Source of the DNA: Sediminispirochaeta smaragdinae DSM 11293
Lineage (GTDB): Bacteria; Spirochaetota; Spirochaetia; DSM-16054; Sediminispirochaetaceae
Direction: 5' to 3'
NCBI RefSeq assembly: GCF_000143985.1
Contig: NC_014364.1
Coordinates: 3,224,001-3,288,000, forward strand
Length of the DNA: 64,000 nt
In this document: positions 1-64,000 of the stretch, piece by piece
Numbering within the stretch: position 1 is the first letter of the stretch
Layout: each line of letters begins with the position of its first letter
Program-made: the position numbers and the translations under genes
The notes under the pieces: generated by a model
What the model saw: only the letters and a program-made list of their open reading frames with translations
Database searches by the model: none
Told to the model about the DNA's origin: nothing

Positions 1-1324
1 CCTGGTTATCGGCCAGAATCACCGCATGTTCGATACAGTTTTCGAGCTCGCGAATATTCCCCGGCCAATGGTAGGAAAAAAGCATATCGATGGCCGGAGT
101 AGATATTCTCGTGACCTTTTTATGGTTCATCCTGCTGAACTTATCGATAAAGTGATTTACCAAAAGGGGAATATCGGATTTTCTCTCCCGCAGGGGCGGA
201 ACGGTGATGGGAATGATATTGAGTCGATAGTAGAGATCTTCCCGAAAGCTGCCGTTTTTCATGGCTGTTTCGAGGTCTTTATTAGTGGCCGTTATCACCC
301 GTACATCACAGCGAATGGTTTTGCTTCCCCCAACCCGTTCGAACTCCCGTTCCTGAAGCACCCTCAGAAGCTTTGTCTGGACATTGGGACTCAGCTCACC
401 TATCTCATCGAGAAAGATGGTGCCGCCCTGGGCACGTTCAAAACGACCTTTTCTGTCGCGAACAGCCCCGGTAAAGGCTCCCTTTTCATGGCCAAACAAT
501 TCGCTTTCTATGATGGATTCCGGAAGTGCAGCGCAGTTTAGCGTTATGAAGGGCATATTCTTCCTACCGCTTGCATAGTGGATTTCCTTGGCAACCAGTT
601 CCTTTCCCACTCCGCTTTCCCCCAGGATCAGAACCGTCGCCATCGAATCTGCAATTTTGTGCACATAATCAAAGACCCGGCGCATCACCTTCGATGTACC
701 TATGATCCTGCTGCTGGTGAACTTTTCCAGCAGTTCCCGCTGAAGGCGCTTATTCTCCTCCTGTAGAACCTGGTTTTCCTCGTGATGGGCCTGATACAGC
801 TGGACAGCCTGAGAGATCATGGCGGCGATAATCTGCATGAGGCAAAGATCCTCCTCCAGATCCGTCACCTCATCGATGAAACGCTCCGCATTGAGGGTAC
901 CTATCACCTCCTTTCCGCCCTTAATGGGGACACAAATAAAGCCTATCTGTTTTTTTCCGATATCCCGGCGCACCCGAGTACGATTAAGGAAATGAGGTTC
1001 CAGCGAAATATCGGGTACGAGCGCCGGTTTTCCGCTCTCGATCACCTTTCCGGTAATCCCCTCCCCCGGATCATAGATACCCCGGGCTTGTTCCTCAGGA
1101 GAAATTCCAAATCCCTCCTCGATCGATATCTTTCCGCTTTTTCTGTTGAAGATACTTATCGTTCCTCGAACCAGTCCCATATGACCCGACATAATCCGCA
1201 GGACTTCCTGAAGAATTTCAGAGATGACATCCTCTTTCAGGATGGAGTTACTCATCTCAAAAAGGAATCTAAGAGCGGTATTACTCTTAACCTCACACGC
1301 TCTGCATGTTGATGATGTATTCAT
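1..1324 (-). CDS. nifA: NifA-type sigma-54 activator (C-terminus cut by window edge)
   Basis: Enhancer-binding activator that would open sigma-54 RNA polymerase complexes. About 441 residues are visible. An N-terminal GAF sensor domain comes first, then a coiled linker and the AAA+ domain with Walker A GESGVGKE (near residue 240), the sigma-54 contact motif GAFTGA (near 283), Walker [11 protein letters not shown] (near 305) and [11 protein letters not shown]-type sequence near the window edge; the DNA-binding helix-turn-helix lies outside. I chose ATG 1324 because it has a GGAAG ribosome site about 8 bases upstream and keeps the first GAF helix ([13 protein letters not shown]). ATG 1255 would cut that helix. 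The start lies 32 bases inside the end of nifV, so the two are probably co-transcribed and translationally coupled. The NifA assignment rests on domain order and on the nifV/modABC neighbours; another GAF-type activator is possible. Confidence 0.85.
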
Positions 1325-2414
1325 GATAGATTGCTTCCACTTCGGAAGGGTCGAGATTTCTCCCCTTCTCTTCCGCAATTCTACGGATCATCGGCAAAAG
1401 CGAATGAGCCGTAGCCAGATCGATTTCAACCGACATGTTTCTCAGCACATACTGAATTCCCTTTGATCCCGACAATCTGCCGGTTTTGATCTCCACCCTG
1501 CCTATGCCATACTTCTCGGGGAGCAGAGGAAGAAAGGCCTCGGGGTCCTTTATAGTTGCGGCTACATGAATGCCCGACTCATGGCTGAAGACATGTTTTC
1601 CCACAATGGGTCTGTCAACAGGGATGGGCCTTCTGCCGATCTTTGCAACATAGCGACTCAGTTTTTCGATAGCGTTCATGTCAAACGGATGTCTCCCCGT
1701 CCCTCCTCTGGTCGATAAGACCATGGCCAGTTCCTCGATTCTGGCATTACCAGCCCGCTCTCCTATCCCCAAAACGGTCGCACTGACCGCATCAATGCCG
1801 TGATCGAGGGCAGTGATCCCATTTGCACTTGCCATACCGAAATCGTTGTGCGGGTGAAATTCAACAGGAATGGAAGAGGCGGAAAAAAGCGCACACGCGT
1901 GTATAACGTCAGAGGGCATCATAACACCGGCCGAATCGGCTATTCGGGCCCGACGATAGCCTATAGCAGCGGCCCGATCCAAGAGTTGCTTAACAAAAAA
2001 AGGATCGGCACGACTTGCATCCATAAATCCTATATGCACCCGTTCAAAATCATTTTGGCACAGTTCAAACATCGACTCCATGGCTTCAGAAAGCCATACA
2101 ACATCTTTATTGAAAACAGAAAGGAGGCGATCGGAAACAGGAAAACTGATATGCACGATAGAGAGGCCGGTACATTTTGCCGCCTCGATATCATTCACAT
2201 GAGCGCGACACCAGCAGGAGACGGGAAGCGGCAAGTCGCAGCACCAACGCAAGAAGGCTATCTCCTCATCCCCGACAATCGGCATCCCTGCCTCGATTTC
2301 ATCCACTCCCGTTTTCACAAGCATCTCGGCAATACGCTTGCGTTCATCCGTCGTAAAGACAATACCAGGAGCTTGTTCGCCATCTCTCAACGTTGTGTCG
2401 ATAATATATGCCAT
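1293..2414 (-). CDS. nifV: homocitrate synthase NifV
   Basis: Condenses acetyl-CoA with 2-oxoglutarate to homocitrate, the organic ligand of the nitrogenase FeMo-cofactor. The protein is 373 residues, normal for NifV. The DRE-TIM-barrel metallolyase signature is complete: TTLRDGEQ at residues 7-14 (catalytic Arg10, metal ligand Asp11), the metal-binding HPH at 187-189, and FSHESGIHV in the C-terminal half. Isopropylmalate and citramalate synthases share these motifs, but those enzymes are usually longer with a regulatory domain. The NifA-like neighbour and the facing molybdate operon favour NifV. ATG 2414 (MAYIIDTTLRDG) is chosen; a GTG at 2441 would place the start inside the sigma-54 promoter. 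There is no ribosome site before ATG 2414, and the predicted transcription start falls on it. Confidence 0.85.
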   Translation of the reverse strand: MAYIIDTTLRDGEQAPGIVFTTDERKRIAEMLVKTGVDEIEAGMPIVGDEEIAFLRWCCDLPLPVSCWCRAHVNDIEAAKCTGLSIVHISFPVSDRLLSVFNKDVVWLSEAMESMFELCQNDFERVHIGFMDASRADPFFVKQLLDRAAAIGYRRARIADSAGVMMPSDVIHACALFSASSIPVEFHPHNDFGMASANGITALDHGIDAVSATVLGIGERAGNARIEELAMVLSTRGGTGRHPFDMNAIEKLSRYVAKIGRRPIPVDRPIVGKHVFSHESGIHVAATIKDPEAFLPLLPEKYGIGRVEIKTGRLSGSKGIQYVLRNMSVEIDLATAHSLLPMIRRIAEEKGRNLDPSEVEAIYHEYIINMQSV

Positions 2415-2424
2415 AGAAATGATA

Positions 2425-2440
2425 AGCAAAAACCGAACCA
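2425..2440 (-). promoter_or_regulatory. sigma-54 (-24/-12) promoter for nifV
   Basis: Read on the minus strand the sequence is TGGTTCGGTTTTTGCT. It matches TGGCACG-N4-TTGCW at 10 of 12 fixed positions, and the essential GG and GC are separated by exactly 10 bases. Counting 12 bases from the GC puts the transcript start at about 2414, the A of the nifV ATG. It probably drives nifV and the overlapping activator gene. Confidence 0.7.
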
Positions 2441-2459
2441 CATTTTATGACAATAGTAT

Positions 2460-2476
2460 CTTTATATATAATAATA
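2460..2476 (+). repeat. 17-bp direct repeat, copy 1
   Basis: CTTTATATATAATAATA, identical to 2797-2813 and in the same orientation. It lies 46-62 bases upstream of the predicted nifV transcript start. It could be a binding site for a molybdate- or nitrogen-responsive regulator, or simply a shared AT-rich upstream element. Confidence 0.55.
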
Positions 2477-2526
2477 AATTAGAAAATCACTATCACAAAT
2501 AGAACATCAAAAACAGACAGAATGAG

Positions 2527-2538
2527 TACATTAATGTA
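2527..2538. promoter_or_regulatory. palindrome TACATTAATGTA, candidate activator site
   Basis: A perfect 12-base palindrome centred about 118 bases upstream of the predicted nifV transcript start, a usual distance for an enhancer-type upstream activator site. It shares the TACAT-N2-ATGTA form with 2683-2694. The binding protein is unknown. Confidence 0.5.
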
Positions 2539-2681
2539 GGAAATATTCGATGATTTGGCTTTAGCCCATATCTTTCGCTTCATCGCCTTTTTCTACATAA
2601 AGTGTTTTGGGGCCATCTCATCCGCTATCGTCCGCCCCACGTGCCAATATTTTACATACAGGTAACATTGTCGAAAAACCA

Positions 2682-2695
2682 ATACATTTATGTAT
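2682..2695. promoter_or_regulatory. palindrome ATACATTTATGTAT, candidate activator site
   Basis: Two 6-base arms (ATACAT/ATGTAT) around TT, the second TACAT-N2-ATGTA site of this region. It is about 208 bases upstream of the predicted modA transcript start and 275 from that of nifV. Confidence 0.5.
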
Positions 2696-2796
2696 GCATA
2701 ATCCGATCTATTCCTTTACCATCGCCGGCAAAACCACTTGCCATAGTAAAAAAAGCAAACCCCAAAGGAACTGAAGCGACAAAGAAAAGAGAATAC

Positions 2797-2813
2797 CTTT
2801 ATATATAATAATA
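2797..2813 (+). repeat. 17-bp direct repeat, copy 2
   Basis: Exact second copy of CTTTATATATAATAATA. It lies about 85-100 bases upstream of the predicted modA transcript start, so each of the two divergent operons has one copy close by. Confidence 0.55.
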
Positions 2814-2869
2814 TACAATGGTAGACACTCAAAAACCTCTATGATATAACACAAGTTGTGTGCATTTTA

Positions 2870-2885
2870 TGGCACGGTATCTGCA
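2870..2885 (+). promoter_or_regulatory. sigma-54 (-24/-12) promoter for modABC
   Basis: TGGCACGGTATCTGCA matches TGGCACG-N4-TTGCW at all but one fixed position, with GG and GC 10 bases apart. The predicted start at about 2896 leaves a 26-base leader that contains a good AAGGAG ribosome site before the modA ATG at 2922. Confidence 0.85.
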
Positions 2886-2921
2886 TAATCTTATAATGAC
2901 ACAGAAAAAAAGGAGTTTTGT

Positions 2922-3716
2922 ATGAAAAAAAAGGCATTATCTCTCTTGGTTCTCCTCGTGGGAGTAACCATGCTTCTGTCGGCGGGAGGCCAGAAGGAAT
3001 CCGCCAAACCATCTGCAGCGGAAACGTCCCCTGTTGTGGTCTTTAACGCAGCAAGCACCACCGACCTGGTAAACGACATTGCGGACCTTTTTACCGAAGC
3101 AACAGGCATTGCCGTAGAAAGTAACCCGGCATCAAGTGGGACCCTTGCCCACCAGCTGGAGCAGGGAGCCGAAGCCGATGTCTATATCTCGGCCTCAAAA
3201 AAGTGGATGGATTTCACGAAAGATCTCGGGATCACCGAAGAGGTCAGCCCCTTTGTAAAAAATCGCCTTGTCCTGATTGCTCCCCTTGATTCTCCCATGG
3301 AGCCATTTGAACTTACGGGAAACACCGACTTTCCGGCTATTTTCGAGGGACGTCTTTCCATGGGTGATCCGGCCCATGTACCCGCCGGAAAATATGCCGA
3401 AGATGCATTGAAATACTACGGTTGGTACGATACGCTGACCGATAGGATACAGCCTGCGGCCGATGTACGGGCGGCGCTTATGGTAGTAGAATTGGGAGAA
3501 ACGGAGCTTGGCATCGTGTACGAAACCGACGCCATGAAGTCCCAGAAGGTTAAGATCGTCTCCCGTTTTCCCGAAGAATCACACACTCCGATAGAGTACT
3601 TCGTCGCCTATATGAAGGAGAGCAATGCTGCCGGAAAACAGTTTTATGACTTTCTTTTCGAGAACGAGAAGGTGGGTGAACTTTACAAGAAATACGGATT
3701 TTCGGTATCAAAGTAA
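2922..3716 (+). CDS. modA: molybdate ABC transporter substrate-binding protein
   Basis: Extracytoplasmic molybdate-binding protein feeding ModBC. It is 264 residues with a basic n-region and hydrophobic signal (residues 1-21) ending LLSAGGQKES. There is no lipobox cysteine, so it appears to be cut by signal peptidase I rather than lipid-anchored. The mature start VVVFNAASTTDLVNDIADLF and the downstream SSGTLAHQLEQGAEADVYIS are the usual ModA oxyanion-contact segments. It is the first gene of modABC; modB starts 6 bases after its stop. Molybdate supply fits nitrogenase cofactor assembly, given nifV and the NifA-type regulator next door. Expression is predicted to be sigma-54 dependent. Confidence 0.93.
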   Translation: MKKKALSLLVLLVGVTMLLSAGGQKESAKPSAAETSPVVVFNAASTTDLVNDIADLFTEATGIAVESNPASSGTLAHQLEQGAEADVYISASKKWMDFTKDLGITEEVSPFVKNRLVLIAPLDSPMEPFELTGNTDFPAIFEGRLSMGDPAHVPAGKYAEDALKYYGWYDTLTDRIQPAADVRAALMVVELGETELGIVYETDAMKSQKVKIVSRFPEESHTPIEYFVAYMKESNAAGKQFYDFLFENEKVGELYKKYGFSVSK

Positions 3717-3722
3717 GCGATC

Positions 3723-4427
3723 ATGAAATCAATTGATGTCATCCACACTGTACTACTGTCGCTCAAGATCGGATGCATATCAACAGCCGCCAATCTGCCC
3801 CTGGCCTTGGCGGTCGTCTACCTCCTCACCCGCTGCAATTTCAAGGGAAAAACCCTTGTCGACGGCCTGGTCAACCTTCCCCTTGTCATGCCGCCGGTTA
3901 CCACCGGATACCTTCTGCTGATCCTCCTCGGGAAAAAGGGGCTCATCGGTTCCTATCTTTACGCCTGGTTCGGCATACGCATCGCCTTTACCACCACGGC
4001 GGCCGTTATCGCCTCCATGGTCGTCTCCTTTCCCCTTGTAACACGAAACATCAAGGTATCAATGGAGATGGTTGACCCAAAACTGGAACAAGCGGCTCTC
4101 ACCCTCGGAGCAGGAAAGCTGAGTGTCTTTTTCAGGGTTACCCTCCCCTTGATATTTCCCGGAATCATAAGCGGGCTTATCATCGGTTTTGCCCGAAGCC
4201 TCGGAGAGTTCGGAGCGACCATGACCTTCGCAGGCAATATACAGGGGCAGACCCGTACCATCCCGCTCTCGGTCTATTCTTATCTGCAAATTCCGGGAAA
4301 AGAGCGGGAATCGGCGATCCTTGTGCTCATTTCGATCATCATATCCTTTACCGCAATGTTCGTTTCTTCCCTCTACACCCGTGTAATCCAGAAAAGGAGA
4401 AGCAGCCCAGATGAGTCTCTCGTTTGA
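3723..4427 (+). CDS. modB: molybdate ABC transporter permease
   Basis: Inner-membrane channel of the molybdate importer: 234 residues with about five or six membrane segments, typical for ModB. The cytoplasmic coupling (EAA) loop is visible at ALTLGAGKLSVFFRVTLPLIFPGIISG, followed by ARSLGEFGATMTFAGN, a strongly conserved ModB stretch. It sits between modA and modC and overlaps modC by 17 bases, indicating coupled translation. Confidence 0.94.
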   Translation: MKSIDVIHTVLLSLKIGCISTAANLPLALAVVYLLTRCNFKGKTLVDGLVNLPLVMPPVTTGYLLLILLGKKGLIGSYLYAWFGIRIAFTTTAAVIASMVVSFPLVTRNIKVSMEMVDPKLEQAALTLGAGKLSVFFRVTLPLIFPGIISGLIIGFARSLGEFGATMTFAGNIQGQTRTIPLSVYSYLQIPGKERESAILVLISIIISFTAMFVSSLYTRVIQKRRSSPDESLV

Positions 4428-5466
4428 TATTGAATTACCGCGAAGGAATTTTCTCCTGCAGCTCAAGGCTGATTTCGGTGACCAAACCATAGGCGTTTTC
4501 GGTCCCTCTGGAGCGGGAAAAACATCACTCTTCAGCCTGCTTGCCGGGCTTGAGCGGCCGAGTGCAGGAAAGATCGCCCTCAACGGCAAGGTGATAACCG
4601 ATACCGAAAAGCAGATATACCTTCCTCCCAACAAAAGAAAAATCGGTGTCGTTTTTCAGGAAAAGCTGCTCTTTCCCCACCTAAGCATCAAAGAGAACAT
4701 CCTTTTCGGGGAACGCTATGTGAAGGAAAAGCGTATCCGTTTCGACGACGTGGTGGAACTTCTCGAACTCTCCCCCCTCCTGAACTCCATGCCAAACAGT
4801 GTCTCCGGAGGCGAACAGCAACGTGCCGCCATTGCCAGGGCCCTTCTCACCTCCCCTGAAATGCTGCTACTCGACGAGCCCTTCAATGCCGTCGATGCAA
4901 ATCTGAGAAAGACCATGCTCCCCTACCTCAGAAAGCTCAGGGACGAGCTGAAAATTCCACTCCTCATCATCAGCCATGATCTGCCCGACATCCAACGGCT
5001 GACCAACATGGTATACCTCATCGAACAGGGACGCTGCGTCGGCTTCGGCGAAATCATCAACCTCATCAACAGCGGTACCGCAGTCACCGGTGAACAGGGT
5101 GTCGTCAACACCCTCAACCTCATCAAACCGGAAAAGATCGACGAAGGCCTCTTTCAATGCAGGGCCGAAGGCCTCAACAACGGCACCGTCATACGAACCC
5201 CTTTTGCTCCTGCAGACTCCTTCACCATGACCATCCATCCCGAGGAGATTGCCCTCTCCATCACCCCCGTTCCAAACATCTCCATCCAGAACCAGCTCAA
5301 GGGCACGGTCGTCAACCTTATCAAGAAAGAACACTCCCTCTACTGCATCATCAATGCCGGAGTTCCCCTGATTGCAAAAATCACCGCCGATTCTCAAAAA
5401 CGTCTGGGCATAGGGGTTGGTACCGAGCTCTATTGCCTCTTCAAGGCCCACTCGCTCATGCTCTGA
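4411..5466 (+). CDS. modC: molybdate ABC transporter ATP-binding protein
   Basis: ATPase of the molybdate importer, 351 residues. Walker A is GPSGAGKTS (about residue 31), signature VSGGEQQRAAIARAL, Walker B LLLDEPFNAVDA and the switch histidine in IISHD. The last ~70 residues (NQLKGTVVNLIKKEH onward) form a MOP/TOBE domain that binds molybdate or tungstate and is used for feedback inhibition in ModC proteins. It is the last gene of the operon; its stop lies 4 bases before dispersed repeat copy A1. Confidence 0.94.
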   Translation: MSLSFDIELPRRNFLLQLKADFGDQTIGVFGPSGAGKTSLFSLLAGLERPSAGKIALNGKVITDTEKQIYLPPNKRKIGVVFQEKLLFPHLSIKENILFGERYVKEKRIRFDDVVELLELSPLLNSMPNSVSGGEQQRAAIARALLTSPEMLLLDEPFNAVDANLRKTMLPYLRKLRDELKIPLLIISHDLPDIQRLTNMVYLIEQGRCVGFGEIINLINSGTAVTGEQGVVNTLNLIKPEKIDEGLFQCRAEGLNNGTVIRTPFAPADSFTMTIHPEEIALSITPVPNISIQNQLKGTVVNLIKKEHSLYCIINAGVPLIAKITADSQKRLGIGVGTELYCLFKAHSLML

Positions 5467-5470
5467 TTCC

Positions 5471-5590
5471 GGGCGTCCCCCTCGGGCCAAAGGCCCTCGG
5501 GTCGGGCTTGCTCCGAAGTCCGCTCATCGCTCCCGTCCTCGCGCTCTGCACTCGGACCGGCCTTGCGGCCGTTCTCCGCATCCCTGACGC
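5471..5590 (+). repeat. dispersed structured repeat, subfamily A, copy A1
   Basis: 120 bases that differ from 12539-12658 at a single position (A at 5550, G at 12618). The core CGCTCCCGTCCTCG lies at 5528-5541 and is shared by all four copies in the window. Two short hairpins are apparent: GGGCC-AAA-GGCCC and CGGCC-TTGC-GGCCG. It begins 4 bases after the modC stop. Open frames through it are artefacts of its GC-rich composition. Confidence 0.9.
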
Positions 5591-5608
5591 TTTCGCAAAG
5601 CTGCGAAA
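5591..5608. other. short hairpin after repeat A1
   Basis: Arms TTTCGCA and TGCGAAA around AAGC. There is no U-run on the plus strand, so it is not a classical terminator for modABC by itself, but it may stabilise or end the modC transcript. Confidence 0.4.
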
Positions 5609-5636
5609 AAAGGCGTACAGAAAGACACTGTACGCC
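5606..5636 (-). terminator. rho-independent terminator of the creatininase/symporter operon
   Basis: Perfect 9-bp stem GGCGTACAG/CTGTACGCC (5612-5620 with 5628-5636) around a 7-base loop. On the minus strand it is followed at once by six Us (A-run 5606-5611). It lies 45 bases after the creatininase stop. Confidence 0.85.
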
Positions 5637-5680
5637 CTATCGATCAATTATTCTTCATCCATCGAAAACCATACGTTATC

Positions 5681-6433
5681 TTACAGCTTCCGATACTCCT
5701 CAATGAATTCCGAAATAAATTCCACACAGACATCCATCATATCCTGACCGAACTTTTTTGTCGATCCGCGGGGATCTCCGGGACCGAACCAACCATTGGA
5801 TGCAAGTTCCTTCGTGTCCCTGGCCATTCGTACAAGGCCTCCCCTGAAATTTACCATTTGTATGTACTGCGCCTTTATCTCGCCTGTCGGATGAACCGGG
5901 GCCATATCACGCGAAAGGGACAGATCAACACACGACTCATCCACCGCCATCATCGCGGAGGTCTCCAAGATATCTCCATGTCCGCCGTTTGCAAATCGTT
6001 CATCTATTTGACCGACGACGCTCCACCAATCGATGCTGGCCATGATGCCTCCGGCGTGATAGACATCCAGGGCAGCTTTATCGAGGGCCGGATTATTTCC
6101 CCCATGGCCGTTTATTACAAGAAATCGCCGTGCCCCATGATGCATGAGTGATCTGGTAATGCCGGACATCAGCGTATATAAGCCTTCATAGCCGATATCG
6201 ATGCTGCCGGCGAAACTCATATGGTAAGGACATACGCCGAAGGGTATTGCGGGAGCTACAATGACATTCTTTTTGCCACTCACGCGATCGGCCAGATGCT
6301 GCGGTACCAGAAAATCCGTACCAAGTGCACACTGGGGCCCATGTTGTTCCGTACTGCCCGTAGGAATGACAATAATAGGGTCCTGTTTCAACGCCGTTTC
6401 CGCCTGGGTGCTTGTCATCTTGTGTAGATACAT
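5681..6433 (-). CDS. creatininase/creatinine amidohydrolase family protein
   Basis: Metal-dependent cyclic-amidohydrolase family protein of about 250 residues. Metal-site motifs are intact: PTGSTEQHGPQCALGTD (Glu, His and Asp ligands), INGHGGNNPALD, and a GGHGDILETSAMMA segment carrying the catalytic-side Glu. Known members act on creatinine or formamide-type substrates; the substrate here is not evident. It follows the SSS symporter with slight overlap or a few bases between, so transport and hydrolysis are coupled genetically. ATG 6433 is preferred over an overlapping GTG at 6445; neither has a strong ribosome site. The operon ends at the terminator at 5606-5636. Confidence 0.85.
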   Translation of the reverse strand: MYLHKMTSTQAETALKQDPIIVIPTGSTEQHGPQCALGTDFLVPQHLADRVSGKKNVIVAPAIPFGVCPYHMSFAGSIDIGYEGLYTLMSGITRSLMHHGARRFLVINGHGGNNPALDKAALDVYHAGGIMASIDWWSVVGQIDERFANGGHGDILETSAMMAVDESCVDLSLSRDMAPVHPTGEIKAQYIQMVNFRGGLVRMARDTKELASNGWFGPGDPRGSTKKFGQDMMDVCVEFISEFIEEYRKL

Positions 6434-6437
6434 TGCT

Positions 6438-7928
6438 TCAGGCACGCCCCTGTTTTGTCAGCATATGCCGCGCCAGGGTCTCCTCAGAAGGACGCTTGCC
6501 CTTTGTCGATAGACTCACCAGCACCATGACGAGGGCAGCTACGGCAACGCCGGGTACCACGGCATGGAATCCGTGAATCAGCGCCTTCATGGCAGCTATT
6601 TTGGTGCAGCAGATCAAGGTAAGGACTCCCGCGATGACGGACGAAACAGCAGCGGGGAATGTCGCGCCCTTCCAATACATGCCGAACAGTATCGGTACCA
6701 CAAATATTGCCATGCCGGAGAAAGCGAAGGTATTGATAATGAATATGCTGCCGGGTTTAAGGCATCCGAAAATAATCACCACAACACCGACGATAAGGGT
6801 AACGATCTTGGAAAGCTTCATGACCTGGTCGTCCGACGCCTTCGGATTAATATATTTTTGATATACATCTCGGGTAGCGGCAGAGGTAGTGGTTATAAGC
6901 AGACCGTCGATGGTAGACATACCGGCCGCGACAATACCGGCGATAACGACCGAAGCGATCACCGGATTCAGGCCCCGCTGTAGGATAATGGGAATGATGT
7001 AATCTGAATTTTTCAGGTTCGGAACAAGGGAGATACCATTCACACCGGACCAAAGGACCAGGAGCGCCGTAACCATCATCCCCCCTGTGCCAAGAAGCAC
7101 CGCACGGAACATGGTTTTGTGATCCTTCATGGCAAAAAATTTGGTAAACAGCTGAGGCTGTCCCATGGTAAAAAAGGACCATAGGAGGATATTCGAGACA
7201 TAATAGGTCCAGGTCATGGTGCCGTTTGCTCCCGGGAAGGACATGTAGGCCGAATTCATTTCGTTCAGACTGGAATTCAGGTGCGAGAGTCCCCCTCCCT
7301 GGTGCAATGTTAGGATAAAGGCAACAATAGCGGTGATGAACATGAGGCTTCCCTGGAGAACGTCGGTCATCATTGCACCGCGCATGCCTCCGGACATACA
7401 ATAGATGATGACAATGGCCCCCATTCCGATTACGCCTACATAGGCGGGAAGGCCTGTGAACACATTCACAATGACACCGGCCCCGATGATTTGCGCTCCC
7501 ATCATGGGAATGAGAAAGCATAACATCATGAGACCAAGGAGACCACTCATACGGTGATCTTCGTAGCGATCGGAGAGATAGTCGGAAAGGGTAAGGAATC
7601 CCCGCTCGTGACCAAGGGTAACAAGCCTCCGCCCGATCAGGACCGTCGGAATAATCATGGCAAAGGCAACACCGGGAATGGTAATGCCCATACCGGCATA
7701 ACCCATCTTATATAACATGCCAGGAGTGCCGAGGAAGGTTCCCATACTGTACTGAGTCGTCGCATAGGCAATACCACTGATGATAACGCCCGCCTTACCG
7801 TTTAAGACAAAGTAATCCCGCAGGCTTTTCGTTTTGCGACTGGCATACCAGCCGATACAGGCCATGAGAACAAAATAGATCCCCAAAATGAGGAAAAAAG
7901 GACCGGGAGTAGGTGTAACTTCAGCCAT
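6438..7928 (-). CDS. sodium:solute symporter (SSS family)
   Basis: Sodium-coupled importer of 496 residues with about 13 predicted membrane segments. Family signatures include FVLNGKAGVIISGIAYATTQYSMGTF-type sequence after the first loop, GGMRGAMMTDVLQG in the middle, and GISTIDGLL-like AAGMSTIDGLLITTTSAATRDVYQKY. It lies between a small membrane protein (stop adjoining its start) and a creatininase-family hydrolase, so it probably imports that enzyme's amide substrate. The substrate cannot be read from the sequence. Confidence 0.9.
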   Translation of the reverse strand: MAEVTPTPGPFFLILGIYFVLMACIGWYASRKTKSLRDYFVLNGKAGVIISGIAYATTQYSMGTFLGTPGMLYKMGYAGMGITIPGVAFAMIIPTVLIGRRLVTLGHERGFLTLSDYLSDRYEDHRMSGLLGLMMLCFLIPMMGAQIIGAGVIVNVFTGLPAYVGVIGMGAIVIIYCMSGGMRGAMMTDVLQGSLMFITAIVAFILTLHQGGGLSHLNSSLNEMNSAYMSFPGANGTMTWTYYVSNILLWSFFTMGQPQLFTKFFAMKDHKTMFRAVLLGTGGMMVTALLVLWSGVNGISLVPNLKNSDYIIPIILQRGLNPVIASVVIAGIVAAGMSTIDGLLITTTSAATRDVYQKYINPKASDDQVMKLSKIVTLIVGVVVIIFGCLKPGSIFIINTFAFSGMAIFVVPILFGMYWKGATFPAAVSSVIAGVLTLICCTKIAAMKALIHGFHAVVPGVAVAALVMVLVSLSTKGKRPSEETLARHMLTKQGRA

Positions 7929-8180
7929 TTAGTTTTCCCCCTTGTCATCGTAGCGATGGTTTTCCGGACGCTTCATCGACATCTTGTAATAAACGACAAT
8001 GAGCGCATACGTAATCACACCATAGACCAGCCAGTTCCAGATGAAATTCGGGACCCCGAACAGGCCGGGATCATACTCATGATTGACGAAACAACGAATC
8101 GGCAACATGATGCCGATAAAAAGCGTAAGGAAAATAGCACGCCACGTCGCTTCAAAGTGGTTCGTGAATAATCCTCTCAT
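7929..8180 (-). CDS. small two-helix membrane protein accompanying the SSS symporter
   Basis: 83 residues with two hydrophobic segments (about 14-32 and 46-66) and a charged C-terminus. Such small proteins are often encoded just before SSS symporters and are thought to be accessory subunits. A strong ribosome site (GGGGGG before ATG 8180) opens the operon, and the symporter ATG follows directly after its stop. The specific family is not certain. Confidence 0.75.
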   Translation of the reverse strand: MRGLFTNHFEATWRAIFLTLFIGIMLPIRCFVNHEYDPGLFGVPNFIWNWLVYGVITYALIVVYYKMSMKRPENHRYDDKGEN

Positions 8181-8320
8181 TTTTACCCCCCTTTGTTTGG
8201 CAGCAGTTTTTTCAGTAATCTGCCATATTGTGTAAATAATATCACCAGTTTTTTTGCTCGTAAATAGTAAATACTATAATTTTATTTTGATTTATATCAT
8301 AAATAATCTTTTACTCACTT

Positions 8321-8340
8321 AATTGCGAAAAATCGTAATT
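8321..8340. promoter_or_regulatory. candidate RpiR operator
   Basis: AATTGCGAAAAATCGTAATT is a dyad with 7 of 8 arm positions paired around AAAA. It sits between the divergent symporter operon and the RpiR regulator gene, the expected place for a local repressor site. Confidence 0.45.
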
Positions 8341-8386
8341 AATGTAATACTGTTCTTTACTTGCTATATTCACATCGGAGTGCTTT

Positions 8387-9238
8387 ATGGACATATTGGA
8401 TACCATTCGCAATCGCTACCCGACCTTCAACAAAACCCAACGGAGGATTGCCGATTATCTGCTTCAGCATCCCGACACCAGCTGTTTTTCTTCTCTCAGG
8501 CAGTTGGCACAAAATGCCAATACCACCGAGGCGACCATCTTAAGTTTTTCCCGAAAGCTGGGGTACAAGAGCTTTCTCGACCTAAAGAGCGAGCTCCAAA
8601 ACTACATTTCGATGTGGATGTCCCCAAATGAAAAGATAAAGACGGCCATACATCAGGGAAAAAGCAGCAACGATATCCATACCGAGATTGTTGAAGCAGA
8701 ACGAAACGCCTTGGTCCAGACCTTCAATTATATTAGCGCCAAAGATTTTCACGCAGCGCTTCGTCTGCTGAGCGAGGCAAAACGGGTCTATGTGCTGTCG
8801 TATGACTTTGCGAACACAGTGGCAAATCTTTTCGCCGCACGATTCATTCGTCTCGGTGTGGATATCGTCAGCCTGGGCTCACTCTCCGTGCCGGATACGC
8901 TCTATAGACTGGCATTATGCACACCGGATGACCTCATTGTTCTGTTCTCCTATGCACCGTACAGCCTGCCTCCGGTGAAATTCGCCCGCTATCTCCATGC
9001 AGAGGGAAACAAGGTTCTATGCTTCTCAGATAGTGTGTCATGTCCCATAGGACAAGATGCCGATGTCATTTTAACGAGCATTACCAATCAAACCATCTTT
9101 TTTAACTCAATGACCGCCCCCGCCTCTTTGGTGAACCTTCTCGCCTCTCTTTTCGTCTTGGAAAATAAGGAGCGATTCGATGCCTACAAAGAAAAAGTGG
9201 ACAGCCTAAAAACCATGATCGAAGATACGCACTTCTAA
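8387..9238 (+). CDS. RpiR/MurR-family transcriptional regulator
   Basis: 283 residues. The N-terminal HTH_6 domain (TFNKTQRRIADYLLQHPD, then SLRQLAQNANTTEATILSFSRKLGYKSF) is followed by a SIS sugar-phosphate-type effector domain (KRVYVLSYDFANTVANLFAARFIRLG onward). It is divergent from the symporter/creatininase operon and converges on the dipeptidase gene with a 4-base overlap of stops. It probably controls this hydrolase island. An effector that is not a sugar phosphate would be unusual for the family but known in amino-acid-linked loci. Confidence 0.9.
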   Translation: MDILDTIRNRYPTFNKTQRRIADYLLQHPDTSCFSSLRQLAQNANTTEATILSFSRKLGYKSFLDLKSELQNYISMWMSPNEKIKTAIHQGKSSNDIHTEIVEAERNALVQTFNYISAKDFHAALRLLSEAKRVYVLSYDFANTVANLFAARFIRLGVDIVSLGSLSVPDTLYRLALCTPDDLIVLFSYAPYSLPPVKFARYLHAEGNKVLCFSDSVSCPIGQDADVILTSITNQTIFFNSMTAPASLVNLLASLFVLENKERFDAYKEKVDSLKTMIEDTHF

Positions 9239-10356
9239 AGGGAACGGACAAGCCTTCCGTGGCGCATCACCACCTTCCCTCCCGCAATCAGGCTATCTTG
9301 CCTCATTTCCTCATTTAGAAGCAGGATATCAGCATCAGATCCCTCCTGCAGGCACCCCTTGCGGGGGTAGAGCAAAAGGGCTTTCGCCACGTTTTCCGTA
9401 CAGGGGAGAACAGCCTCTTCCAGGGGAATGTTTTCGTTCTTTACCAGCGCCTCAACCACACCATGGAGATTACCGACCTTCCCGACACCAAGCCCTATCA
9501 TCTCATGGCGGTCATCCCAGACAGGTATGCTGCCGTTCCCGTCCGAACTCATTGTAACAAGGCCCTTGGGAGCCCTGTGCAAAGCCTCGGCAACGACACG
9601 TGCCGTTCCCTCATGCTCTTCTCCCGTCGTAAAATCGATATACCCACCCAAGGAGGCGAACCGGAGGGCCTCCTCCAGCTTGTTTCCCAAATGGGTCGGT
9701 CGAAAGGTTCCAACCGGGATGTTACTTTCCCTGATGATCCGGAAAAGCAGAGCAAGCCCGTCATCTCCTTTTCCCGTATGAAGATGAACAATCCCGGCCT
9801 TTCCGCTTAGAATCCCGGCCTGTCTGGCGTCGGCCGCCAGTCGCACGAGCTCCTCCTTCGTGATACCAGAAGATCGATGATCGGCGATCGCGATCTTAAC
9901 TCCGATTACTTCATCGATCATCATGATATCCTTCCGGACACTTCCGGTAACCGTGGGAGATGGATACTGGTATGCCCCGGTGAGGCAATATGCGGAAAGG
10001 CCCTCTTCCTTTAGTGCCTTTGCCTTCGCCACCACACTTTCAACGCTGCGTGTCGTCCCGTCGGTTCCCAGAAGACCTACAACGGTGGTCGTTCCCGCTT
10101 GCATCAATGCACCAGCCGCAAGCGGAGGAACCTGAGTGGAAAAGCCCCCCTCGCCGCCTCCCCCAGTGATATGTACATGCTGGTCGATATAGCCTGGAAC
10201 GGCCCGGCATCCGCCGCCGTCGATTCGCTCCATTGCGTCATACCTGCACACTATCGCTTCGGCAATCCGGGCGATCCTCCGGTCGGCAATCAAGATCTCA
10301 GAAGATTTCCATCTTCCCTCCCGATATACGAGAATATTGGACAATAATTTCAGCAT
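9235..10356 (-). CDS. iadA: isoaspartyl dipeptidase (beta-aspartyl peptidase)
   Basis: Zinc amidohydrolase that cleaves beta-aspartyl dipeptides. It is 373 residues, close to the family length. The metal motif is DQHVHITGGGGEGGF (HxH near residue 60), with further signatures GTTTVVGLLGTDG, VHLHTGKGDDGL (metal-ligand His) and SSDGNGSIPVWD (catalytic Asp). The C-terminal LQEGSDADILLLNE is the amidohydrolase closing strand. It is downstream of the NIF3-like gene on the same strand, 36 bases apart, within the amide/peptide hydrolase island. Confidence 0.92.
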   Translation of the reverse strand: MLKLLSNILVYREGRWKSSEILIADRRIARIAEAIVCRYDAMERIDGGGCRAVPGYIDQHVHITGGGGEGGFSTQVPPLAAGALMQAGTTTVVGLLGTDGTTRSVESVVAKAKALKEEGLSAYCLTGAYQYPSPTVTGSVRKDIMMIDEVIGVKIAIADHRSSGITKEELVRLAADARQAGILSGKAGIVHLHTGKGDDGLALLFRIIRESNIPVGTFRPTHLGNKLEEALRFASLGGYIDFTTGEEHEGTARVVAEALHRAPKGLVTMSSDGNGSIPVWDDRHEMIGLGVGKVGNLHGVVEALVKNENIPLEEAVLPCTENVAKALLLYPRKGCLQEGSDADILLLNEEMRQDSLIAGGKVVMRHGRLVRSL

Positions 10357-10392
10357 GCTTCTTCCACCCCGGCCAGAATAGCGATCAAACGC

Positions 10393-11208
10393 CTATATCT
10401 CATTCATATTCGGCTTCTCCGCCAAAAATTCCGCCTCAATTCCGAGATTGCGAAAATAGTGGCAAAGCGCCATTAGTGCAAATCTCTCCGTAGAGTAATG
10501 GGTCCCTCCCAAAAGAGTGATTCCATGCTCCTTTGCCGCCGCATGTATCTTTTCCACCCATTCCACACTCTGAGCCGTCACTCCGGTAACCATCACATTT
10601 ATACCCTTTTCTTTTAAGAAACGATAGGCATCGGTACTTCTTGCTATACCTGCCATGATGGCAAATTTCCCATTGTTGAGCTTCTCGCTCCCATAGCGAT
10701 AACACTTTACCCCATGTTCCAATGTCGTTTCAAAACGATCCTGCAGCTCTGTTACCGTTGAAAAACCCGTCTGGCAAAGTGCCCCAAGCTGTGCGCCATT
10801 TTGCGGATACCATGATTCATAAGGGTTGGCATGCATCGCCTGAGCCAGTGTGTTGCCGGGGGAATAAGGGCCCGCCACATCAAGAGGAATATGGTAGGAA
10901 AAAAGCGTGATTCCCTGGGCAGCCATCTTTTCCACCAATTCAGCGGGAATAGTCCCGTATCCAGACTCAAGGCTCGGCATTTGCGGCACCGGGTGATGAC
11001 AGAAAAGCATGACATTCTTTTCGTCGCGACCGAGGATCTCTTCAATTACCCCAGGAGCTGCAAAGGTAGCCGTATACACCTTCTCGATTCGATCCGTATT
11101 ATGGAACTGAACGCCTACCTTTGGAAACACATCCGTATACACCTCCGGCTTAAATTGTTCCGCCAGACGATCATAAAGAAAATCCGCCGATACAAAACTT
11201 CTATTCAT
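10393..11208 (-). CDS. NIF3-like dinuclear-metal protein
   Basis: 271 residues resembling the NIF3/YbgI family. Metal-site segments are FCHHPVPQ (about residue 75), SYHIPLDVAGPYSPGN, and the C-terminal GGTHYSTERFALMAL, which matches the family's closing His/Glu motif. NIF3 proteins are often annotated as GTP cyclohydrolase-like, but their function is unsettled. Here the gene leads a two-gene operon with isoaspartyl dipeptidase and has an AAGGAGG ribosome site, which suggests a hydrolase role in amide breakdown. That role is inferred from context only. Confidence 0.8.
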   Translation of the reverse strand: MNRSFVSADFLYDRLAEQFKPEVYTDVFPKVGVQFHNTDRIEKVYTATFAAPGVIEEILGRDEKNVMLFCHHPVPQMPSLESGYGTIPAELVEKMAAQGITLFSYHIPLDVAGPYSPGNTLAQAMHANPYESWYPQNGAQLGALCQTGFSTVTELQDRFETTLEHGVKCYRYGSEKLNNGKFAIMAGIARSTDAYRFLKEKGINVMVTGVTAQSVEWVEKIHAAAKEHGITLLGGTHYSTERFALMALCHYFRNLGIEAEFLAEKPNMNEI

Positions 11209-11355
11209 GTAAAGACCTCCTTGTATAAATTATATCACTTGCTATAATTTTCTACAATATTATTAGTATTGACATAAAAAATAGACATGTTACGATATTA
11301 TCATATATATTATTAAAGTATAGATAACATTGAGGATGAAAGAAAGGATGACCTA

Positions 11356-12495
11356 ATGGAATATTATTTCGATACACATCAACTTTATCATGACTTCGAA
11401 CACCTTCACGATACACCCGAAATTGCGTTTCAGGAATACCGGACATCGAGATTTATCCAAAAGGAATTGAAGAAGATCGGTTTTTCCGTCCGAAAACTAG
11501 GCGATACAGGATTGCTTGCCCATATGGAAGGCAAGCAACCGGGCCCAGCAATAGCCCTGCGGGCCGACATGGATGCACTCAGCTTTTATAAAGAAGACGG
11601 AAGCGTACAACTTCTTCATGCCTGCGGTCATGACGCCCATAGTGCCATGGTGCTTGCAGCAGGAAGGCATTTCGCCGCTCAAAACATCGACGAAGGAATC
11701 CTCTATCTTCTGTTCCAGCCGGGCGAAGAGAGCATGCTCGGTGCAAAAAGAATTTTGGCCCACGGACTCCCCCATATCGACGGCATGATCGGCATCCATC
11801 TGCGTCCAAAAATAGAAATGCCGCTCGGCTCGGCAACCCCTGCGCTCCTTCACTGTGCATCACTTCCTATCACCGCTCACTTTCATGGCAAGGCCGCCCA
11901 TGCCGCACGACCCTTTCTCGGTATTAACGCCGTTTCCTCTGCCGCCATGCTGATACATGCCGTCGACACACTCACATGGGACACCGACGAGGATTGGTCC
12001 GCAAAGGCAACCGTCGTCGACAGTCATCAAAATCAGCACAACATCATCCCGGAATTTTGTTCCGTCACCCTCGATATCCGAGCCCAGAGCAACGAACTTG
12101 GAAGCAGCATCACCCAGAAAATAAAAATGCTTGCAAAAGAGGCGGCCGACAAATTCGGCACAACCCTTAGCTTTGAGGAAAATCCGGGATACGCACCTAA
12201 CTATGATCCCTCACTCATCGATATATGCAGGAACGCAATCAACACGGTTCTCGGTAAGGCCGAACCGCCTACTCACACTCCGGGCAGCGAGGATTTCCAT
12301 GCATACAGCATGATCGGAGGTATCCCCACCGCCTATATCGGTCTCGGCGCCGACCTTCTACCCGGCCTTCATTCACCGGATATGCACTTCGACCACTCCT
12401 GTTTACCCATAGGAACGGCCATTCTGATCGAAGCGGTAAACAGCTGTTTTAAGCGGATAGCGCCTCATGCCGCCGCACCGAAAAGCGAATGCTAA
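11356..12495 (+). CDS. M20-family amidohydrolase (hippurate/N-acyl-amino-acid hydrolase type)
   Basis: 379 residues of the M20D peptidase/amidohydrolase family. Metal motifs are HACGHDAHSAMVLAAG (about residue 92), PGEESMLGAK and TPGSEDFHAYS near the end; the dimerisation insert around HFHGKAAHAA is present. Members remove acyl groups from amino acids or cleave small peptides. It is divergent from the NIF3/iadA operon and completes the set of amide-bond hydrolases between the two A repeats. An AAGGA site precedes ATG 11356. Confidence 0.9.
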   Translation: MEYYFDTHQLYHDFEHLHDTPEIAFQEYRTSRFIQKELKKIGFSVRKLGDTGLLAHMEGKQPGPAIALRADMDALSFYKEDGSVQLLHACGHDAHSAMVLAAGRHFAAQNIDEGILYLLFQPGEESMLGAKRILAHGLPHIDGMIGIHLRPKIEMPLGSATPALLHCASLPITAHFHGKAAHAARPFLGINAVSSAAMLIHAVDTLTWDTDEDWSAKATVVDSHQNQHNIIPEFCSVTLDIRAQSNELGSSITQKIKMLAKEAADKFGTTLSFEENPGYAPNYDPSLIDICRNAINTVLGKAEPPTHTPGSEDFHAYSMIGGIPTAYIGLGADLLPGLHSPDMHFDHSCLPIGTAILIEAVNSCFKRIAPHAAAPKSEC

Positions 12496-12538
12496 AAAAG
12501 GCCGCCCGTGTTACGCATCCTACCAGGACGCTCTTCTT

Positions 12539-12658
12539 GGGCGTCCCCCTCGGGCCAAAGGCCCTCGGGTCGGGCTTGCTCCGAAGTCCGCTCATCGCTC
12601 CCGTCCTCGCGCTCTGCGCTCGGACCGGCCTTGCGGCCGTTCTCCGCATCCCTGACGC
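12539..12658 (+). repeat. dispersed structured repeat, subfamily A, copy A2
   Basis: Second copy of the 120-bp element, 119 of 120 bases identical to 5471-5590 and in the same orientation, 43 bases after the M20 gene stop. The shared core CGCTCCCGTCCTCG is at 12596-12609. Together the two copies bracket the whole hydrolase island. Confidence 0.9.
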
Positions 12659-12691
12659 AGTCTATTACCGGCGTCCTTCCCTTGGAAACCA

Positions 12692-12714
12692 GGCTGCCAT
12701 TTTGACAGGCAGCC
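12692..12714. other. hairpin between convergent genes
   Basis: Perfect 7-bp stem GGCTGCC/GGCAGCC with a 9-base loop, between repeat A2 and the end of the methyltransferase gene. No U-run follows on either strand, so a terminator role is uncertain. Confidence 0.35.
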
Positions 12715-12738
12715 GGAAGAGAGGCTGTACGGGAAGAG

Positions 12739-13398
12739 CTATCCTTTTGTGCCGCGTATCGTCAGACCGAAAGCCGTTTCTCGTATTTTGAAGCCATCAA
12801 AGGGAGAACGGTGCATAAGCTCGACAAGTTCATCCTGCGTATATGCAGCCCGGACCGAGGTGACAAACCCCTGCTTTACCCTTTTTCCGGGGACAAAAAA
12901 GCGCATGAACGCCATAAGCAGGCGATTGAGGTCCCGCTTCAAATCGCTTATGAACAGTATCCCCCCCGGTTTTAAAACCCGATGGATCTCATTCAGTGCG
13001 GCAGCAGGATCTTCCCATTCATGAAGGGAGCCGTTGGAAAAAACATGATCCGCTGAATTGTCCTCCAGCGGGACAGATGCTGCATTCCCCTCCAAATACG
13101 AAGCCCGGGAGCCCAAACCATAATCAGCACAGTTTTTTTTCGCAAGCTCAATCATCACAGGGCTTATTTCAACCCCGACAAGGCGTGTCCCGCTGGTCGC
13201 CTTGAGCCATTCCAGTCCGAGATAGCCCGGCCCGGGACCAATCTCCACCACAAGCCCGGTACGAATGCCGCTTTTGATGATTTCTTCAGTTTCCAGTATT
13301 CTCCGGTCCCGAAAATGACGTTGCATAACATCAAATTCCTCTACCGTAATCCGATCTTGAATTCCTTCGTTTGTCTCTATGATTCTCTCCTGTTGCAT
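12739..13398 (-). CDS. class I SAM-dependent methyltransferase
   Basis: 219 residues with the Rossmann-type SAM-binding fold: motif I VVEIGPGPGYLGLEWL (about residue 50), acidic end of beta-2 in LVGVEISPVM, motif II around SADHVFSNGSLHEWEDP, and post-motif VLKPGGILFISDLKRD. The closest type is the UbiE/Methyltransf_11 group; the substrate is unknown. It is encoded 54 bases after padR on the same strand with a palindrome between them, so it is probably a target of that PadR repressor. A GGAGT ribosome site precedes ATG 13398. Confidence 0.85.
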   Translation of the reverse strand: MQQERIIETNEGIQDRITVEEFDVMQRHFRDRRILETEEIIKSGIRTGLVVEIGPGPGYLGLEWLKATSGTRLVGVEISPVMIELAKKNCADYGLGSRASYLEGNAASVPLEDNSADHVFSNGSLHEWEDPAAALNEIHRVLKPGGILFISDLKRDLNRLLMAFMRFFVPGKRVKQGFVTSVRAAYTQDELVELMHRSPFDGFKIRETAFGLTIRGTKG

Positions 13399-13421
13399 GT
13401 CGCACTCCTATTCAATGTTTT

Positions 13422-13439
13422 ATATACAAGATTGTATAT
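13422..13439. promoter_or_regulatory. candidate PadR operator upstream of the methyltransferase gene
   Basis: ATATACAA-GA-TTGTATAT, an 8-bp perfect inverted repeat. The half-site TTGTATAT recurs at 14023-14030 upstream of padR itself. Confidence 0.55.
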
Positions 13440-13452
13440 TAGTATAAAAAAA

Positions 13453-13992
13453 TCATTCATACAGCCCCTCCTGCATCTCCCGCAAAAGCTCCTCAAGCCA
13501 GGAAAGCTCGGCCTGGGCATGATACCGGGAATGCGAAAAGATGGCCGACGCGAGGGGAGGTACCATGGGCTTTGCAAGCATTTCCGTCTCATGCCCATCC
13601 AGGTAGGTAAGAGACCGTCGTGCCGATTCAATCCGATTCTGCAAGTACGCAATCCGCTCTTTTTTAGGCAGTTCCCTAAGAAAGAAAAGCCCCACGTCAA
13701 AAGAGAAAAATGTACGCTCATCCTTCGACCACACATCGCGCAAGAGTCGCGTGAACGCATCTTTGCCAGCCTCGGTTACCTCGTAAACCCGACGTGAAGG
13801 GCGGCTCCCCTCCTTCTGAACCGCTATCTCCCGAACAAGTCCCTCCTTAGTAAGTTTGTTCAAGGCAAAGTAAATGGATCCGAAAGCAATCGAGGTCCAA
13901 TCACCCATATATCGCTCGATAATCCCTTTGAGTTCATAACCGTACAAGGGGCGCTCCTTTAGCAGCCCGAGAATCACCAATCGTGTTGACAT
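13453..13992 (-). CDS. PadR-family transcriptional repressor
   Basis: 179 residues. The N-terminal winged helix begins LVILGLLKERPLYGYELKGIIER and contains the family's FGSIYFALNKLTKEGLV and EVTEAGKDAFTRLL segments. The C-terminal half (about 100-179) is helical, as in Vir_act_alpha_C dimerisation regions. It is first in a two-gene operon with the methyltransferase. Repeated TTGTATAT half-sites in both upstream regions suggest autoregulation. Confidence 0.88.
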   Translation of the reverse strand: MSTRLVILGLLKERPLYGYELKGIIERYMGDWTSIAFGSIYFALNKLTKEGLVREIAVQKEGSRPSRRVYEVTEAGKDAFTRLLRDVWSKDERTFFSFDVGLFFLRELPKKERIAYLQNRIESARRSLTYLDGHETEMLAKPMVPPLASAIFSHSRYHAQAELSWLEELLREMQEGLYE

Positions 13993-14022
13993 AGCACAAC
14001 AATCCTTTTTACTTACTCAACC

Positions 14023-14038
14023 TTGTATATTCTATATA
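14023..14038. promoter_or_regulatory. candidate PadR operator upstream of padR
   Basis: TTGTATATTCTATATA repeats the TTGTATAT half-site of 13432-13439 and is partly palindromic (TATAT-N3-ATATA). It lies 31 bases upstream of the padR start. Confidence 0.45.
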
Positions 14039-14098
14039 GAAATAAAGACGTTGTCAAGCGCCCTTCTGTCCGGCCACATGCAACTAATGATTGTCTAC

Positions 14099-14241
14099 TG
14101 TTCCGAATCCTGGTGATTGAGGGAACACAATTCTTTTTCCCGCAGTCAATTGAAAGCAAAACTATGGAAAAAAACATGTGCAGGCAGAAAAGTAAGTAGT
14201 TTTCCAGCAAAAGGGCATGCATACCACCAGGATTCGGAACA
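14099..14241. mobile_element. MITE-like element with 17-bp terminal inverted repeats
   Basis: The ends TGTTCCGAATCCTGGTG (14099-14115) and its exact reverse complement (14225-14241) enclose a 143-base segment with no coding capacity. A third, single end of the same type is at 26192-26208. The arrangement suggests a non-autonomous insertion element or a deleted insertion sequence. A convincing target duplication is not visible (CTAC versus CTAA at the flanks). Confidence 0.6.
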
Positions 14242-14373
14242 CTAAGTAATGATTCACTTTCTCCCACATGCTTTGGCTCTCGGAATCATGCCGCATTATC
14301 GGGATTGACACCGGATACTGACTGCTGCCCCGAAAGACCAAAGGCAGGGGAACCTCAGAGATCTTAGCAGGAG

Positions 14374-14991
14374 CTACTCTTTTACAGCCAGAGTAATCCC
14401 CGTTCCGATCAGCATAGTTCCTGCGGTACGATGTATCAGTCGAATTTTGCGCTGGCCTTTGAAGAAAAAACCGGCTCTGCTTGCAGTATAGGCATAAGCA
14501 ACAAGAGCGCTGCCGAGTACCGACATGAAAATTAAGATAATGAAAAATGAGTCCAGCATACTGATGGCAGTAAGATCAAAAAAAGTAGGTAAAAAGCCCA
14601 AATGAAAAAGGATAGCTTTAGGATTGCCAAGCGTGATACTGATACCGGTAAGAAAATTTTTATAGCCTGCGGGATTTTCATCGGCAGAAGCTGAGTAGCT
14701 GGATTTTGAGTCTTTCATCCAGAGTTTAATCCCTAAAAAGATCATATACGTTGCACCTGCTATCTTCACAATAAAAAACACATTGCCAAAAAGTTTTCCG
14801 ATGGCGCCCAAACCTGCCAAGGCAAGAGTCATATAGAATAGATCGCCGATAAGAATACCGGTTATCAATTTCAGAGCCGATTTGAATCCCGCTGCCAGAG
14901 AATGGCTAATTATTGCAAAAATTGCAGGTCCGGGAATTATCACCCAGGTAAGCAAAGCAAGAAAGAATCCAATAGCAGATTCAACAGTCAT
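14374..14991 (-). CDS. LysE/RhtB-family amino-acid exporter
   Basis: 205-residue membrane protein with six hydrophobic segments. The family start MTVESAIGFFLALLTWVIIPGPAIFAI contains the IxPGP signature; GITGILIGD-like LKLITGILIGDLFYMTLALAGLGA and GNPKAILFHLGFLPTF follow as in LysE proteins. ATG 14991 is chosen for a GGAG site 8 bases upstream. An alternative ATG at 15073 would add a further hydrophobic helix (WIATIIGVIIINIISLE) and also has a GGAAGA site, so the N-terminus is uncertain. The exported amino acid or homoserine-type substrate is unknown. Confidence 0.85.
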   Translation of the reverse strand: MTVESAIGFFLALLTWVIIPGPAIFAIISHSLAAGFKSALKLITGILIGDLFYMTLALAGLGAIGKLFGNVFFIVKIAGATYMIFLGIKLWMKDSKSSYSASADENPAGYKNFLTGISITLGNPKAILFHLGFLPTFFDLTAISMLDSFFIILIFMSVLGSALVAYAYTASRAGFFFKGQRKIRLIHRTAGTMLIGTGITLAVKE

Positions 14992-15189
14992 AACACACTC
15001 CAAAGATATGATATTAATAATGATAACCCCGATAATCGTCGCTATCCAGAGGAGGTACTGGTATCCTTTCATGAAAATCTTCCTCAAATTGTTTGTAAAT
15101 TTAGTTTGAACGAAAGATCGGATTAAGATGCTTTTTGGCCAGACGAAAACCGATACGTTCATACCGTGTTCTCGGTGCGTAAGAGCGGG

Positions 15190-15499
15190 ATCCTCCGACT
15201 CTTCATCCACTTGCCTGGTGATTTGCTGAACCGCCTCGAATCTATGGTTCAACCCCAGGTTGTATTGTTTCTCCGTGTTATCAGCGTTGCTGGGCCGAAT
15301 TCTCTCCTATATTGATCAGCATCTTGCAGATCCAGGCCTAACACCTCAACAGGACCTTGCAAAAACGGGACACATTGCACAGACTGTCACCGATATAGCG
15401 TTCCGATGGGGATTCAATGATGTGTCCCATTTCAACAGAGTCTTCAAACGTACCTTTCAGATTACGCCCAGCCAATACAGGAAAATCACGGAGTCCTGA
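15190..15499 (+). pseudogene. decayed AraC/FeaR-type regulator
   Basis: Only fragments remain. A piece resembling the end of an AraC sensing domain (FIHLPGDLLNRLESM, about 15202-15246) is in one frame. After a frame change comes RILSYIDQHLADPGLTPQ, then directly IAQTVTDIAFRWGFNDVSHF and the closing FKRTFQITPSQYR. About 40 residues containing the first recognition helix are missing between LTPQ and the second half, so a functional DNA-binding domain is unlikely. It lies divergent from the LysE exporter, for which it may once have been the regulator. Confidence 0.7.
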
Positions 15500-15622
15500 T
15501 ATAACACAATTCGGCATTCCGTCGGGACTTGCGATAACTGTGCAGGTAGGCTTTGTTTTCTCAATCCCAGTCAATCATTCTGGGCGGGGTAACGGGGTGA
15601 GACGGTTTCATATCATCACCAT

Positions 15623-17188
15623 CTAAAGCTTAAATCGTAATTGATAACAGGTTTCCCTTCCAGTTTCCAAATTAAGCGCTGCACCAAGCTGTTGTGCCAA
15701 AGAAGAAATAAGTTCACTTCCCAAACCCTTGGGGCCGTCGGAAAAAGGCTTGCCGTCATTGGCAAAGGAAATAACTACGCCATCAGTAGTGATTTCTCCC
15801 ACAATTCGCAATGTGCCGCCAGGCTGAAGCCCATATTTAATCGCATTGGTAATGACCTCCGTGGCAAATATTCCAAGAGGGACCGCCTGGTTTGTGGAAA
15901 GCGAAAAGGGGGCAATCCGCACATCGATAAAAACTGGGAAGGAGCAGAATGATTCCACAATGGTCTCGGCCAGACCAGTGAGGTACTCTTGGATGGGTAT
16001 GCTATGAAAATCGTCGTTCTTATATAACCTATCGTGAACTTTCTGTATTGCAAGGATTCGAGCGCTTAGGCCTTCCAGGGTTTGTTCAGTATAGGGCCCC
16101 CCCCGGTCGATAATCAGGCTGATTATTCCGCTAATTATGGCAAGATTGTTTTTTACCCGGTGATGTACCTCCTTGATCAGCAGTGCCCGTTCAGCATTCG
16201 TCTGCACTAAGTGTTGGTTTACCTCTTTTAGGGCTACATTATGCTCCCGCATACGTTTTGCATATCCACGTTGTTGCATAATCTTCCCTAAAACGCCTGC
16301 AAGCAGGCCGAGCCCGAGAAGGACAACGACGATCTGCAACGTCTGCCGACGCCAGAAGATAAGTTCATCTTCCAAACTAATAACTACCATAGCATAGAAG
16401 GGAAAGGAGGCCACCTGATAGAGGGATGCTGCCCACTTTTTATCGATATGTACATGCACGCCGCCCAGAATTTTGGTTTTGCCGGCTGTCCCTCCATCCG
16501 GAGTGTCTAACCAGGAATCATGCAACGGAACATCCAGATAATCATCGGGTTGTCGCAAAATTTCTTCGCGATCTGCGGTATATATGCTTATACGGAGAGG
16601 ATTATGAAGAAGGGGGTCCTCAACAGAAGGCAGCAGAGAGGCTGGAGAAACAATCGTATCGACAATCGCACGGATATCTCCATTTTCATCGCTCACAGAC
16701 CGACTGATATGGATGTGATAATGCGCGGAGGCTTGTTTACGGGTCATAATGGAAAAACTGATTCCGGTTTGTCGATGAACCGCTACAATATGAGAAAACC
16801 AAGACGAATCGAACTGCGCAGAAGGGCTTCGCCAGATTTCATGAGCCTCAGGATCAAGGACAACCATAGATTCCACTTGAGGAGTCAAAAGCAGTTCCTT
16901 TCTGATGCGTTGGTCGGTTTTATCCGTCACAACGGCCAGCCCGGATGGGCTTTCTTCGATCATACTGGCTGCTACACGTAAAAAAGAATCGACATGTTCG
17001 AGACTATCATTTATATACTGAGCAGTGAATCCTGCTTGATACTCTGCTTCAAGGGCCGCACGTTTATCGATTTGCATACGGCGTTCACGGGCAGAAATCA
17101 AGGTCACAAGGATTATTGTAAGTGCAAATATGACTCCAATACCGGCAGTAAGTATCGAAGGGAAATGAAACCGCCCATCTATAGTCAC
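15623..17188 (-). CDS. membrane sensor histidine kinase (HisKA_2 type)
   Basis: 521 residues. A transmembrane segment at about 12-32 precedes an extracytoplasmic sensor region of roughly 240 residues (cache-like), and a second membrane helix lies at about 280-300. A HisKA_2 dimerisation domain follows, with the phospho-acceptor in LIKEVHHRVKNNLAIISGI, and a HATPase domain with EVITNAIKYG (N box) and GLGSELISSLAQQLG. No response regulator is adjacent. It starts 12 bases after the gene for a TRAP-type binding protein, so the two probably form a sensing pair. Confidence 0.87.
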   Translation of the reverse strand: MTIDGRFHFPSILTAGIGVIFALTIILVTLISARERRMQIDKRAALEAEYQAGFTAQYINDSLEHVDSFLRVAASMIEESPSGLAVVTDKTDQRIRKELLLTPQVESMVVLDPEAHEIWRSPSAQFDSSWFSHIVAVHRQTGISFSIMTRKQASAHYHIHISRSVSDENGDIRAIVDTIVSPASLLPSVEDPLLHNPLRISIYTADREEILRQPDDYLDVPLHDSWLDTPDGGTAGKTKILGGVHVHIDKKWAASLYQVASFPFYAMVVISLEDELIFWRRQTLQIVVVLLGLGLLAGVLGKIMQQRGYAKRMREHNVALKEVNQHLVQTNAERALLIKEVHHRVKNNLAIISGIISLIIDRGGPYTEQTLEGLSARILAIQKVHDRLYKNDDFHSIPIQEYLTGLAETIVESFCSFPVFIDVRIAPFSLSTNQAVPLGIFATEVITNAIKYGLQPGGTLRIVGEITTDGVVISFANDGKPFSDGPKGLGSELISSLAQQLGAALNLETGRETCYQLRFKL

Positions 17189-17200
17189 CCCAAAGCCCCT

Positions 17201-18199
17201 CTACCGATCCTCAAGTTCGATGAAATCAGGATCAATTCCTAATTCACGGATAATTTGAGAGCGATGATCCTGTAAGACCATATGCGCTTTATGTATTTCC
17301 AGGTCCGAAGGCACAGTAATGATAATGCCGCTTTTTTGGGCAACCTCCATAGCTTCCGTCTGTGCCTGGGCTGCTGCTCCCCGCTGTTGGAGAGCAAGTT
17401 CATCCCAGGTCTCTCGAAAAATTCGCTGTTGATTCGAGGTCAAAAGCCCCCAGAAATGTGTGGATACGATGGGCACATATTGAGGAAAATATTCATAATC
17501 AAGAAATGCAAATCGAATTCCGTCTTTCCAAAGCGCAGCACTTCGTATCGTTTCAAAAGTGGTAAGCAGGCCATCCACCGTTCCATCGCGAATACGGGGA
17601 GGCAGATCCGGCCATGAAATAATAACGCCGGTGGCACCGAAAACCTCTACCCGCATCTTATTCGCTACCCCACCAGCGACCCGAATACGGCACCCGACAA
17701 AATCGTCGAAACGTTGTATTTGCTTACGGGTTGTAAAGATATGGGCTGCACCCAAATCCATCCATTTACCCGGTACAATAACGTTAAGATTGTACTCGAT
17801 TCGAGTAAGAAGCTCACGCCCCATATCGCTTTCGAGAAAACGATCCGTCCCCATGCGTTCCGCCCCAAAAAAATCCGGCAACAGGAGATATCCGATCTCA
17901 GGAACATAACGACTAAGCTGCCAGGTGCCGGGTACCGCCATTTCCAGATCTCCCCGGGCAATGGCACCAACCACTTCACTATCGCGAAATAACTGTGCGG
18001 AATCAAAAAAACGTACTTCGACAGAACCTTCCAAACGCTCTGAGAGGAGTTCGGAAAAACGACGAACATACAGGGTCTGCACATGGGTCTCTGTATTCTC
18101 CACAGAAATTCGCAATACCGGTCGGTTTTGTGCAAACAAAGATCCGGAACATAAGATACAGAATAAAAGGATATTGATGTATACGGGCACTTGTTTCAT
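17201..18199 (-). CDS. TRAP-type (DctP) solute-binding protein, probable sensor partner
   Basis: 332 residues from ATG 18199 with a cleavable signal (LLFCILCSGSLFAQN). DctP features include LRISVENTETHVQTLYVRRFSELL at the mature start, the carboxylate-binding Arg segment FVGCRIRVAGG and the GTVDGLLTTFETI strand. No TRAP membrane subunits are nearby. The downstream partner, 12 bases away, is a histidine kinase, which suggests the protein presents a ligand to the sensor rather than to a transporter. An upstream in-frame start at 18241 would place residues before the signal peptide and is rejected. Confidence 0.85.
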   Translation of the reverse strand: MKQVPVYINILLFCILCSGSLFAQNRPVLRISVENTETHVQTLYVRRFSELLSERLEGSVEVRFFDSAQLFRDSEVVGAIARGDLEMAVPGTWQLSRYVPEIGYLLLPDFFGAERMGTDRFLESDMGRELLTRIEYNLNVIVPGKWMDLGAAHIFTTRKQIQRFDDFVGCRIRVAGGVANKMRVEVFGATGVIISWPDLPPRIRDGTVDGLLTTFETIRSAALWKDGIRFAFLDYEYFPQYVPIVSTHFWGLLTSNQQRIFRETWDELALQQRGAAAQAQTEAMEVAQKSGIIITVPSDLEIHKAHMVLQDHRSQIIRELGIDPDFIELEDR

Positions 18200-18599
18200 G
18201 ATACGGCTACCTACCCCTATTATAGGTATCTGCATATACACTCACTATAAGCAAGGATTGGAGACAACGCAAATGGGGAATACAGGCCCACGATTCCCAC
18301 CGAAAAGAAGATTGGCCAAGCGCCCTATAAGCATCGCCTTCTGCTTCGTTCATGCATTGTTAACGATAAGATTTATTTCCGAGATTTTAAAATTTTCGAA
18401 ACCTTCTCAATTTGAGATGAGAAAAGATCGGACGGCACAGCCTCTGCTCCAGCCGCTACCTTACACGTTGGAAGACATTCACACTCGGCCATATCCTTCT
18501 CCTTAATCAGATATTTACGTCTGCTATGCTTATAGGATAGGCTTCTTATTCAACAATCGCAATTGTCTCTCTTTGGAATAGATAAGCATCTGTATCCAA
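18200..18599. other. gene-free interval, ~400 bp
   Basis: It lies between the dctP-like gene start and the end of the LacI gene. I see no recognisable protein, RNA gene or clear dyad; it presumably holds the promoter of the binding-protein/kinase operon. Confidence 0.5.
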
Positions 18600-19625
18600 T
18601 CAGCTTGAGTCCCGAACGATGAGAGAGGGGGGAAGTCCGATCAACTCCCTCGAAGGCCTAGCTCCCTCTTTCTGTCTCTCCAACTGCAAAAACAACCGTT
18701 GACACGCGAGAATGCTAAGCTCTTCTTTGGGCTGGTGCACCGATGTCAACCCCGGTTCGCTGTAACGGCTATACTCACTGTCGTCATACCCCACAACCGC
18801 TATATCCCCCGGAACATTTAGGCCCTCCTCTTTCATGGCCTTCAAAACCCCAAGGCTCATCAAATCATTGAGTCCAAAAACAGCATCACACCTTTTCAGC
18901 CCTTCCATCCCCTCTTTGGCCGTGGTATACGCACTCTCATACGCTGCATCACAGCCATACCGCTTCACCTGATACCCGGCCCTCTCCAGAAAATCGATAA
19001 AACCCTTTTCCCTTAAGCGAAACTCAAGATGCTTTTCCCTCATCCCGAACAACGCAAACCTTTTCCTTCCCCGTTCAACAAGATGCTCGGCAACAAGCCT
19101 GCCGCCAACATAATGATCGGTATAGACGACATCATATGGAGTTCCTCTTCCTGCAGGAGGATAATGGATACACACAAAGGGCACCTTCTTTTCCTGTAAA
19201 AAGGATGCGGTATCATGATCAAGTCCCTCGCTCAGGATAATAAGCCCATCAACCTTTCGCCGATTCACCAATCTCACTACCCTGTTTTGGCCAGTGTATA
19301 GATCCCTTTGATACGCAACTATCAGATCAACGTCCAGTTCTTCCAGATTGTCTCTCAAACTATTCATCAGCATTCCGTGATACACCTGTACGGAAAGCTT
19401 AGTGAAATCATCCGGCAGGATGATCCCTACGGTTCCAACGCTATGGGTAATAAGCCCCCTTGCCGACGCATTGAACTCAAATCCGACTTCCTTGGCCAGT
19501 TCCATTATCTTCCTTTTTGTCGGAACAGAGACAAGTGGACTATCATTTAAACAACGGGAAACCGTAGAGACGCTGACCCCGGCCATCTCTGCAATATCCT
19601 TCATTCGTATCTGGGAACACTGCAT
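18600..19625 (-). CDS. LacI-family transcriptional regulator
   Basis: 341 residues. The N-terminal LacI helix-turn-helix is RMKDIAEMAGVSVSTVSRCLNDSP, and the hinge is followed by a periplasmic-binding-protein-like effector domain (SVGTVGIILPDD onward, VVGYDDSEYSRYSEPGLTSVHQP near the end). It lies at the 3' end of the RbsABC/UroD operon on the same strand. The operator-like palindrome at 24599-24612 upstream of that operon is a natural target. A GGAAGGG site supports ATG 19625; ATG 19604 is also possible. Confidence 0.9.
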   Translation of the reverse strand: MQCSQIRMKDIAEMAGVSVSTVSRCLNDSPLVSVPTKRKIMELAKEVGFEFNASARGLITHSVGTVGIILPDDFTKLSVQVYHGMLMNSLRDNLEELDVDLIVAYQRDLYTGQNRVVRLVNRRKVDGLIILSEGLDHDTASFLQEKKVPFVCIHYPPAGRGTPYDVVYTDHYVGGRLVAEHLVERGRKRFALFGMREKHLEFRLREKGFIDFLERAGYQVKRYGCDAAYESAYTTAKEGMEGLKRCDAVFGLNDLMSLGVLKAMKEEGLNVPGDIAVVGYDDSEYSRYSEPGLTSVHQPKEELSILACQRLFLQLERQKEGARPSRELIGLPPSLIVRDSS

Positions 19626-19695
19626 CCGATGCCCTTCCTTTTACAAACGTACTTTCTTTCTCATCTGTCGTTTTCCAGTGGTGATGCTGGAAACC

Positions 19696-20970
19696 TCATC
19701 GTAACGATTTGCCCAAGACCGTCTCATACATGGCAATCACGTTCTCTACCGGAACATTTGAAACGACGTTATGGATCGTGCTAAAGACGAAGCCGCCGCC
19801 TTTTGAAAATATTTCAACTCGCTCTTTTGTCTGCTCCCGAACTTCATCGGGAGTGCCAAAGGGCAGAACACGTTGCGTGTCCACGCCCCCACCCCAGAAT
19901 ACAAATTTATCACCATATTCTGCTTTAAGCTTTTTCGCCGTCATCCCCATATTTTCCATGGCAGAGATTTGTACAGGATTAAGACAATCGACGCCAATCT
20001 CCGCCAGGTCATCCAATAGCGGCGTTATACATCCACACGTATGATAAAAAATTTTCCACGAAGTATTGTGATGTATCCAGTCATTCACCTCTTTAAAAAA
20101 GGGCTTATAGAGTTCTCTGAATTGGGATGGAGCAATAAAGGTACCGTTTTGGGTTCCTAAGTCCGTTCCACTCACCCAAATTGTCTGGATTCGATCGCCA
20201 ACAGCCTGCTTATAGATTTCAAGGTTCTTTAGCATTACCTCTTTCTGATATGAAAAGATCTCCCGAATGTAATCCGGATATAAGGCATGTGCCATGAGCC
20301 AACCTTCTACCGTTCTCACCCCTTTCGGATCTTTCACGGAAGGCCCTGGAATGATAGAGACATCCCCAAAGGAGCCCCCACCAAGAATTCCGACTAATGA
20401 AAACTCAGTATTCTCATAAAGAAATCTACTATCCTGTTCCCACCGTTTCGCGGTAATATCATCGGCAACGGTAAAATCGTCCTTAAAATCCTTCCGGCCG
20501 TCAAGCAGTTCTTCATCATAGCTCTTGCATCTTTCTATGTTATCGAAGAAAGAACCGCCGGCGGGCATCACACAACTGGGCTGCTGATGCCTGTCTCTCC
20601 CCGGGAAGACAAGGATATTTCCGCTTCCCTCTTCGGTTTCATATTCAAAAGAGCCCCCCATAAGAACAGGGGTCCCATCAGGCATTTGCCAGGGCTTCCA
20701 ATCATCATTTGCGTATCCGAGCATATTGTAATAATTATATATCCCTGAACCATCAACCTCCAAAAGCTCTGCAAGATCGGGCTCAATCTCACCCAGCATC
20801 TGATACGGCTCTATGATCTTGATGGGGTGCTGCTCTAATCCAAGAGCAGCTCGCAATTTATACAGCGTACTTGCATTCATGCCTGTTTGCGTGGTAGCCC
20901 CAAGATCCAAAGCGGTTCTATCGGGCTGCTTATGATTCAATGTTAAAGCCATTCGCTCTCGATGCGTCAT
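19696..20970 (-). CDS. UroD-superfamily (MtaA/CmuA-like) methyltransferase
   Basis: 424 residues, longer than a true uroporphyrinogen decarboxylase. The N-terminus (MTHRERMALTLNHKQPDRTALDLG) and TIM-barrel strands fit the URO-D superfamily. The FYHTCGCITPLLDDLAEIGVDCLNPVQ segment carries the His-x-Cys zinc site of cobalamin- or coenzyme-M-type methyltransferases, which haem decarboxylases lack. It is the last enzyme gene of a sugar-type ABC operon, its ATG adjoining the permease stop, so it may demethylate or modify the imported compound. No corrinoid protein is encoded here. Confidence 0.8.
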   Translation of the reverse strand: MTHRERMALTLNHKQPDRTALDLGATTQTGMNASTLYKLRAALGLEQHPIKIIEPYQMLGEIEPDLAELLEVDGSGIYNYYNMLGYANDDWKPWQMPDGTPVLMGGSFEYETEEGSGNILVFPGRDRHQQPSCVMPAGGSFFDNIERCKSYDEELLDGRKDFKDDFTVADDITAKRWEQDSRFLYENTEFSLVGILGGGSFGDVSIIPGPSVKDPKGVRTVEGWLMAHALYPDYIREIFSYQKEVMLKNLEIYKQAVGDRIQTIWVSGTDLGTQNGTFIAPSQFRELYKPFFKEVNDWIHHNTSWKIFYHTCGCITPLLDDLAEIGVDCLNPVQISAMENMGMTAKKLKAEYGDKFVFWGGGVDTQRVLPFGTPDEVREQTKERVEIFSKGGGFVFSTIHNVVSNVPVENVIAMYETVLGKSLR

Positions 20971-22002
20971 TTATCTTTCCTCTATCACTTTCTCTTGGGC
21001 AATCCGTCTTGCACGCTGTTCCATTTGACCTCGTGTTACATCAATCAAAACAGCAACGATGATTACGGCACCAATTACAATATACTGAATATCATTTTGT
21101 GCACCTAACAGGTTCAGGCCATTCCTTATCGTACTGATAAGCAGCGATCCAATAAGCACACCAAATATCGTACCTTTGCCTCCCATAAAAGAGGCACCGC
21201 CTATGATACAGGAAGCAATGGAATCCATATCAAAGGTCGCACCGGCGGTGGCACTCGCCGTTGAGACTCTTCCCGCCATGATGATGCCGGCTATTCCCGT
21301 CATGGCACCGGAAATCGTATATGCAATTGTTAAAACTTTATCAGAATTAATACCGGAAAGGCGTGCTGCCTCGGGATTACCGCCGACACAATATAACTGA
21401 CGGCCCAACATGGTCTTGTTCAGAAAAATGTGATAGATCACAACAACGATTATGACTGCAATAAAGCTAATCGGAAAACCGAAAATTGTTTTTGATCCAA
21501 GGAGTAATAATGAATCAACATCTTTATTGATAAAACCAATTGGCGTGGCATCGGTTATTAATAAGGCAACTCCAAGTACAATGCTCCTTGTACCCAATGT
21601 TGAAACAAAGGGATGAGGGAGATGTAACTTCGTCAAGAGTATTCCATTGATATAGCCCACCGCAATAGCAACGGCCATTGCCGATACAATAAGAATACAT
21701 ACATTATGGACTCCGCTTTTTACCAGAACTCCCATGATACAAGTAGCCAGCGCCGTTGTCGAACCTACCGAAAGATCTATACCGGCGGTAATCAGAACAA
21801 CAAGCATACCTGCGGAAATCATGAAATTAATCGAGGTCTGCTTAAGGATGTTCATAAAATTATAGTAATTCACAAACTTTGGAGTTGCTATTCCCATGGC
21901 AATCCCCAAAATGAATAATGCCAAAAGCGGACCAAGCTTCATTAATACATCAGACAAACTAATTCGCTTTCGCGGCCTTCTCTTGTCAACTATTTCGGTC
22001 AT
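20971..22002 (-). CDS. RbsC-type sugar ABC transporter permease
   Basis: 343-residue inner-membrane permease with about eight to ten hydrophobic segments. BPD_transp_2 family features are ISAGMLVVLITAGIDLSVGST in the first third and AGIIMAGRVSTASATAGATFDMDSIASCIIGGASFMGGKGTIFG in the second half, both diagnostic of ribose/galactose-type importers. ATG 22002 is chosen for a GGGGAGG site six bases upstream. It forms an ATGA overlap with the stop of the ATPase gene. The C-terminal tail is rich in Arg and Glu. Confidence 0.92.
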   Translation of the reverse strand: MTEIVDKRRPRKRISLSDVLMKLGPLLALFILGIAMGIATPKFVNYYNFMNILKQTSINFMISAGMLVVLITAGIDLSVGSTTALATCIMGVLVKSGVHNVCILIVSAMAVAIAVGYINGILLTKLHLPHPFVSTLGTRSIVLGVALLITDATPIGFINKDVDSLLLLGSKTIFGFPISFIAVIIVVVIYHIFLNKTMLGRQLYCVGGNPEAARLSGINSDKVLTIAYTISGAMTGIAGIIMAGRVSTASATAGATFDMDSIASCIIGGASFMGGKGTIFGVLIGSLLISTIRNGLNLLGAQNDIQYIVIGAVIIVAVLIDVTRGQMEQRARRIAQEKVIEER

Positions 22003-23498
22003 AAAGTGCCTCCCCATGCTGCTTTCATGATGCTTTCCTGATTAAATTGGTTTGAATCCCTTTCGATCTCTGCAGTTATCCGCCCCTCGCGCATTACAAT
22101 CACCCGGTCGCAGATTCCCAAAATTTCCGGCAACTCAGAAGAAATAATGATGACGCATTTATTTTCAGCAACTAACGTATTAATAATATTGTAGACTTCA
22201 ACTTTTGCTCCGACATCGATGCCACGAGTCGGCTCATCAAAAATATATATTTCTGCATCAGTATTTATCCATTTGCCGATTACAACCTTTTGCTGATTTC
22301 CTCCGGAAAGTTGCTCTACCCGCTCCATAAGAGTCGGGGTCTTTATCTTTAGCTCAGCAATATTCTTCTCAACAATCTCATATATTTTCGTAGTATCCAG
22401 AAAAGGGCCATTTGAATTTTTCTTCATACTCGCCAGTGCTAAATTGACCCATACAGGCTGAGAAAGGACCAATCCCTGGCTTTTCCTATCTTCGGTTAGA
22501 AATGCAACACCTTTGTATATGGCATCTTTCGGCTGTCTGATCCGGACTTTTTCTCCTAAAATTTCAATGGTCCCTGAGTCCAAAGGATCAGCACCGAAGA
22601 TTGCTCGAAATGTTTCGGTCCTCCCGGCACCGACAAGTCCGGCAAAACCAAGGACTTGCCCTCTGAAGGCTTCAAAAGAAATATCATGTAAAACTCCTGC
22701 CGACTGGAGCTTGTCAACTTTAAATGCCAAATCACCTTTTGTAGTTTCTTCCTTGGGGTAGTAACTATGTATGGTCCTGCCTACCATGGCAGTTATTAAT
22801 GTATCTTTATCAACATTTTCAATTCTTTCGGTAAGAATACGTTCGCCATCTCGCATTACGGTAACCCGATCGCAAAGGTCGAACAATTCTTCCAACTTAT
22901 GGGATACGAACAGTATTGATACACCACGATCTTTCAGTAACCGTACGGTATTAAACAGCTGGACAACTTCCTGCTCACCCAACGAAGAGGTTGGCTCATC
23001 CATAACAATGACTTTGGCATTGAACAAAACACATTTTGCAATCTCGACCATTTGCTGTATGCCAATTCCAAATTTCCCGCACTCCGTACGAACGTCTATA
23101 TCGATACCTAATGAATGCAACACCTTAGCGGCCTGCCGGTCCATTTCCTTGGTATCCAGTAAACCGATCTTGTTTCTTACTCCCTTTCCAATAAAAATGT
23201 TGTCAGTGACAGAAAGTAATGTAACGATATTTAACTCTTGATAGACACAGGATATACCGGCATCAATGGCCTCAATAGTGGAATAAAATCTTACTTGTCT
23301 GCCATCAAAATAGATCTCGCCTTTATCCTGGCTATCGGCACCCGTAAGAGTCTTTATCAGGGTCGATTTTCCAGCGCCGTTCTCACCGATTAAGCCATGG
23401 ATTTCTCCCTCTTCAATCTCCAGGCTCATGTCTTTCAGGGCAATGACACCAGGAAATACCTTGGTGACATTTTTCATCTCAATAATATTATTTTTCAT
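21999..23498 (-). CDS. RbsA-type sugar ABC transporter ATP-binding protein
   Basis: 499 residues with two fused nucleotide-binding domains. The first has Walker A GENGAGKSTL (about residue 38) and Walker B VIVMDEPTSSL. The second has the usual degenerate first motif (GFAGLVGAGRTE), the signature LSGGNQQKVVIGKWI and Walker B IYIFDEPTRGIDVGAK. This is the architecture of RbsA/MglA/XylG. ATG 23498 is preferred; a further-upstream start (23564) would add a leader with no homologous features. It is translationally coupled to the permease downstream. Confidence 0.94.
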   Translation of the reverse strand: MKNNIIEMKNVTKVFPGVIALKDMSLEIEEGEIHGLIGENGAGKSTLIKTLTGADSQDKGEIYFDGRQVRFYSTIEAIDAGISCVYQELNIVTLLSVTDNIFIGKGVRNKIGLLDTKEMDRQAAKVLHSLGIDIDVRTECGKFGIGIQQMVEIAKCVLFNAKVIVMDEPTSSLGEQEVVQLFNTVRLLKDRGVSILFVSHKLEELFDLCDRVTVMRDGERILTERIENVDKDTLITAMVGRTIHSYYPKEETTKGDLAFKVDKLQSAGVLHDISFEAFRGQVLGFAGLVGAGRTETFRAIFGADPLDSGTIEILGEKVRIRQPKDAIYKGVAFLTEDRKSQGLVLSQPVWVNLALASMKKNSNGPFLDTTKIYEIVEKNIAELKIKTPTLMERVEQLSGGNQQKVVIGKWINTDAEIYIFDEPTRGIDVGAKVEVYNIINTLVAENKCVIIISSELPEILGICDRVIVMREGRITAEIERDSNQFNQESIMKAAWGGTL

Positions 23499-23591
23499 TT
23501 GCCTATCTCTTCCATGTTTTATGGCGGATATTCCCGATGGTACAAAAATATCCGCCAATTGCATCGGACATCTTCTTTCTGTAAGGAGATA

Positions 23592-24554
23592 CTATTCTTT
23601 CAAGAAATCCTTCAGATTTTCTTTTGTGATCAAGTTTGCAGGAACATCAATAATAGGAGAGACAGTTTCACCGTTTATCGTTTTTACGGCAGCCTCAACA
23701 GCAAGATATCCCATAAGGTACGGCTGCTGCGCAACAGTGGCAGCAGCATTGATCTGACCGCTATCCATCAGTTGCAGATACCCCGAGTCGCCATTAAATC
23801 CGACAACCATGATCTTGTCTTTATTAGGATCGTTTGACTGCTTAATTGCCTCAATTGTACCTATGGCTTCATCGTCGTTTTCGGTACAGACACCATCGAT
23901 CTCTCCCCTAAATCTGGTAAGATAGTCCTCCATCACTTTGATCGATCCCTCAGCAGTATTATTACCAGACTTTACATCCAGAACCTCGACACCTCCTGCT
24001 TGAAGACCTGCAGTAAATCCATCCATCCGCATATTGCTTGTAACTTCACCTAATTGCCCGGCAATTAAGACAACCTTTTTCCCCGAACCAAGTTGTTTGG
24101 CAAGCCATTCACCACCCATCTGAGCCGCAGTTTTATTACTTGTTCCCACAAAGGTTGTTTTTCCCTTAAGACCAAAATCCGTATCCAATGCAAGTACCGG
24201 AATACCGGCGTCAAGGGCAGGACGGGAAGCACCGATAACCGCGCTCTCCTCGAGAGGCGCTATAATGAGAGCATCGGGACGTGTCGAAACCTGCTCTTCA
24301 ATTTGGGTCACCTGAGCCGCAATCTCGCTCTCAGAGTTAGGACCCACTACCGTTACCGCAACACCATACTTTTCCCCGGCGGCTTCGCACCCTTCACGCA
24401 CAGTATTCCAGTATTCGCTCGTAAGCGCCTTTAGAACTACGGAAATCTGTAGCGATTCATCCTGAGATTCCTTTGACTCGTTCTGCCCATTTGCAAAGAT
24501 AGGCATCGACACCAAAACCGTAAAAATAATCAGTAGCAAAAATGTTTTTTTCAT
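23592..24554 (-). CDS. RbsB-type sugar-binding protein
   Basis: 320 residues. A signal peptide ends MPIFANGQNESKE, again without a lipobox cysteine. The mature protein has the Peripla_BP_4 fold: VVLKALTSEYWNTVREGCEAAG at the start, ALIIAPLEESAVIGA, GIPVLALDTDF, and GVCTENDDEAIGTIEAIKQ in the second lobe. It is the first gene of the importer operon (binding protein, ATPase, permease, UroD-like enzyme, LacI), with an AGGAGA ribosome site and a LacI-type operator about 45 bases upstream. The ligand is not evident; ribose, galactose or a methylated or cyclitol compound are all possible. Confidence 0.92.
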   Translation of the reverse strand: MKKTFLLLIIFTVLVSMPIFANGQNESKESQDESLQISVVLKALTSEYWNTVREGCEAAGEKYGVAVTVVGPNSESEIAAQVTQIEEQVSTRPDALIIAPLEESAVIGASRPALDAGIPVLALDTDFGLKGKTTFVGTSNKTAAQMGGEWLAKQLGSGKKVVLIAGQLGEVTSNMRMDGFTAGLQAGGVEVLDVKSGNNTAEGSIKVMEDYLTRFRGEIDGVCTENDDEAIGTIEAIKQSNDPNKDKIMVVGFNGDSGYLQLMDSGQINAAATVAQQPYLMGYLAVEAAVKTINGETVSPIIDVPANLITKENLKDFLKE

Positions 24555-24598
24555 TTTTATCTCCTCTTAAATAATGGTAATCGCCTATGGCGATCTAA

Positions 24599-24612
24599 TA
24601 CAAACGTTTGTA
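24599..24612. promoter_or_regulatory. LacI-family operator
   Basis: TACAAACGTTTGTA is a perfect 14-base palindrome with the central CG typical of LacI-family sites, upstream of the binding-protein gene. The LacI regulator at 18600-19625 is the likely binder; the ROK regulator is the alternative. Confidence 0.7.
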
Positions 24613-24694
24613 ATACCGGTAAATTTACAACGTTCGCATCATTAAAAAAATCACCAACTGTTTTAGATGCAATGAAGAATTACGGACCAGCGTT

Positions 24695-24721
24695 CCCTAT
24701 GGACTGATCCACACCATAGGG
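24695..24721. other. hairpin between ROK regulator and importer operon
   Basis: Perfect 8-bp stem CCCTATGG/CCATAGGG with an 11-base loop. No U-run follows on the minus strand, so it is an uncertain terminator or attenuator between the ROK gene and the operon downstream. Confidence 0.4.
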
Positions 24722-24821
24722 ATAAGGATCTTCTGAGCGCTCAAACAAATAATCTTTCAAGGCCTTGCCTTAGGCTATTTCACGAAAGAGAAAGACATAG
24801 CCCTTCTCTTCTCAATATTGT

Positions 24822-26060
24822 TTATCCAGATTCACTCTTTTTCTTAGCTAAAATAAGTGTATAGAGATTCTCTAAAATCGATGTATATGCCCCGCACAAA
24901 TGAATATCATCGCCCAGCTCAGAAGATTCGATACATACCTTTTCGGAAACTACTGGGTAAGCATATCTTCGTACATATTTTTCAATTTCTTTTACCATTC
25001 TATCCAAATTAATACCGTCTACATCGTTAGGAGAGATGATCAATTTTTCCGGGTTAAAAAGATTAATAAGAATGACGGCTCCAATAGCAACTATTTTTGA
25101 ATGAGATTCCATTAAAAAAGTTGCTTTATCCTCACCTCGGTCGACCTGCCGAAAGAATAATTTAAGTTTTTCGATTACCTGGTCTTCACCTATTACTGTC
25201 TGGTCAGCATAATATTGCTCAACAATTCTCTTAAAGCCTGCCTCTGTTTCTAAACATCCCCTGTTCCCACAGAAGCAGGGTTTCCCGTCGATTTGAATAG
25301 GAACATGCCCTATCTCGCAGGCAATATTATCGTTACCTCGATAAAGTTGACCATTGATTATAGCTCCCCCGCCGATACCAAGGCCTATTGAATACTGCAC
25401 AAAATTATTTACTCCGACTCCCTTGCCGAACCAACTTTCCGCTAAAGCTGCCAGATTTGAATTGTTGTCGATAAAAACAGGTAATCCCGTCTTATCCTCT
25501 ATGCGCTCGACTAAATTTATTTTCCCCCAATTGAATGGGACAGGTTTGGCCAAACCATTGAATGAAATCGATCGGTTAAAGACAAATCCTTTTTTTGCAC
25601 TAACGGCTCCAGGAGCCGCTATTCCGATTGCAAGAAATTTATCAATGCGAATATTGCTTTCTTTTATAAGAGACTCAATCAGTGCCAGGGAATGATCGGG
25701 GAGATCATCATTTCCGTAGAAAGAAATACCGGATGGCGACTTTTGTCTGGCAATGATAGAACCTCCGATATCATATATTCCACCAGTAATCGACAAACGT
25801 CCCAGATAAATAACAATGACATAAAATCTGTTTTCAGTGAAAAGCAAGCCCTTGTTTCGTGATTTTGGGTTATCGCTTTCCTCCGAAATGATGCCACTGG
25901 ACAAAAAAGGACCAACGATTTTCGTGATCGCTGCTTTACTTAAGCCCGTTGATGTCGACAAGTCCCTTCTTGTAATTCCCGGATACTTCTTTATCAACTT
26001 GAGTATTAATGATCTGTTGTGAACCTTACTATTATCCTGATTTATGCCCGCATCTTGCAC
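24822..26060 (-). CDS. ROK-family transcriptional regulator
   Basis: 412 residues from a GTG start with an AGGAAA site. The N-terminal winged helix (KKYPGITRRDLSTSTGLSKAAITKIV) precedes a ROK domain with the zinc motif CFCGNRGCLE and GLGIGGGAIINGQLY. In the segment that is usually ENDANAA the sequence reads DNNSNLAA, so the catalytic Asp of ROK kinases is replaced by Asn. The protein is therefore probably a pure sugar-responsive regulator. It lies upstream of the RbsABC operon on the same strand. Confidence 0.88.
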   Translation of the reverse strand: MQDAGINQDNSKVHNRSLILKLIKKYPGITRRDLSTSTGLSKAAITKIVGPFLSSGIISEESDNPKSRNKGLLFTENRFYVIVIYLGRLSITGGIYDIGGSIIARQKSPSGISFYGNDDLPDHSLALIESLIKESNIRIDKFLAIGIAAPGAVSAKKGFVFNRSISFNGLAKPVPFNWGKINLVERIEDKTGLPVFIDNNSNLAALAESWFGKGVGVNNFVQYSIGLGIGGGAIINGQLYRGNDNIACEIGHVPIQIDGKPCFCGNRGCLETEAGFKRIVEQYYADQTVIGEDQVIEKLKLFFRQVDRGEDKATFLMESHSKIVAIGAVILINLFNPEKLIISPNDVDGINLDRMVKEIEKYVRRYAYPVVSEKVCIESSELGDDIHLCGAYTSILENLYTLILAKKKSESG

Positions 26061-26191
26061 TATGTTTCCTCTATCTCCTTAACAAGTAAACGCTGTTAAT
26101 TTATTCTCGCGCTGAATTTTTAATATGTCAATTTATTTTTGTAAAAATTTACGATGATGGATAAATTTACAATACCTAACAAATCTCCTAC

Positions 26192-26208
26192 TGTTCGGAA
26201 TCCTGGTG
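26192..26208 (+). mobile_element. solitary insertion-element end
   Basis: TGTTCGGAATCCTGGTG differs at one base from the terminal repeat of the element at 14099-14241. The match to that element's right end continues inward as GTA-x-GCA. No partner end was seen nearby, so this is probably a relic. Confidence 0.5.
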
Positions 26209-26316
26209 GTAAGCAATACGAAAACAGAAACGACAAAGGCACACTGCAGAGTTCATCAGATGCTCAGGAGCCATTGGCCTTTCATTCTCTTACTTCAAAC
26301 AGGCTAAAGTTTTTTT

Positions 26317-26430
26317 GGGCGTTGCCCTCGCCTTCGGCTCGGGCCAGTCGACTCCGGGGTGCGCTTATCGCTCCCGTCCTCGCCTTACGCCTCGGACCGC
26401 CTCCGGCGCCCTCCGTCTCCTTAACGCATC
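26317..26430 (+). repeat. dispersed structured repeat, subfamily B, copy B1
   Basis: 114 bases, related to 48031-48144 and more distantly to the A copies. The invariant CGCTCCCGTCCTCG core is at 26369-26382, followed by CTCGGACCG and a CGCC-TCC-GGCG hairpin. Unlike the other three copies it precedes a plus-strand gene (Rpn) rather than following one. Confidence 0.85.
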
Positions 26431-26484
26431 CTCATAGAGCTCCCTCAATTGCCCAAACCACCTTTCCCGTAGTACTATTACCTC

Positions 26485-27360
26485 ATGGCAGGCGAGCATG
26501 ATACACGCTATAAGTTCCTCTTCTCTCACCCCATCTTCGTTCAGCGCCTCATGGAGTCCTTTGTCAAGGAACGTTTCGTTCGCAAACTCGATTTCGATTC
26601 CCTCGAAAGGGTCGACAAAAGTTTCGTCACCGAAGACTTCAAAACCAGGGAATCCGATATCATCTGGAAGATCAATTACACCGATAAACCCCTCTTCCTC
26701 TTCCTTCTCATCGAGTTTCAGTCCTCCGTCGACCACTCCATGCCCCTCAGGTTCCTTCGCTACATCACCGAGTTCTACCAAAGCTTCCATCAAACAACCG
26801 AATCCGGCCGCTTCCCTGCCGTCTTTCCCATCCTCATCTACAACGGCGACAGAAGGTGGACCGCTCCACTTAACAGCCGGGACCTCATCGAACAGTCCAT
26901 CCCGGAAAAGTACATCCCATCCTTCCAGTACTACCCGGTTATCGAGAACCAGATCCCAAAACAGAGCCTGGCGAAGGTCAAAAACGCTCTTTCCGCGGTC
27001 TTCTATGCCGAGAACTCCTCTCCCGAAGAGCTTGAGGCTGAGATTGATATCTTCCTTTCCATTATTACCGAGGAGAAACTTGAAGCGGTCCAGCTGCTGG
27101 TTCAGTGGCTGAACAACTTCTTTGCTTCTGTCGAGGAACAACAAAAACAACCGGTTTTATCCCGGATAAACGACATTGTGGAGGTAAAATCCATGCTACT
27201 TACCAAAATGAAAGAACATGATAAAATGATGCTTGAGCAAGGTGAAAAGCAGCGTGCCATCATCACTGCCCAAAAGATGCTGGCAAAAGGGTACTCGATT
27301 CAGGAAATATCCGAGCTTACCGGCCTCAGGCAGCAGGAGATCGAGGCATTACAGGAGTAA
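26485..27360 (+). CDS. Rpn-family recombination-promoting nuclease / putative transposase
   Basis: 291 residues of the Rpn (transposase_31, PD-(D/E)XK) family. The N-terminus is HDTRYKFLFSHPIFVQRLMESFV; the catalytic core includes ESDIIWKINYTDKPLFLFLLIEFQSS (D-x(n)-E-x-Q type). RYITEFYQSF and LPAVFPILIYNGDRRWTAP-like sequence follow. The C-terminus ends in a small helix-turn-helix-like segment (LAKGYSIQEISELTGLRQQEIEAL). E. coli Rpn proteins promote RecA-independent recombination. The length is complete. No good ribosome site is visible before ATG 26485, and the start lies 54 bases after repeat B1. Confidence 0.9.
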   Translation: MAGEHDTRYKFLFSHPIFVQRLMESFVKERFVRKLDFDSLERVDKSFVTEDFKTRESDIIWKINYTDKPLFLFLLIEFQSSVDHSMPLRFLRYITEFYQSFHQTTESGRFPAVFPILIYNGDRRWTAPLNSRDLIEQSIPEKYIPSFQYYPVIENQIPKQSLAKVKNALSAVFYAENSSPEELEAEIDIFLSIITEEKLEAVQLLVQWLNNFFASVEEQQKQPVLSRINDIVEVKSMLLTKMKEHDKMMLEQGEKQRAIITAQKMLAKGYSIQEISELTGLRQQEIEALQE

Positions 27361-27456
27361 GGATCAGATGCCGCTTAGCCCATTTCCTGGAGTACATCGA
27401 CGCTATCCTCTCAGGCCTCGACGCCACATGTAGACCTAACCTCCCATATATCTGTA

Positions 27457-28242
27457 TCAGAGTAATATCCATCGTATAAAATTGCAAAGATTTATGAATA
27501 CAATAACCACCATTACTCCCGTGAACAGATAATCAACCCCCTTATGGCTCATTCGCTTTGTTATCATAGAGCCAGTTATCCCTCCCACTACTCCTCCGGT
27601 TATCATTAGTAACATCGTCAACGGTGGGAATTCAGGCACATTTCCCATTACCACCGTAAAGATCAGGTTCGTCAACTGTGAGAAAAAGATTATGTAGATT
27701 GAGTTAAGTGCTGCAGACTTGGAATCCATTGCAAAAAATAAATATAGAATTGTAAGATTTATAGGCCCTCCTCCTATACCTAAAAAGGATGCTATTCCTC
27801 CAAGCAGAACTCCTGTCGATATGCAGAAAAATATATTTCCGAACCGATGTGGCTTAATCTTCTCCTTGTACACTGTGAAAACTATAACTCCGCCTATCAA
27901 CAACATCAGCAGCAGAGACTGTGTCCCTCCTATAAGCTGCTCATTCCCATGTGTAGAACGAATTATGTCGAAAAGATATTTTCCCATAAGTCCCCCGATA
28001 ATTCCACCGAGGGCCAGAAACGTACTTTTCTTTTTGTCAATTCTAATCTCATTTTTTCGACTTTGAACCAAGGTCGAAATAGTCATGGCAAGAACGGTAT
28101 TTCCTGAAAGAAAACTGATTGTTCTTACGTCGAATGAACCGATACTATCAAGAACAGGTTTTATAATGACGCCGCCGCCGATACCACTTATAGCGCCTAC
28201 AATGGAAGCCGCAAGGCTGATAACAAAATAAAAAATGTGCAT
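27457..28242 (-). CDS. TauE/SafE-family anion exporter
   Basis: 261-residue membrane protein with about seven or eight hydrophobic segments. It has two family repeats, each with a glycine-rich turn: GAISGIGGGVIIKPVLD at the start and GIASFLGIGGGPINLTIL in the middle. TauE/SafE members move sulfite, sulfoacetate or related oxyanions. It is the last gene of a run containing a sulfatase and its maturase, so export of released sulfate or sulfite is a reasonable role; direction and substrate are inferred. Confidence 0.88.
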   Translation of the reverse strand: MHIFYFVISLAASIVGAISGIGGGVIIKPVLDSIGSFDVRTISFLSGNTVLAMTISTLVQSRKNEIRIDKKKSTFLALGGIIGGLMGKYLFDIIRSTHGNEQLIGGTQSLLLMLLIGGVIVFTVYKEKIKPHRFGNIFFCISTGVLLGGIASFLGIGGGPINLTILYLFFAMDSKSAALNSIYIIFFSQLTNLIFTVVMGNVPEFPPLTMLLMITGGVVGGITGSMITKRMSHKGVDYLFTGVMVVIVFINLCNFIRWILL

Positions 28243-28285
28243 CGAATAAAATCACCTGTCGTTAAAAATTTTCCAGGTAGCAAAG

Positions 28286-29554
28286 CTACCTCTGACCATG
28301 ACAATGTTTAAATTTTTTACCGCTCAGACATGGACATGGGTCGTTACGGCCAATCTTGCTTAATAATGACGGCGGCAAACAAAAATAATCTTTATATGTA
28401 GACGCAGGCCTGTGATGTTTTAAGGCTGCCGCCATTGCTGAGAAGACCGGAACGGTTGTTTCATAAAAATACTTGTATCCCTCACAAAGCCAGTTCAATT
28501 TCCCTTTTCGTCCGGCAATAAGTCTATCTTTGGGACAGCCTCCATAGCACAGGGAAAGATACGGACACACAAGACATTCCTCCGGGAGTAGGTCAAATTT
28601 ATTTTTCCCAAACCTCTGTTGTTTTTCACCCTCAACTATTTCAGCCAACGAACCGGAGATGTTCCCCAGATAGGTATCTGGCGACACAAAATGATCACAA
28701 CTGTATATATTCCCATTATGTTCAATGGCTAAAGCTTTCCCACAATATTTGCTATGCACACACAGAGATGCCGGTTCCCCGATGTAGAGTCCCAAAATTA
28801 GATCGAAATGCTGGACATATATGTTCCCGATGTCTTCTTTAATCCAATCCTGAAATACAGCAACAAGAAATGTTCCCCAGTCCTCCGGCGAGACAGTGCG
28901 TTTTGAGACCAGTTTTTTCGTCTGTCCGTTATCAGGCTCGACAATAGGTATAAACTGAAGAAATGTAGAGCCGACGTCCTTAAGAAAGCGATAAACCTCA
29001 AACGGATGCTTTGAATTGTCGTTTTGTACAACAGTAAGGGTATTGAAATCTACATTGTTTTTTTTCAGATTTTCCAGACCGGCCATTACCCGGCTGAAAC
29101 TTCCTTTCCCTTCCCGGTCAAGCCTGTATTTATTATGAAGGTATTCCGGACCATCTATGCTGATCCCTACAAGAAAATCTTCTTCCTTCAGAAATTTTGC
29201 AAATTCATCGGTAATTAACGTACCATTTGTCTGAAGACCATTTTTTACCGTAAGGCCTCTTACATTATATTTCTTTTGAAGTTTTACAACATTTCTGAAA
29301 AAATCAACTCCCAGAAGGGTAGGCTCTCCTCCCTGCCATCCGAACGTTACCTCTTTTTCACCTTCCGGCTGAGCTTCTATATACTGGCGTATAAAGCTTT
29401 CCAGTATTTCAGGTTTCATGGCAAAATCTGAACGATTTTCGTGAGGGAAAAGTGTTTCTTTTTTCAAATAAAAACAGTACGAACAATATAAATTACAAAT
29501 CGGGCCAAAAGGCTTTGCCAATATATTGAAAGGATAATTGACCTTTTTGTTCAT
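28286..29554 (-). CDS. anaerobic sulfatase-maturating enzyme (radical SAM)
   Basis: 422 residues. The radical-SAM cluster motif is CNLYCSYCFYLKK (CxxxCxxC, about residue 18), followed by FGWQGGEPTLLG and SIDGPEYLHNKYR. The SPASM region near the C-terminus has the expected Cys set (CDHFVSPD, CLVCPYLSLCYGGCPKDR). The extreme C-terminus is a SEC-C metal motif (GRNDPCPCLSGKKFKHCHG). The enzyme oxidises the active-site Cys or Ser of a sulfatase to formylglycine without oxygen. The neighbouring sulfatase is Cys-type and is the evident client. An AGAGGTG site precedes the ATG. Confidence 0.94.
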   Translation of the reverse strand: MNKKVNYPFNILAKPFGPICNLYCSYCFYLKKETLFPHENRSDFAMKPEILESFIRQYIEAQPEGEKEVTFGWQGGEPTLLGVDFFRNVVKLQKKYNVRGLTVKNGLQTNGTLITDEFAKFLKEEDFLVGISIDGPEYLHNKYRLDREGKGSFSRVMAGLENLKKNNVDFNTLTVVQNDNSKHPFEVYRFLKDVGSTFLQFIPIVEPDNGQTKKLVSKRTVSPEDWGTFLVAVFQDWIKEDIGNIYVQHFDLILGLYIGEPASLCVHSKYCGKALAIEHNGNIYSCDHFVSPDTYLGNISGSLAEIVEGEKQQRFGKNKFDLLPEECLVCPYLSLCYGGCPKDRLIAGRKGKLNWLCEGYKYFYETTVPVFSAMAAALKHHRPASTYKDYFCLPPSLLSKIGRNDPCPCLSGKKFKHCHGQR

Positions 29555-29736
29555 CCCATGACACCTCTATAGGTAAGGCTCAGCATTCCGCACTGATACG
29601 GATACCGGCCGATAAGAAAACCGGCCTGTCCAAACTCTTTTTATTCTCACGCCTTAGGAACCCGTCAGACCGCAGAGATCACCATTGACGGGTCCGAAAA
29701 GCTGGGAATACAAACCTCAATAAAAAACTCGGAGGG

Positions 29737-31254
29737 CTATAAGGCAAAACGTTCGATCATTTCCGGAGGAGCATCGTGATATTCCATAATGCTGCGAAAA
29801 CGGTGCTGCAGCAGCTGTTCAACCTGGGGGTTCCTAATGGCATTCTGTTCATTCGGATCATTGAGTAAATCAAAAAGCCGCGTTTCCGAATCCTGAAACC
29901 TCTGTTCGTCGTGATTGGGAACACGTTTGGAATCGTCTCTTCCTTTTATCTTCATAATGGGCATACCTTTTGTAAAATCAAACCCCTTATGGAGCGTGGT
30001 ATCTTTCATCTCTTCTATAGAAAACTGACCTCGCATGTGGCAGGGATGATGTCTGTATTCATAGAGGTTTGTGCTGTCCAAATATTTCGGACAGAGGTGA
30101 TAAGCATATCGTCCGTTCGTGATTAATGCGGTTCCGCCGAAAACACCACAGCAGACAACTCTTTCAGCCGAACTGTCTTCTTTCATTACAGGGACTAAAG
30201 AACGCCCTTGAACTTCCGAAGGGATATTGCATCCGTACCAATCCAGGACTGTCGGCATAAGGTCAATCGTGGAGGTTGTATAGTTTCTACGCTGACCGGC
30301 CATTTCTTTAAAATCCGGATGATACATCATCAACGGAAGATGCGATACCTCCTGGTAATTCGGCATAACAACCTTAGCCCACCAATCATGCTCGGAAAGC
30401 AAAAAACCATGATCCGTGGTCATAATCAGAGCCGTATCTTCCCACATGTTTTCTTTGTCCATGTAATCCAGAAGTCTGCCCAGCTGGTCATCACAAAAAG
30501 AAACAAGAGCCATATACGTTCTTCGGATATAATCTATCTCTTCAGGGCTCTCAACAGGCCTTGCGTAGTTTGGCCAGTTCAGTATGGCATTCCGATCCAG
30601 ATCATAGCGATCGATATACTCCTGAGGAATATCAAAAGGTTCATGCGGATCAAAGCATTCCAGATGCAGAAACCAGTTATCGGCATTCCTGTTTATATCA
30701 AGAAAGCGCAAAGCGGAATCAAAACACCGGGTCATGGGAAAGTCAGATTTTTCTTTCATCCTGTATAGTTTGTTTTTGGCAAACTGCAGTTTATGGCTAC
30801 TTCGTGCTCCCTTCTGAAAATCATAATGCCGGCGATCGTATTTTCCCTGTAATTCTTCCATATCGGGATTAACAACCGGTATCCAGGGATCATATTCCTG
30901 TCCCCGGTGAAATTCCCAGGTATTGAAGTTGGTGCAGTAGTTGGTTCCTCCATCTTCAAAATAATGGGCATGGTCGGTGGCGATGTGGCTATATACCCCT
31001 TTTTCTTCCCGAAGGATACGGGGCAGCGAGTTATCATAGGGTTCCATCGGTCCCCAGGAACTATGGAAAAAATTATATCGTCCGGTTTGCATATCCCTTC
31101 GGGCAGGAATACACGGCATACTCCCGGCATAATGGTTTGAAAATAGAATAGATTTTTGCTGCAGGCGATCGAAATTCGGCGTCGGCATTGAACTTCCATA
31201 GGCCCCGAGGGCCTTCCTGTTGAGAGAATCGAAGAGCAGGAATATTGTTTTCAT
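29737..31254 (-). CDS. Cys-type sulfatase, probably cytoplasmic
   Basis: 505 residues from ATG 31254 (AGGAG 10 bases upstream; ATG 31263 is too close to that site). The formylglycine motif C-x-P-x-R is present as CIPARRDMQTGR near residue 48. Metal-site segments are FLLFDSLNRKALG at the start and TALIMTTDHGFLLSEHDWWAK in the middle. There is no signal peptide, so the enzyme should act inside the cell after import of a sulfate ester. It lies 18 bases from tctA and upstream of its maturase. The substrate is unknown. Confidence 0.92.
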   Translation of the reverse strand: MKTIFLLFDSLNRKALGAYGSSMPTPNFDRLQQKSILFSNHYAGSMPCIPARRDMQTGRYNFFHSSWGPMEPYDNSLPRILREEKGVYSHIATDHAHYFEDGGTNYCTNFNTWEFHRGQEYDPWIPVVNPDMEELQGKYDRRHYDFQKGARSSHKLQFAKNKLYRMKEKSDFPMTRCFDSALRFLDINRNADNWFLHLECFDPHEPFDIPQEYIDRYDLDRNAILNWPNYARPVESPEEIDYIRRTYMALVSFCDDQLGRLLDYMDKENMWEDTALIMTTDHGFLLSEHDWWAKVVMPNYQEVSHLPLMMYHPDFKEMAGQRRNYTTSTIDLMPTVLDWYGCNIPSEVQGRSLVPVMKEDSSAERVVCCGVFGGTALITNGRYAYHLCPKYLDSTNLYEYRHHPCHMRGQFSIEEMKDTTLHKGFDFTKGMPIMKIKGRDDSKRVPNHDEQRFQDSETRLFDLLNDPNEQNAIRNPQVEQLLQHRFRSIMEYHDAPPEMIERFAL

Positions 31255-31281
31255 TTCAATCATTCTCCTAAATAATTATCT

Positions 31282-32775
31282 TCAATTTTTTGACCGGCCC
31301 AAAAGTTGTTTAACCGGAACAATTGTTATGAAAAGCAGTATAAAATTAGCAATAAGGATTCCCAACGTAATCGGACGTGTAAAGAAAATCGAAGCGTGAT
31401 CTCCCGACATAATGAGTGAACGGCGAAAATTTTCTTCCATAATAGGTCCAAGTACTTTAGCTATAACAAAAGGAGCCAAAGGGTAATTAAATTTTTGAAT
31501 AATAAAAGCAAGGATTCCAAAAATAAGGGTTATCCAGAGATCATTAATGGAAGTCTCCATTCCATAAGATCCGACAGCGCAAAGTATCAGGATCACGGGA
31601 ATAAGATATTTCTTTTTAACATTCAGAAACATGACAAAAAGTGGAAGGAATAATAGTCCTAAAATAAGAAGAAATACGTTGGAACTGATATACGCAAGAA
31701 AGATTCCTCCTATCAAATCCTGATTTTGAATAAAGAGACGCGGTCCCGGAATATATCCTAACAACATAAGGGCCGCTAAGAGCATGGCAGAACAGGGATC
31801 TCCCGGAAGAGCCATGGTCAGAGAAGGGATGAGGGTTCCTCCGCAGCAGGCATTATTGGCCGATTCGGTAGCTATGACGCCATCAGGAATTCCCGTTCCG
31901 TATTTTTCCGGGTGTTTGGAACTGTTTTTTGCCACAGCATACGATAGGAAACTGGCGATCACCGAACCGGCACCGGGAAGGGCGCCTATAAAGGTACCAA
32001 TAGTACTTGACCGAAAAAGATTGAATCTTTGTTTGAAATTTTCCGTTATCGCACTAATCGGCGGAAAGAATACTTTTAAATGCGGACTGGTATCAAAATC
32101 TCCACGTTCTACCTGAAGGAACATTTCACTGATGGCAAACAACCCGATTACCATGGCAACAATTCCAATACCTCCGGAGAGAGCCACTGTACCGAAGGTA
32201 AAACGGAAGTTGCTCATAAAAGGATCCATTCCTACGGTGGCCAGAAGTAATCCGAGACATCCTGTCATCAGTCCTTTTATTGTTGAACCTTTGGAGACAA
32301 CAGCAATACAGAGAACACCGGTAAGAGCCAGTGCAAAATATTCAGGAGGAGAAAATTTAAGAGCAACTTTAGCAAGTAGCGGAGAGAAAAAGATCAGATA
32401 GATTCCACCGATAATCCCTCCAAAAGCCGAGGTGGTTATAGCCAGGCTGACAGCAAAAGGGGCTTTTCCTTTTTGAGCCAAGGGATACCCATCAAGAAGT
32501 GTTGCTGCGGCAATAGGAGTACCAGGAATTTTGAGAAGAATAGCCGATATAGCACCACCAGCCGTGCCGCCGACGAATATTCCGAGGAGTAATCCCATAC
32601 CGGTAAAAGGATTCAGATTCATGGCCATGGGCGTCAACAGGGTAAGGCCCAAAAGAGGTCCCAAGCCAGGCAGAATACCGATCAAGATACCAATGAAGAC
32701 ACCTACTGCGGTAAAAAAAAGATTAGCAAAACTGAAATAAGCAGGAATTCCGGCATGTAACAATTCTAAAAACAT
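31282..32775 (-). CDS. tctA: tripartite tricarboxylate transporter large membrane subunit (TctA)
   Basis: 497 residues with about eleven or twelve hydrophobic segments. The TctA signatures are GILIGILPGLGPLLGLTLL near the N-terminus and GALPGAGSVIASFLSYAVAKN in the second half, with TESANNACCGGTLIPSLTMALPGDPCSAMLLAALM following. It forms the channel of the TTT importer with TctB and the binding protein TctC. Location directly before a sulfatase suggests the importer carries a sulfated organic acid rather than citrate. Confidence 0.94.
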   Translation of the reverse strand: MFLELLHAGIPAYFSFANLFFTAVGVFIGILIGILPGLGPLLGLTLLTPMAMNLNPFTGMGLLLGIFVGGTAGGAISAILLKIPGTPIAAATLLDGYPLAQKGKAPFAVSLAITTSAFGGIIGGIYLIFFSPLLAKVALKFSPPEYFALALTGVLCIAVVSKGSTIKGLMTGCLGLLLATVGMDPFMSNFRFTFGTVALSGGIGIVAMVIGLFAISEMFLQVERGDFDTSPHLKVFFPPISAITENFKQRFNLFRSSTIGTFIGALPGAGSVIASFLSYAVAKNSSKHPEKYGTGIPDGVIATESANNACCGGTLIPSLTMALPGDPCSAMLLAALMLLGYIPGPRLFIQNQDLIGGIFLAYISSNVFLLILGLLFLPLFVMFLNVKKKYLIPVILILCAVGSYGMETSINDLWITLIFGILAFIIQKFNYPLAPFVIAKVLGPIMEENFRRSLIMSGDHASIFFTRPITLGILIANFILLFITIVPVKQLLGRSKN

Positions 32776-32784
32776 AAAGAATCC

Positions 32785-33288
32785 TTAAAAGTAAAGGCCG
32801 AACTTGCCTACGGGCAATACAACCTTGAGCAATATCGCGAACGCGTACCAGATAAAAACAGTAGTTCCGATAGATAAAAGGATGAGAGGTATGGTTTTCC
32901 GGACTCCCAATATGAAAAAAAAGACAAGCAGGGCAAGCGGCGTACTCACATAATACCCCAGGATGCTCAGGGCAATAACATATGCCACAAAGCATACAAA
33001 CATAAGCGCAAGACGCTTTCGTCCCTCAGATTCAAAGATCGGAACAGCTTTTTCATCAGAGGGACTATTACTGGCCTGAATAAAAATTCGTACAGTATTA
33101 ATTCCTATCAGGAATAACAGCAGGAAAGAAATCATCCGGGGAAAAAGAGCTGCATTTTGTTCCCCTCCTCCGGTGTTCATCCCCAGATCAACAAATTTCG
33201 TGTACGTTTCGAATAGAGCAATCAGGGGTACAAGAGAAAAACACCAGCTGATAATCAGTTCCTGCTTCTGTTTTTGTGATATTTTCAT
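32785..33288 (-). CDS. tctB: tripartite tricarboxylate transporter small membrane subunit (TctB)
   Basis: 167 residues with four hydrophobic segments, as expected for TctB; conserved features are FPRMISFLLLFLIGINTVRIF and the paired helices at the C-terminus. It lies between tctC and tctA on the same strand, with a CAGGAGA ribosome site. Confidence 0.9.
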   Translation of the reverse strand: MKISQKQKQELIISWCFSLVPLIALFETYTKFVDLGMNTGGGEQNAALFPRMISFLLLFLIGINTVRIFIQASNSPSDEKAVPIFESEGRKRLALMFVCFVAYVIALSILGYYVSTPLALLVFFFILGVRKTIPLILLSIGTTVFIWYAFAILLKVVLPVGKFGLYF

Positions 33289-33361
33289 AATCTCTCCTGA
33301 TGTTTATCTGTTTTATGTTATACGGGAAAGTGTATTCCTATCCCGTATAACGAAATACCTG

Positions 33362-34375
33362 TTACTTATTATATTTTTTGATTTCTGCTTTTTCCCATTC
33401 GATAGCCGCCAAGGCAGACTTCAGCTGTTCTGTCATGAGAGTACATTCTTTAATATAATTTTCAGGATTGTAAACATCTGTGGGCATGGGAAGATATCCC
33501 ATATCGGAAACCTGCTTCTGAATCTTCGGATCATCAAGAGCCTTTTTAAGAGCCGCTCTTAGTACTTCCGCGACATCATCGGGGGTTTCCTTACGGACAA
33601 GCCACCAGGTCCACCCGGTAGCGGCCAGCCCATCCAAACCGATGGAGTAGCCAAAATCCTTTACCAGCGGCATACCCGGGAATGCAGGCTGGGGAAGATC
33701 ACTGAGGACAGCCAGGATTCGAACCTCGTCTTTATAGGTGTTGTACCCTCCCGAGTTCATAACATTAAAATCAAGTTCGCCGGCCAGCAGTTCCTTAATT
33801 CCTTCGTTGGAATCATTATAGGGAACATGCCTCGTTACAGCTCCGGTGCTCTTAAGAAGTGACGCCGAAGACATATGGGGAAGAGAAATATCGGCTCCTG
33901 AGCTGTAGCTGAGAACACCGGGATTCGCTTTCGCATACTCAATAAGAGCAGTAAGATCGGGGAACCTGTCGTCGTCCTTGCATACAACGATGGTAAAGGC
34001 ATTGGAAACAACACCGTAGAGGGGTTTAAAATCTTCAAATGTATAATCAGTTTTTCCAAAAAGAGGAGAAAGTATTAAGGGAGCCACATAACCATCAAAA
34101 ATTGTATATCCGTCCGCCGGTTTGGACATCACCGTCATGGCCGCTTTGACACCGCTGGCTCCTGTTGTTGATGTTACGCTCACATTTACGCCAAGATTTT
34201 CCCCCATGGCATTCGCTACAACCTGTGAAGCCGCATAGGTAGCTCCAGGTCCCCAGGGAAAGATATTCTGAATAGGACGATCTGGAAAGTTAGTCTCTCC
34301 CTGCCCGTTGGCAAAACCCGAAACAGCCAGACAAGAAATGAGAACCGCTACAATAGAGATCTTCTTTATACTCAC
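33362..34375 (-). CDS. tctC: tripartite tricarboxylate transporter binding protein (TctC/Bug)
   Basis: 337 residues from a GTG start with an AGGAGA site. The signal peptide ends VSGFANGQGETN, without a lipobox cysteine. The Bug fold is recognisable: FPDRPIQNIFPWGPGATYAASQ binding loop, then TTGASGVKAAMTVMSKPADGYTIF and HVPYNDSNEGIKELLAGELDF. It captures the substrate for TctAB and is the first gene of the sulfate-ester module, divergent from a LysR regulator. Confidence 0.92.
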   Translation of the reverse strand: MSIKKISIVAVLISCLAVSGFANGQGETNFPDRPIQNIFPWGPGATYAASQVVANAMGENLGVNVSVTSTTGASGVKAAMTVMSKPADGYTIFDGYVAPLILSPLFGKTDYTFEDFKPLYGVVSNAFTIVVCKDDDRFPDLTALIEYAKANPGVLSYSSGADISLPHMSSASLLKSTGAVTRHVPYNDSNEGIKELLAGELDFNVMNSGGYNTYKDEVRILAVLSDLPQPAFPGMPLVKDFGYSIGLDGLAATGWTWWLVRKETPDDVAEVLRAALKKALDDPKIQKQVSDMGYLPMPTDVYNPENYIKECTLMTEQLKSALAAIEWEKAEIKKYNK

Positions 34376-34459
34376 TACACCGTCTCCTTTACATTGTGAT
34401 GATAAATGTCAGGAAGTGTGCACGAATCTTGACATAGTTAATTAAACATCGGGTTTGTT

Positions 34460-34478
34460 ATATTGTCTAATACAATAT
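34460..34478. promoter_or_regulatory. LysR-type box 1
   Basis: ATATTGTCTAATACAATAT: perfect 7-bp arms with a 5-base spacer, containing the T-N11-A core typical of LysR sites. It lies between the divergent tctC and lysR-type genes. Confidence 0.65.
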
Positions 34479-34488
34479 TTCTTGATAA

Positions 34489-34507
34489 ATATAAGAAAAT
34501 CTTATAT
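34489..34507. promoter_or_regulatory. LysR-type box 2
   Basis: ATATAAGAAAATCTTATAT: a second perfect 7-5-7 dyad with a T-N11-A core, 29 bases from box 1 centre to centre. A recognition site plus activation site pair is the usual LysR arrangement. Confidence 0.6.
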
Positions 34508-34543
34508 CATGATCTATAAATACTATTTGATTGGGGAGTTATA

Positions 34544-35446
34544 ATCTTACACAAATACCTGGAACATTTTAAAACGGTAGCGGAGACCTCTTCCATATTA
34601 AGGGCTTCGGAAGTCCTCCATATTTCTCAGCCAGCTCTTTCCAGAAGCATAAAGCTTCTGGAAGAGATTCTGGATACACCTCTTTTTATAAGAAAAAATA
34701 AAGGGGTGGAAATTACTGAATACGGGAATATCCTTTACAAACAAGTTTGTTCCATGGGTAATGAATTTAATTATGCCTTACAGGAAATAGACTATCTTAA
34801 GAATCAAAACATCAGAAAACTAACAATCGGTTCCGGCCTGGTCTGGCAGTACAGTATATTCCCCAACGTAATTCAGCAGTTTACCACTCAGTTCCCCGAT
34901 ACACAAATACGGATAATAACTGGTTTCTCCGATACGTTGTATGAACAATTCCTCAAAGGTCAGTTCGATATAATTTTCTGCGATCTTGGCTCACTAAAGC
35001 CAATGACCGGTATTGTATTCGAACACCTGATGAATACGTGTTTCTCTTTTTTTGCGGTATGGAGCCATCCGATTTTTTCAAGAGAAAACATTACAGAACA
35101 GGATTTACTGGATTATGATATCGCTATCTTCTCTCATAGTAACATTCTATCAACACAGAATGATATATCAGACAGGCATCAGATCGACGTCAGGCTTCAG
35201 AGAAATATTAAGTATATAAGCAGTTCCATGATCAATCTTCTGGAAGTTGTCGGTTCTTCCCGATACCTGACACCCATACCGCCGTCGCTGCAACATATCG
35301 CTGAACAATTCGGATTAAAGGAAATAAATCCCAAGCTAAGAAGAGATGCCTTCCCCAGCGGAATGGTGTATCGAAAAGCAGCTCTGAAAAAACCGCATGT
35401 CAAATCGTACATTGATGCAGTAAGAGCTTCAATAAAAACATCATAA
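34544..35446 (+). CDS. LysR-family transcriptional regulator (non-canonical start)
   Basis: 300 residues if read from the intact helix-turn-helix, normal for the family. The N-terminal domain is LHKYLEHFKTVAETSSILRA followed by SEVLHISQPALSRSIKLLEE, then the effector domain (IRKLTIGSGLVWQYSIFPNVIQQF). There is no ATG, GTG or TTG in frame between the upstream TAA and the helix-turn-helix. The only plausible starts are ATC 34544 (5 bases after a GGGGAG site), ATA 34541 or TTA 34547. The first standard start (GTG 34706) would remove the DNA-binding domain. It may use a rare start codon or be silenced by a start mutation. It is divergent from the TctC/sulfatase operon, its probable target. Confidence 0.8.
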   Translation: MLHKYLEHFKTVAETSSILRASEVLHISQPALSRSIKLLEEILDTPLFIRKNKGVEITEYGNILYKQVCSMGNEFNYALQEIDYLKNQNIRKLTIGSGLVWQYSIFPNVIQQFTTQFPDTQIRIITGFSDTLYEQFLKGQFDIIFCDLGSLKPMTGIVFEHLMNTCFSFFAVWSHPIFSRENITEQDLLDYDIAIFSHSNILSTQNDISDRHQIDVRLQRNIKYISSSMINLLEVVGSSRYLTPIPPSLQHIAEQFGLKEINPKLRRDAFPSGMVYRKAALKKPHVKSYIDAVRASIKTS

Positions 35447-35481
35447 GCATATTGAGATGAAGCTGTATTGACTTTGAGAGG

Positions 35482-36738
35482 ATGGATATATATCTTCCGG
35501 AGATAGGTAATGGTATCTTAATGATGCAATGGTTCTCTAATAATATTGATATATGCTTGTCCTTTATTATGTATTCATTCCTGGGATGGGTTATTGAATC
35601 AGCCTACAAAACGTTCAGGGAGCATAAAGGATTTATAAATTCCGGTTTTCTCAACAATCCGCTGATACCAATATATGGCATTGGTGCTGTTATTATCATT
35701 TTAATCGATGCAAAAGTGGGAAATATCCCATTTCCGATAAAAGTCATACTATTTACGATTGTTTGCACAATATTAGAATATATTACAGGTTTTCTTATCG
35801 AAAAAATATTTCGCATAAAACTCTGGAATTATGCCAACAGGACGCTAAATCTTCACGGAAGGATCTGCCTACTCAATACATTCTATTGGAGTTTGTTAAT
35901 TACGGTATTCCTGCTTTATATTCGGCCGATGGTTGAAGCACATCTATTGACATCGCTTTCTTTCATACAGAAGTTTTATATAACTGTCATACTATATGGA
36001 GTAATCGTAACAGATTTTATTATTAGTACCTTGGAATTGAAGAGCACTACCCGTATCATAAACAATATAGTGACAAACATGAAAACGTTTAATGAAATTC
36101 TCGTGGCCTCTTTTTCCAAGAAAATGAAAACACGATTTCTGAAAGTTTTCCCTAATCTTGGTACTATCTATAATGAACAGTTGAAAAATAATTTACTCTA
36201 CACCCTAGAAAAGAAAATCGAACAAAATAATATCAGGAAAGCTATAGGGATTATCATCACCCCCCCTGAAGTACCTGAAGAAATGGATCAGCAGTATGTT
36301 TCCATCGTAAAAGATCTCATAGACGACGAGAACGTACTGAAGATGTCAAATTTTCCTCATCATGACAGTAGTACCCTCAAACATTGTCTGACGGTATCCC
36401 AGGTTTCCTATTATTTGGCAAAAGAATTTAATCTGGATGTGCAATCGACCTCACGTGGATCGTTATTGCACGATTTCTATCTTTATAATTGGCAAGACGG
36501 AGTAAAAAGAAACCATGCTATGAAGCATTCCAAGATTGCACTTGAGAATGCAAAAAAGTTGTTCAAACTCAATGGAATAGAAGAAGATATTATCGTCAAG
36601 CATATGTGGCCACTAACAAACAGGTTCTTCAGATATAAAGAAGCATTTCTTGTAAGCATGGTTGACAAACTTGTATCCGTAGTAGAAGTCAAGAATGCTC
36701 TCAAGAAGATCGTGAACAAAAAGATCAATAAAGTGTAA
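35482..36738 (+). CDS. CmpB-type membrane domain fused to an HD domain
   Basis: 418 residues. The N-terminal ~190 residues resemble the ABC_trans_CmpB family (PF06541): IMYSFLGWVIESAYKTFREHKGFINSGFLNNPLIPIYGIG with about five membrane helices. A helical linker follows. The C-terminal ~120 residues look like an HD phosphohydrolase: LKHCLTVSQVSYYLAKEF, SLLHDFYLYNW (the HD pair), KHMWPL. CmpB-like proteins with such tails are not a well-characterised type. ATG 35521 may be the real start, since the ribosome site for 35482 has no spacing. It is probably membrane-bound with a cytosolic phosphatase. Confidence 0.75.
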   Translation: MDIYLPEIGNGILMMQWFSNNIDICLSFIMYSFLGWVIESAYKTFREHKGFINSGFLNNPLIPIYGIGAVIIILIDAKVGNIPFPIKVILFTIVCTILEYITGFLIEKIFRIKLWNYANRTLNLHGRICLLNTFYWSLLITVFLLYIRPMVEAHLLTSLSFIQKFYITVILYGVIVTDFIISTLELKSTTRIINNIVTNMKTFNEILVASFSKKMKTRFLKVFPNLGTIYNEQLKNNLLYTLEKKIEQNNIRKAIGIIITPPEVPEEMDQQYVSIVKDLIDDENVLKMSNFPHHDSSTLKHCLTVSQVSYYLAKEFNLDVQSTSRGSLLHDFYLYNWQDGVKRNHAMKHSKIALENAKKLFKLNGIEEDIIVKHMWPLTNRFFRYKEAFLVSMVDKLVSVVEVKNALKKIVNKKINKV

Positions 36739-36776
36739 TCTGAAAACTCTCTCTTTGGCAAGATAAGAATTTATTT

Positions 36777-36850
36777 TGAACGCGACGGGATTCGAACCCA
36801 CGACTTCCACCTCCGGAGGGTGGCGCTCTATCCAGCTGAGCTACGCGTCC
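36777..36850 (-). tRNA. tRNA-Arg (anticodon CCG)
   Basis: Cloverleaf on the minus strand: acceptor GGACGCG/CGCGTTC, D-arm with AGCTCAGCTGGATAGAGC, anticodon stem CCACC/GGTGG around loop CTCCGGA (anticodon CCG, codon CGG), and T-loop TTCGAAT. The CCA end is not encoded. It is a single isolated gene between the CmpB-HD gene and the rhomboid gene. Confidence 0.95.
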
Positions 36851-36904
36851 AGTGTGAAGATTACTATAGCGATATGAACGCCCCTCTGTCAAGGTGGTGA
36901 GGGT

Positions 36905-37033
36905 ATGGGAAGTTTACGGTGCATCGAACTGGAGGGGAGAGCCGACCGGCAGAAACGCTGGAAACAGCGGCTTGTCTCACGTGGAGCAATTCTTGACAGC
37001 AATGGCCGGAGCAGGCTATCGTTAGTCACATGA
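36905..37033 (+). CDS. 42-residue leader peptide coupled to the rhomboid gene
   Basis: Short reading frame MGSLRCIELEGRADRQKRWK (first 20 residues), very basic, ending in an ATGA overlap with the rhomboid start. An AGGTGG site lies upstream of its ATG. No family is recognised. The exact stop/start overlap is the main argument that it is translated; it could equally be chance. Confidence 0.4.
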   Translation: MGSLRCIELEGRADRQKRWKQRLVSRGAILDSNGRSRLSLVT

Positions 37034-37587
37034 AGATACGCTATAACGCACCGGTAACCCTCACCTTCGCCCTTATATCCGCGACAGTACTGCTTCTCGA
37101 CCAGCTTTTTGGTCTCCATCTGATCTCCACCTTTTTCATCGTTCCGGGCAAGGGCGGGTTTGATCCCACTTTTGCCCCCGGCTATCTTCGTCTCGTTACT
37201 CATATTATCGGCCATGTGGGATGGCAGCATCTTTTGGGGAATTTTTCCATCATCCTTTTGATAGGTCCGATTCTCGAGGAGAAATACGGCTCTTCATCCC
37301 TGCTTGTCATGATTCTTCTCACTGCACTGATCACGGGACTTCTCAATGTGCTCTTTTTTCCGACGGCGCTGCTCGGTGCCAGCGGGGTGGCATTCATGAT
37401 GATCCTGCTTGTCAGCTTTACGAATATTCGGAGTGGAGATGTGCCCCTCACCTTTATCTTGATCCTTCTCTTCTATCTTGCCAGAGAGGTCATGAACAGC
37501 TTACAGACCAATCAGATTTCGGAATTTGCTCATATTGTCGGCGGGTTCTGTGGAAGTCTTTTTGGTTTTCTGAAGCCGAGGCGTTAA
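37030..37587 (+). CDS. rhomboid-family intramembrane serine protease
   Basis: 185 residues with about six membrane segments, the compact bacterial rhomboid form. Catalytic features are HVGWQHLLGNFSIILLIGPILEEKYG (the HxxxN element), GASGVAFMMI with the nucleophile Ser, and FAHIVGGFCGSLFGF with the base His. It cleaves transmembrane substrates within the bilayer; no client is evident nearby. Its start overlaps a possible 42-residue leader frame. Confidence 0.92.
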   Translation: MKIRYNAPVTLTFALISATVLLLDQLFGLHLISTFFIVPGKGGFDPTFAPGYLRLVTHIIGHVGWQHLLGNFSIILLIGPILEEKYGSSSLLVMILLTALITGLLNVLFFPTALLGASGVAFMMILLVSFTNIRSGDVPLTFILILLFYLAREVMNSLQTNQISEFAHIVGGFCGSLFGFLKPRR

Positions 37588-37614
37588 CTAGCCCGAAAGC
37601 CTCACGTTCCAAAC

Positions 37615-39180
37615 TCATCCATCGACAACAGAAGAGTCTCCATTATAGAAAAGGAAAAAAAGCTCGGAACGGGTCGAAACGGTCGCTTTCTTAAAGATTC
37701 GGGAGATGTGCGTTTTTGTGGTACTCATCGAAATGAACAAGGTGTCGGAAATTTCCTTATTCGTTTTTCCCTGAAGCATGAGAAGGGCTATCTCCTGTTC
37801 CCGACCCGATAGGCCCAATTCCCTGCTCTGCTTCTGAAGTGAAAGGTTCCCTCCCATCTCTTTGTTCGATATCTTCCGCCTTGTTACGTCGGGGTGCTTG
37901 AAAAAGTATGCAAGGCTTAAGAGGTTGATCAACATGAGAAGCAAAAGATAGGAAGCAACATTGACAGGAAGGGAGTTGAGTCTGATATGAATGTTGTAAT
38001 ACTCCAAAAAGGAAAGAGGAAGATAGGTTCCCATCGAAATTCTGTCGTTGGAAAAATAGGCGCTGCTGAGCACCGACCCGAACAGAATCAGCATTGCGAT
38101 AAGAAGGACCCGCGACCCCGGTCTTTTGGCAATGAGAGCCTGAAAGACAACGGCAAAGCCGACACTAAAAAGTAGAAATGCGTATATCTGGAACCAAGAA
38201 TTAATAGGGGAGTAAAAGCGGGCTGGGCTAAGTGTCACAAACAAGAGAATTGCAGCATAGGGCACCAGCAGCAAAAAAACGCTTTTATGCGTCATTCCTC
38301 CGTAAAGTTCATATAAAAAAAGCAGCAGAAGCACTGGAATTGAATAGCTGAGGTAATAACAGATCTTTTGATAAAGCTCCCAGGGGAAATCGGGAAGATA
38401 CGTGAAGATAAGCACATTTGGTGTTCCCACCATGCCGTTGATACCGATAACCAAAAGCAAGGTGGCCAGCAGCCATATGGCGCGGTCTCTTCTGATGATC
38501 CAGAAAGCAAGTTGATAGACGCTCATGGTGAGAAAGACAGCGACAAAGGCCCAGTCGATGAAATAGGACCAGTAATCGACCTGCCACACGGTATCGGGAT
38601 CGGCAAGGAGGATCGATTGGAAGGCGCCCCCCCGCCGATGATCGAAATTGGAGACCTGTAAGATTAATTCGGCATGATCCTCACGTGCATGAAACTCCAC
38701 AACTTGGGGAAAATAACCGGGACGAGAGTTTTCTCTGGAGGTTCCGACAACACCGTTTTTCGCTAACAACGTTCTGTCAAGGTAGAGCATATAGGCGGTT
38801 CCCATGTAGGGCACCCGTAGACAATAGGCATGTCCGGGAATCAATCCATATATCGTAATCCTATATGAGGCATAGCCAAAGCGACTGTCGCTCCAGGTAT
38901 GAGGAAGTACCGTATATTCTGCCTCCTTCCAATCATGAAACGTGAGTGCGTTTCTGGCGAACTCCCACTCACCTTCCAAAGCAAGGGCGAAATGGTCCTT
39001 TCCATGCAAATCAACCATTCCATTCACAACGGGGTGGCTGGAATGCCCCTTTGTGGGGATGAGATAGAGCAGAGCGAAAAAGGATAAGAAGAGCAATGAA
39101 AAAGAGGCAAAACGAAACGGGGTGGGCTCTTTCCACACTCCGGATTCGAGAAACTGTTTCAGACTAATTTTTTTTCCCAT
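37615..39180 (-). CDS. 7TMR-DISM receptor with C-terminal LuxR DNA-binding domain
   Basis: 521 residues in three parts. After a first membrane segment (about 24-42) comes an extracytoplasmic 7TMR-DISMED2-like beta-sandwich (about 50-210: VDLHGKDHFALALEGEWEF, FGYASYRITIYGL, AELILQVSNFDHRRGG). Next is a seven-helix membrane domain (about 215-440). The C-terminus is a LuxR/GerE helix-turn-helix: LGLSGREQEIALLMLQGKTNKEISDTLFISMSTTKTHISRIFKKA. Thus a carbohydrate-type receptor is joined directly to a DNA-binding domain without a kinase. It should either act while tethered to the membrane or be released by proteolysis. A GGAAGGG site precedes ATG 39180. Confidence 0.88.
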   Translation of the reverse strand: MGKKISLKQFLESGVWKEPTPFRFASFSLLFLSFFALLYLIPTKGHSSHPVVNGMVDLHGKDHFALALEGEWEFARNALTFHDWKEAEYTVLPHTWSDSRFGYASYRITIYGLIPGHAYCLRVPYMGTAYMLYLDRTLLAKNGVVGTSRENSRPGYFPQVVEFHAREDHAELILQVSNFDHRRGGAFQSILLADPDTVWQVDYWSYFIDWAFVAVFLTMSVYQLAFWIIRRDRAIWLLATLLLVIGINGMVGTPNVLIFTYLPDFPWELYQKICYYLSYSIPVLLLLFLYELYGGMTHKSVFLLLVPYAAILLFVTLSPARFYSPINSWFQIYAFLLFSVGFAVVFQALIAKRPGSRVLLIAMLILFGSVLSSAYFSNDRISMGTYLPLSFLEYYNIHIRLNSLPVNVASYLLLLMLINLLSLAYFFKHPDVTRRKISNKEMGGNLSLQKQSRELGLSGREQEIALLMLQGKTNKEISDTLFISMSTTKTHISRIFKKATVSTRSELFFLFYNGDSSVVDG

Positions 39181-39265
39181 CGCCCTTCCTACAGCATCTC
39201 CTTTTATCCGCTATGTGTACAGAGTATCACCGGCTCCTTACAAAATCTATGCCCTTCTCCAAAGA

Positions 39266-39294
39266 TTGCCCAACGGCCTTTTTTCTGATATGCT
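39266..39294 (+). promoter_or_regulatory. sigma-70-type promoter ahead of the prfA operon
   Basis: TTGCCC and TATGCT separated by exactly 17 bases. The predicted transcript start is about 39301, two bases before the ATG of the 55-residue protein, so its message would be leaderless. Confidence 0.45.
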
Positions 39295-39302
39295 CATAGA
39301 CT

Positions 39303-39470
39303 ATGAAACTGCAGATAAATCCCCGAGGAAACGGCGCCTGCCCCATCTGTTTACACAATGGCCGCTGTCAACTTCAGATGGCCCTTCAGGAGGCCCTCCG
39401 GGAAAAAGAGAAAAACGAAGAGCTTGAATTGGTCATCTATACCTGCCCCCGTTTTAAGGAGAAATTTTAA
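39303..39470 (+). CDS. 55-residue Cys-rich (zinc-ribbon-like) protein upstream of prfA
   Basis: Small protein with Cys residues in ACPICLHNGRCQLQ near the N-terminus and VIYTCPRFKEKF at the C-terminus, enough for a metal site. A charged helix (EALREKEKNEELE) lies between. It ends 3 bases before prfA and must share its transcript. No ribosome site precedes the ATG; the proposed promoter puts the transcript start almost on it. No family name is recognised. Confidence 0.7.
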   Translation: MKLQINPRGNGACPICLHNGRCQLQMALQEALREKEKNEELELVIYTCPRFKEKF

Positions 39471-39473
39471 GCG

Positions 39474-40541
39474 ATGATCGACAAGTTAGAAAGCATTGCC
39501 TCACGTTTTACCGAGATTGAAGAACGCCTCGGTGAGCCGGATACCATGAAAGACATGCACCTCTACAAGGAGCTGAGTCAGGAGCATGCCGCATTAAAGG
39601 ATACGGTTGAAGAGTTTGGCCACTATAAGGAATTACTCTCCGGTATCGAAGAAACGAAACAGCTTCTTGAATCGGAAAGCGACCATGAAATGAGGGAAAT
39701 GGCCGAGGTTGAGCTTGAAGAGTTGAAAGATCATCTGGAAAAGAGTGAAAAGCGTCTGAAAACTCTTCTTGTTCCCAAGGATCCTCTGGACGGGAAAAAC
39801 ACCATCATTGAAATTCGTGCCGGAACCGGGGGTGATGAGGCTTCGCTCTTTGCCGCCGACCTGTATAGAATGTATTCTCGCTTCAGCGAGCAAAAGGGAT
39901 GGAAGCTGGAAATGATGGAATCCAGCGATACCGAGGTCGGAGGGTTCAAAGAGGTCATCTTTTCTATTTCGGGAAAAGAGGTCTATGGCAACCTCCGCTA
40001 CGAAAGCGGAGTCCATCGGGTCCAGCGGGTTCCTTCCACCGAAAGCCAGGGAAGGATTCATACCTCGGCGGTGACGGTGGCGGTGTTGCCCGAGGCTGAA
40101 AAGACCGATATCGATATCAGCCCGGAAGACCTGAAGATCGATGTCTTCCGTTCTTCCGGCCCCGGCGGACAGAGTGTGAATACCACCGACTCGGCGGTCA
40201 GGGTTACCCACATTCCTACGGGAGTGGTTGTCACCTGTCAGGATGAAAAGAGCCAGCTGAAAAATAAGGCAAAGGCGCTGCGGGTTCTCAGGGCACGTTT
40301 GTATGAGGCGGAAGAGATGAAGCAACGCAAGGAGCGGGACCAGGCAAGAAAGAGTCAAATCGGTTCGGGAGACCGTTCCGAGCGGATCAGAACCTATAAC
40401 TTCCCCCAGAACAGGGTGACCGATCATAGGATCAACCTGACCCTGTACAAACTTGACCAGGTGATGGAAGGTGCGCTGAACGAGTTGATTGACGCGCTGA
40501 AGCTGAGTATCACCGAGGAGCTGCTGAAGCAGCACGCTTGA
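39474..40541 (+). CDS. prfA: peptide chain release factor 1
   Basis: 355 residues, standard for RF1, which ends translation at UAA and UAG. The domain 3 motif [22 protein letters not shown] carries the universal GGQ that triggers peptide release. The N-terminal helical domain ([19 protein letters not shown]) and [15 protein letters not shown]-like [17 protein letters not shown] are RF1 signatures. It overlaps prmC, which encodes the enzyme that methylates this GGQ glutamine, by a TGATG junction. Confidence 0.97.
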
Positions 40542-41470
40542 TGGCCTTACAACAGCCACACCTCCAAAGCTACAGGGATGCCCTGGTCTGGGCATCCGGC
40601 CTGCTTGAAGCAGCGGGAGAAGAGCTTACCGATACCCCCGGATTGGATGCCTCCTTGCTTTTGGCTCATGCCGCAGGAATCGACAGGACAACGGTTTTCG
40701 TCAGGCTCCCGGATAGACTTTCGGAAAAAGAGGCCAATCGGTTTCGCACGCTTATTCACAAACGCCTTACGGGCACGCCGGTAAGCTATCTGACCGGCCG
40801 AAGAGAGTTCTGGGGCCTCGATTTTCTGGTAAACAACGCGGTTCTCATCCCCAGGCCGGACACGGAGACCCTGGTTGAAGCGGCTCTTGAGGCAATCGGG
40901 GCGGGGATGCAGGAGGCAGAACCGGGAAAGGGGATGCGCGGCGGCGGACTTCGTATCCTCGACCTTTGCTGTGGATCAGGCTGTATCGGCATAGCCCTTG
41001 CTTCCGAACTGCCGGAAGCCGAAGTCGTTTTATCCGATATCAGCAGCGCTGCCGTCGATACGGCCTTGAGAAATCGGCAACGACTGTTACCTGTCGATCA
41101 AGATATCGTGGTAATGCGTAGTGACCTGTTCGGGGGGCTTTTTGCAATGGCGCCTTTCGACCTTATCGTCACCAACCCACCCTACCTCACCGATGATGAG
41201 GCAGAGGCAATGGCCTCGGCCGGGTGGGAAGAACCGGACGGGGCCTTGAGAGGCGGAAAGGAAGGCCTTTCACTTATCAGAAAGATCATCCCCGCATCAC
41301 GACACGTTCTCCGCTCCGAAGGATATCTTTTTATAGAATCGGCACCTTCACAAAGTGGCGAAATTTCCCGTATGCTTCAAGAAGAAGGGTTCCTGAAGGT
41401 ATCGGTCAAAAAGGACCTTGCAGGAAGAGATCGGGTTACCGGAGGACAATGGGCGAAAAAGAGGGCATAG
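40541..41470 (+). CDS. prmC: release factor glutamine methyltransferase
   Basis: 309 residues. SAM-binding motif ILDLCCGSGCIGIALASE and the catalytic NPPY (LIVTNPPYLTDDEAEAM) define the HemK/PrmC family; the N-terminal helical domain and SYLTGRREFWGLDF are also conserved. It N5-methylates the glutamine of the GGQ motif in release factors. ATG 40541 shares its A with the prfA TGA stop, so the two are translationally coupled. A TTG at 40538 would add one residue. Confidence 0.96.
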   Translation: MALQQPHLQSYRDALVWASGLLEAAGEELTDTPGLDASLLLAHAAGIDRTTVFVRLPDRLSEKEANRFRTLIHKRLTGTPVSYLTGRREFWGLDFLVNNAVLIPRPDTETLVEAALEAIGAGMQEAEPGKGMRGGGLRILDLCCGSGCIGIALASELPEAEVVLSDISSAAVDTALRNRQRLLPVDQDIVVMRSDLFGGLFAMAPFDLIVTNPPYLTDDEAEAMASAGWEEPDGALRGGKEGLSLIRKIIPASRHVLRSEGYLFIESAPSQSGEISRMLQEEGFLKVSVKKDLAGRDRVTGGQWAKKRA

Positions 41471-41476
41471 AAACAG

Positions 41477-43483
41477 ATGCTTAGCAGAATTGAAAAATTT
41501 AACATCAAGCTTTCTCGTTTTCCCGAAAAAGAGCGTCAAAAGATACTCGAGGCCGCCGCGTGGGCCAAGGCGCTTCACAAAAATCAGAAACGTGCCAGTG
41601 GTGAACCCTACTTTATTCATCCGCTGCATGTGGCGGAATTTCTGATCGATCTTGGTCTTGACCAGGAAGCGATCATAGCGGCCCTTCTTCACGATGTTCT
41701 GGAAGATACGGATATCGAACTGCCGGAGCTGCGTAAAAGATTTGGTAAGCAGATAGGAGCCCTGGTAGACGGGGTCACAAAGATATCGATTGTCAAGGCG
41801 AAGAGTAAAAGTGTCCAGGAAGCAGAAACCATCCGTAAGATGCTCTTCGCCATGACCCGGGATATCAGGGTCATTATTATTAAGCTTGCGGATAAGTATC
41901 ACAACATGAGTACCCTGGAGTATCTTTCTCCGGAAAAGCGAAAGGCGATTGCTACCGAATGCCTTGACATCTACGCCCCCCTTGCCGACCGGCTTGGAAT
42001 CAGCTGGCTCAAGGCAGAACTTGAAGATCTTGCCCTTAAACACCTTAATCCCAGTGCCTGGGAATATATCAACCAGTTTGTGGCCAGTAAGAAAACCGAA
42101 CGGGCCAATTACCTGAAAAAGATTGAACGAACCCTTTTGAAGGCAGCGGCGGCAGAAAAAATCGATATAGAGGTAATGGCAAGGGCAAAGCATCTCTACT
42201 CCATCTACCTCAAGATGAAACGTCGAAAGAAGGATATCTCCGAAATTTACGACCTCTTGGGGATCAGGATCATTTGCTCGACAACCAGCGAGTGCTACAC
42301 CCTCCTTGGGGTTGTCCACAAGCTCTGGCCACCTATCGAAGGCCGCTTCAAAGACTATATCGCCATGCCCAAGGCGAATAACTATCAGAGCCTTCATACC
42401 ACGGTAATGGGATTCGATGGTCAGCTGATCGAGATTCAAATTCGCACACGCGAGATGCACAACCTGGCGGAGTACGGAATAGCGGCCCACTGGGTTTACA
42501 AGCAGGATGGCTCACGATCGGACGCAAAAAGTATGCAGGAATTGCCTCTGATCAATAAGCTCAAGCGTTGGGACAGTAGCAAGACAAGTAGTGATTCCTT
42601 TCTCGAAGAGATCAAGGCCGATCTCCTTAAGGATTCGATCTATGTCTTCACCCCAAGAGGACATATCGTCGAGCTGCCCAAAAATGCCACGGCCATCGAC
42701 TTTGCATATCATATCCATACCGAAGTGGGCAATAAAACCGTAGGGGCAAAGGCAGACGGTCAGATTATTCCGCTTAACCAGCCGCTGAAGAATACCCAGG
42801 TCATCGAAATACTTACCAGCAATAACGCCCATCCCCATGTGAACTGGTTGAGATCTGTGCAGACCAGCAGAGCCCGGCTTAAGATACGCCATTGGCTTAA
42901 CCAGCATGAAGAGAATCTCTTCATCGATAAAAGCATCATTGCAAAGAAGGGACCGACGAAGGGAGAGGAGACGGTCCTGCAAGTTCCCGCCTCCTCGTCT
43001 GAGAAGGGAACCACCATCATCAAACAGGTTATGGACCGTGCCCGTCTTGCCTTCAAGATCGGCGATGAAAAAAACATGATGATCAGTATAGCCCACTGTT
43101 GCAGTCCCTCTCCCGGCGACGATATTGTCGGCTATGTATCACGGGGACGAGGGATCATCGTCCATAAACGGAACTGCCCGAACCTTCGCCACATCGGGGA
43201 TATCGAAGAAAGGACCATCGAGGTCGAATGGGAAGCCGCGAGTCCGAAAACCACCAGGCAATTTAAGGTTACAAGCCGCATGACCAGTGATCTCTTTTCG
43301 GAGATCGAGGGTGCCGTCAAGAAATACCAGGGTCACCTGATTGAGGGAAAACTGGAAGAGGATATGAAGGGAACCCTGTCGGGAAGATTTACCATGGAGC
43401 TGGAGGGCCGGGACGATTATAAAAAGGTGCTCAAGAGCCTTAGAACCATTCCCTCGATTATTAATATCTATCCTCTCGATTGA
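41477..43483 (+). CDS. bifunctional (p)ppGpp synthetase/hydrolase
   Basis: 668 residues, RelA/SpoT homologue. The HD hydrolase domain is intact (SGEPYFIHPLHVAEF, ALLHDVLEDTDIE). The synthetase domain has RRKKDISEIYDLLGIRII, matching the RxKD form of bifunctional enzymes, and later NYQSLHTTVMG. TGS (SIYVFTPRGHIVELPKNATAIDFAYHIHTEVG), a zinc-finger region with AHCCSPSPGDDI, and a C-terminal ACT domain follow. It is the only such gene in the window and probably the sole long RSH of the genome, as in most non-proteobacteria. It lies 6 bases after prmC. Confidence 0.95.
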   Translation: MLSRIEKFNIKLSRFPEKERQKILEAAAWAKALHKNQKRASGEPYFIHPLHVAEFLIDLGLDQEAIIAALLHDVLEDTDIELPELRKRFGKQIGALVDGVTKISIVKAKSKSVQEAETIRKMLFAMTRDIRVIIIKLADKYHNMSTLEYLSPEKRKAIATECLDIYAPLADRLGISWLKAELEDLALKHLNPSAWEYINQFVASKKTERANYLKKIERTLLKAAAAEKIDIEVMARAKHLYSIYLKMKRRKKDISEIYDLLGIRIICSTTSECYTLLGVVHKLWPPIEGRFKDYIAMPKANNYQSLHTTVMGFDGQLIEIQIRTREMHNLAEYGIAAHWVYKQDGSRSDAKSMQELPLINKLKRWDSSKTSSDSFLEEIKADLLKDSIYVFTPRGHIVELPKNATAIDFAYHIHTEVGNKTVGAKADGQIIPLNQPLKNTQVIEILTSNNAHPHVNWLRSVQTSRARLKIRHWLNQHEENLFIDKSIIAKKGPTKGEETVLQVPASSSEKGTTIIKQVMDRARLAFKIGDEKNMMISIAHCCSPSPGDDIVGYVSRGRGIIVHKRNCPNLRHIGDIEERTIEVEWEAASPKTTRQFKVTSRMTSDLFSEIEGAVKKYQGHLIEGKLEEDMKGTLSGRFTMELEGRDDYKKVLKSLRTIPSIINIYPLD

Positions 43484-43512
43484 GGTAGTGCCGCAAATAG
43501 TGGCGGTACCTC
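43483..43512. terminator. imperfect hairpin between convergent genes
   Basis: Outer stem GAGGTA/TACCTC with a partly paired GCC/GGC inner region, between the stops of the Rel gene and the facing gene. There is no clear U-run; a bidirectional transcript end is plausible only. Confidence 0.35.
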
Positions 43513-43515
43513 CCG

Positions 43516-44109
43516 TCACCCGCCGAGATATTCCGCAAGGGAACGTTCGAACTCTTCCTGATCAATCGCCCCCTTTATAAAAAGCGCAATCAATTCCTGT
43601 ATATCGGAAGGAAAATGCTCCCAGTAACGCTTTTGCCACTGTCCCATCTCTTTCTCAAGGGAACGAACCTGCCGGGAATCCATCAATCCGAGAGAATAAT
43701 CGACGAACTGACGTACCATGGTTTCGAGCATCTGGGAGGGAATCCTGTTTCCTTTGTCCGCGGCCTTGCGGGGGGAGGCTTTTTCTCTTTGCGACGAGGC
43801 AGAACTGTGGGGCATCCAGGCGGCCATCAATTCCTCGATCTGGCGCTCGGTCAATTCAGGTGCTTCAGAACGGATCATTTTTTCGACAAATTCCACTACC
43901 GTTTTTCGAATCATCTCACGGCTGCCGGCAAGCTGCTCATTCATTCCCGTGGCCATTTCCTCGGCAAGCCGCCCCGGCGCAAATCCGAAAAGTCCGTCGC
44001 CGTCGGCTCCCCGACGGCGCTCGATAGCCTTTTCGATGACTTCAAGTTCGGCAAGAGATGCGTGATTGAGTATCGCATCAACAACCTGGTACAGCTCCTC
44101 TCTTTGCAT
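43516..44109 (-). CDS. hypothetical helical protein
   Basis: 197 residues from ATG 44109 (ATAGGA site). It is mostly charged helix: ELYQVVDAILNHASLAELEVIEKAIERR at the N-terminus, a low-complexity linker rich in Ser, Lys and Arg (about 110-130), and QVRSLEKEMGQWQKRYWEHFPSDIQELIALFIKGAIDQEEFERSL at the C-terminus. No membrane segment or signal is present. It follows the MFS gene by 4 bases and is probably co-transcribed with it and ychF. I recognise no family. Confidence 0.8.
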   Translation of the reverse strand: MQREELYQVVDAILNHASLAELEVIEKAIERRRGADGDGLFGFAPGRLAEEMATGMNEQLAGSREMIRKTVVEFVEKMIRSEAPELTERQIEELMAAWMPHSSASSQREKASPRKAADKGNRIPSQMLETMVRQFVDYSLGLMDSRQVRSLEKEMGQWQKRYWEHFPSDIQELIALFIKGAIDQEEFERSLAEYLGG

Positions 44110-44113
44110 AGTC

Positions 44114-45370
44114 CTATTTTCGCACGCGTCGTTCAATTTCCGCAAGGAGCAGGAACAGCAGAGATATAAAAAGAGCAAAGCTCCCAGCCAAAGGCCAAAT
44201 CGCAGAGATCCCATGCTTCTCGATGAGAGGCCCCGCGAACAAGGGACCGAAGGCATTTCCGGCTCCCAGAAGAATCGGAAAGAAGGCGTTGAAGCGACCA
44301 CGATGGGTAATGGGGGTATGGTTTGCCACATAGACGCTTGAATGGGTAAAGGAAAGAATTTCACCAAGGGTCCAGATCACCGCACAGACCAGGATGAGAG
44401 AAAAGCTCCGGGTAATATAGAGCCCGCCGAACCCCAAACCGTATAAAAGGGCCGCAAGGGCAACGGCAATGATCGGACGCAGGTCCCGGGTAAGGGCGAC
44501 CACCCCGGTCGTCAGAAGGGTAACGGTAAGGGCATTCACCGTCATAAGCGTACCGAAGTAGACCGTACCGTTATCGGGAAAAAGTTTCAGAAGATAAAGC
44601 GGAAGGGAAAAATTCATCTGACTATAGACCATATTGAGAAAGGGCATGAGAAAAAGAAAAGCGAAAAGGAAGGGGCGTCTGAGAAGAACCACGAGGGTCG
44701 ATCCGACTTCCGAACGTTCATCGCTCTCATCCCGGTATCCGGCGCTGATTTGCTCTTCGGTGGGGCGGGATTCTGTTACCAGGAGAATGATGAAGATAAC
44801 GGAGAGGAAGGTGGTTCCGGCATCACCGAAGAAAAGCCAGGGGGCATGGTTACGATAGAGGAATCCGGCAATAAGCGGACCGACGGCAAAGCCTATGTTT
44901 GTCCCCAAATAGATAAGGCCGAAGGCGGCCTGTCGATTTTTCGGCGTAGTCAGATCCGTGGTGATGGCCTGGCTAACGGGATACACACCGCCGGAAAAAA
45001 ACTGGCTGAGAATGAGGAACCAGGGAAGCATGGGAGAATGATCTAAGAAACCGCAGGGAATAAAGCAGGCAGCGGCAGCGATCTGGCTAAAAACCAGCAC
45101 CCGTTTTCTTCCGATACTGTCGGTAAGCTTCCCGGCTATAAGACTGCCGGGGACAAAGGCAAGGGCGGCCAAAAGCAGGTAACGCCCGGCGGCCGCCTCG
45201 CCGAGGCCGAGGCGGTCGGTAAGAAAGAGTGTCATGAAGGGGTGTACGAAACTACCTATCGAATTAATGATCCTGGCGAAAAAGAGAGCGTAAACGCTTT
45301 TGGGTAAGCCACGATAGGTACGAAAGAGGGAAACAGGGAGTAGCTGGCCGGGTCTTCCGGAGAGAGCCAT
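44114..45370 (-). CDS. MFS transporter
   Basis: 418 residues with about twelve membrane helices. The MFS loop 2-3 motif is seen as GSLIAGKLTDSIGRKRVLV; the middle loop (about 190-215) is hydrophilic. The general drug/proton antiporter-like layout gives no substrate. It lies 8 bases after ychF and 4 bases before a hypothetical gene, forming a three-gene run. Confidence 0.9.
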   Translation of the reverse strand: MALSGRPGQLLPVSLFRTYRGLPKSVYALFFARIINSIGSFVHPFMTLFLTDRLGLGEAAAGRYLLLAALAFVPGSLIAGKLTDSIGRKRVLVFSQIAAAACFIPCGFLDHSPMLPWFLILSQFFSGGVYPVSQAITTDLTTPKNRQAAFGLIYLGTNIGFAVGPLIAGFLYRNHAPWLFFGDAGTTFLSVIFIILLVTESRPTEEQISAGYRDESDERSEVGSTLVVLLRRPFLFAFLFLMPFLNMVYSQMNFSLPLYLLKLFPDNGTVYFGTLMTVNALTVTLLTTGVVALTRDLRPIIAVALAALLYGLGFGGLYITRSFSLILVCAVIWTLGEILSFTHSSVYVANHTPITHRGRFNAFFPILLGAGNAFGPLFAGPLIEKHGISAIWPLAGSFALFISLLFLLLAEIERRVRK

Positions 45371-45378
45371 GGTGCGGC

Positions 45379-46488
45379 TCAGACGTTGAAACGGAAATGG
45401 ACGATGTCCCCGTCTTTGACAACGTACTCCTTTCCCTCGATACGAAGCCGACCGGCGGCCTTTACCTGCTGTTCACTTCCGAGCTCAAAAAGATCGTCAC
45501 AGTGGTATACTTCCGCCTTGATAAAGCCTTTTTCGAAATCGGTATGGATGACACCGGCGGCCTTTGGGGCGGTGTCCCCCTCGTGAAAGGTCCAGGCCCG
45601 GTCCTCATCCGCTCCTGCGGTAAAGAAGGTGCGAAGTCCCAGCATACGATAACCGGTACGAATCAAGCTGTTGAGCCCGCTTTCGGCAAGGCCTGCGGCA
45701 TCCAAAAACTCATGCTTGTCCTCTTCGCTCTCAAGGGCCGCAATTTCCGCCTCAAGCTTCCCGCAAATGACGACGACCTCGGCCCCTTCTTTCCCGGCAA
45801 TGCGCTTCACCTCTTCGACAAAGCCGTTTCCTGCAAGGAGTGCATCCTCATCGACATTGCAAACATAGACCTGGGGCTTTAGGGTAATGAGATGAAGATC
45901 CCGCATCAGCTCAAGCTCTTCATCCTTCCATTCCCGGCTCCTGGCAGGTTTCCCTTCGGTAAGCAATGCGGAGAGCTCCTCGAGGATCGGAACAAGGGCC
46001 GCTGCCCGTTTACCGGACTCGGTCCCCACCGCTTTCATCGCCTTGACGTTTTTCTCCTTTCGGCGCTCAACCGTTTCGAGATCGGCAAGGGCAAGTTCTA
46101 TATTAATGGTTTCGATATCGGAAGCCGGATTGATGGTTCCGCTGACATGGACGATATCCTCATCCTCAAAACAGCGGACCACATGGGCGATGACCCCGAC
46201 CTCTCTGATGTGGGACAGGAAGCGGTTGCCGAGCCCCTCCCCTTTACTTGCTCCGGCGACAAGCCCTGCGATGTCGACAAATTCGACAATAGCGGGAACC
46301 ACCTTCTTAGGGGGAATCAATTCGACGATGTGGTCGAGGCGCGGATCCGGGACCGATACGATGCCAACATTAGGATCGATGGTACAAAAGGGGTAGTTAG
46401 CCGCCTCGGCAGGTGCACTGGTCAGTGCAGAGAATATAGTTGATTTACCGACATTCGGCAGTCCGACAATTCCACAGTTCAATCCCAT
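45379..46488 (-). CDS. ychF: ribosome-binding ATPase YchF
   Basis: 369 residues, Obg-family P-loop protein that prefers ATP. The G1 motif is GLPNVGKSTIFSALT, with FVDIAGLVAGASKGEGLGNRFLSHIREV (switch II region) and a coiled-coil helical insert. The C-terminal TGS domain ends GDIVHFRFNV. ATG 46488 gives the conserved start MGLNCGIVGLPNVGKS; an upstream start adds no homologous residues. Confidence 0.96.
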   Translation of the reverse strand: MGLNCGIVGLPNVGKSTIFSALTSAPAEAANYPFCTIDPNVGIVSVPDPRLDHIVELIPPKKVVPAIVEFVDIAGLVAGASKGEGLGNRFLSHIREVGVIAHVVRCFEDEDIVHVSGTINPASDIETINIELALADLETVERRKEKNVKAMKAVGTESGKRAAALVPILEELSALLTEGKPARSREWKDEELELMRDLHLITLKPQVYVCNVDEDALLAGNGFVEEVKRIAGKEGAEVVVICGKLEAEIAALESEEDKHEFLDAAGLAESGLNSLIRTGYRMLGLRTFFTAGADEDRAWTFHEGDTAPKAAGVIHTDFEKGFIKAEVYHCDDLFELGSEQQVKAAGRLRIEGKEYVVKDGDIVHFRFNV

Positions 46489-46565
46489 GGCGTTTAAGCT
46501 ATCGCAAAGCGAAGGGAAATGCAAGTCCGGTGGCCACAGTCGAACCCTTGTGATAGGATGGGCTT

Positions 46566-48020
46566 ATGGCACGAAGCATCTACTGGTACGATCTTGAAAC
46601 CTTTGGAACGCATCCCCGACTCGATCGGATAGCGCAATTTGCAGGCCTGCGTACCGATGAAGCCCTGAACGAGCTTGGGGAACCCTTGGTGCTCTACTGC
46701 AAGATCACCCAGGATTATGTTCCGGATCCCAAGGCATGCCTGATTACCGGTATCACCCCGGAAGAAACCCTACGCAAGGGGCTTTCCGAGCGCCGCTTTA
46801 TCGAGCGGATCAACGAAGAATTCATGCAGCCGGGAAGCTGTGTTGCAGGCTTCAACAGCATCGCCTTTGACGACGAGTTCATCCGTGCCACCCTCTATCG
46901 TAATCTGATGGATCCCTTTCGACGGGAATGGGCGGGAGGGAACAGTCGCTGGGATCTGCTCGATGTGCTGCGGGCTGCCCGGGACCTCAGGCCCCAGGGC
47001 ATAACATGGCCCGAGGGGGAAAACGGAAGGCCGACCTTTCGCCTCGAAAAGCTGACAGAGGCCAATGCCCTTCCCCACCAGAACGCCCACGATGCCCTCT
47101 CGGACGTACGGGCGACCATTGCCATGGCACGTCTGCTCAGGGAAAAGCAGCCGAAAATCTTCTCCTACCTTTACCGGGGACGCATCAAGGACCATGCCCG
47201 GCAGCTGATCGATCTTCATAAGCGAAGGCCTTTTCTCCATACTTCGGCAATGCTCTCCAACGAATACGGATATACCTCTATCCTTGCGCCCGTAGCCCCT
47301 CATCCTGCAAACCAAAATGCGATCCTCTGTTTCGATCTCCGACAAGATCCGGAGCCCCTTATAGAACGTTCTGTGGATGAGCTTCGACGCCTGATATTCG
47401 CTCCCAGCGAGGAGCTCTCTCTGGAAGAAAGCAGAATACGCCTCATTCCCATTCATATCAACCGATCTCCGGTATTGGCCCCTCTTTCGACCCTCGATCC
47501 GGACACGGCAAAACGCCTGGGGCTCGATGTCACCCTCTGCGGTAAACGGGCGGCAAAACTTGCCGAAGCATCCCTCCTGACACAGAAAATCATGGAAGTT
47601 TTCCGAAGGGATGAGGCGGAGATACGACGCGACCCCGAGCTTGAAATTTACTCTGGAGGCTTTTTTAGCGATGCGGACCGCCAGAGAATGGAACGCTTTC
47701 GCGAACTTTCACCGGAAGCCATGTTGAAACGTCGGGGAGATTTTTACGACCGCAGGCTACCGGAGCTGGCCTGGCGTTTTGTCTGCCGAAACCATTCCGA
47801 AATCCTTGACGAAAACGAACGCAAGAAATGGAAAAGTTTTTGTGCAGGACGTCTTCTTTTCCCGCCGGAACGTCTTATTAATGATTTTGCTTTTTTTAAA
47901 CGAAAGGTAAAAGAACTCTCCGGGGATACCAATCTTCCGGCTGGAGACAAAAAAATCATCAAAAAGCTCGCCGAATGGGCGACGATCATCGAAGTAGATG
48001 TATTGAGCTACGAGGGGTGA
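46566..48020 (+). CDS. sbcB: exodeoxyribonuclease I
   Basis: 484 residues, 3'-5' single-strand DNA exonuclease of the DEDD family. ExoI is YWYDLETFGTHPRLDRIAQFAGLRTD, ExoII VAGFNSIAFDDEFIRATLYRNL, ExoIII HNAHDALSDVRATIAMARLL. The SH3-like and C-terminal helical regions are complete. It has an AGGATGGG ribosome site. The stop is followed after 10 bases by dispersed repeat B2. Confidence 0.95.
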   Translation: MARSIYWYDLETFGTHPRLDRIAQFAGLRTDEALNELGEPLVLYCKITQDYVPDPKACLITGITPEETLRKGLSERRFIERINEEFMQPGSCVAGFNSIAFDDEFIRATLYRNLMDPFRREWAGGNSRWDLLDVLRAARDLRPQGITWPEGENGRPTFRLEKLTEANALPHQNAHDALSDVRATIAMARLLREKQPKIFSYLYRGRIKDHARQLIDLHKRRPFLHTSAMLSNEYGYTSILAPVAPHPANQNAILCFDLRQDPEPLIERSVDELRRLIFAPSEELSLEESRIRLIPIHINRSPVLAPLSTLDPDTAKRLGLDVTLCGKRAAKLAEASLLTQKIMEVFRRDEAEIRRDPELEIYSGGFFSDADRQRMERFRELSPEAMLKRRGDFYDRRLPELAWRFVCRNHSEILDENERKKWKSFCAGRLLFPPERLINDFAFFKRKVKELSGDTNLPAGDKKIIKKLAEWATIIEVDVLSYEG

Positions 48021-48030
48021 TAGCTCTTTT

Positions 48031-48144
48031 GGGCGTTCCCCTCGCTCCTCGCTCGGGTCAGTCGGCTCCGGGGTCCGCTTTCGCTCCCGTCCTCGGCTCA
48101 TCGCCTCGGACCGCCTGCGGCGCCCTTCGCCTCCTTAACGCATC
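48031..48144 (+). repeat. dispersed structured repeat, subfamily B, copy B2
   Basis: 114 bases, sister of 26317-26430. The core CGCTCCCGTCCTCG is at 48082-48095, followed by CTCGGACCG and a CGCC-TGC-GGCG hairpin; it ends CTCCTTAACGCATC as B1 does. It starts 10 bases after the sbcB stop, in the same orientation as the gene. Confidence 0.88.
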
Positions 48145-48240
48145 GGTCAAGATCAGTGAATAACCAGGGGGAGTGGCCTCTACACTCATCGCCGGCATAT
48201 TTCTCTCCCCCCTCACAGCCACAGACCTGTTTATCTTCCT

Positions 48241-48274
48241 AAAAAAGCCGATGGCCGGTTTGTCACCAGCCATC
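48241..48274 (-). terminator. rho-independent terminator of the permease operon
   Basis: On the minus strand, a 10-bp stem GATGGCTGGT/ACCGGCCATC (one G-U pair; 48250-48259 with 48265-48274) and five-base loop, then six Us (A-run 48241-48246). It lies 14 bases past the permease stop. Confidence 0.88.
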
Positions 48275-48287
48275 AGGAAAGTCCGAT

Positions 48288-49475
48288 TCATGCAGTTACT
48301 ATACCAAACAGAAGCCCTGCCGTCGTAGAAAGTACTACAACGAGAAGAACATACACCAGGGTTTTTTTGGCCCCCAACTCGCCACCGATGACAAGCATTG
48401 AGGGAAGAGAGAGGGAGGGCCCTGCCAGCAGCAATGCCAGTGCCGGGCCCTGGCCCATTCCCGATCCAAGGAGGCCCTGAACAATGGGGACCTCGGTCAG
48501 GGTCGCAAAATACATGAAGGCTCCGCTTACGGCTGCAATGAGGTTCGAGGAAAGCGAATTGCCGCCGACAAGAGAGGCGACCCACTTTGTGGGTATAAGG
48601 GCATCGTGGCCCGGCCTTCCGAGCAGGAAACCTGCTATAAGAACTCCTCCGAAGAGATACGGAAGTATCTGAAGAGAAAAATCGCGGGTAGCTATTCCCC
48701 AGATGCGTATATCTTCTTTACTAAACCACCTGACGAGGGAAAAGAGCAGTAACAGAGCAAAGGCCGCCGTTATCAGATATTTATAGCGGAAGATGAGGTC
48801 CCAGGCAGTGCTGCCGCCCTTGGAGGAAGCCCAATTGACAAAGACCAGGATCCCGATCATCGAGATCATATAGACTATCATCTGTCCCAGGGTGCGCCCC
48901 TCTTTGCCCCCGTCGTAACGAAACATCCGCTCGTCGGAAAGGCGCTCCTCATCCTCCTTTCGGAAAAGCATCTGCATGATCATGCCGATAAGGATCGAGA
49001 AGAGTACCGCACCGATCATCCGTGCCACACCAATCTGCCAGCCGAAAATCTTATAGGAAAGGACAATGGCAAGAATGTTTACCGCCGGTCCGGAATAGAG
49101 AAAACTCACCGCAGGGCCTAGGCCTGCACCCTTTTTATAGATGCCTTTGAAGAGAGGCAAAACCGTGCAGGAGCATACTGCAAGGATTGCCCCGGACACA
49201 GCGGCCACACCATAGGCAACAAGCTTCGGGGCCCTTGGGCCAAGATATCGGATCACCGCCCGCTGGTTCAGAAAAACCGTTATGGCCCCGGCAATGAACA
49301 TGGCGGGAACCAAACAGAGCAAGACATGATCACGCGCGTATTCCCCCAGCATCGAAAAGGCCTCAACCAGCGCCCGGGATACCCGAAGAGAGTCAAAGGG
49401 GATAAAATAGGCGGCAAGGAAAACCCCGAAGACGAGAAACAAAGCCTTGTTCGGGCCAAGCTCTTTGTGCGCCAT
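48288..49475 (-). CDS. ArsP/DUF318-type permease
   Basis: 395 residues with about eight to ten membrane helices in two homologous halves. The family element AVCSCTVLPLFKGIYKKGAGLGPAVSFLYSGPAVNILA holds the conserved Cys pair, repeated as ATLTEVPIVQGLLGSGMGQGPALALLLAGPSLSLPSML. Relatives (ArsP) export trivalent organoarsenicals, but many members are uncharacterised. ATG 49475 has a perfect GGAGG site. It is encoded directly after a thioredoxin-like protein and under an ArsR-type regulator, a recurring trio. Confidence 0.85.
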   Translation of the reverse strand: MAHKELGPNKALFLVFGVFLAAYFIPFDSLRVSRALVEAFSMLGEYARDHVLLCLVPAMFIAGAITVFLNQRAVIRYLGPRAPKLVAYGVAAVSGAILAVCSCTVLPLFKGIYKKGAGLGPAVSFLYSGPAVNILAIVLSYKIFGWQIGVARMIGAVLFSILIGMIMQMLFRKEDEERLSDERMFRYDGGKEGRTLGQMIVYMISMIGILVFVNWASSKGGSTAWDLIFRYKYLITAAFALLLLFSLVRWFSKEDIRIWGIATRDFSLQILPYLFGGVLIAGFLLGRPGHDALIPTKWVASLVGGNSLSSNLIAAVSGAFMYFATLTEVPIVQGLLGSGMGQGPALALLLAGPSLSLPSMLVIGGELGAKKTLVYVLLVVVLSTTAGLLFGIVTA

Positions 49476-49476
49476 G

Positions 49477-49731
49477 CTATTTTCCTCCTCTCCCTGCTTC
49501 CGCACGGATAAGATCGATAATCTTCTCACTGGATAGGATCGACCCGCTGTTCTTGACGTCCCCGTCGATTGCAATCGCAGGGGTCATCATCACCCCCATC
49601 TCCATGATCTCATCAGTACTGGTGACCTTCTCGATCTCCACATCCATACCAAGTTCCGCTACGGCCTGCCGCGCGTTTGCCTCAAGGGCCTTACATTTTG
49701 GACATCCGGATCCCAAAATCTGAATTTTCAT
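49477..49731 (-). CDS. thioredoxin-like small redox protein
   Basis: 84 residues, thioredoxin_3 type: MKIQILGSGCPKCKALEANARQ has the CxxC pair near residue 10, and MMTPAIAIDGDVKNSG carries the cis-Pro. It is the first gene of the operon with the permease, whose ATG lies 1 base after its stop. An AGGTG site fits ATG 49731. Its probable role is reduction or thiol delivery for whatever the permease exports. Confidence 0.88.
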   Translation of the reverse strand: MKIQILGSGCPKCKALEANARQAVAELGMDVEIEKVTSTDEIMEMGVMMTPAIAIDGDVKNSGSILSSEKIIDLIRAEAGRGGK

Positions 49732-49760
49732 ACACACCTCCATAAGGGTTATCATTCAAT

Positions 49761-49778
49761 GTTTCAAAATTATGAAAC
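49761..49778. promoter_or_regulatory. ArsR operator 1
   Basis: GTTTCAAAATTATGAAAC, 6-bp arms around a 6-base spacer. It shares GTTTC-N8-GAAAC with operator 2 and lies between the divergent redox/permease operon and arsR. Confidence 0.65.
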
Positions 49779-49812
49779 TTTGAAAAAACAAAGTCAAGGG
49801 ATTATTGACAAA

Positions 49813-49830
49813 GTTTCCACATATGGAAAC
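49813..49830. promoter_or_regulatory. ArsR operator 2
   Basis: GTTTCCACATATGGAAAC, 7-bp arms around CATA. It directly follows a TTGACA (49805-49810), so it would sit between -35 and -10 of the arsR-type promoter: simple repression and autoregulation. Confidence 0.7.
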
Positions 49831-49851
49831 AATATCATCAGGAAAGGAAGA

Positions 49852-50172
49852 ATGATGACAGAGGAAGAAAGAGTTCGTTGCGAATTACGGGCCCATATGT
49901 TCAAAGCCCTTGCCCACCCCCTGCGGATTTTCATGTTGGAAAAGCTGAAAGAACGTCAATGGTGCGTGTGCGAGCTGGCGGAAGAGCTTGGTATGCATAA
50001 GTCGACCGTTTCCAAATACCTCACCCAATTGAAAGAAGCCGGTTTGGTGGATGATCAGAAAGAGGGAACCCTCGTCAAATATCATCTCACAGCCCCCTGT
50101 GTACTTGATCTGGCCGCATGTGCGGAAAACGCGGTCCTGCGGAACAGGAAAAAGCAGCTGGGGCTTTCGTGA
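49852..50172 (+). CDS. ArsR-family transcriptional repressor
   Basis: 106 residues from ATG 49852 (GGAAAGGAAG site). Winged-helix HTH_5: FKALAHPLRIFMLEKLKERQWCVCELAEELGMHKSTVSKYLTQLKEAGLV. Cys residues in WCVCELAEE sit where the ELCVCDL metal or arsenic motif of ArsR occurs, so thiol-reactive metalloid sensing is likely. Upstream in-frame starts would run through both operators and are rejected. Confidence 0.88.
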   Translation: MMTEEERVRCELRAHMFKALAHPLRIFMLEKLKERQWCVCELAEELGMHKSTVSKYLTQLKEAGLVDDQKEGTLVKYHLTAPCVLDLAACAENAVLRNRKKQLGLS

Positions 50173-50176
50173 TCTT

Positions 50177-50371
50177 TTATGAATCGGAACGAACTTTAGG
50201 CGATCGTTCGTAAGAGGGGCAGATGTGACCGGTGGCCCGAAAGACCACAACGCTCGGAAGCAGACGACTTTTAACACCGAATACACTGCAACTGCGGGGA
50301 AAGCGGGGGTCCCAGGTAACGGAAAAATAGCGGCAGCTGAGGCAATCGGGATGCTTCCGCCCCTCAGCCAT
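50177..50371 (-). CDS. small Cys-rich conserved protein
   Basis: 64 residues with four Cys: CLSCRYFSVTWDPRFPRSCS, then FGVKSRLLPSVVVFRATGHICPSYE. The pattern CxxCxYFxxTWDP with a late Cys is one I have seen in small uncharacterised bacterial proteins, but no function is established. ATG 50371 has a GGAGGAAGC site and overlaps the MFS gene stop by 8 bases, so it is probably coupled to it. Confidence 0.75.
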   Translation of the reverse strand: MAEGRKHPDCLSCRYFSVTWDPRFPRSCSVFGVKSRLLPSVVVFRATGHICPSYERSPKVRSDS

Positions 50372-51674
50372 CAGCTTCCTCCGTCCCATGAGGCTTTACG
50401 AAGAAGGCAAAGAGCATAAGAGCGAAGGCCAGCACGATAAAACACATCCCTGCACCGCTGTAGGAATCGAAGAGGTCGAGCGAAAGACTGAAGGTAAAGG
50501 GACCGACCGCGCTTCCTGCAACCGAAAGAGCCATGGCAAAACCGCTGATGGCCCCCAAATGGCTGAGGCCGAAGAGCCTCGGCCAAATAATGGCACTGGT
50601 AATCCCCATCATTCCCTGCGACAGCCCTACCCCGAGAATGAAAAGGATTTGCATAAGCAGGGGAGAGGATACGACCACGACGGCAGCAAGCAAAAGACAA
50701 CCGGTAAGCTGAATCAATGCAAAAAGCCGTTCGCCGACATAATCGCTTAAGGTGCTTCCGATAAATTGAGAGGCAACGGCTACAAGGGAGGCGGGGAAAA
50801 AGAGGGCAACGGCACGGCTACGGGAGATCCCGGCCTGCCCAAAGATACTCACCACGTGAAACGTAGCCGCCGTTATCAGCAGGGCCGAGAGGGCAATGGT
50901 CAGGGCGACCAGCCAGAACTCCGGGCGCCTTCTTGCCTCCTGAAGGGTAAAATCCCGATCGGGAAGGGATTTCACCGGTTTCAGTCTAGCGACAAAAGGA
51001 TGCGCCTTTCGTTTCGTTCCGACTACCCCGCCGTCGGCTTTCTGACCCATATCCCGCGGATCGTCACGAAAAACAAAAAAAACGAAAACGGCAAAGAGCG
51101 CAAGCCCCAAAGCCATCATTCGCCATGTTTCCCGCCAGCCCGCCGAGGTAATCATCTTGTCGATAAGGCCGGGTGCCGCGGAAAACCCGAGAGAAACAGA
51201 GATACCGAGGAAGGCATTCGCAAGTCCACGACGCCGATCAAACCACTTCATTGTCATGTTCCTGCTAAGCATGGTGAGATTTCCCTGACCGAAAAAACGA
51301 ACGAGGAAAAATCCGAAAGCAAGAACGATAAAAGAGACCACTGTTTCCGGAAGTGCCGTAACGCGTGCCGCTTTCGATGCTATGTGATCACTAAAGGAGA
51401 GAAACATCAGGGTCAACGCAAGAAATAACACGACAGGAACCCCCATCCGCCGAGCCCCGAGGCGATCATAGACCCTTCCGGCGAAAGAGAGAAGAAAGGC
51501 GGAGGAAATGGTTCCGATCAAATATGCAAGACTGATCCCACTGCGGGAAATCGAATGAACGGCAAGCAGAAAATCGGTAAAAACCGAAACCCCGACCGTC
51601 TGGCCGGGGATACTGGCAAGGGTTCCAAGGATTGCGGCGGGCAAAATAATCCAGCCGTAGAAAAAACGCTTCAT
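50364..51674 (-). CDS. MFS transporter (oxalate/formate antiporter-like)
   Basis: 436 residues, about twelve membrane helices. The order of segments (FYGWIILPAAILGTLASIPGQTVGVSVFTDFLL at the start, RRGLANAFLGISVSLGFSAAPGLID, and a long charged central loop about 200-240) fits the OFA-like or monocarboxylate-porter branch of MFS. The substrate is unknown. It is followed by a small Cys-rich protein overlapping its stop. Confidence 0.88.
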   Translation of the reverse strand: MKRFFYGWIILPAAILGTLASIPGQTVGVSVFTDFLLAVHSISRSGISLAYLIGTISSAFLLSFAGRVYDRLGARRMGVPVVLFLALTLMFLSFSDHIASKAARVTALPETVVSFIVLAFGFFLVRFFGQGNLTMLSRNMTMKWFDRRRGLANAFLGISVSLGFSAAPGLIDKMITSAGWRETWRMMALGLALFAVFVFFVFRDDPRDMGQKADGGVVGTKRKAHPFVARLKPVKSLPDRDFTLQEARRRPEFWLVALTIALSALLITAATFHVVSIFGQAGISRSRAVALFFPASLVAVASQFIGSTLSDYVGERLFALIQLTGCLLLAAVVVVSSPLLMQILFILGVGLSQGMMGITSAIIWPRLFGLSHLGAISGFAMALSVAGSAVGPFTFSLSLDLFDSYSGAGMCFIVLAFALMLFAFFVKPHGTEEADG

Positions 51675-51824
51675 ACTACAGTGGTACCATGAATAGAAGC
51701 GGTATGTCGATCACTGCGTGCTTAGCAAAAAAACTATGCTCCGCTTCCAGGAGGAAGATTCATTCACTCAGGATCTGCTGTAACAGCGATCGTACGGCAG
51801 CACTACAGGATTTTATTACCATTC

Positions 51825-52820
51825 CTAAACACTGGAGGATCGGACGACAAATTCGGGAGCCAAAAGATGCCGTTTCGGTTTCGAATCAGGAGAGGCCATA
51901 AGATCCAGCAGCTCCATTGCAGCGATACGTCCCATATCGCGAATCGACTGAGAAACCGTTGTGAGGGGGATCCTGCACAGGCTTGAAAGTCGTATATTGT
52001 CGTAGCCGACCACCGATACCTGCTCTGGGATTGGTATCGAGAGAGCCACCAAATGCTCCATGACCCCCAGGGCGACGTTGTCGTTGGTAATAAAGAGCAC
52101 ACTCTTTTTCCTCTCAATTTCATCCCGTGAGAGGAGAATCGGAACCAGATCATATCCGTCTTCAAAGGTTTTTACGCCCCGATAACGTTTAATGTCTCCC
52201 TTGGAGTGATCAACACAGTTATAAAAGCCGTCGACCCGATCGCCCATAGACTGATGCTCAAAACCCGTTATCAAAATAGTCTGTTCCTTCTCAAGACTAT
52301 TGATATAGTGGGCCGCGAGCTCCCCTCCCTTTACATTGTCACAGGAGACATAGGAAATCTCTTCATCTTCCGGAATACAATTCATGAGCACAAAGGGGAT
52401 TCCCGCATGCTTAAGAAGACGGATCGTAGGTGATTCAGGGAGAACCGGGGCAAGAAGAATACCGTCCACCCTGCTGCTGATCAAAGAACGGACAAGCAAA
52501 AACTCCCGCTCCTCAACCCAACGAGAACTGGAAAGTTGCATTGAATAATTCTGTGTATTCAGGACCCAGTCCACCCCTTCGGCTATCTCAATAAAAAAGA
52601 AGTTTGACAACTCATCTATCACCACCCCGATATTCCTCGTAGGCGTGCCGGCGAGCCCCTGGGCCAGCTGATTCGGAATATAGTCCATCTGCTTCATGAG
52701 CTCCAGGACCCTATTCCTGGTCTTGCTGTTTACCATATCGGGCCTCGACAAGACCCTTGAAACCGTTGATTTGGAAACCCCGGCCGCTTTCGCAATATCC
52801 ATGATGGTTACTTTATTCAT
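51825..52820 (-). CDS. LacI-family repressor of the sugar locus
   Basis: 331 residues. HTH: VTIMDIAKAAGVSKSTVSRVLSRPDMVNSKTR with the LacI hinge; the effector domain includes IGVVIDELSNFFFIEIAEGVD and SVVGYDNIRLSSLCRIPLTTVSQ. It is divergent from the sugar locus starting at 53127. Two CCGG-centred palindromes in the shared intergenic region (52842-52855 and 53083-53096) are the likely binding sites, one near each gene start. Confidence 0.92.
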   Translation of the reverse strand: MNKVTIMDIAKAAGVSKSTVSRVLSRPDMVNSKTRNRVLELMKQMDYIPNQLAQGLAGTPTRNIGVVIDELSNFFFIEIAEGVDWVLNTQNYSMQLSSSRWVEEREFLLVRSLISSRVDGILLAPVLPESPTIRLLKHAGIPFVLMNCIPEDEEISYVSCDNVKGGELAAHYINSLEKEQTILITGFEHQSMGDRVDGFYNCVDHSKGDIKRYRGVKTFEDGYDLVPILLSRDEIERKKSVLFITNDNVALGVMEHLVALSIPIPEQVSVVGYDNIRLSSLCRIPLTTVSQSIRDMGRIAAMELLDLMASPDSKPKRHLLAPEFVVRSSSV

Positions 52821-52841
52821 TACAACTCCTTTAACCGATTA

Positions 52842-52855
52842 TGCAACCGGTATCA
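52842..52855. promoter_or_regulatory. LacI-type operator near the repressor gene
   Basis: TGCAACCGGTATCA shares TGnAACCGGTnnCA with 53083-53096. It lies 21 bases upstream of the lacI-type start: autoregulation. Confidence 0.6.
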
Positions 52856-53047
52856 AAGAAATCTCCACTACAAGAGATACATACACCATGTATCACCTAT
52901 AGAATATCACAGCCATCTTATCATAATAGCTATTATTGTTGTAATGCAAGAGAAAAATATCTTTATGTATATAAATTAATTATAGACCAATACGACCACT
53001 CTCCCCATACTGTAACAGCGAGAATGACACTCTGTGAAAGATTATCA

Positions 53048-53076
53048 TTGACAAGCCCCAAAACCTACCGTACCAT
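53048..53076 (+). promoter_or_regulatory. sigma-70-type promoter of the sugar locus
   Basis: TTGACA, a 17-base spacer and TACCAT. The predicted transcript start is about 53083, inside the downstream LacI-type operator. Confidence 0.6.
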
Positions 53077-53082
53077 AATAAC

Positions 53083-53096
53083 TGAAACCGGTTGCA
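53083..53096. promoter_or_regulatory. LacI-type operator at the sugar-locus transcript start
   Basis: TGAAACCGGTTGCA, palindromic at all but one position pair. It covers the predicted +1 of the promoter at 53048-53076 and so would block transcription. Confidence 0.7.
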
Positions 53097-53126
53097 GTTA
53101 GCAACAACACATGGAAGGGTAACGGA

Positions 53127-55040
53127 TTGGACACTCAAAACATTTTTACTCAGGCGGCCAAGGTGTCGATTGCGGTCATCGGCGATATGTGCCTAGACGT
53201 TTATTACTTTGCAGACAGAGGACGAACGGAAATATCCGTTGAAACAGGACTGGAAACCCGATCGGTGAATGCATGTAAACATGAGCTGGGAGGAGCCGGA
53301 AACGTCGCAGTTAATTGCAAACGGCTCGGGGCAGGCAGAGTCGATATCTTTGGCATCATCGGAGAAGATGCACACGGCGACATTATCTTATCGCTTCTGG
53401 GAAAAGAGGGAATTGGCTCCGCCGGGGTTGTTCGGCAAAGGGACCAGTGGCTTACCCATCTCTACCACAAGATTTACGAAGGGAAAACGGAAACTCCCCG
53501 TTACGATATTGGGAATTATAACAAACCAGAGGCTGCAAATATCGAAAAGCTCCTGAAGGTCATTGAAGATACAATAGACGGCTACGATTGCGTGATCATC
53601 AATGAACAGGTGATGTATGGCATACATTCCAGGGCCTTTCAGCAGGGATTAGAAAAGATCATCAAAAAAACAGAGGATCGGGTGACATGGTTTGCAGACT
53701 GCAGGAAACTTAATGACGTCTATGCTCATACCGTACACAAACTCAATGACAAGGAAGCCTTCGAACTTTTTTCAAGACACACGGCAAAACGCACAAAAAA
53801 ACGATCCAGTGAAGAAGAAGTCATTCAATGGCTCTATCAACGATGGGAACGCCCTCTGATCATGACCCGAGGGGAAGATGGCGCCCTTGTTTACAACGGC
53901 CAAGAGATATTCGAGATCCCGGGGCTTCATATCATCAAAGAAATAGACACGGTAGGGGCCGGAGATGCCTTTATGGCGGGAACGGTTGTAGCCCATGGGG
54001 CAGGAGCTTCACTGCAGGATGCGGCTAAAATCGGAAACTTTACCGCCGGGGTTTGCATACAGAAGCTATTCGAAACCGGCCACCCTTCGGCACAAGAGGT
54101 GGTGGCCATTGCTTCTGATCCCGACTATCGTTACCGACCGCAGCTTGCACGGGATCAGCGCCTTGCCCGTCGATATGCAAAGACCCCCATTGAAATCCTC
54201 AATCCCCAAACCAAGGGAAGCTTTTCGGGTACCGCTCCGAAGATAGCAATTTTCGACCACGACGGGACCATCTCTACCCTGCGTCAGGGCTGGGAAGCGG
54301 TGATGCGGAACATGATGGTGAAAAGCATTGCCGGCCGCTATTACGAAAAACTCGAAGCATCGCTTCTCAAACAGATAGAAGACTCGGCTAAGGCATTAAT
54401 CGAAAAAAGCACGGGGGTCCAAACCATCATACAGATGCACGCGCTCCGTGACCTGATCATATCGATGGGATTGATTCCGAAGGAGGATATCCTTAGCCCC
54501 AAGGAATACAAGGAAATTTTCAACACCATGCTGATGGAGCGAATTAGCGAAAAGCAACGGCTGCTGGAGGATGGGAGACTTTCCACAGAGGATCTGACCA
54601 TGAAGGGAGCGGTTGCAATGTTGCGCGATCTCAAGGCAAGAGGCACCCGGCTCTTCCTTGCCAGCGGGACCGACCAGGAAGATGTACGCAAAGAGGCCCG
54701 TCTGCTTGGCTATGAAGAACTTTTCGACGGCGGTATCTACGGATCGGTAGGTGATGTGGAAAACGACCCCAAGCGATTGGTCATCCGAAACATTATCGGA
54801 GAAATAGAAGCAAAAGGTCCTATCGATCCTGCCAGGTGCATTGTTTTCGGAGACGGACCGGTGGAAATGAGGGAAGCAAAGAAACACGGACTAACGGCTG
54901 TCGGGATCATGAGCGACGAGAGGCAACGCTTCGGTGTCAACTATGCCAAAAGGGAAAGGCTCATCCTTGCCGGAGCAGACATGCTGATCCCCGACTTCTC
55001 CTGGAAAGATGAACTTTCCAGGTGGTTCGGCTGGAGGTAA
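53127..55040 (+). CDS. PfkB-family sugar kinase fused to a HAD phosphatase
   Basis: 637 residues from a TTG start with GGAAGGG 7 bases upstream; a nearby ATG at 53110 stops after three codons. Residues 1-340 are a PfkB kinase of the HldE/RfaE type: AVIGDMCLDVYYF, GGAGNVAVNCKRLGA, and the catalytic DTVGAGDAFMAGTVVAHGAG. Residues about 370-637 are a HAD hydrolase: motif I IAIFDHDGTIS, motif II LFLASGTDQED, motif III Lys in DPKRLVI, motif IV CIVFGDGPVEMREA. A kinase and phosphatase in one chain suggests a sugar bisphosphate intermediate. The pairing recalls HldA plus GmhB in heptose synthesis, but the HAD half has a cap insert unlike GmhB. It is the first gene of the locus. Confidence 0.9.
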   Translation: MDTQNIFTQAAKVSIAVIGDMCLDVYYFADRGRTEISVETGLETRSVNACKHELGGAGNVAVNCKRLGAGRVDIFGIIGEDAHGDIILSLLGKEGIGSAGVVRQRDQWLTHLYHKIYEGKTETPRYDIGNYNKPEAANIEKLLKVIEDTIDGYDCVIINEQVMYGIHSRAFQQGLEKIIKKTEDRVTWFADCRKLNDVYAHTVHKLNDKEAFELFSRHTAKRTKKRSSEEEVIQWLYQRWERPLIMTRGEDGALVYNGQEIFEIPGLHIIKEIDTVGAGDAFMAGTVVAHGAGASLQDAAKIGNFTAGVCIQKLFETGHPSAQEVVAIASDPDYRYRPQLARDQRLARRYAKTPIEILNPQTKGSFSGTAPKIAIFDHDGTISTLRQGWEAVMRNMMVKSIAGRYYEKLEASLLKQIEDSAKALIEKSTGVQTIIQMHALRDLIISMGLIPKEDILSPKEYKEIFNTMLMERISEKQRLLEDGRLSTEDLTMKGAVAMLRDLKARGTRLFLASGTDQEDVRKEARLLGYEELFDGGIYGSVGDVENDPKRLVIRNIIGEIEAKGPIDPARCIVFGDGPVEMREAKKHGLTAVGIMSDERQRFGVNYAKRERLILAGADMLIPDFSWKDELSRWFGWR

Positions 55041-55046
55041 AGGAAT

Positions 55047-56150
55047 ATGAGCAAGCAATTTGATCGTTCGAATATGAGCTACTATCCTTTGAAAGAGAGA
55101 CCGAGCAAGGTGGACATCGTCAAAAGCTGTGTCACCGAAGAGCAGTTTCAGGGAAGCCTAAGCCCTGAGGTACGACAGAGGATCGCGATGATCGCAGAAG
55201 AGATTCTCAAAGCGCGTAAGAAGGGGGCGTCGGTTATGTGCGCCTTCGGGGCCCACACCATCAAGAACGGGATGGGACGGCTTTTGGGAGACTTCGCACG
55301 GAAGGGATGGTTTACCCACCTCGCGACCAACGGCGCAGGGGTCATTCACGACTGGGAATTCGCCTTTCAGGGAAAAAGCAGCGAGGATGTACGCGCAAAC
55401 GTTCAAAAAGGGATGTTCGGGACCTGGGAAGAGACCGGTTGCTATATCAATCTGGCCCTCGCCGTTGGAGCCTATGAGGGGCTGGGCTACGGTGCATCGA
55501 TAGGATCGCTTATCTCCGGAAACGGCCTCGCGATTCCTTCCAAAGAGGAGCTGCTTTCGGTCATATCGTCGAACAGCGAGCCCTTGGCCAAGCGTGCGGC
55601 TGCCGCGGACCTGCTCGATCTGCTGGAGCAGCTGGAAATCGAACCGGGCTTTCTTACAATACCCCACCCCTTCGCTTCCTACAGTGTCCAGGCCATCGCC
55701 TTCGATGCCGGTGTTCCCTTTACCAGTCACCCGATGTTCGGCCACGACATCATCTATACCCATAAAGCCAACAAAGGGGCCGCGATCGGGCGAACAGCGG
55801 AACGGGACTTTCTCACCTATGTCCAAAGCGTTTACGGACTGGAGGGCGGAGTCTATCTCTCCGTAGGATCGGCGGTCATGTCTCCCATGATCTTCGAGAA
55901 ATCCCTCTCCATGGTACGAAACGTTTTACGCAAACAGCAGCGGGATATCCGTGACTGCGGTATCCACGTGGTGGATCTGCAGGAGGAAACCTGGGACTGG
56001 AGTCAGGGGGAGCCTCCTGCCGACAATCCAGCCTACTACCTGCGTTTCATGAAAACATTCAACAGGATGGGTTGCAGGGTGGATTATACCTCGGCGGACA
56101 ACCGGGCTTTTCTTGTCGAACTATATCGCGAACTGAAAAAAAGGAGCTGA
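55047..56150 (+). CDS. deoxyhypusine-synthase-like protein
   Basis: 367 residues. The central region resembles the NAD-dependent deoxyhypusine synthase fold: CAFGAHTIKNGMGRLLGDFARKGWFTHLATNGAGVIHDWEFAFQGKSSEDV and KGMFGTWEETGCYINLA. The region that carries the spermidine site and catalytic Lys in true synthases (GSDSG-type sequence) is not recognisable; SHPMFGHDIIYTHKANKGAA is found instead. Bacteria lack the hypusine target eIF5A, and the gene is locked between a sugar kinase and a sugar epimerase (6 bases and 2 bases away). It probably catalyses an NAD-dependent step on the imported sugar or its amine; that role is inference. Confidence 0.75.
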   Translation: MSKQFDRSNMSYYPLKERPSKVDIVKSCVTEEQFQGSLSPEVRQRIAMIAEEILKARKKGASVMCAFGAHTIKNGMGRLLGDFARKGWFTHLATNGAGVIHDWEFAFQGKSSEDVRANVQKGMFGTWEETGCYINLALAVGAYEGLGYGASIGSLISGNGLAIPSKEELLSVISSNSEPLAKRAAAADLLDLLEQLEIEPGFLTIPHPFASYSVQAIAFDAGVPFTSHPMFGHDIIYTHKANKGAAIGRTAERDFLTYVQSVYGLEGGVYLSVGSAVMSPMIFEKSLSMVRNVLRKQQRDIRDCGIHVVDLQEETWDWSQGEPPADNPAYYLRFMKTFNRMGCRVDYTSADNRAFLVELYRELKKRS

Positions 56151-56152
56151 TA

Positions 56153-57439
56153 ATGAAAGCAAAGATAGCAGACTGGAAAAAGGAGATGACCGAGCACCTG
56201 ACAAACGAGTTGCTCCCCTTCTGGACCAGTCGATGTTGGGACGAGGAATGGGGCGGATTCATAACACAATTCGGTGCGAAAGGGGAAGACACGGGCGTCG
56301 ACGAGAAATCGCTGCTCGCCCACATGAGGACCATCTACTCCCTCTCCCTGGCCGCAGATCACGGATTCGACAAGGACGGAATCTGCCGTGATCTTGCAGG
56401 CCGAGGGGTAAAGCACGCCATAGACCACTATTGGGACCCGGTCTACGGCGGATTCTACTGGCTTTTCGACCGGAAAAACAAGGTTCTCATCGATAAGAAG
56501 ATCCTTTACGGCCACAGCTTTGCCATCTATGCCCTGGCAACCTACAGCAAGGTCTTCGGCGACCCCACCGCGCTTCACTATGCAGAGGCGTGTTTCGACC
56601 TTTTGCAGAAGTATGCGGCGGAAACGACCTACGGCGGCTATCTCGAGATGTTCGAACGGGACTGGAAGCTCTGCGGCCCCGGTAGTCAAGGCGGCGACAG
56701 AAAGACCCTCGACGTTCATATGCACCTCATGGAGGCTTTCACCGCCCTTTATGCGGCCAGCGGTAAGGAAATCCATCGGCGTAAGCTCGAAGAGATCATC
56801 GAAATCCTGATGGTGAACATTCTTCATCCCACATACAGAACCGGCATTCCCCAGTTTTTCCGTAACTGGGAGATCGCTCCGCAGATCAAATTCGACATCA
56901 TCTGGGGCTGGGACCGCTTCAGCGAGGGTGATGCGCAGAAACCGAATGCCCTGGATAATACCTCATACGGCCATAACGTCGAGTTCTTCTGGCTTCTGCT
57001 CGAGGCCTTGCGGATCATGAATGCCGACCCGAAACCCTACCTTTCGACCTTTCATGCCATCCTCGAACATGCCCTTGCCCACGGAGTCGACAGACAATAC
57101 GGAGGTATCTATGTCGAGGGCTCACATGACGGGAGCCAGGTCTACGACATGGCCAAAGAGTTTTGGCAGCAGGCGGAATTTTTGACGGGAATGCTCGATG
57201 CATACCTCTTTTACGGAGAGGAGCGTTACCTGGATGTGTACGAAAATGTGCACCGCTTCGTTATGGACAAGATGATCCGCCACGATATCGGAGAGTGGCT
57301 GCCCCTTCTCGAACGCGAGGGGAAGCCCATCTGGACCCATATGAGCCACTCCTGGAAGGTGAACTATCATACAATCAGGGCCGCTGTCCTCTCCATTGAT
57401 CGCTTGGAAAAGATAGAAAACAGAATCGGTCAACAATAA
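56153..57439 (+). CDS. AGE-family sugar 2-epimerase
   Basis: 428 residues, (alpha/alpha)6-barrel of the N-acylglucosamine/cellobiose 2-epimerase family. Conserved features include LLPFWTSRCWDEEWGGF at the start, KSLLAHMRTIYSLS, YGHSFAIYALATYSKVFG with the catalytic-region His, LDVHMHLMEAFTALY, SYGHNVEFFWLLLEAL and TKxWWxQAE-like MAKEFWQQAEFLTGML. It interconverts C2 epimers of an unphosphorylated sugar; the exact sugar is not evident. ATG 56153 has a GGAG site 8 bases upstream; starts further upstream lie within the previous gene. Confidence 0.92.
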   Translation: MKAKIADWKKEMTEHLTNELLPFWTSRCWDEEWGGFITQFGAKGEDTGVDEKSLLAHMRTIYSLSLAADHGFDKDGICRDLAGRGVKHAIDHYWDPVYGGFYWLFDRKNKVLIDKKILYGHSFAIYALATYSKVFGDPTALHYAEACFDLLQKYAAETTYGGYLEMFERDWKLCGPGSQGGDRKTLDVHMHLMEAFTALYAASGKEIHRRKLEEIIEILMVNILHPTYRTGIPQFFRNWEIAPQIKFDIIWGWDRFSEGDAQKPNALDNTSYGHNVEFFWLLLEALRIMNADPKPYLSTFHAILEHALAHGVDRQYGGIYVEGSHDGSQVYDMAKEFWQQAEFLTGMLDAYLFYGEERYLDVYENVHRFVMDKMIRHDIGEWLPLLEREGKPIWTHMSHSWKVNYHTIRAAVLSIDRLEKIENRIGQQ

Positions 57440-57448
57440 TCGGAACCC

Positions 57449-57465
57449 AACCTCCGTCGGAGGTT
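57449..57465. other. short hairpin between epimerase and binding-protein genes
   Basis: Arms AACCTCC/GGAGGTT with a 3-base loop in the 52-base gap before the importer genes. No U-run follows; it may be a processing site. Confidence 0.4.
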
Positions 57466-57491
57466 TAGAAATTTGTTCAAGGAGGAGTTTC

Positions 57492-58763
57492 ATGACGAAA
57501 AAGCCATATCTGTTTGTACTGGCGCTCTGTTTCGTCCTTCCTGCACTGCTGTTTGCAGGAGGAAATCAGGAAAGTGAGAATTCGGGAAAATCTCTCGAGA
57601 TCTTCAGCTGGTGGACAGCCGGTGGTGAAGCCGAAGGGCTTCAGGCCATGCTTGATGTCTTTCATGAGAAGTATCCCGACATCGAGATCATCAACGCAAC
57701 CGTTGCAGGCGGTGCCGGTACCAATGCAAAAGCAGTGCTTGCAACGAGAATGCAAGGAGGAAATCCTCCCGATGCTTTTCAGGTACATGCAGGCCATGAG
57801 CTGATCGACACCTGGGTAGTCTCCGGCTATATGGAGCCCGTCACCTTCATCCTGAAAGAAAACGGCTGGATGGACAAATTCCCCAAGGATGTCATCGACA
57901 TTATCTCCTATAAGGGAGAGGTGTACAGTATTCCGGTAAATGTCCACCGCTCGAATGTCATGTGGTACAACCCCAAGCTCTTCAAGGATAACGGCCTCGA
58001 ACCCCCAAAGAATATGGATGAGTTTTTTATCGTTGCCGAAAAACTGAAGGCAGCCGGCGTCACCCCCCTCGCCCTCGGAGATACCAACGGATGGCCTGCC
58101 ACACATCTTCTTGAAAGTGTCATTCTCGCATCCACAGGGCCTGAAAAATATCGGCAGCTGTGGGAGGGAAAGGTCTCATGGAGTGATCCCGATGTGCAGG
58201 AAGCCCTTGAGAATTATGCCAAAATAATGAATTATACCAATAGTGATCACGCTGCACTCACCAATATGGATGCGGCCGGTTATGTTGCCGAAGGGAAAGC
58301 CGCGATGAATGTCATGGGAGACTGGGTTGCCGGTTACTACAAATCTCAGGACTATACCCAGGGAGTCGATTGGGACTGGATGCCCACTCCCGGAACGCAG
58401 GGGAATTTCATTATGCTTTCCGATTCCTTCGGCTTAGCAAAAAATGCACCGAATCGTGAAAACGTCATCAAATGGCTCGAGGTTTGTGCTTCCAAAGAGG
58501 GGCAGGATGCCTTTAATCCGATCAAAGGTTCCATTCCCTCAAGGATAGACGGAGACCGTTCAAAATATGATGCCTACCTTAATGCCGCAATGGATGATTT
58601 TGCTTCGAACGAAATCGTCCCAAGTGTTGCCCATGGAGCGGCCGTCTCAGAGGCCTGGGTGACGAAAATCAACGACATCATGAGCGTATTTACCACCGAT
58701 CTTGATGTCCGGAAAGCCACTAACGAGTTCCAGGCGGTAGCCGACCGCTACGCTCCCAAATAA
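57492..58763 (+). CDS. sugar ABC transporter substrate-binding protein (SBP_bac_1 type)
   Basis: 423 residues with a signal peptide ending LLFAGGNQESEN (no lipobox Cys). The mature protein starts SLEIFSWWTAGGEAEGLQAM and has PPDAFQVHAGHELIDTWV, the DEFFIVAEKLKAAGVTPLALGD strand, EGKAAMNVMGDWVAGYY and an aromatic-rich pocket (MPTPGTQGNFIMLSDSFGLAKNA), all typical of CUT1-family binding proteins for oligosaccharides or glycosides. GGAGG precedes the ATG. The two permease genes follow after a strong hairpin. No dedicated ATPase is encoded; a shared MsmK-like ATPase elsewhere would be needed. Confidence 0.94.
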   Translation: MTKKPYLFVLALCFVLPALLFAGGNQESENSGKSLEIFSWWTAGGEAEGLQAMLDVFHEKYPDIEIINATVAGGAGTNAKAVLATRMQGGNPPDAFQVHAGHELIDTWVVSGYMEPVTFILKENGWMDKFPKDVIDIISYKGEVYSIPVNVHRSNVMWYNPKLFKDNGLEPPKNMDEFFIVAEKLKAAGVTPLALGDTNGWPATHLLESVILASTGPEKYRQLWEGKVSWSDPDVQEALENYAKIMNYTNSDHAALTNMDAAGYVAEGKAAMNVMGDWVAGYYKSQDYTQGVDWDWMPTPGTQGNFIMLSDSFGLAKNAPNRENVIKWLEVCASKEGQDAFNPIKGSIPSRIDGDRSKYDAYLNAAMDDFASNEIVPSVAHGAAVSEAWVTKINDIMSVFTTDLDVRKATNEFQAVADRYAPK

Positions 58764-58782
58764 GGGATCGGCAATCGTTGTC

Positions 58783-58807
58783 ATCGCGGGGCTTTTTGCC
58801 CCGCGAT
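58783..58807. other. strong stem-loop between binding-protein and permease genes
   Basis: 10-bp perfect stem ATCGCGGGGC/GCCCCGCGAT with a TTTTT loop, 20 bases after the binding-protein stop. This position is typical for a 3'-stabilising or partial-termination structure that raises binding-protein mRNA over permease mRNA. Confidence 0.7.
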
Positions 58808-58844
58808 ATTCATCTTAGAATCGGAAAAGCAGGTTAAGGTTGAT

Positions 58845-59738
58845 ATGTACTGTCCGAAACAAGAAACACGCAAAGGCTTGCTGGTTGTTCTCCCCCTATC
58901 CGCTGTCCTCTTTGTATTTGTCTACGGATTCATCCTTTGGTCGTTGAAGGTATCCTTTTCCGCCTGGGACGGCATCCTCCCGAACATGAATTTCATAGGT
59001 CTTGAGAACTACCGGCGCCTTTTTAGCTCCCAGAGGTTTGTGACCGACTTGTTCAACACCCTCTATTTCACCCTCTTTTTTATGGTCGTCTGCATCGTAG
59101 GCGGTTTCTTTTTAAGCTATCTTCTCTACTCCCGGCTCAGAGCCGAAGCGCTCTTTCGCACCATCTATCTCTTCCCCCTTTCACTCTCCTTTGTGGTGAC
59201 CGGTGTGTTGTGGCGCTGGGTCCTCTCCCCGGAGGTAGGGGTCAATGCACTCTTCCATATGCTCGGCTTTAAAGCCAGTTTCGGCTGGTTCACCTCAACC
59301 CAGAGCTTCGGAAAATTCAATTACGCGCTGATATCCCTCATCATCGCAGCGTCCTGGCAGTATCTCGGTTATACCATGGCGATGTTTCTGGCAGGGCTTC
59401 GCGGTATTCCCGATCAGATTATCGAATCGGCCGAACTCGACGGCGCAGGCGAATTTCGTATCATTCGGAGTATTCTGCTTCCCATGCTCAAGCCTATTAC
59501 CTTTTCGGCAATGATCGTCCTGGGTCACATATCCCTCAAGATCTTTGATCTGGCCTACGCCATGACGGGAAAGGGCCCCGCATTTGTTACCGATTTCCCC
59601 GGTCTCTTCATGTTCGAGACAACCTTCAGGGGAAACCACTATGCCGAAGGAGCGGCAATTTCCATCATCATGCTTCTTCTCATAGCCCTTGTCATCATTC
59701 CCTATCTCTATTCGACCTTTAAAGGAGAAGAGACATGA
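58845..59738 (+). CDS. sugar ABC transporter permease 1 (CUT1, MalF-like)
   Basis: 297 residues, six membrane helices. Conserved segments: WSLKVSFSAWDGILPNMNFIGLENYRRLF at the N-terminal region, and the EAA coupling loop IPDQIIESAELDGAGEFRIIRSILLPMLKP. It pairs with the next permease, overlapping its start by 4 bases (ATGA). Confidence 0.93.
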   Translation: MYCPKQETRKGLLVVLPLSAVLFVFVYGFILWSLKVSFSAWDGILPNMNFIGLENYRRLFSSQRFVTDLFNTLYFTLFFMVVCIVGGFFLSYLLYSRLRAEALFRTIYLFPLSLSFVVTGVLWRWVLSPEVGVNALFHMLGFKASFGWFTSTQSFGKFNYALISLIIAASWQYLGYTMAMFLAGLRGIPDQIIESAELDGAGEFRIIRSILLPMLKPITFSAMIVLGHISLKIFDLAYAMTGKGPAFVTDFPGLFMFETTFRGNHYAEGAAISIIMLLLIALVIIPYLYSTFKGEET

Positions 59739-60556
59739 GAAGCAGAACATCTGTTGTCGTAAAATATTTTCTTGCAATTCTCTGCGCCCTGTTGTTTCTC
59801 TTTCCCCTTTATGTGCTTCTGAATACCAGCCTCAAGCCCTTTTCCGAGGTACGAATCAGTGAAATGTGGATTCCGGCACAGCACATCAGTTCAGAAGGCT
59901 TTGTCGAATCCTTTTCGAAACTGCGGGGGAACCTTTTCAACAGCTTTTTGCTGGTCATCCCCGTATCATTCTTTTCTATCCTTTTCGGCTCGTTGAACGG
60001 ATATGTCTTTTCGAAATGGAAATTTCGCTTTTCGAATCTTATTTTCGCGCTTATCATCTTCGGAATGTTCATTCCCTACCAGAGCATCCTCATACCCCTG
60101 GTCCAGTCATTGAATAAGATGGGCCTCTACGGGCACCTGAAGGGGCTCATCATTACCCACATCATCTATGGACTTCCGATATCAACCCTTATGTTCAGAA
60201 ACTACTATGCAAAGCTACCCGATGAGCTGCTTGAGGCGGGAATGCTCGACGGTCTCGGTATCTGGGGTGTTTTTCGAAGAATTATCGGCCCCATATCCGC
60301 ACCGGCAACGGTGGTGGTTCTGATCTGGCAGTTTACAAGCGTCTGGAACGATTTTCTCTTTGCGGTGGTCATTACCCAAAAGCCATCGATTCAGCCGATA
60401 ACGGTGGCCCTGCAGAACCTTGCAGGGAGTCAGGTTATCGAGTGGAACGTTCAGATGGCCGGTGCGCTTATCGCCGCGATTCCCACCCTTTTGGTCTACA
60501 TTTTCCTTGGCAAGTACTTCATCAGGGGGCTTCTCGCAGGATCGGTGAAAGGGTAA
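59735..60556 (+). CDS. sugar ABC transporter permease 2 (CUT1, MalG-like)
   Basis: 273 residues, six membrane helices. N-terminal FLFPLYVLLNTSLKPFSEV and the EAA loop LPDELLEAGMLDGLGIWGVFRRIIGPISAPA identify the MalG-type partner. A GGAGAAGAG site precedes the ATG. The ROK kinase gene follows after 9 bases. Confidence 0.93.
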   Translation: MRSRTSVVVKYFLAILCALLFLFPLYVLLNTSLKPFSEVRISEMWIPAQHISSEGFVESFSKLRGNLFNSFLLVIPVSFFSILFGSLNGYVFSKWKFRFSNLIFALIIFGMFIPYQSILIPLVQSLNKMGLYGHLKGLIITHIIYGLPISTLMFRNYYAKLPDELLEAGMLDGLGIWGVFRRIIGPISAPATVVVLIWQFTSVWNDFLFAVVITQKPSIQPITVALQNLAGSQVIEWNVQMAGALIAAIPTLLVYIFLGKYFIRGLLAGSVKG

Positions 60557-60565
60557 GGTAGGCAC

Positions 60566-61513
60566 ATGGCTTTACAGAACAGTACTCACAAGTTTTTCAT
60601 CGGTATCGATATCGGCGGCACAAAAACGGCGGTTTCTCTCGGCGACGAGGCGGGGAATATTAGAAAAAAGGAGCGCTTTGCCACGGCCGATCACTACGAA
60701 GAGGTGATCGATCAGGCCTGTTCCTCTGTCCGGGCCATGCTGGATTTCGCCTCGCCGCACAAGGTAGAGGCCATAGGGATCAGCTGCGGAGGCCCCCTTG
60801 ATCCGGCAGCCGGTATTATTCAGGCACCGCCGAACCTTCCCACCTGGATCGATGTTCCGGTGGTCGACCTCATTGCACGACGTTTCGATCTTCCTGTCTA
60901 TCTGGAAAACGATGCAAACGCCTGTGCCCTTGCCGAGTGGTATTGGGGTAATGGAAGGGGATGCCGGAATCTGATCTTCCTCACCTTCGGGACAGGGCTT
61001 GGAGCGGGGTTCATTCTCGACGGACGGCTCTATTCGGGAACCAGCGGCCTTGCCGGAGAGGTCGGCCATCTGCGGCTTGCCGAAGAGGGTCCTCTTTGTT
61101 ACGGAAAAGCGGGTTCCTGGGAGGGGTTCTGCAGCGGCAGCGGCATGAGCCGTCTCTACGAGATGAAATTCGGCCGCAGTCTCAGCGCTAAGGAGATCTG
61201 CGACAGGGCGGAAGCAGGAGATGCTCGGGCCTTGGAGGTTACCGACACCACCGCAGAATACCTTGGCCGGGGGCTTGCCCTCCTCGTCGATCTTTTCAAT
61301 CCGGAGCGGGTGATCATCGGAAGCATCTTCTCAAGAAGCGAAGGCCTGTTTCGCAAGCGGATGGAAGCGGTGATGAAAGCGGAAGCCCTGCCCCGCACCT
61401 TCAGCGACTGCAAGGTACTGCCTGCCGGACTTGGGGAACATCTCGGAGACATGGCGGCCCTCGGTGTCGCCATCGGAAAATTACGCCAAAAGGAAGGTTC
61501 TTATGATAGATGA
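60566..61513 (+). CDS. ROK-family sugar kinase
   Basis: 315 residues. ATP-binding DIGGTKTAVSLGDE at the start, catalytic ENDANACALAEWYWG (Asp intact), LTFGTGLGAGFILDGRLYSG and AGEVGHLRLAEEG with the zinc-ligand His. The usual CxCGxxGCxE zinc motif is degenerate (PLCYGKAGSWEGFCSG), which is seen in some ROK hexokinases. It probably phosphorylates the sugar produced by the epimerase. The end overlaps the isomerase gene by 11 bases. Confidence 0.9.
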   Translation: MALQNSTHKFFIGIDIGGTKTAVSLGDEAGNIRKKERFATADHYEEVIDQACSSVRAMLDFASPHKVEAIGISCGGPLDPAAGIIQAPPNLPTWIDVPVVDLIARRFDLPVYLENDANACALAEWYWGNGRGCRNLIFLTFGTGLGAGFILDGRLYSGTSGLAGEVGHLRLAEEGPLCYGKAGSWEGFCSGSGMSRLYEMKFGRSLSAKEICDRAEAGDARALEVTDTTAEYLGRGLALLVDLFNPERVIIGSIFSRSEGLFRKRMEAVMKAEALPRTFSDCKVLPAGLGEHLGDMAALGVAIGKLRQKEGSYDR

Positions 61514-62138
61514 CAAGCATCTGAACGAGCTGATAGAGCGCTATCCGGCCCTTGCCCCGATACAAGAAGCAATCGCATCAAGTGCCGATGCAATGAAGAA
61601 AAGCATCGATGCAGGAGGGAAAATTCTGGTCTGCGGAAACGGAGGAAGCGCCGCCGACGCCGATCACATCGTGGGCGAGCTGATGAAATCCTTCGTAAAA
61701 AAACGACCCATAGCGGATTCCCTGAAACAGGCCCTCCTTGCGGCGGACGCCGCATTGGGCAGTGAGCTTGCAGATTCACTGCAGGGGGGAATTCCGGCGA
61801 TCAGCCTGACCCAGCACACCGCCCTCTCCACCGCCTTTGCAAACGACGTGGATCCGCATATGACCTACGCCCAGCAGACAGCGGTTCTCGGAAATGCGAA
61901 CGACATCTTTATCGGGATATCAACATCGGGAAATGCGAAAAACGTTCGTTATGCGGCAATCTGTGCAAAGGCAAAAGGGCTTACCGTGATCGGCCTTACA
62001 GGAGAAAGCGGCGGCAAACTGAAGGAGCTTTGCGACATCTGCATCACCGTACCGGAAACGGCAACCTTTAAGGTACAGGAGCTTCACCTTCCGGTCTATC
62101 ATACCCTCTGCCTCATGCTCGAAGAGCATTGCTGGTAG
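61503..62138 (+). CDS. GmhA-like phosphosugar isomerase (SIS domain)
   Basis: 211 residues. The SIS fold has GNGGSAADADHIVGELMKSF and IGISTSGNAKNVRYAAICAKAKGLTVIGLTG; the AFANDVDPHMTYAQQ and KVQELHLPVYHTLCLMLEE segments match sedoheptulose-7-phosphate isomerase (GmhA) rather than GlmS or KpsF types. ATG 61503 has an AAGGAAGG site. As the last gene it may act on the phosphorylated product of the ROK or PfkB kinase. GmhA with a PfkB kinase and a HAD phosphatase is also the composition of the heptose-1-phosphate pathway. Confidence 0.9.
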   Translation: MIDDKHLNELIERYPALAPIQEAIASSADAMKKSIDAGGKILVCGNGGSAADADHIVGELMKSFVKKRPIADSLKQALLAADAALGSELADSLQGGIPAISLTQHTALSTAFANDVDPHMTYAQQTAVLGNANDIFIGISTSGNAKNVRYAAICAKAKGLTVIGLTGESGGKLKELCDICITVPETATFKVQELHLPVYHTLCLMLEEHCW

Positions 62139-62145
62139 ATCGGGC

Positions 62146-62328
62146 TCAGCGCCGTCTGATGGCCCCCATGGGGCAAAAACCGACGCAGCGACCGCAGTTG
62201 GTACAACGCTCTGCATCTATTGTGGGTGCGGCAAACCCAGACTGCCGGATGGCACCGGTGGGACAAACCCGTACCGAAGGGCAAGGATGATTCTGCGGAC
62301 ATCGAGCATGAACGACTTCTACGGACAT
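62146..62328 (-). CDS. 4Fe-4S ferredoxin-like protein
   Basis: 60 residues. The C-terminal cluster motif CTNCGRCVGFCPMGAI is complete (CxxCxxCxxxCP). The N-terminal set is irregular (CPQNHPCPSVRVCPTGAI) with wider spacing, so a second cluster may be present in modified form. ATG 62328 has an AGGAGT site. It converges on the sugar locus, with stops 7 bases apart. A short electron carrier; partner unknown. Confidence 0.88.
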   Translation of the reverse strand: MSVEVVHARCPQNHPCPSVRVCPTGAIRQSGFAAPTIDAERCTNCGRCVGFCPMGAIRRR

Positions 62329-62392
62329 AGGTACTCCTGTTGCTTGTTTTGTCGAAAGGGAATTCGACAGGTTATGGTATAATATTTGATTT

Positions 62393-62421
62393 ATACTATA
62401 TAGACGTAATATTATTGTCAA
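62393..62421 (-). promoter_or_regulatory. sigma-70-type promoter of the ferredoxin gene
   Basis: On the minus strand, TTGACA (62416-62421), 17-base spacer and TAGTAT (62393-62398). This leaves a leader of roughly 60 bases before ATG 62328. Confidence 0.55.
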
Positions 62422-62458
62422 GATAGAGGACATGCTATAGCGGCAACGAAAAATCAGC

Positions 62459-64000
62459 TTATTTCGGTATTGTAGTAATAGCGAGTTGAGCTTCGCCTGT
62501 TCGAGGGGCGTCAGCTGAATCACTTTTTCGTAAACCTCTTGCCTGGGCAACAACATCTTTTACGCTATCGAAAATCATATACTGTTCTCCCTCGATAAAG
62601 GTAGGGCGAACCGCCGGTATCGGGGGTGTACCAGAAAAAGCCGTAACAATAAGTCGTTCGACCCCAAGAGGTGGAACAACATCGAAGGAAGACGGATACC
62701 GCACAACACGATTGACTTTATCAATTCCAATGAAAAAGCCTTCCTCAAGAAGTACTTTTTCACCGGTAGCAAGGATATAAGTAATTTGAAGTGTACACGG
62801 TTGGTTTACCCGTATATACAGGTTAAGTTTTTCGCCCTCGATGTAGACCTGGGCATCCTCAGACTTCCCTTTGCTGGTCCATATATCAAGATGAATCCCT
62901 CCGTCGGTCATGGCACCTTCTTCAAATTCCATGAGATCCTGGAGCGCCTGTTCATGATTTTGGGGTTCAAGCCCATAGTTCCGCGGAGCAGAATTACGGG
63001 GAAAGGTTGCGGAGACGCTTCCGACAACATTGGCGGGTTGCTGAGACAAGCGTACAAGAGTAAACAGCTCTACGTCATCGGTATGAATCCAGTAAGAGCC
63101 CTGAACGATGTACTGCGTATTCCCTTTCGGCAATTTTTCATTCAAAAGACCGGAAAGTTTGACAGCAACATACTGACCAAAGGGACTGGAAAAATCGGTC
63201 TGCTGGTACGTAAAAGCGGGAGAAAGAAAGTTCCCGGAAGAAAGCCCTTGTTTTTTCAATAAGATAACGATTTTCTCAAGAGCTTCATCAAACGAATCCG
63301 AAGCAAGACCCATGAGCGTATCGATTTTCTGCCGAAGCTCCTGCTCAAGGGCAGTTACATCGTCCCAATTCTTCATTGAGGAAGTATCTAAACCTGCAAA
63401 GAAAGCAGGAAGTGTCGAAGGTGACAGGGTATGGACGAGTGAATATGATTCATAAAGCTTGTCGAATTCCGGAAGACACAAAAGATAGGCCTCTGCTGCT
63501 GCGGCATTATCTCCGCGCCGTTCCTTCTCGCCGGCATCTTTGACCGATAGGAGTATCCGATTCGAAGAGGAGCGGGCCAAATCCGAAAACTCACTTATCA
63601 GTGTCGCTCGCTTTACATATGCTAAGGCATAGGAGATTCCCTCATATTCTTTAACAAGAAATGCGACATTCGGCAACTGAAGCGAAGCCGTACTTTTCGT
63701 AACACTGGAAACATAGGAGCTACTATGCAGAGCTGAAGCGGATTGCCGACTGGTGACCTCACTTGTAATCCTTACCCTGATTTTGCGAACCAAATCATCC
63801 ATAGCCTGGGTCTTTGCCTGCTCAAGAGCATCGGAACCAAGAGTCTTTGATTCCCCCATTCCAAAACCAGTAAGAATATCTTCACCGAACGGACTACGTA
63901 CGCCATAGGAGGAAACCCATAGGGGAACTCCAGCCTCTTGGAAAATGCTATCATGCAATGGCATCCCCGACTGAGAAAACAACAGCATGTTACTCAATAA
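62459..64000 (-). CDS. DUF4384-like surface/lipoprotein (N-terminus cut by window edge)
   Basis: About 513 residues are visible and the frame is open to the edge, so the true start and any signal peptide lie outside. The first part resembles LPP20-type domains (MGESKTLGSDALEQAKTQAMDDLVRKIRVRITSEVTS). A helical middle follows (ALEQELRQKIDTLMGLASDSFDEALEKIVILL). A DUF4384-like beta domain forms the C-terminal third (DAQVYIEGEKLNLYIRVNQPCTLQITYILATGEKVLLEEGFF). Such proteins are exported and bind the envelope; the molecular role is unknown. It is upstream of the ferredoxin gene but has about 130 bases and a separate promoter between. Confidence 0.8.
   Translation of the reverse strand, partial: LLSNMLLFSQSGMPLHDSIFQEAGVPLWVSSYGVRSPFGEDILTGFGMGESKTLGSDALEQAKTQAMDDLVRKIRVRITSEVTSRQSASALHSSSYVSSVTKSTASLQLPNVAFLVKEYEGISYALAYVKRATLISEFSDLARSSSNRILLSVKDAGEKERRGDNAAAAEAYLLCLPEFDKLYESYSLVHTLSPSTLPAFFAGLDTSSMKNWDDVTALEQELRQKIDTLMGLASDSFDEALEKIVILLKKQGLSSGNFLSPAFTYQQTDFSSPFGQYVAVKLSGLLNEKLPKGNTQYIVQGSYWIHTDDVELFTLVRLSQQPANVVGSVSATFPRNSAPRNYGLEPQNHEQALQDLMEFEEGAMTDGGIHLDIWTSKGKSEDAQVYIEGEKLNLYIRVNQPCTLQITYILATGEKVLLEEGFFIGIDKVNRVVRYPSSFDVVPPLGVERLIVTAFSGTPPIPAVRPTFIEGEQYMIFDSVKDVVAQARGLRKSDSADAPRTGEAQLAITTIPK

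Follow-up and report, generated by a model that had tools for sequence, protein, structure and literature searches.

In this study, we found that a gene on the minus strand of the window (the whole 64,000-nucleotide stretch analysed) at positions 37615..39180 encodes a seven-helix 7TMR-DISM receptor fused to a C-terminal LuxR-type helix-turn-helix (HTH). The source genome is one contig of 4,653,970 bases, and the reading frame starts with ATG and encodes 521 aa. A DNA-binding domain and transmembrane regions are thus combined in one protein, which places it among the transmembrane transcription regulators. We consider it probable that it acts as an uncleaved one-component transcription regulator, in which the ectodomain senses, the seven helices relay and the HTH acts from the membrane.

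The domain content was examined using Pfam. Residues 206-399 matched 7TMR-DISM_7TM (PF07695) with 47.5 bits against a cut-off of 29, and residues 457-508 matched GerE (PF00196) with 51.9 bits against 23.5. Since both domains passed their cut-offs and the same order recurs in full-length homologues, the fusion proposed in the original prediction was confirmed. In NCBIfam, the 25 matches listed were to the HTH region of larger families, all below their cut-offs. A PDB sequence search with the receptor recovered only proteins with an HTH of this type, VraR and NarL among them. It had also been stated that 7TMR-DISM proteins usually carry other outputs, and L152, the other DISM protein encoded in this genome, agrees with this. 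L152 shares the ectodomain and 7TM region with the receptor (26% identity over residues 33-392), but its output is a diguanylate cyclase (GGDEF) and not a LuxR HTH.

The fold and the membrane topology were predicted. An AlphaFold2 model was built from 31 sequences with a mean pLDDT of 82.6. It begins with a helix at residues 21-40, within a putative signal-anchor helix that hydropathy placed at residues 21-42 (39055..39120, minus strand, as are all parts of the gene). Beta strands from 55 to 193 form a predicted extracytoplasmic jelly roll (38602..39018). The seven-helix domain at residues 195-428 (37897..38598) was assigned from PF07695, hydropathy, the model helices and the charges of the loops, with TM7 at low confidence. 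A linker at residues 429-456 (37813..37896) contains a predicted helix (431-454), also at low confidence. It is followed by the LuxR/GerE HTH at residues 457-508 (37657..37812), which is related by sequence to solved proteins of the NarL/VraR type and was modelled as helices between 459 and 513 with pLDDT of 88-97. The block-mean pLDDT was below 60 across residues 381 to 450, that is, in TM7 and the linker, so any path of the signal through the receptor is a guess.

Foldseek and VIA alignment of the model paired residues ~60-195 with the N-terminal domain that GH2 beta-glucuronidases and beta-galactosidases carry, at E 6.7e-6 for Foldseek and a Z of up to 12.2 for VIA; in its top row, VIA aligned 134 residues with 13% identity. 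A Pfam scan at E up to 1 gave no 7TMR-DISMED match in the ectodomain. Because of the likeness to GH2-type N-terminal domains, the term carbohydrate-type, as used in the original prediction, is fair only as the name of a fold resembling the jelly roll of GH2 beta-glucuronidases. In hand-assigned segments, the numbers of K/R were 4, 3, 1, 2, and 6 in the five inner segments (N-terminus, loops 1, 3, and 5, and tail), whereas the three outer loops had 0, 1, and 2. Over its 161 residues, the ectodomain carries 14 K/R and 19 D/E. The K/R counts fit an orientation with the N-terminus inside, the ectodomain outside and the C-terminus inside, which would place the output module in the cytoplasm.

We investigated the distribution of this architecture. 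Among 60 genomes including its own, a single match spanning both the ectodomain and the HTH was found in two others (G033 and G045). A profile of eight members was then run against 394 genomes of the class, with E up to 1e-60 and a match reaching the HTH columns. The full architecture was found in 12 of the 394 genomes, own included, as 13 genes (G000, G033, G045, G295 with two genes, G408, G482, G485, G491, G497, G499, G504, and G514). Several of these 12 genomes contributed rows to the profile, but none came from G485, G491, G497, G504, or G514. The receptor of G491 runs off the end of its contig. An HTH model built in this analysis detected the HTH in all 13 genes. Seven relatives were scanned with Pfam, and both domains passed the cut-offs in four; in the other three (L039, L048, and L010) GerE passed and the 7TM domain stayed below its cut-off, with E from 1.1e-5 to 4e-4. 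With the threshold set at E up to 1e-40, the eight-member profile matched 23 of 296 genomes of Bacteroidota, to which the Fulvivirga locus belongs; of the 33 matches listed, none extended to the HTH columns. In Bacillota, the phylum of the Paenibacillus locus, 35 of 299 genomes had matches; one, G1181, contained the full architecture in a 517-aa ORF (L193), and two other matches ended at profile columns 465 and 479. The same domain order occurs in 12 further genes from 11 other spirochaete genomes and in a single genome of Bacillota, so chance or a wrongly joined ORF does not explain the fusion. The domain order and its recurrence in a family are therefore established, and by sequence comparison the DISM-LuxR proteins are a rare, small family of one-piece membrane regulators.

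Two trees were calculated, from which the G491 receptor was excluded since the end of the contig truncates its ectodomain. In the large tree of 82 rows (12 LuxR rows and the 70 best-scoring of 125 other rows), one side of a branch held 11 of the 12 DISM-LuxR rows together with L038, which has no HTH (SH-aLRT 87). In the smaller tree, which included the Bacillota member, counted L038 as LuxR despite its missing HTH and took every third row for the 23 others, 13 of 14 members fell on one side with weak support (74/95). A clade of all 14 was not rejected (p-AU 0.146). These groupings make a single origin of DISM-LuxR plausible, and the long-branched member of G504 (L187) may represent a second origin. 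The nearest relatives of the window gene in the trees were L038 (46% identity) and L186 in G514.

The receptor gene is decayed or truncated in close relatives. In the sister genome G001, it is reduced between the rhomboid gene and prfA to remnants with large deletions; what is left comprises its first codons, a portion of the ectodomain and sequence at the flanks. In L038, from a metagenome bin, the similarity ends before TM7 and is followed by other sequence near ORFs that look transposase-like by eye. The decay in the sister species and the cut before TM7 in the closest relative indicate that the receptor is dispensable.

The original prediction correctly described a rhomboid protease gene as convergent neighbour of the receptor gene. 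It lies at 37030..37587 on the plus strand, 27 bases away, and scored 71.9 bits against a cut-off of 22.6 (PF01694). The original prediction had raised the possibility that this protease cleaves the receptor and frees the HTH. The short distance, a GxSG motif and a late histidine recognised by eye in the rhomboid, and the out-to-in orientation that TM7 would have all speak for such a step. However, the comparison of loci points the other way. The rhomboid gene is spread across the class: an orthologue was found in 36 of 59 relatives with E 2.3e-44 or better, and the complete receptor occurred in only two of the 59, on contigs other than that of the rhomboid. Sixteen rhomboid loci were compared, own included. 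At the own locus, the window sequence places a plus-strand gene at 39474..40541, which we take to be prfA from its protein sequence, on the far side of the receptor gene. In nine of the 15 other loci, prfA is the next gene downstream of the rhomboid, in the same orientation and at a distance of 12 to 276 bases; the sister locus has prfA with the receptor remnant in between, and five have no prfA in the examined flank. Only the window has a receptor between the two genes, apart from the remnant in the sister species, which retains a rhomboid 99% identical to that of the window. A search of 11 loci that include the 12 other receptor genes gave no rhomboid homologue, although some flanks are short because contigs end; the L193 locus (G1181) was viewed as a list of ORFs. 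Moreover, bacterial rhomboids cut near the periplasmic face, and after such a cut the HTH would still be joined to TM7. The absence of a conserved link between receptor and rhomboid is thus established, and synteny led us to reject a rhomboid-activated membrane transcription factor as the main reading; cleavage by the adjacent rhomboid appears very improbable. Since the receptor interrupts a rhomboid-prfA pair whose genes adjoin each other elsewhere, and the other receptor loci examined showed no rhomboid, we read the protease as an accidental neighbour and judged both rhomboid and prfA to lie outside the system. The proposed one-component membrane transcription factor therefore stands as an architecture, without the release step.

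Three other readings were weighed. Release of the HTH upon ligand binding by another protease, of the site-2 type, FtsH or the like, has a slim chance of being correct: such release is known for other membrane-tethered regulators, and the low-confidence linker at 429-456 could be exposed. However, the sequence gives no indication of a cleavage site, the HTH of ~65 residues has no obvious dimerisation part of its own, and for the 12-TM LuxR proteins a relay through the membrane domain is proposed in the available text of PMC9734109. It is unlikely, too, that the gene is a relic being lost, with little present function in S. smaragdinae. The decay in the sister, the truncation in the closest metagenomic relative, the lack of functional neighbours and the presence of only two DISM genes in the genome agree with this reading, but the frame of 521 codons is intact and the receptor retains the residues that are invariant among eight aligned members. 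In the LuxR-type domain, the invariant residues E461, G471, N474, E476, I477, T487, and H491, together with the high GerE score, argue against a loss of DNA binding in favour of action through contact with a protein such as another regulator. We regard this last reading as quite improbable, although the recognition-helix stretch is TTKTH in the window receptor and TVKNH in most relatives of the same alignment.

In the uncleaved regulator that we favour, the N-terminal helix and the seven-helix bundle would anchor the receptor to the cytoplasmic membrane. In the periplasm, the jelly roll, similar to the N-terminal domain of GH2 enzymes, would bind a small ligand, plausibly a sugar. A change induced by the ligand would be relayed by the seven helices and then the linker to the HTH of the LuxR type. 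The HTH would then bind DNA, probably as a dimer, with the receptor still in the membrane. The likely targets would be genes for secreted or surface proteins or for uptake systems. We infer the type of ligand, dimerisation, binding of DNA from the membrane and the targets.

The neighbourhoods of the receptor genes in relatives include several genes for putative secreted proteins. In G514, the ORF 90 bases downstream of the receptor on the same strand is lipoprotein-like, and its MACPF match falls narrowly short of the cut-off (21.3 against 21.5 bits). In G295, a series of ORFs that includes a MACPF protein (52.2 bits) lies divergent to one of the two receptors. The two paralogues of this genome are ~9 kb apart (L148:4184-16263) with a block of lipoprotein and MACPF ORFs between them. 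The receptor neighbour is a lipoprotein with Toxin_10 and ricin-B matches in G504, a divergent lipoprotein with CHB_HEX repeats in G033, lipobox-type ORFs in G497 and G491, and in G482 a beta-barrel-like ORF below the Pfam cut-offs. Uptake genes were found in other genomes. In G045 and G499, an aminotransferase-like ORF lies upstream of the receptor and a solute-binding protein downstream, followed in G499 by transporter permease and ATPase ORFs; in G408, TctC and TctA ORFs lie on the divergent side of the receptor. No lipoprotein or uptake neighbour was recognised in G485. A lipobox rule classed as lipoproteins 8 of 25 ORFs flanking the 13 receptors and 13 of 126 further away (Fisher p 0.009), a rough comparison because this home-made rule missed the MACPF lipoprotein of L186, the tested genes are not independent and some flanking ORFs are shadow ORFs (right side of the window gene, left side of L150). 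It is a tentative and rather doubtful proposal that DISM-LuxR proteins form a distinct, ligand-gated family of mostly one origin, which would control secreted lipoproteins (including MACPF and Toxin_10/ricin-B proteins) and nutrient uptake from the membrane without a kinase, a second messenger or proteolysis.

Neither a lipoprotein gene nor a transporter gene directly adjoins the window receptor gene. Since its direct neighbours are housekeeping genes, targets in this genome would lie elsewhere. A MACPF-like lipoprotein (33% identity) is encoded at ~3.554 Mb of the same genome (L191:7280-8839), beside two sets of amino-acid ABC transporter-like ORFs, and both are kinds of gene found next to DISM-LuxR genes in relatives; as a target candidate, this homologue at 3,554 kb is a lead and no more. 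Tripartite tricarboxylate transporter genes, named by eye at 31285-34375 of the window, were considered as partners and rejected. A LysR-type gene, a CmpB-HD gene, a tRNA and the rhomboid intervene, and therefore no link between the receptor and these transporter genes is claimed. Upstream of the window receptor, a search for exact 6-base arms gave one short, chance-like dyad pair, and a promoter and terminator scan gave no promoter-like site near its start. Two imperfect dyads conserved between two genomes lie between a DISM-LuxR stop codon and a solute-binding gene (L182:6246-6422 and L189:7354-7537). By sequence, they could be an operator or, equally, a terminator.

The 7TMR-DISM receptors are said to have been originally described by Anantharaman and Aravind in 2003. 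LadS, RetS, and RgsP (PF07695) share with the window receptor an extracytoplasmic beta domain followed by the seven-helix DISM domain. They differ in their output, which is a kinase, cyclase or phosphatase, and the window ectodomain has no Pfam 7TMR-DISMED2 match. In the available text of the cited papers, calcium binding is cited for the LadS ectodomain (PMC7695008), and glucose-6-phosphate is named as the signal of SagS in a paper using the term 7TMR-DISM (PMC8544897). A 7TMR-DISM protein with a ChiS-family DNA-binding domain shares the C-terminal position of that domain on a DISM receptor, but as far as the available text describes it, this domain is a cryptic HTH of the ChiS type in proteobacteria, whereas that of the window is LuxR/GerE (PMC8092284). 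The 12-TM LuxR regulators DadR, HcdR, and CadR of Coriobacteriia activate metabolic genes and share a multi-pass N-terminus, a C-terminal LuxR HTH and a one-component design (PMC9734109). In the accessible part of that paper they have 10-12 helices with no separate ectodomain reported, whereas the window receptor has one helix, an ectodomain and seven DISM helices. Regulators of the CadC/ToxR kind likewise combine membrane segments and a DNA-binding domain in one protein; in the part of the survey available (PMC10269533), most are single-pass (about 56%), in contrast to the eight helices predicted here, and Spirochaetota are enriched in transmembrane regulators.

No description of a DISM-LuxR fusion was found in the openly licensed literature on 7TMR-DISM, LuxR and membrane HTH proteins; the two papers that mention both 7TMR-DISM and LuxR do not concern such a fusion in their available text, and no paper uniting rhomboid, transcription factor, intramembrane proteolysis and LuxR was found. 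As DISM receptors with a ChiS-family DNA-binding domain and membrane LuxR proteins are already known from the accessible text of these sources, the DISM-LuxR fusion is an added variant. If the preferred reading is true, a receptor and a transcription factor in one chain would be among the shortest routes from an outside signal to a promoter. It would also offer a simple model for the way in which a membrane protein with several passes gains access to DNA and reads it, a question still to be solved for membrane regulators, and it could serve as a chassis for sensors. The neighbourhoods in relatives supply target genes that can be tested.

Shorter proteins with a similar C-terminus were also observed. 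Spirochaete proteins of ~265-340 aa combine several membrane helices with a C-terminal LuxR HTH (L003:1504-2298, L034:561-1493, L037:1477-2457, L149:20-961, and L189:2079-3044), and two of their genes lie within ~6 kb of a DISM-LuxR gene. At its C-terminus, the window receptor resembles L003, L034 and L037, with 38% identity to L003 over residues 358-516. Other features were noted in the window. The HTH of the LysR-type gene at 34706-35446 (plus strand) is encoded in the open frame upstream, to ~34530, before the first ATG, GTG or TTG; for this reason, its start may be unusual or the listed ORF may be too short. A gene at 35482-36738 (plus strand) encodes a 418-aa protein consisting of an ABC_trans_CmpB membrane domain and an HD domain, and a tRNA-Arg(ccg) lies between this gene and the rhomboid at 36776-36851 on the minus strand.
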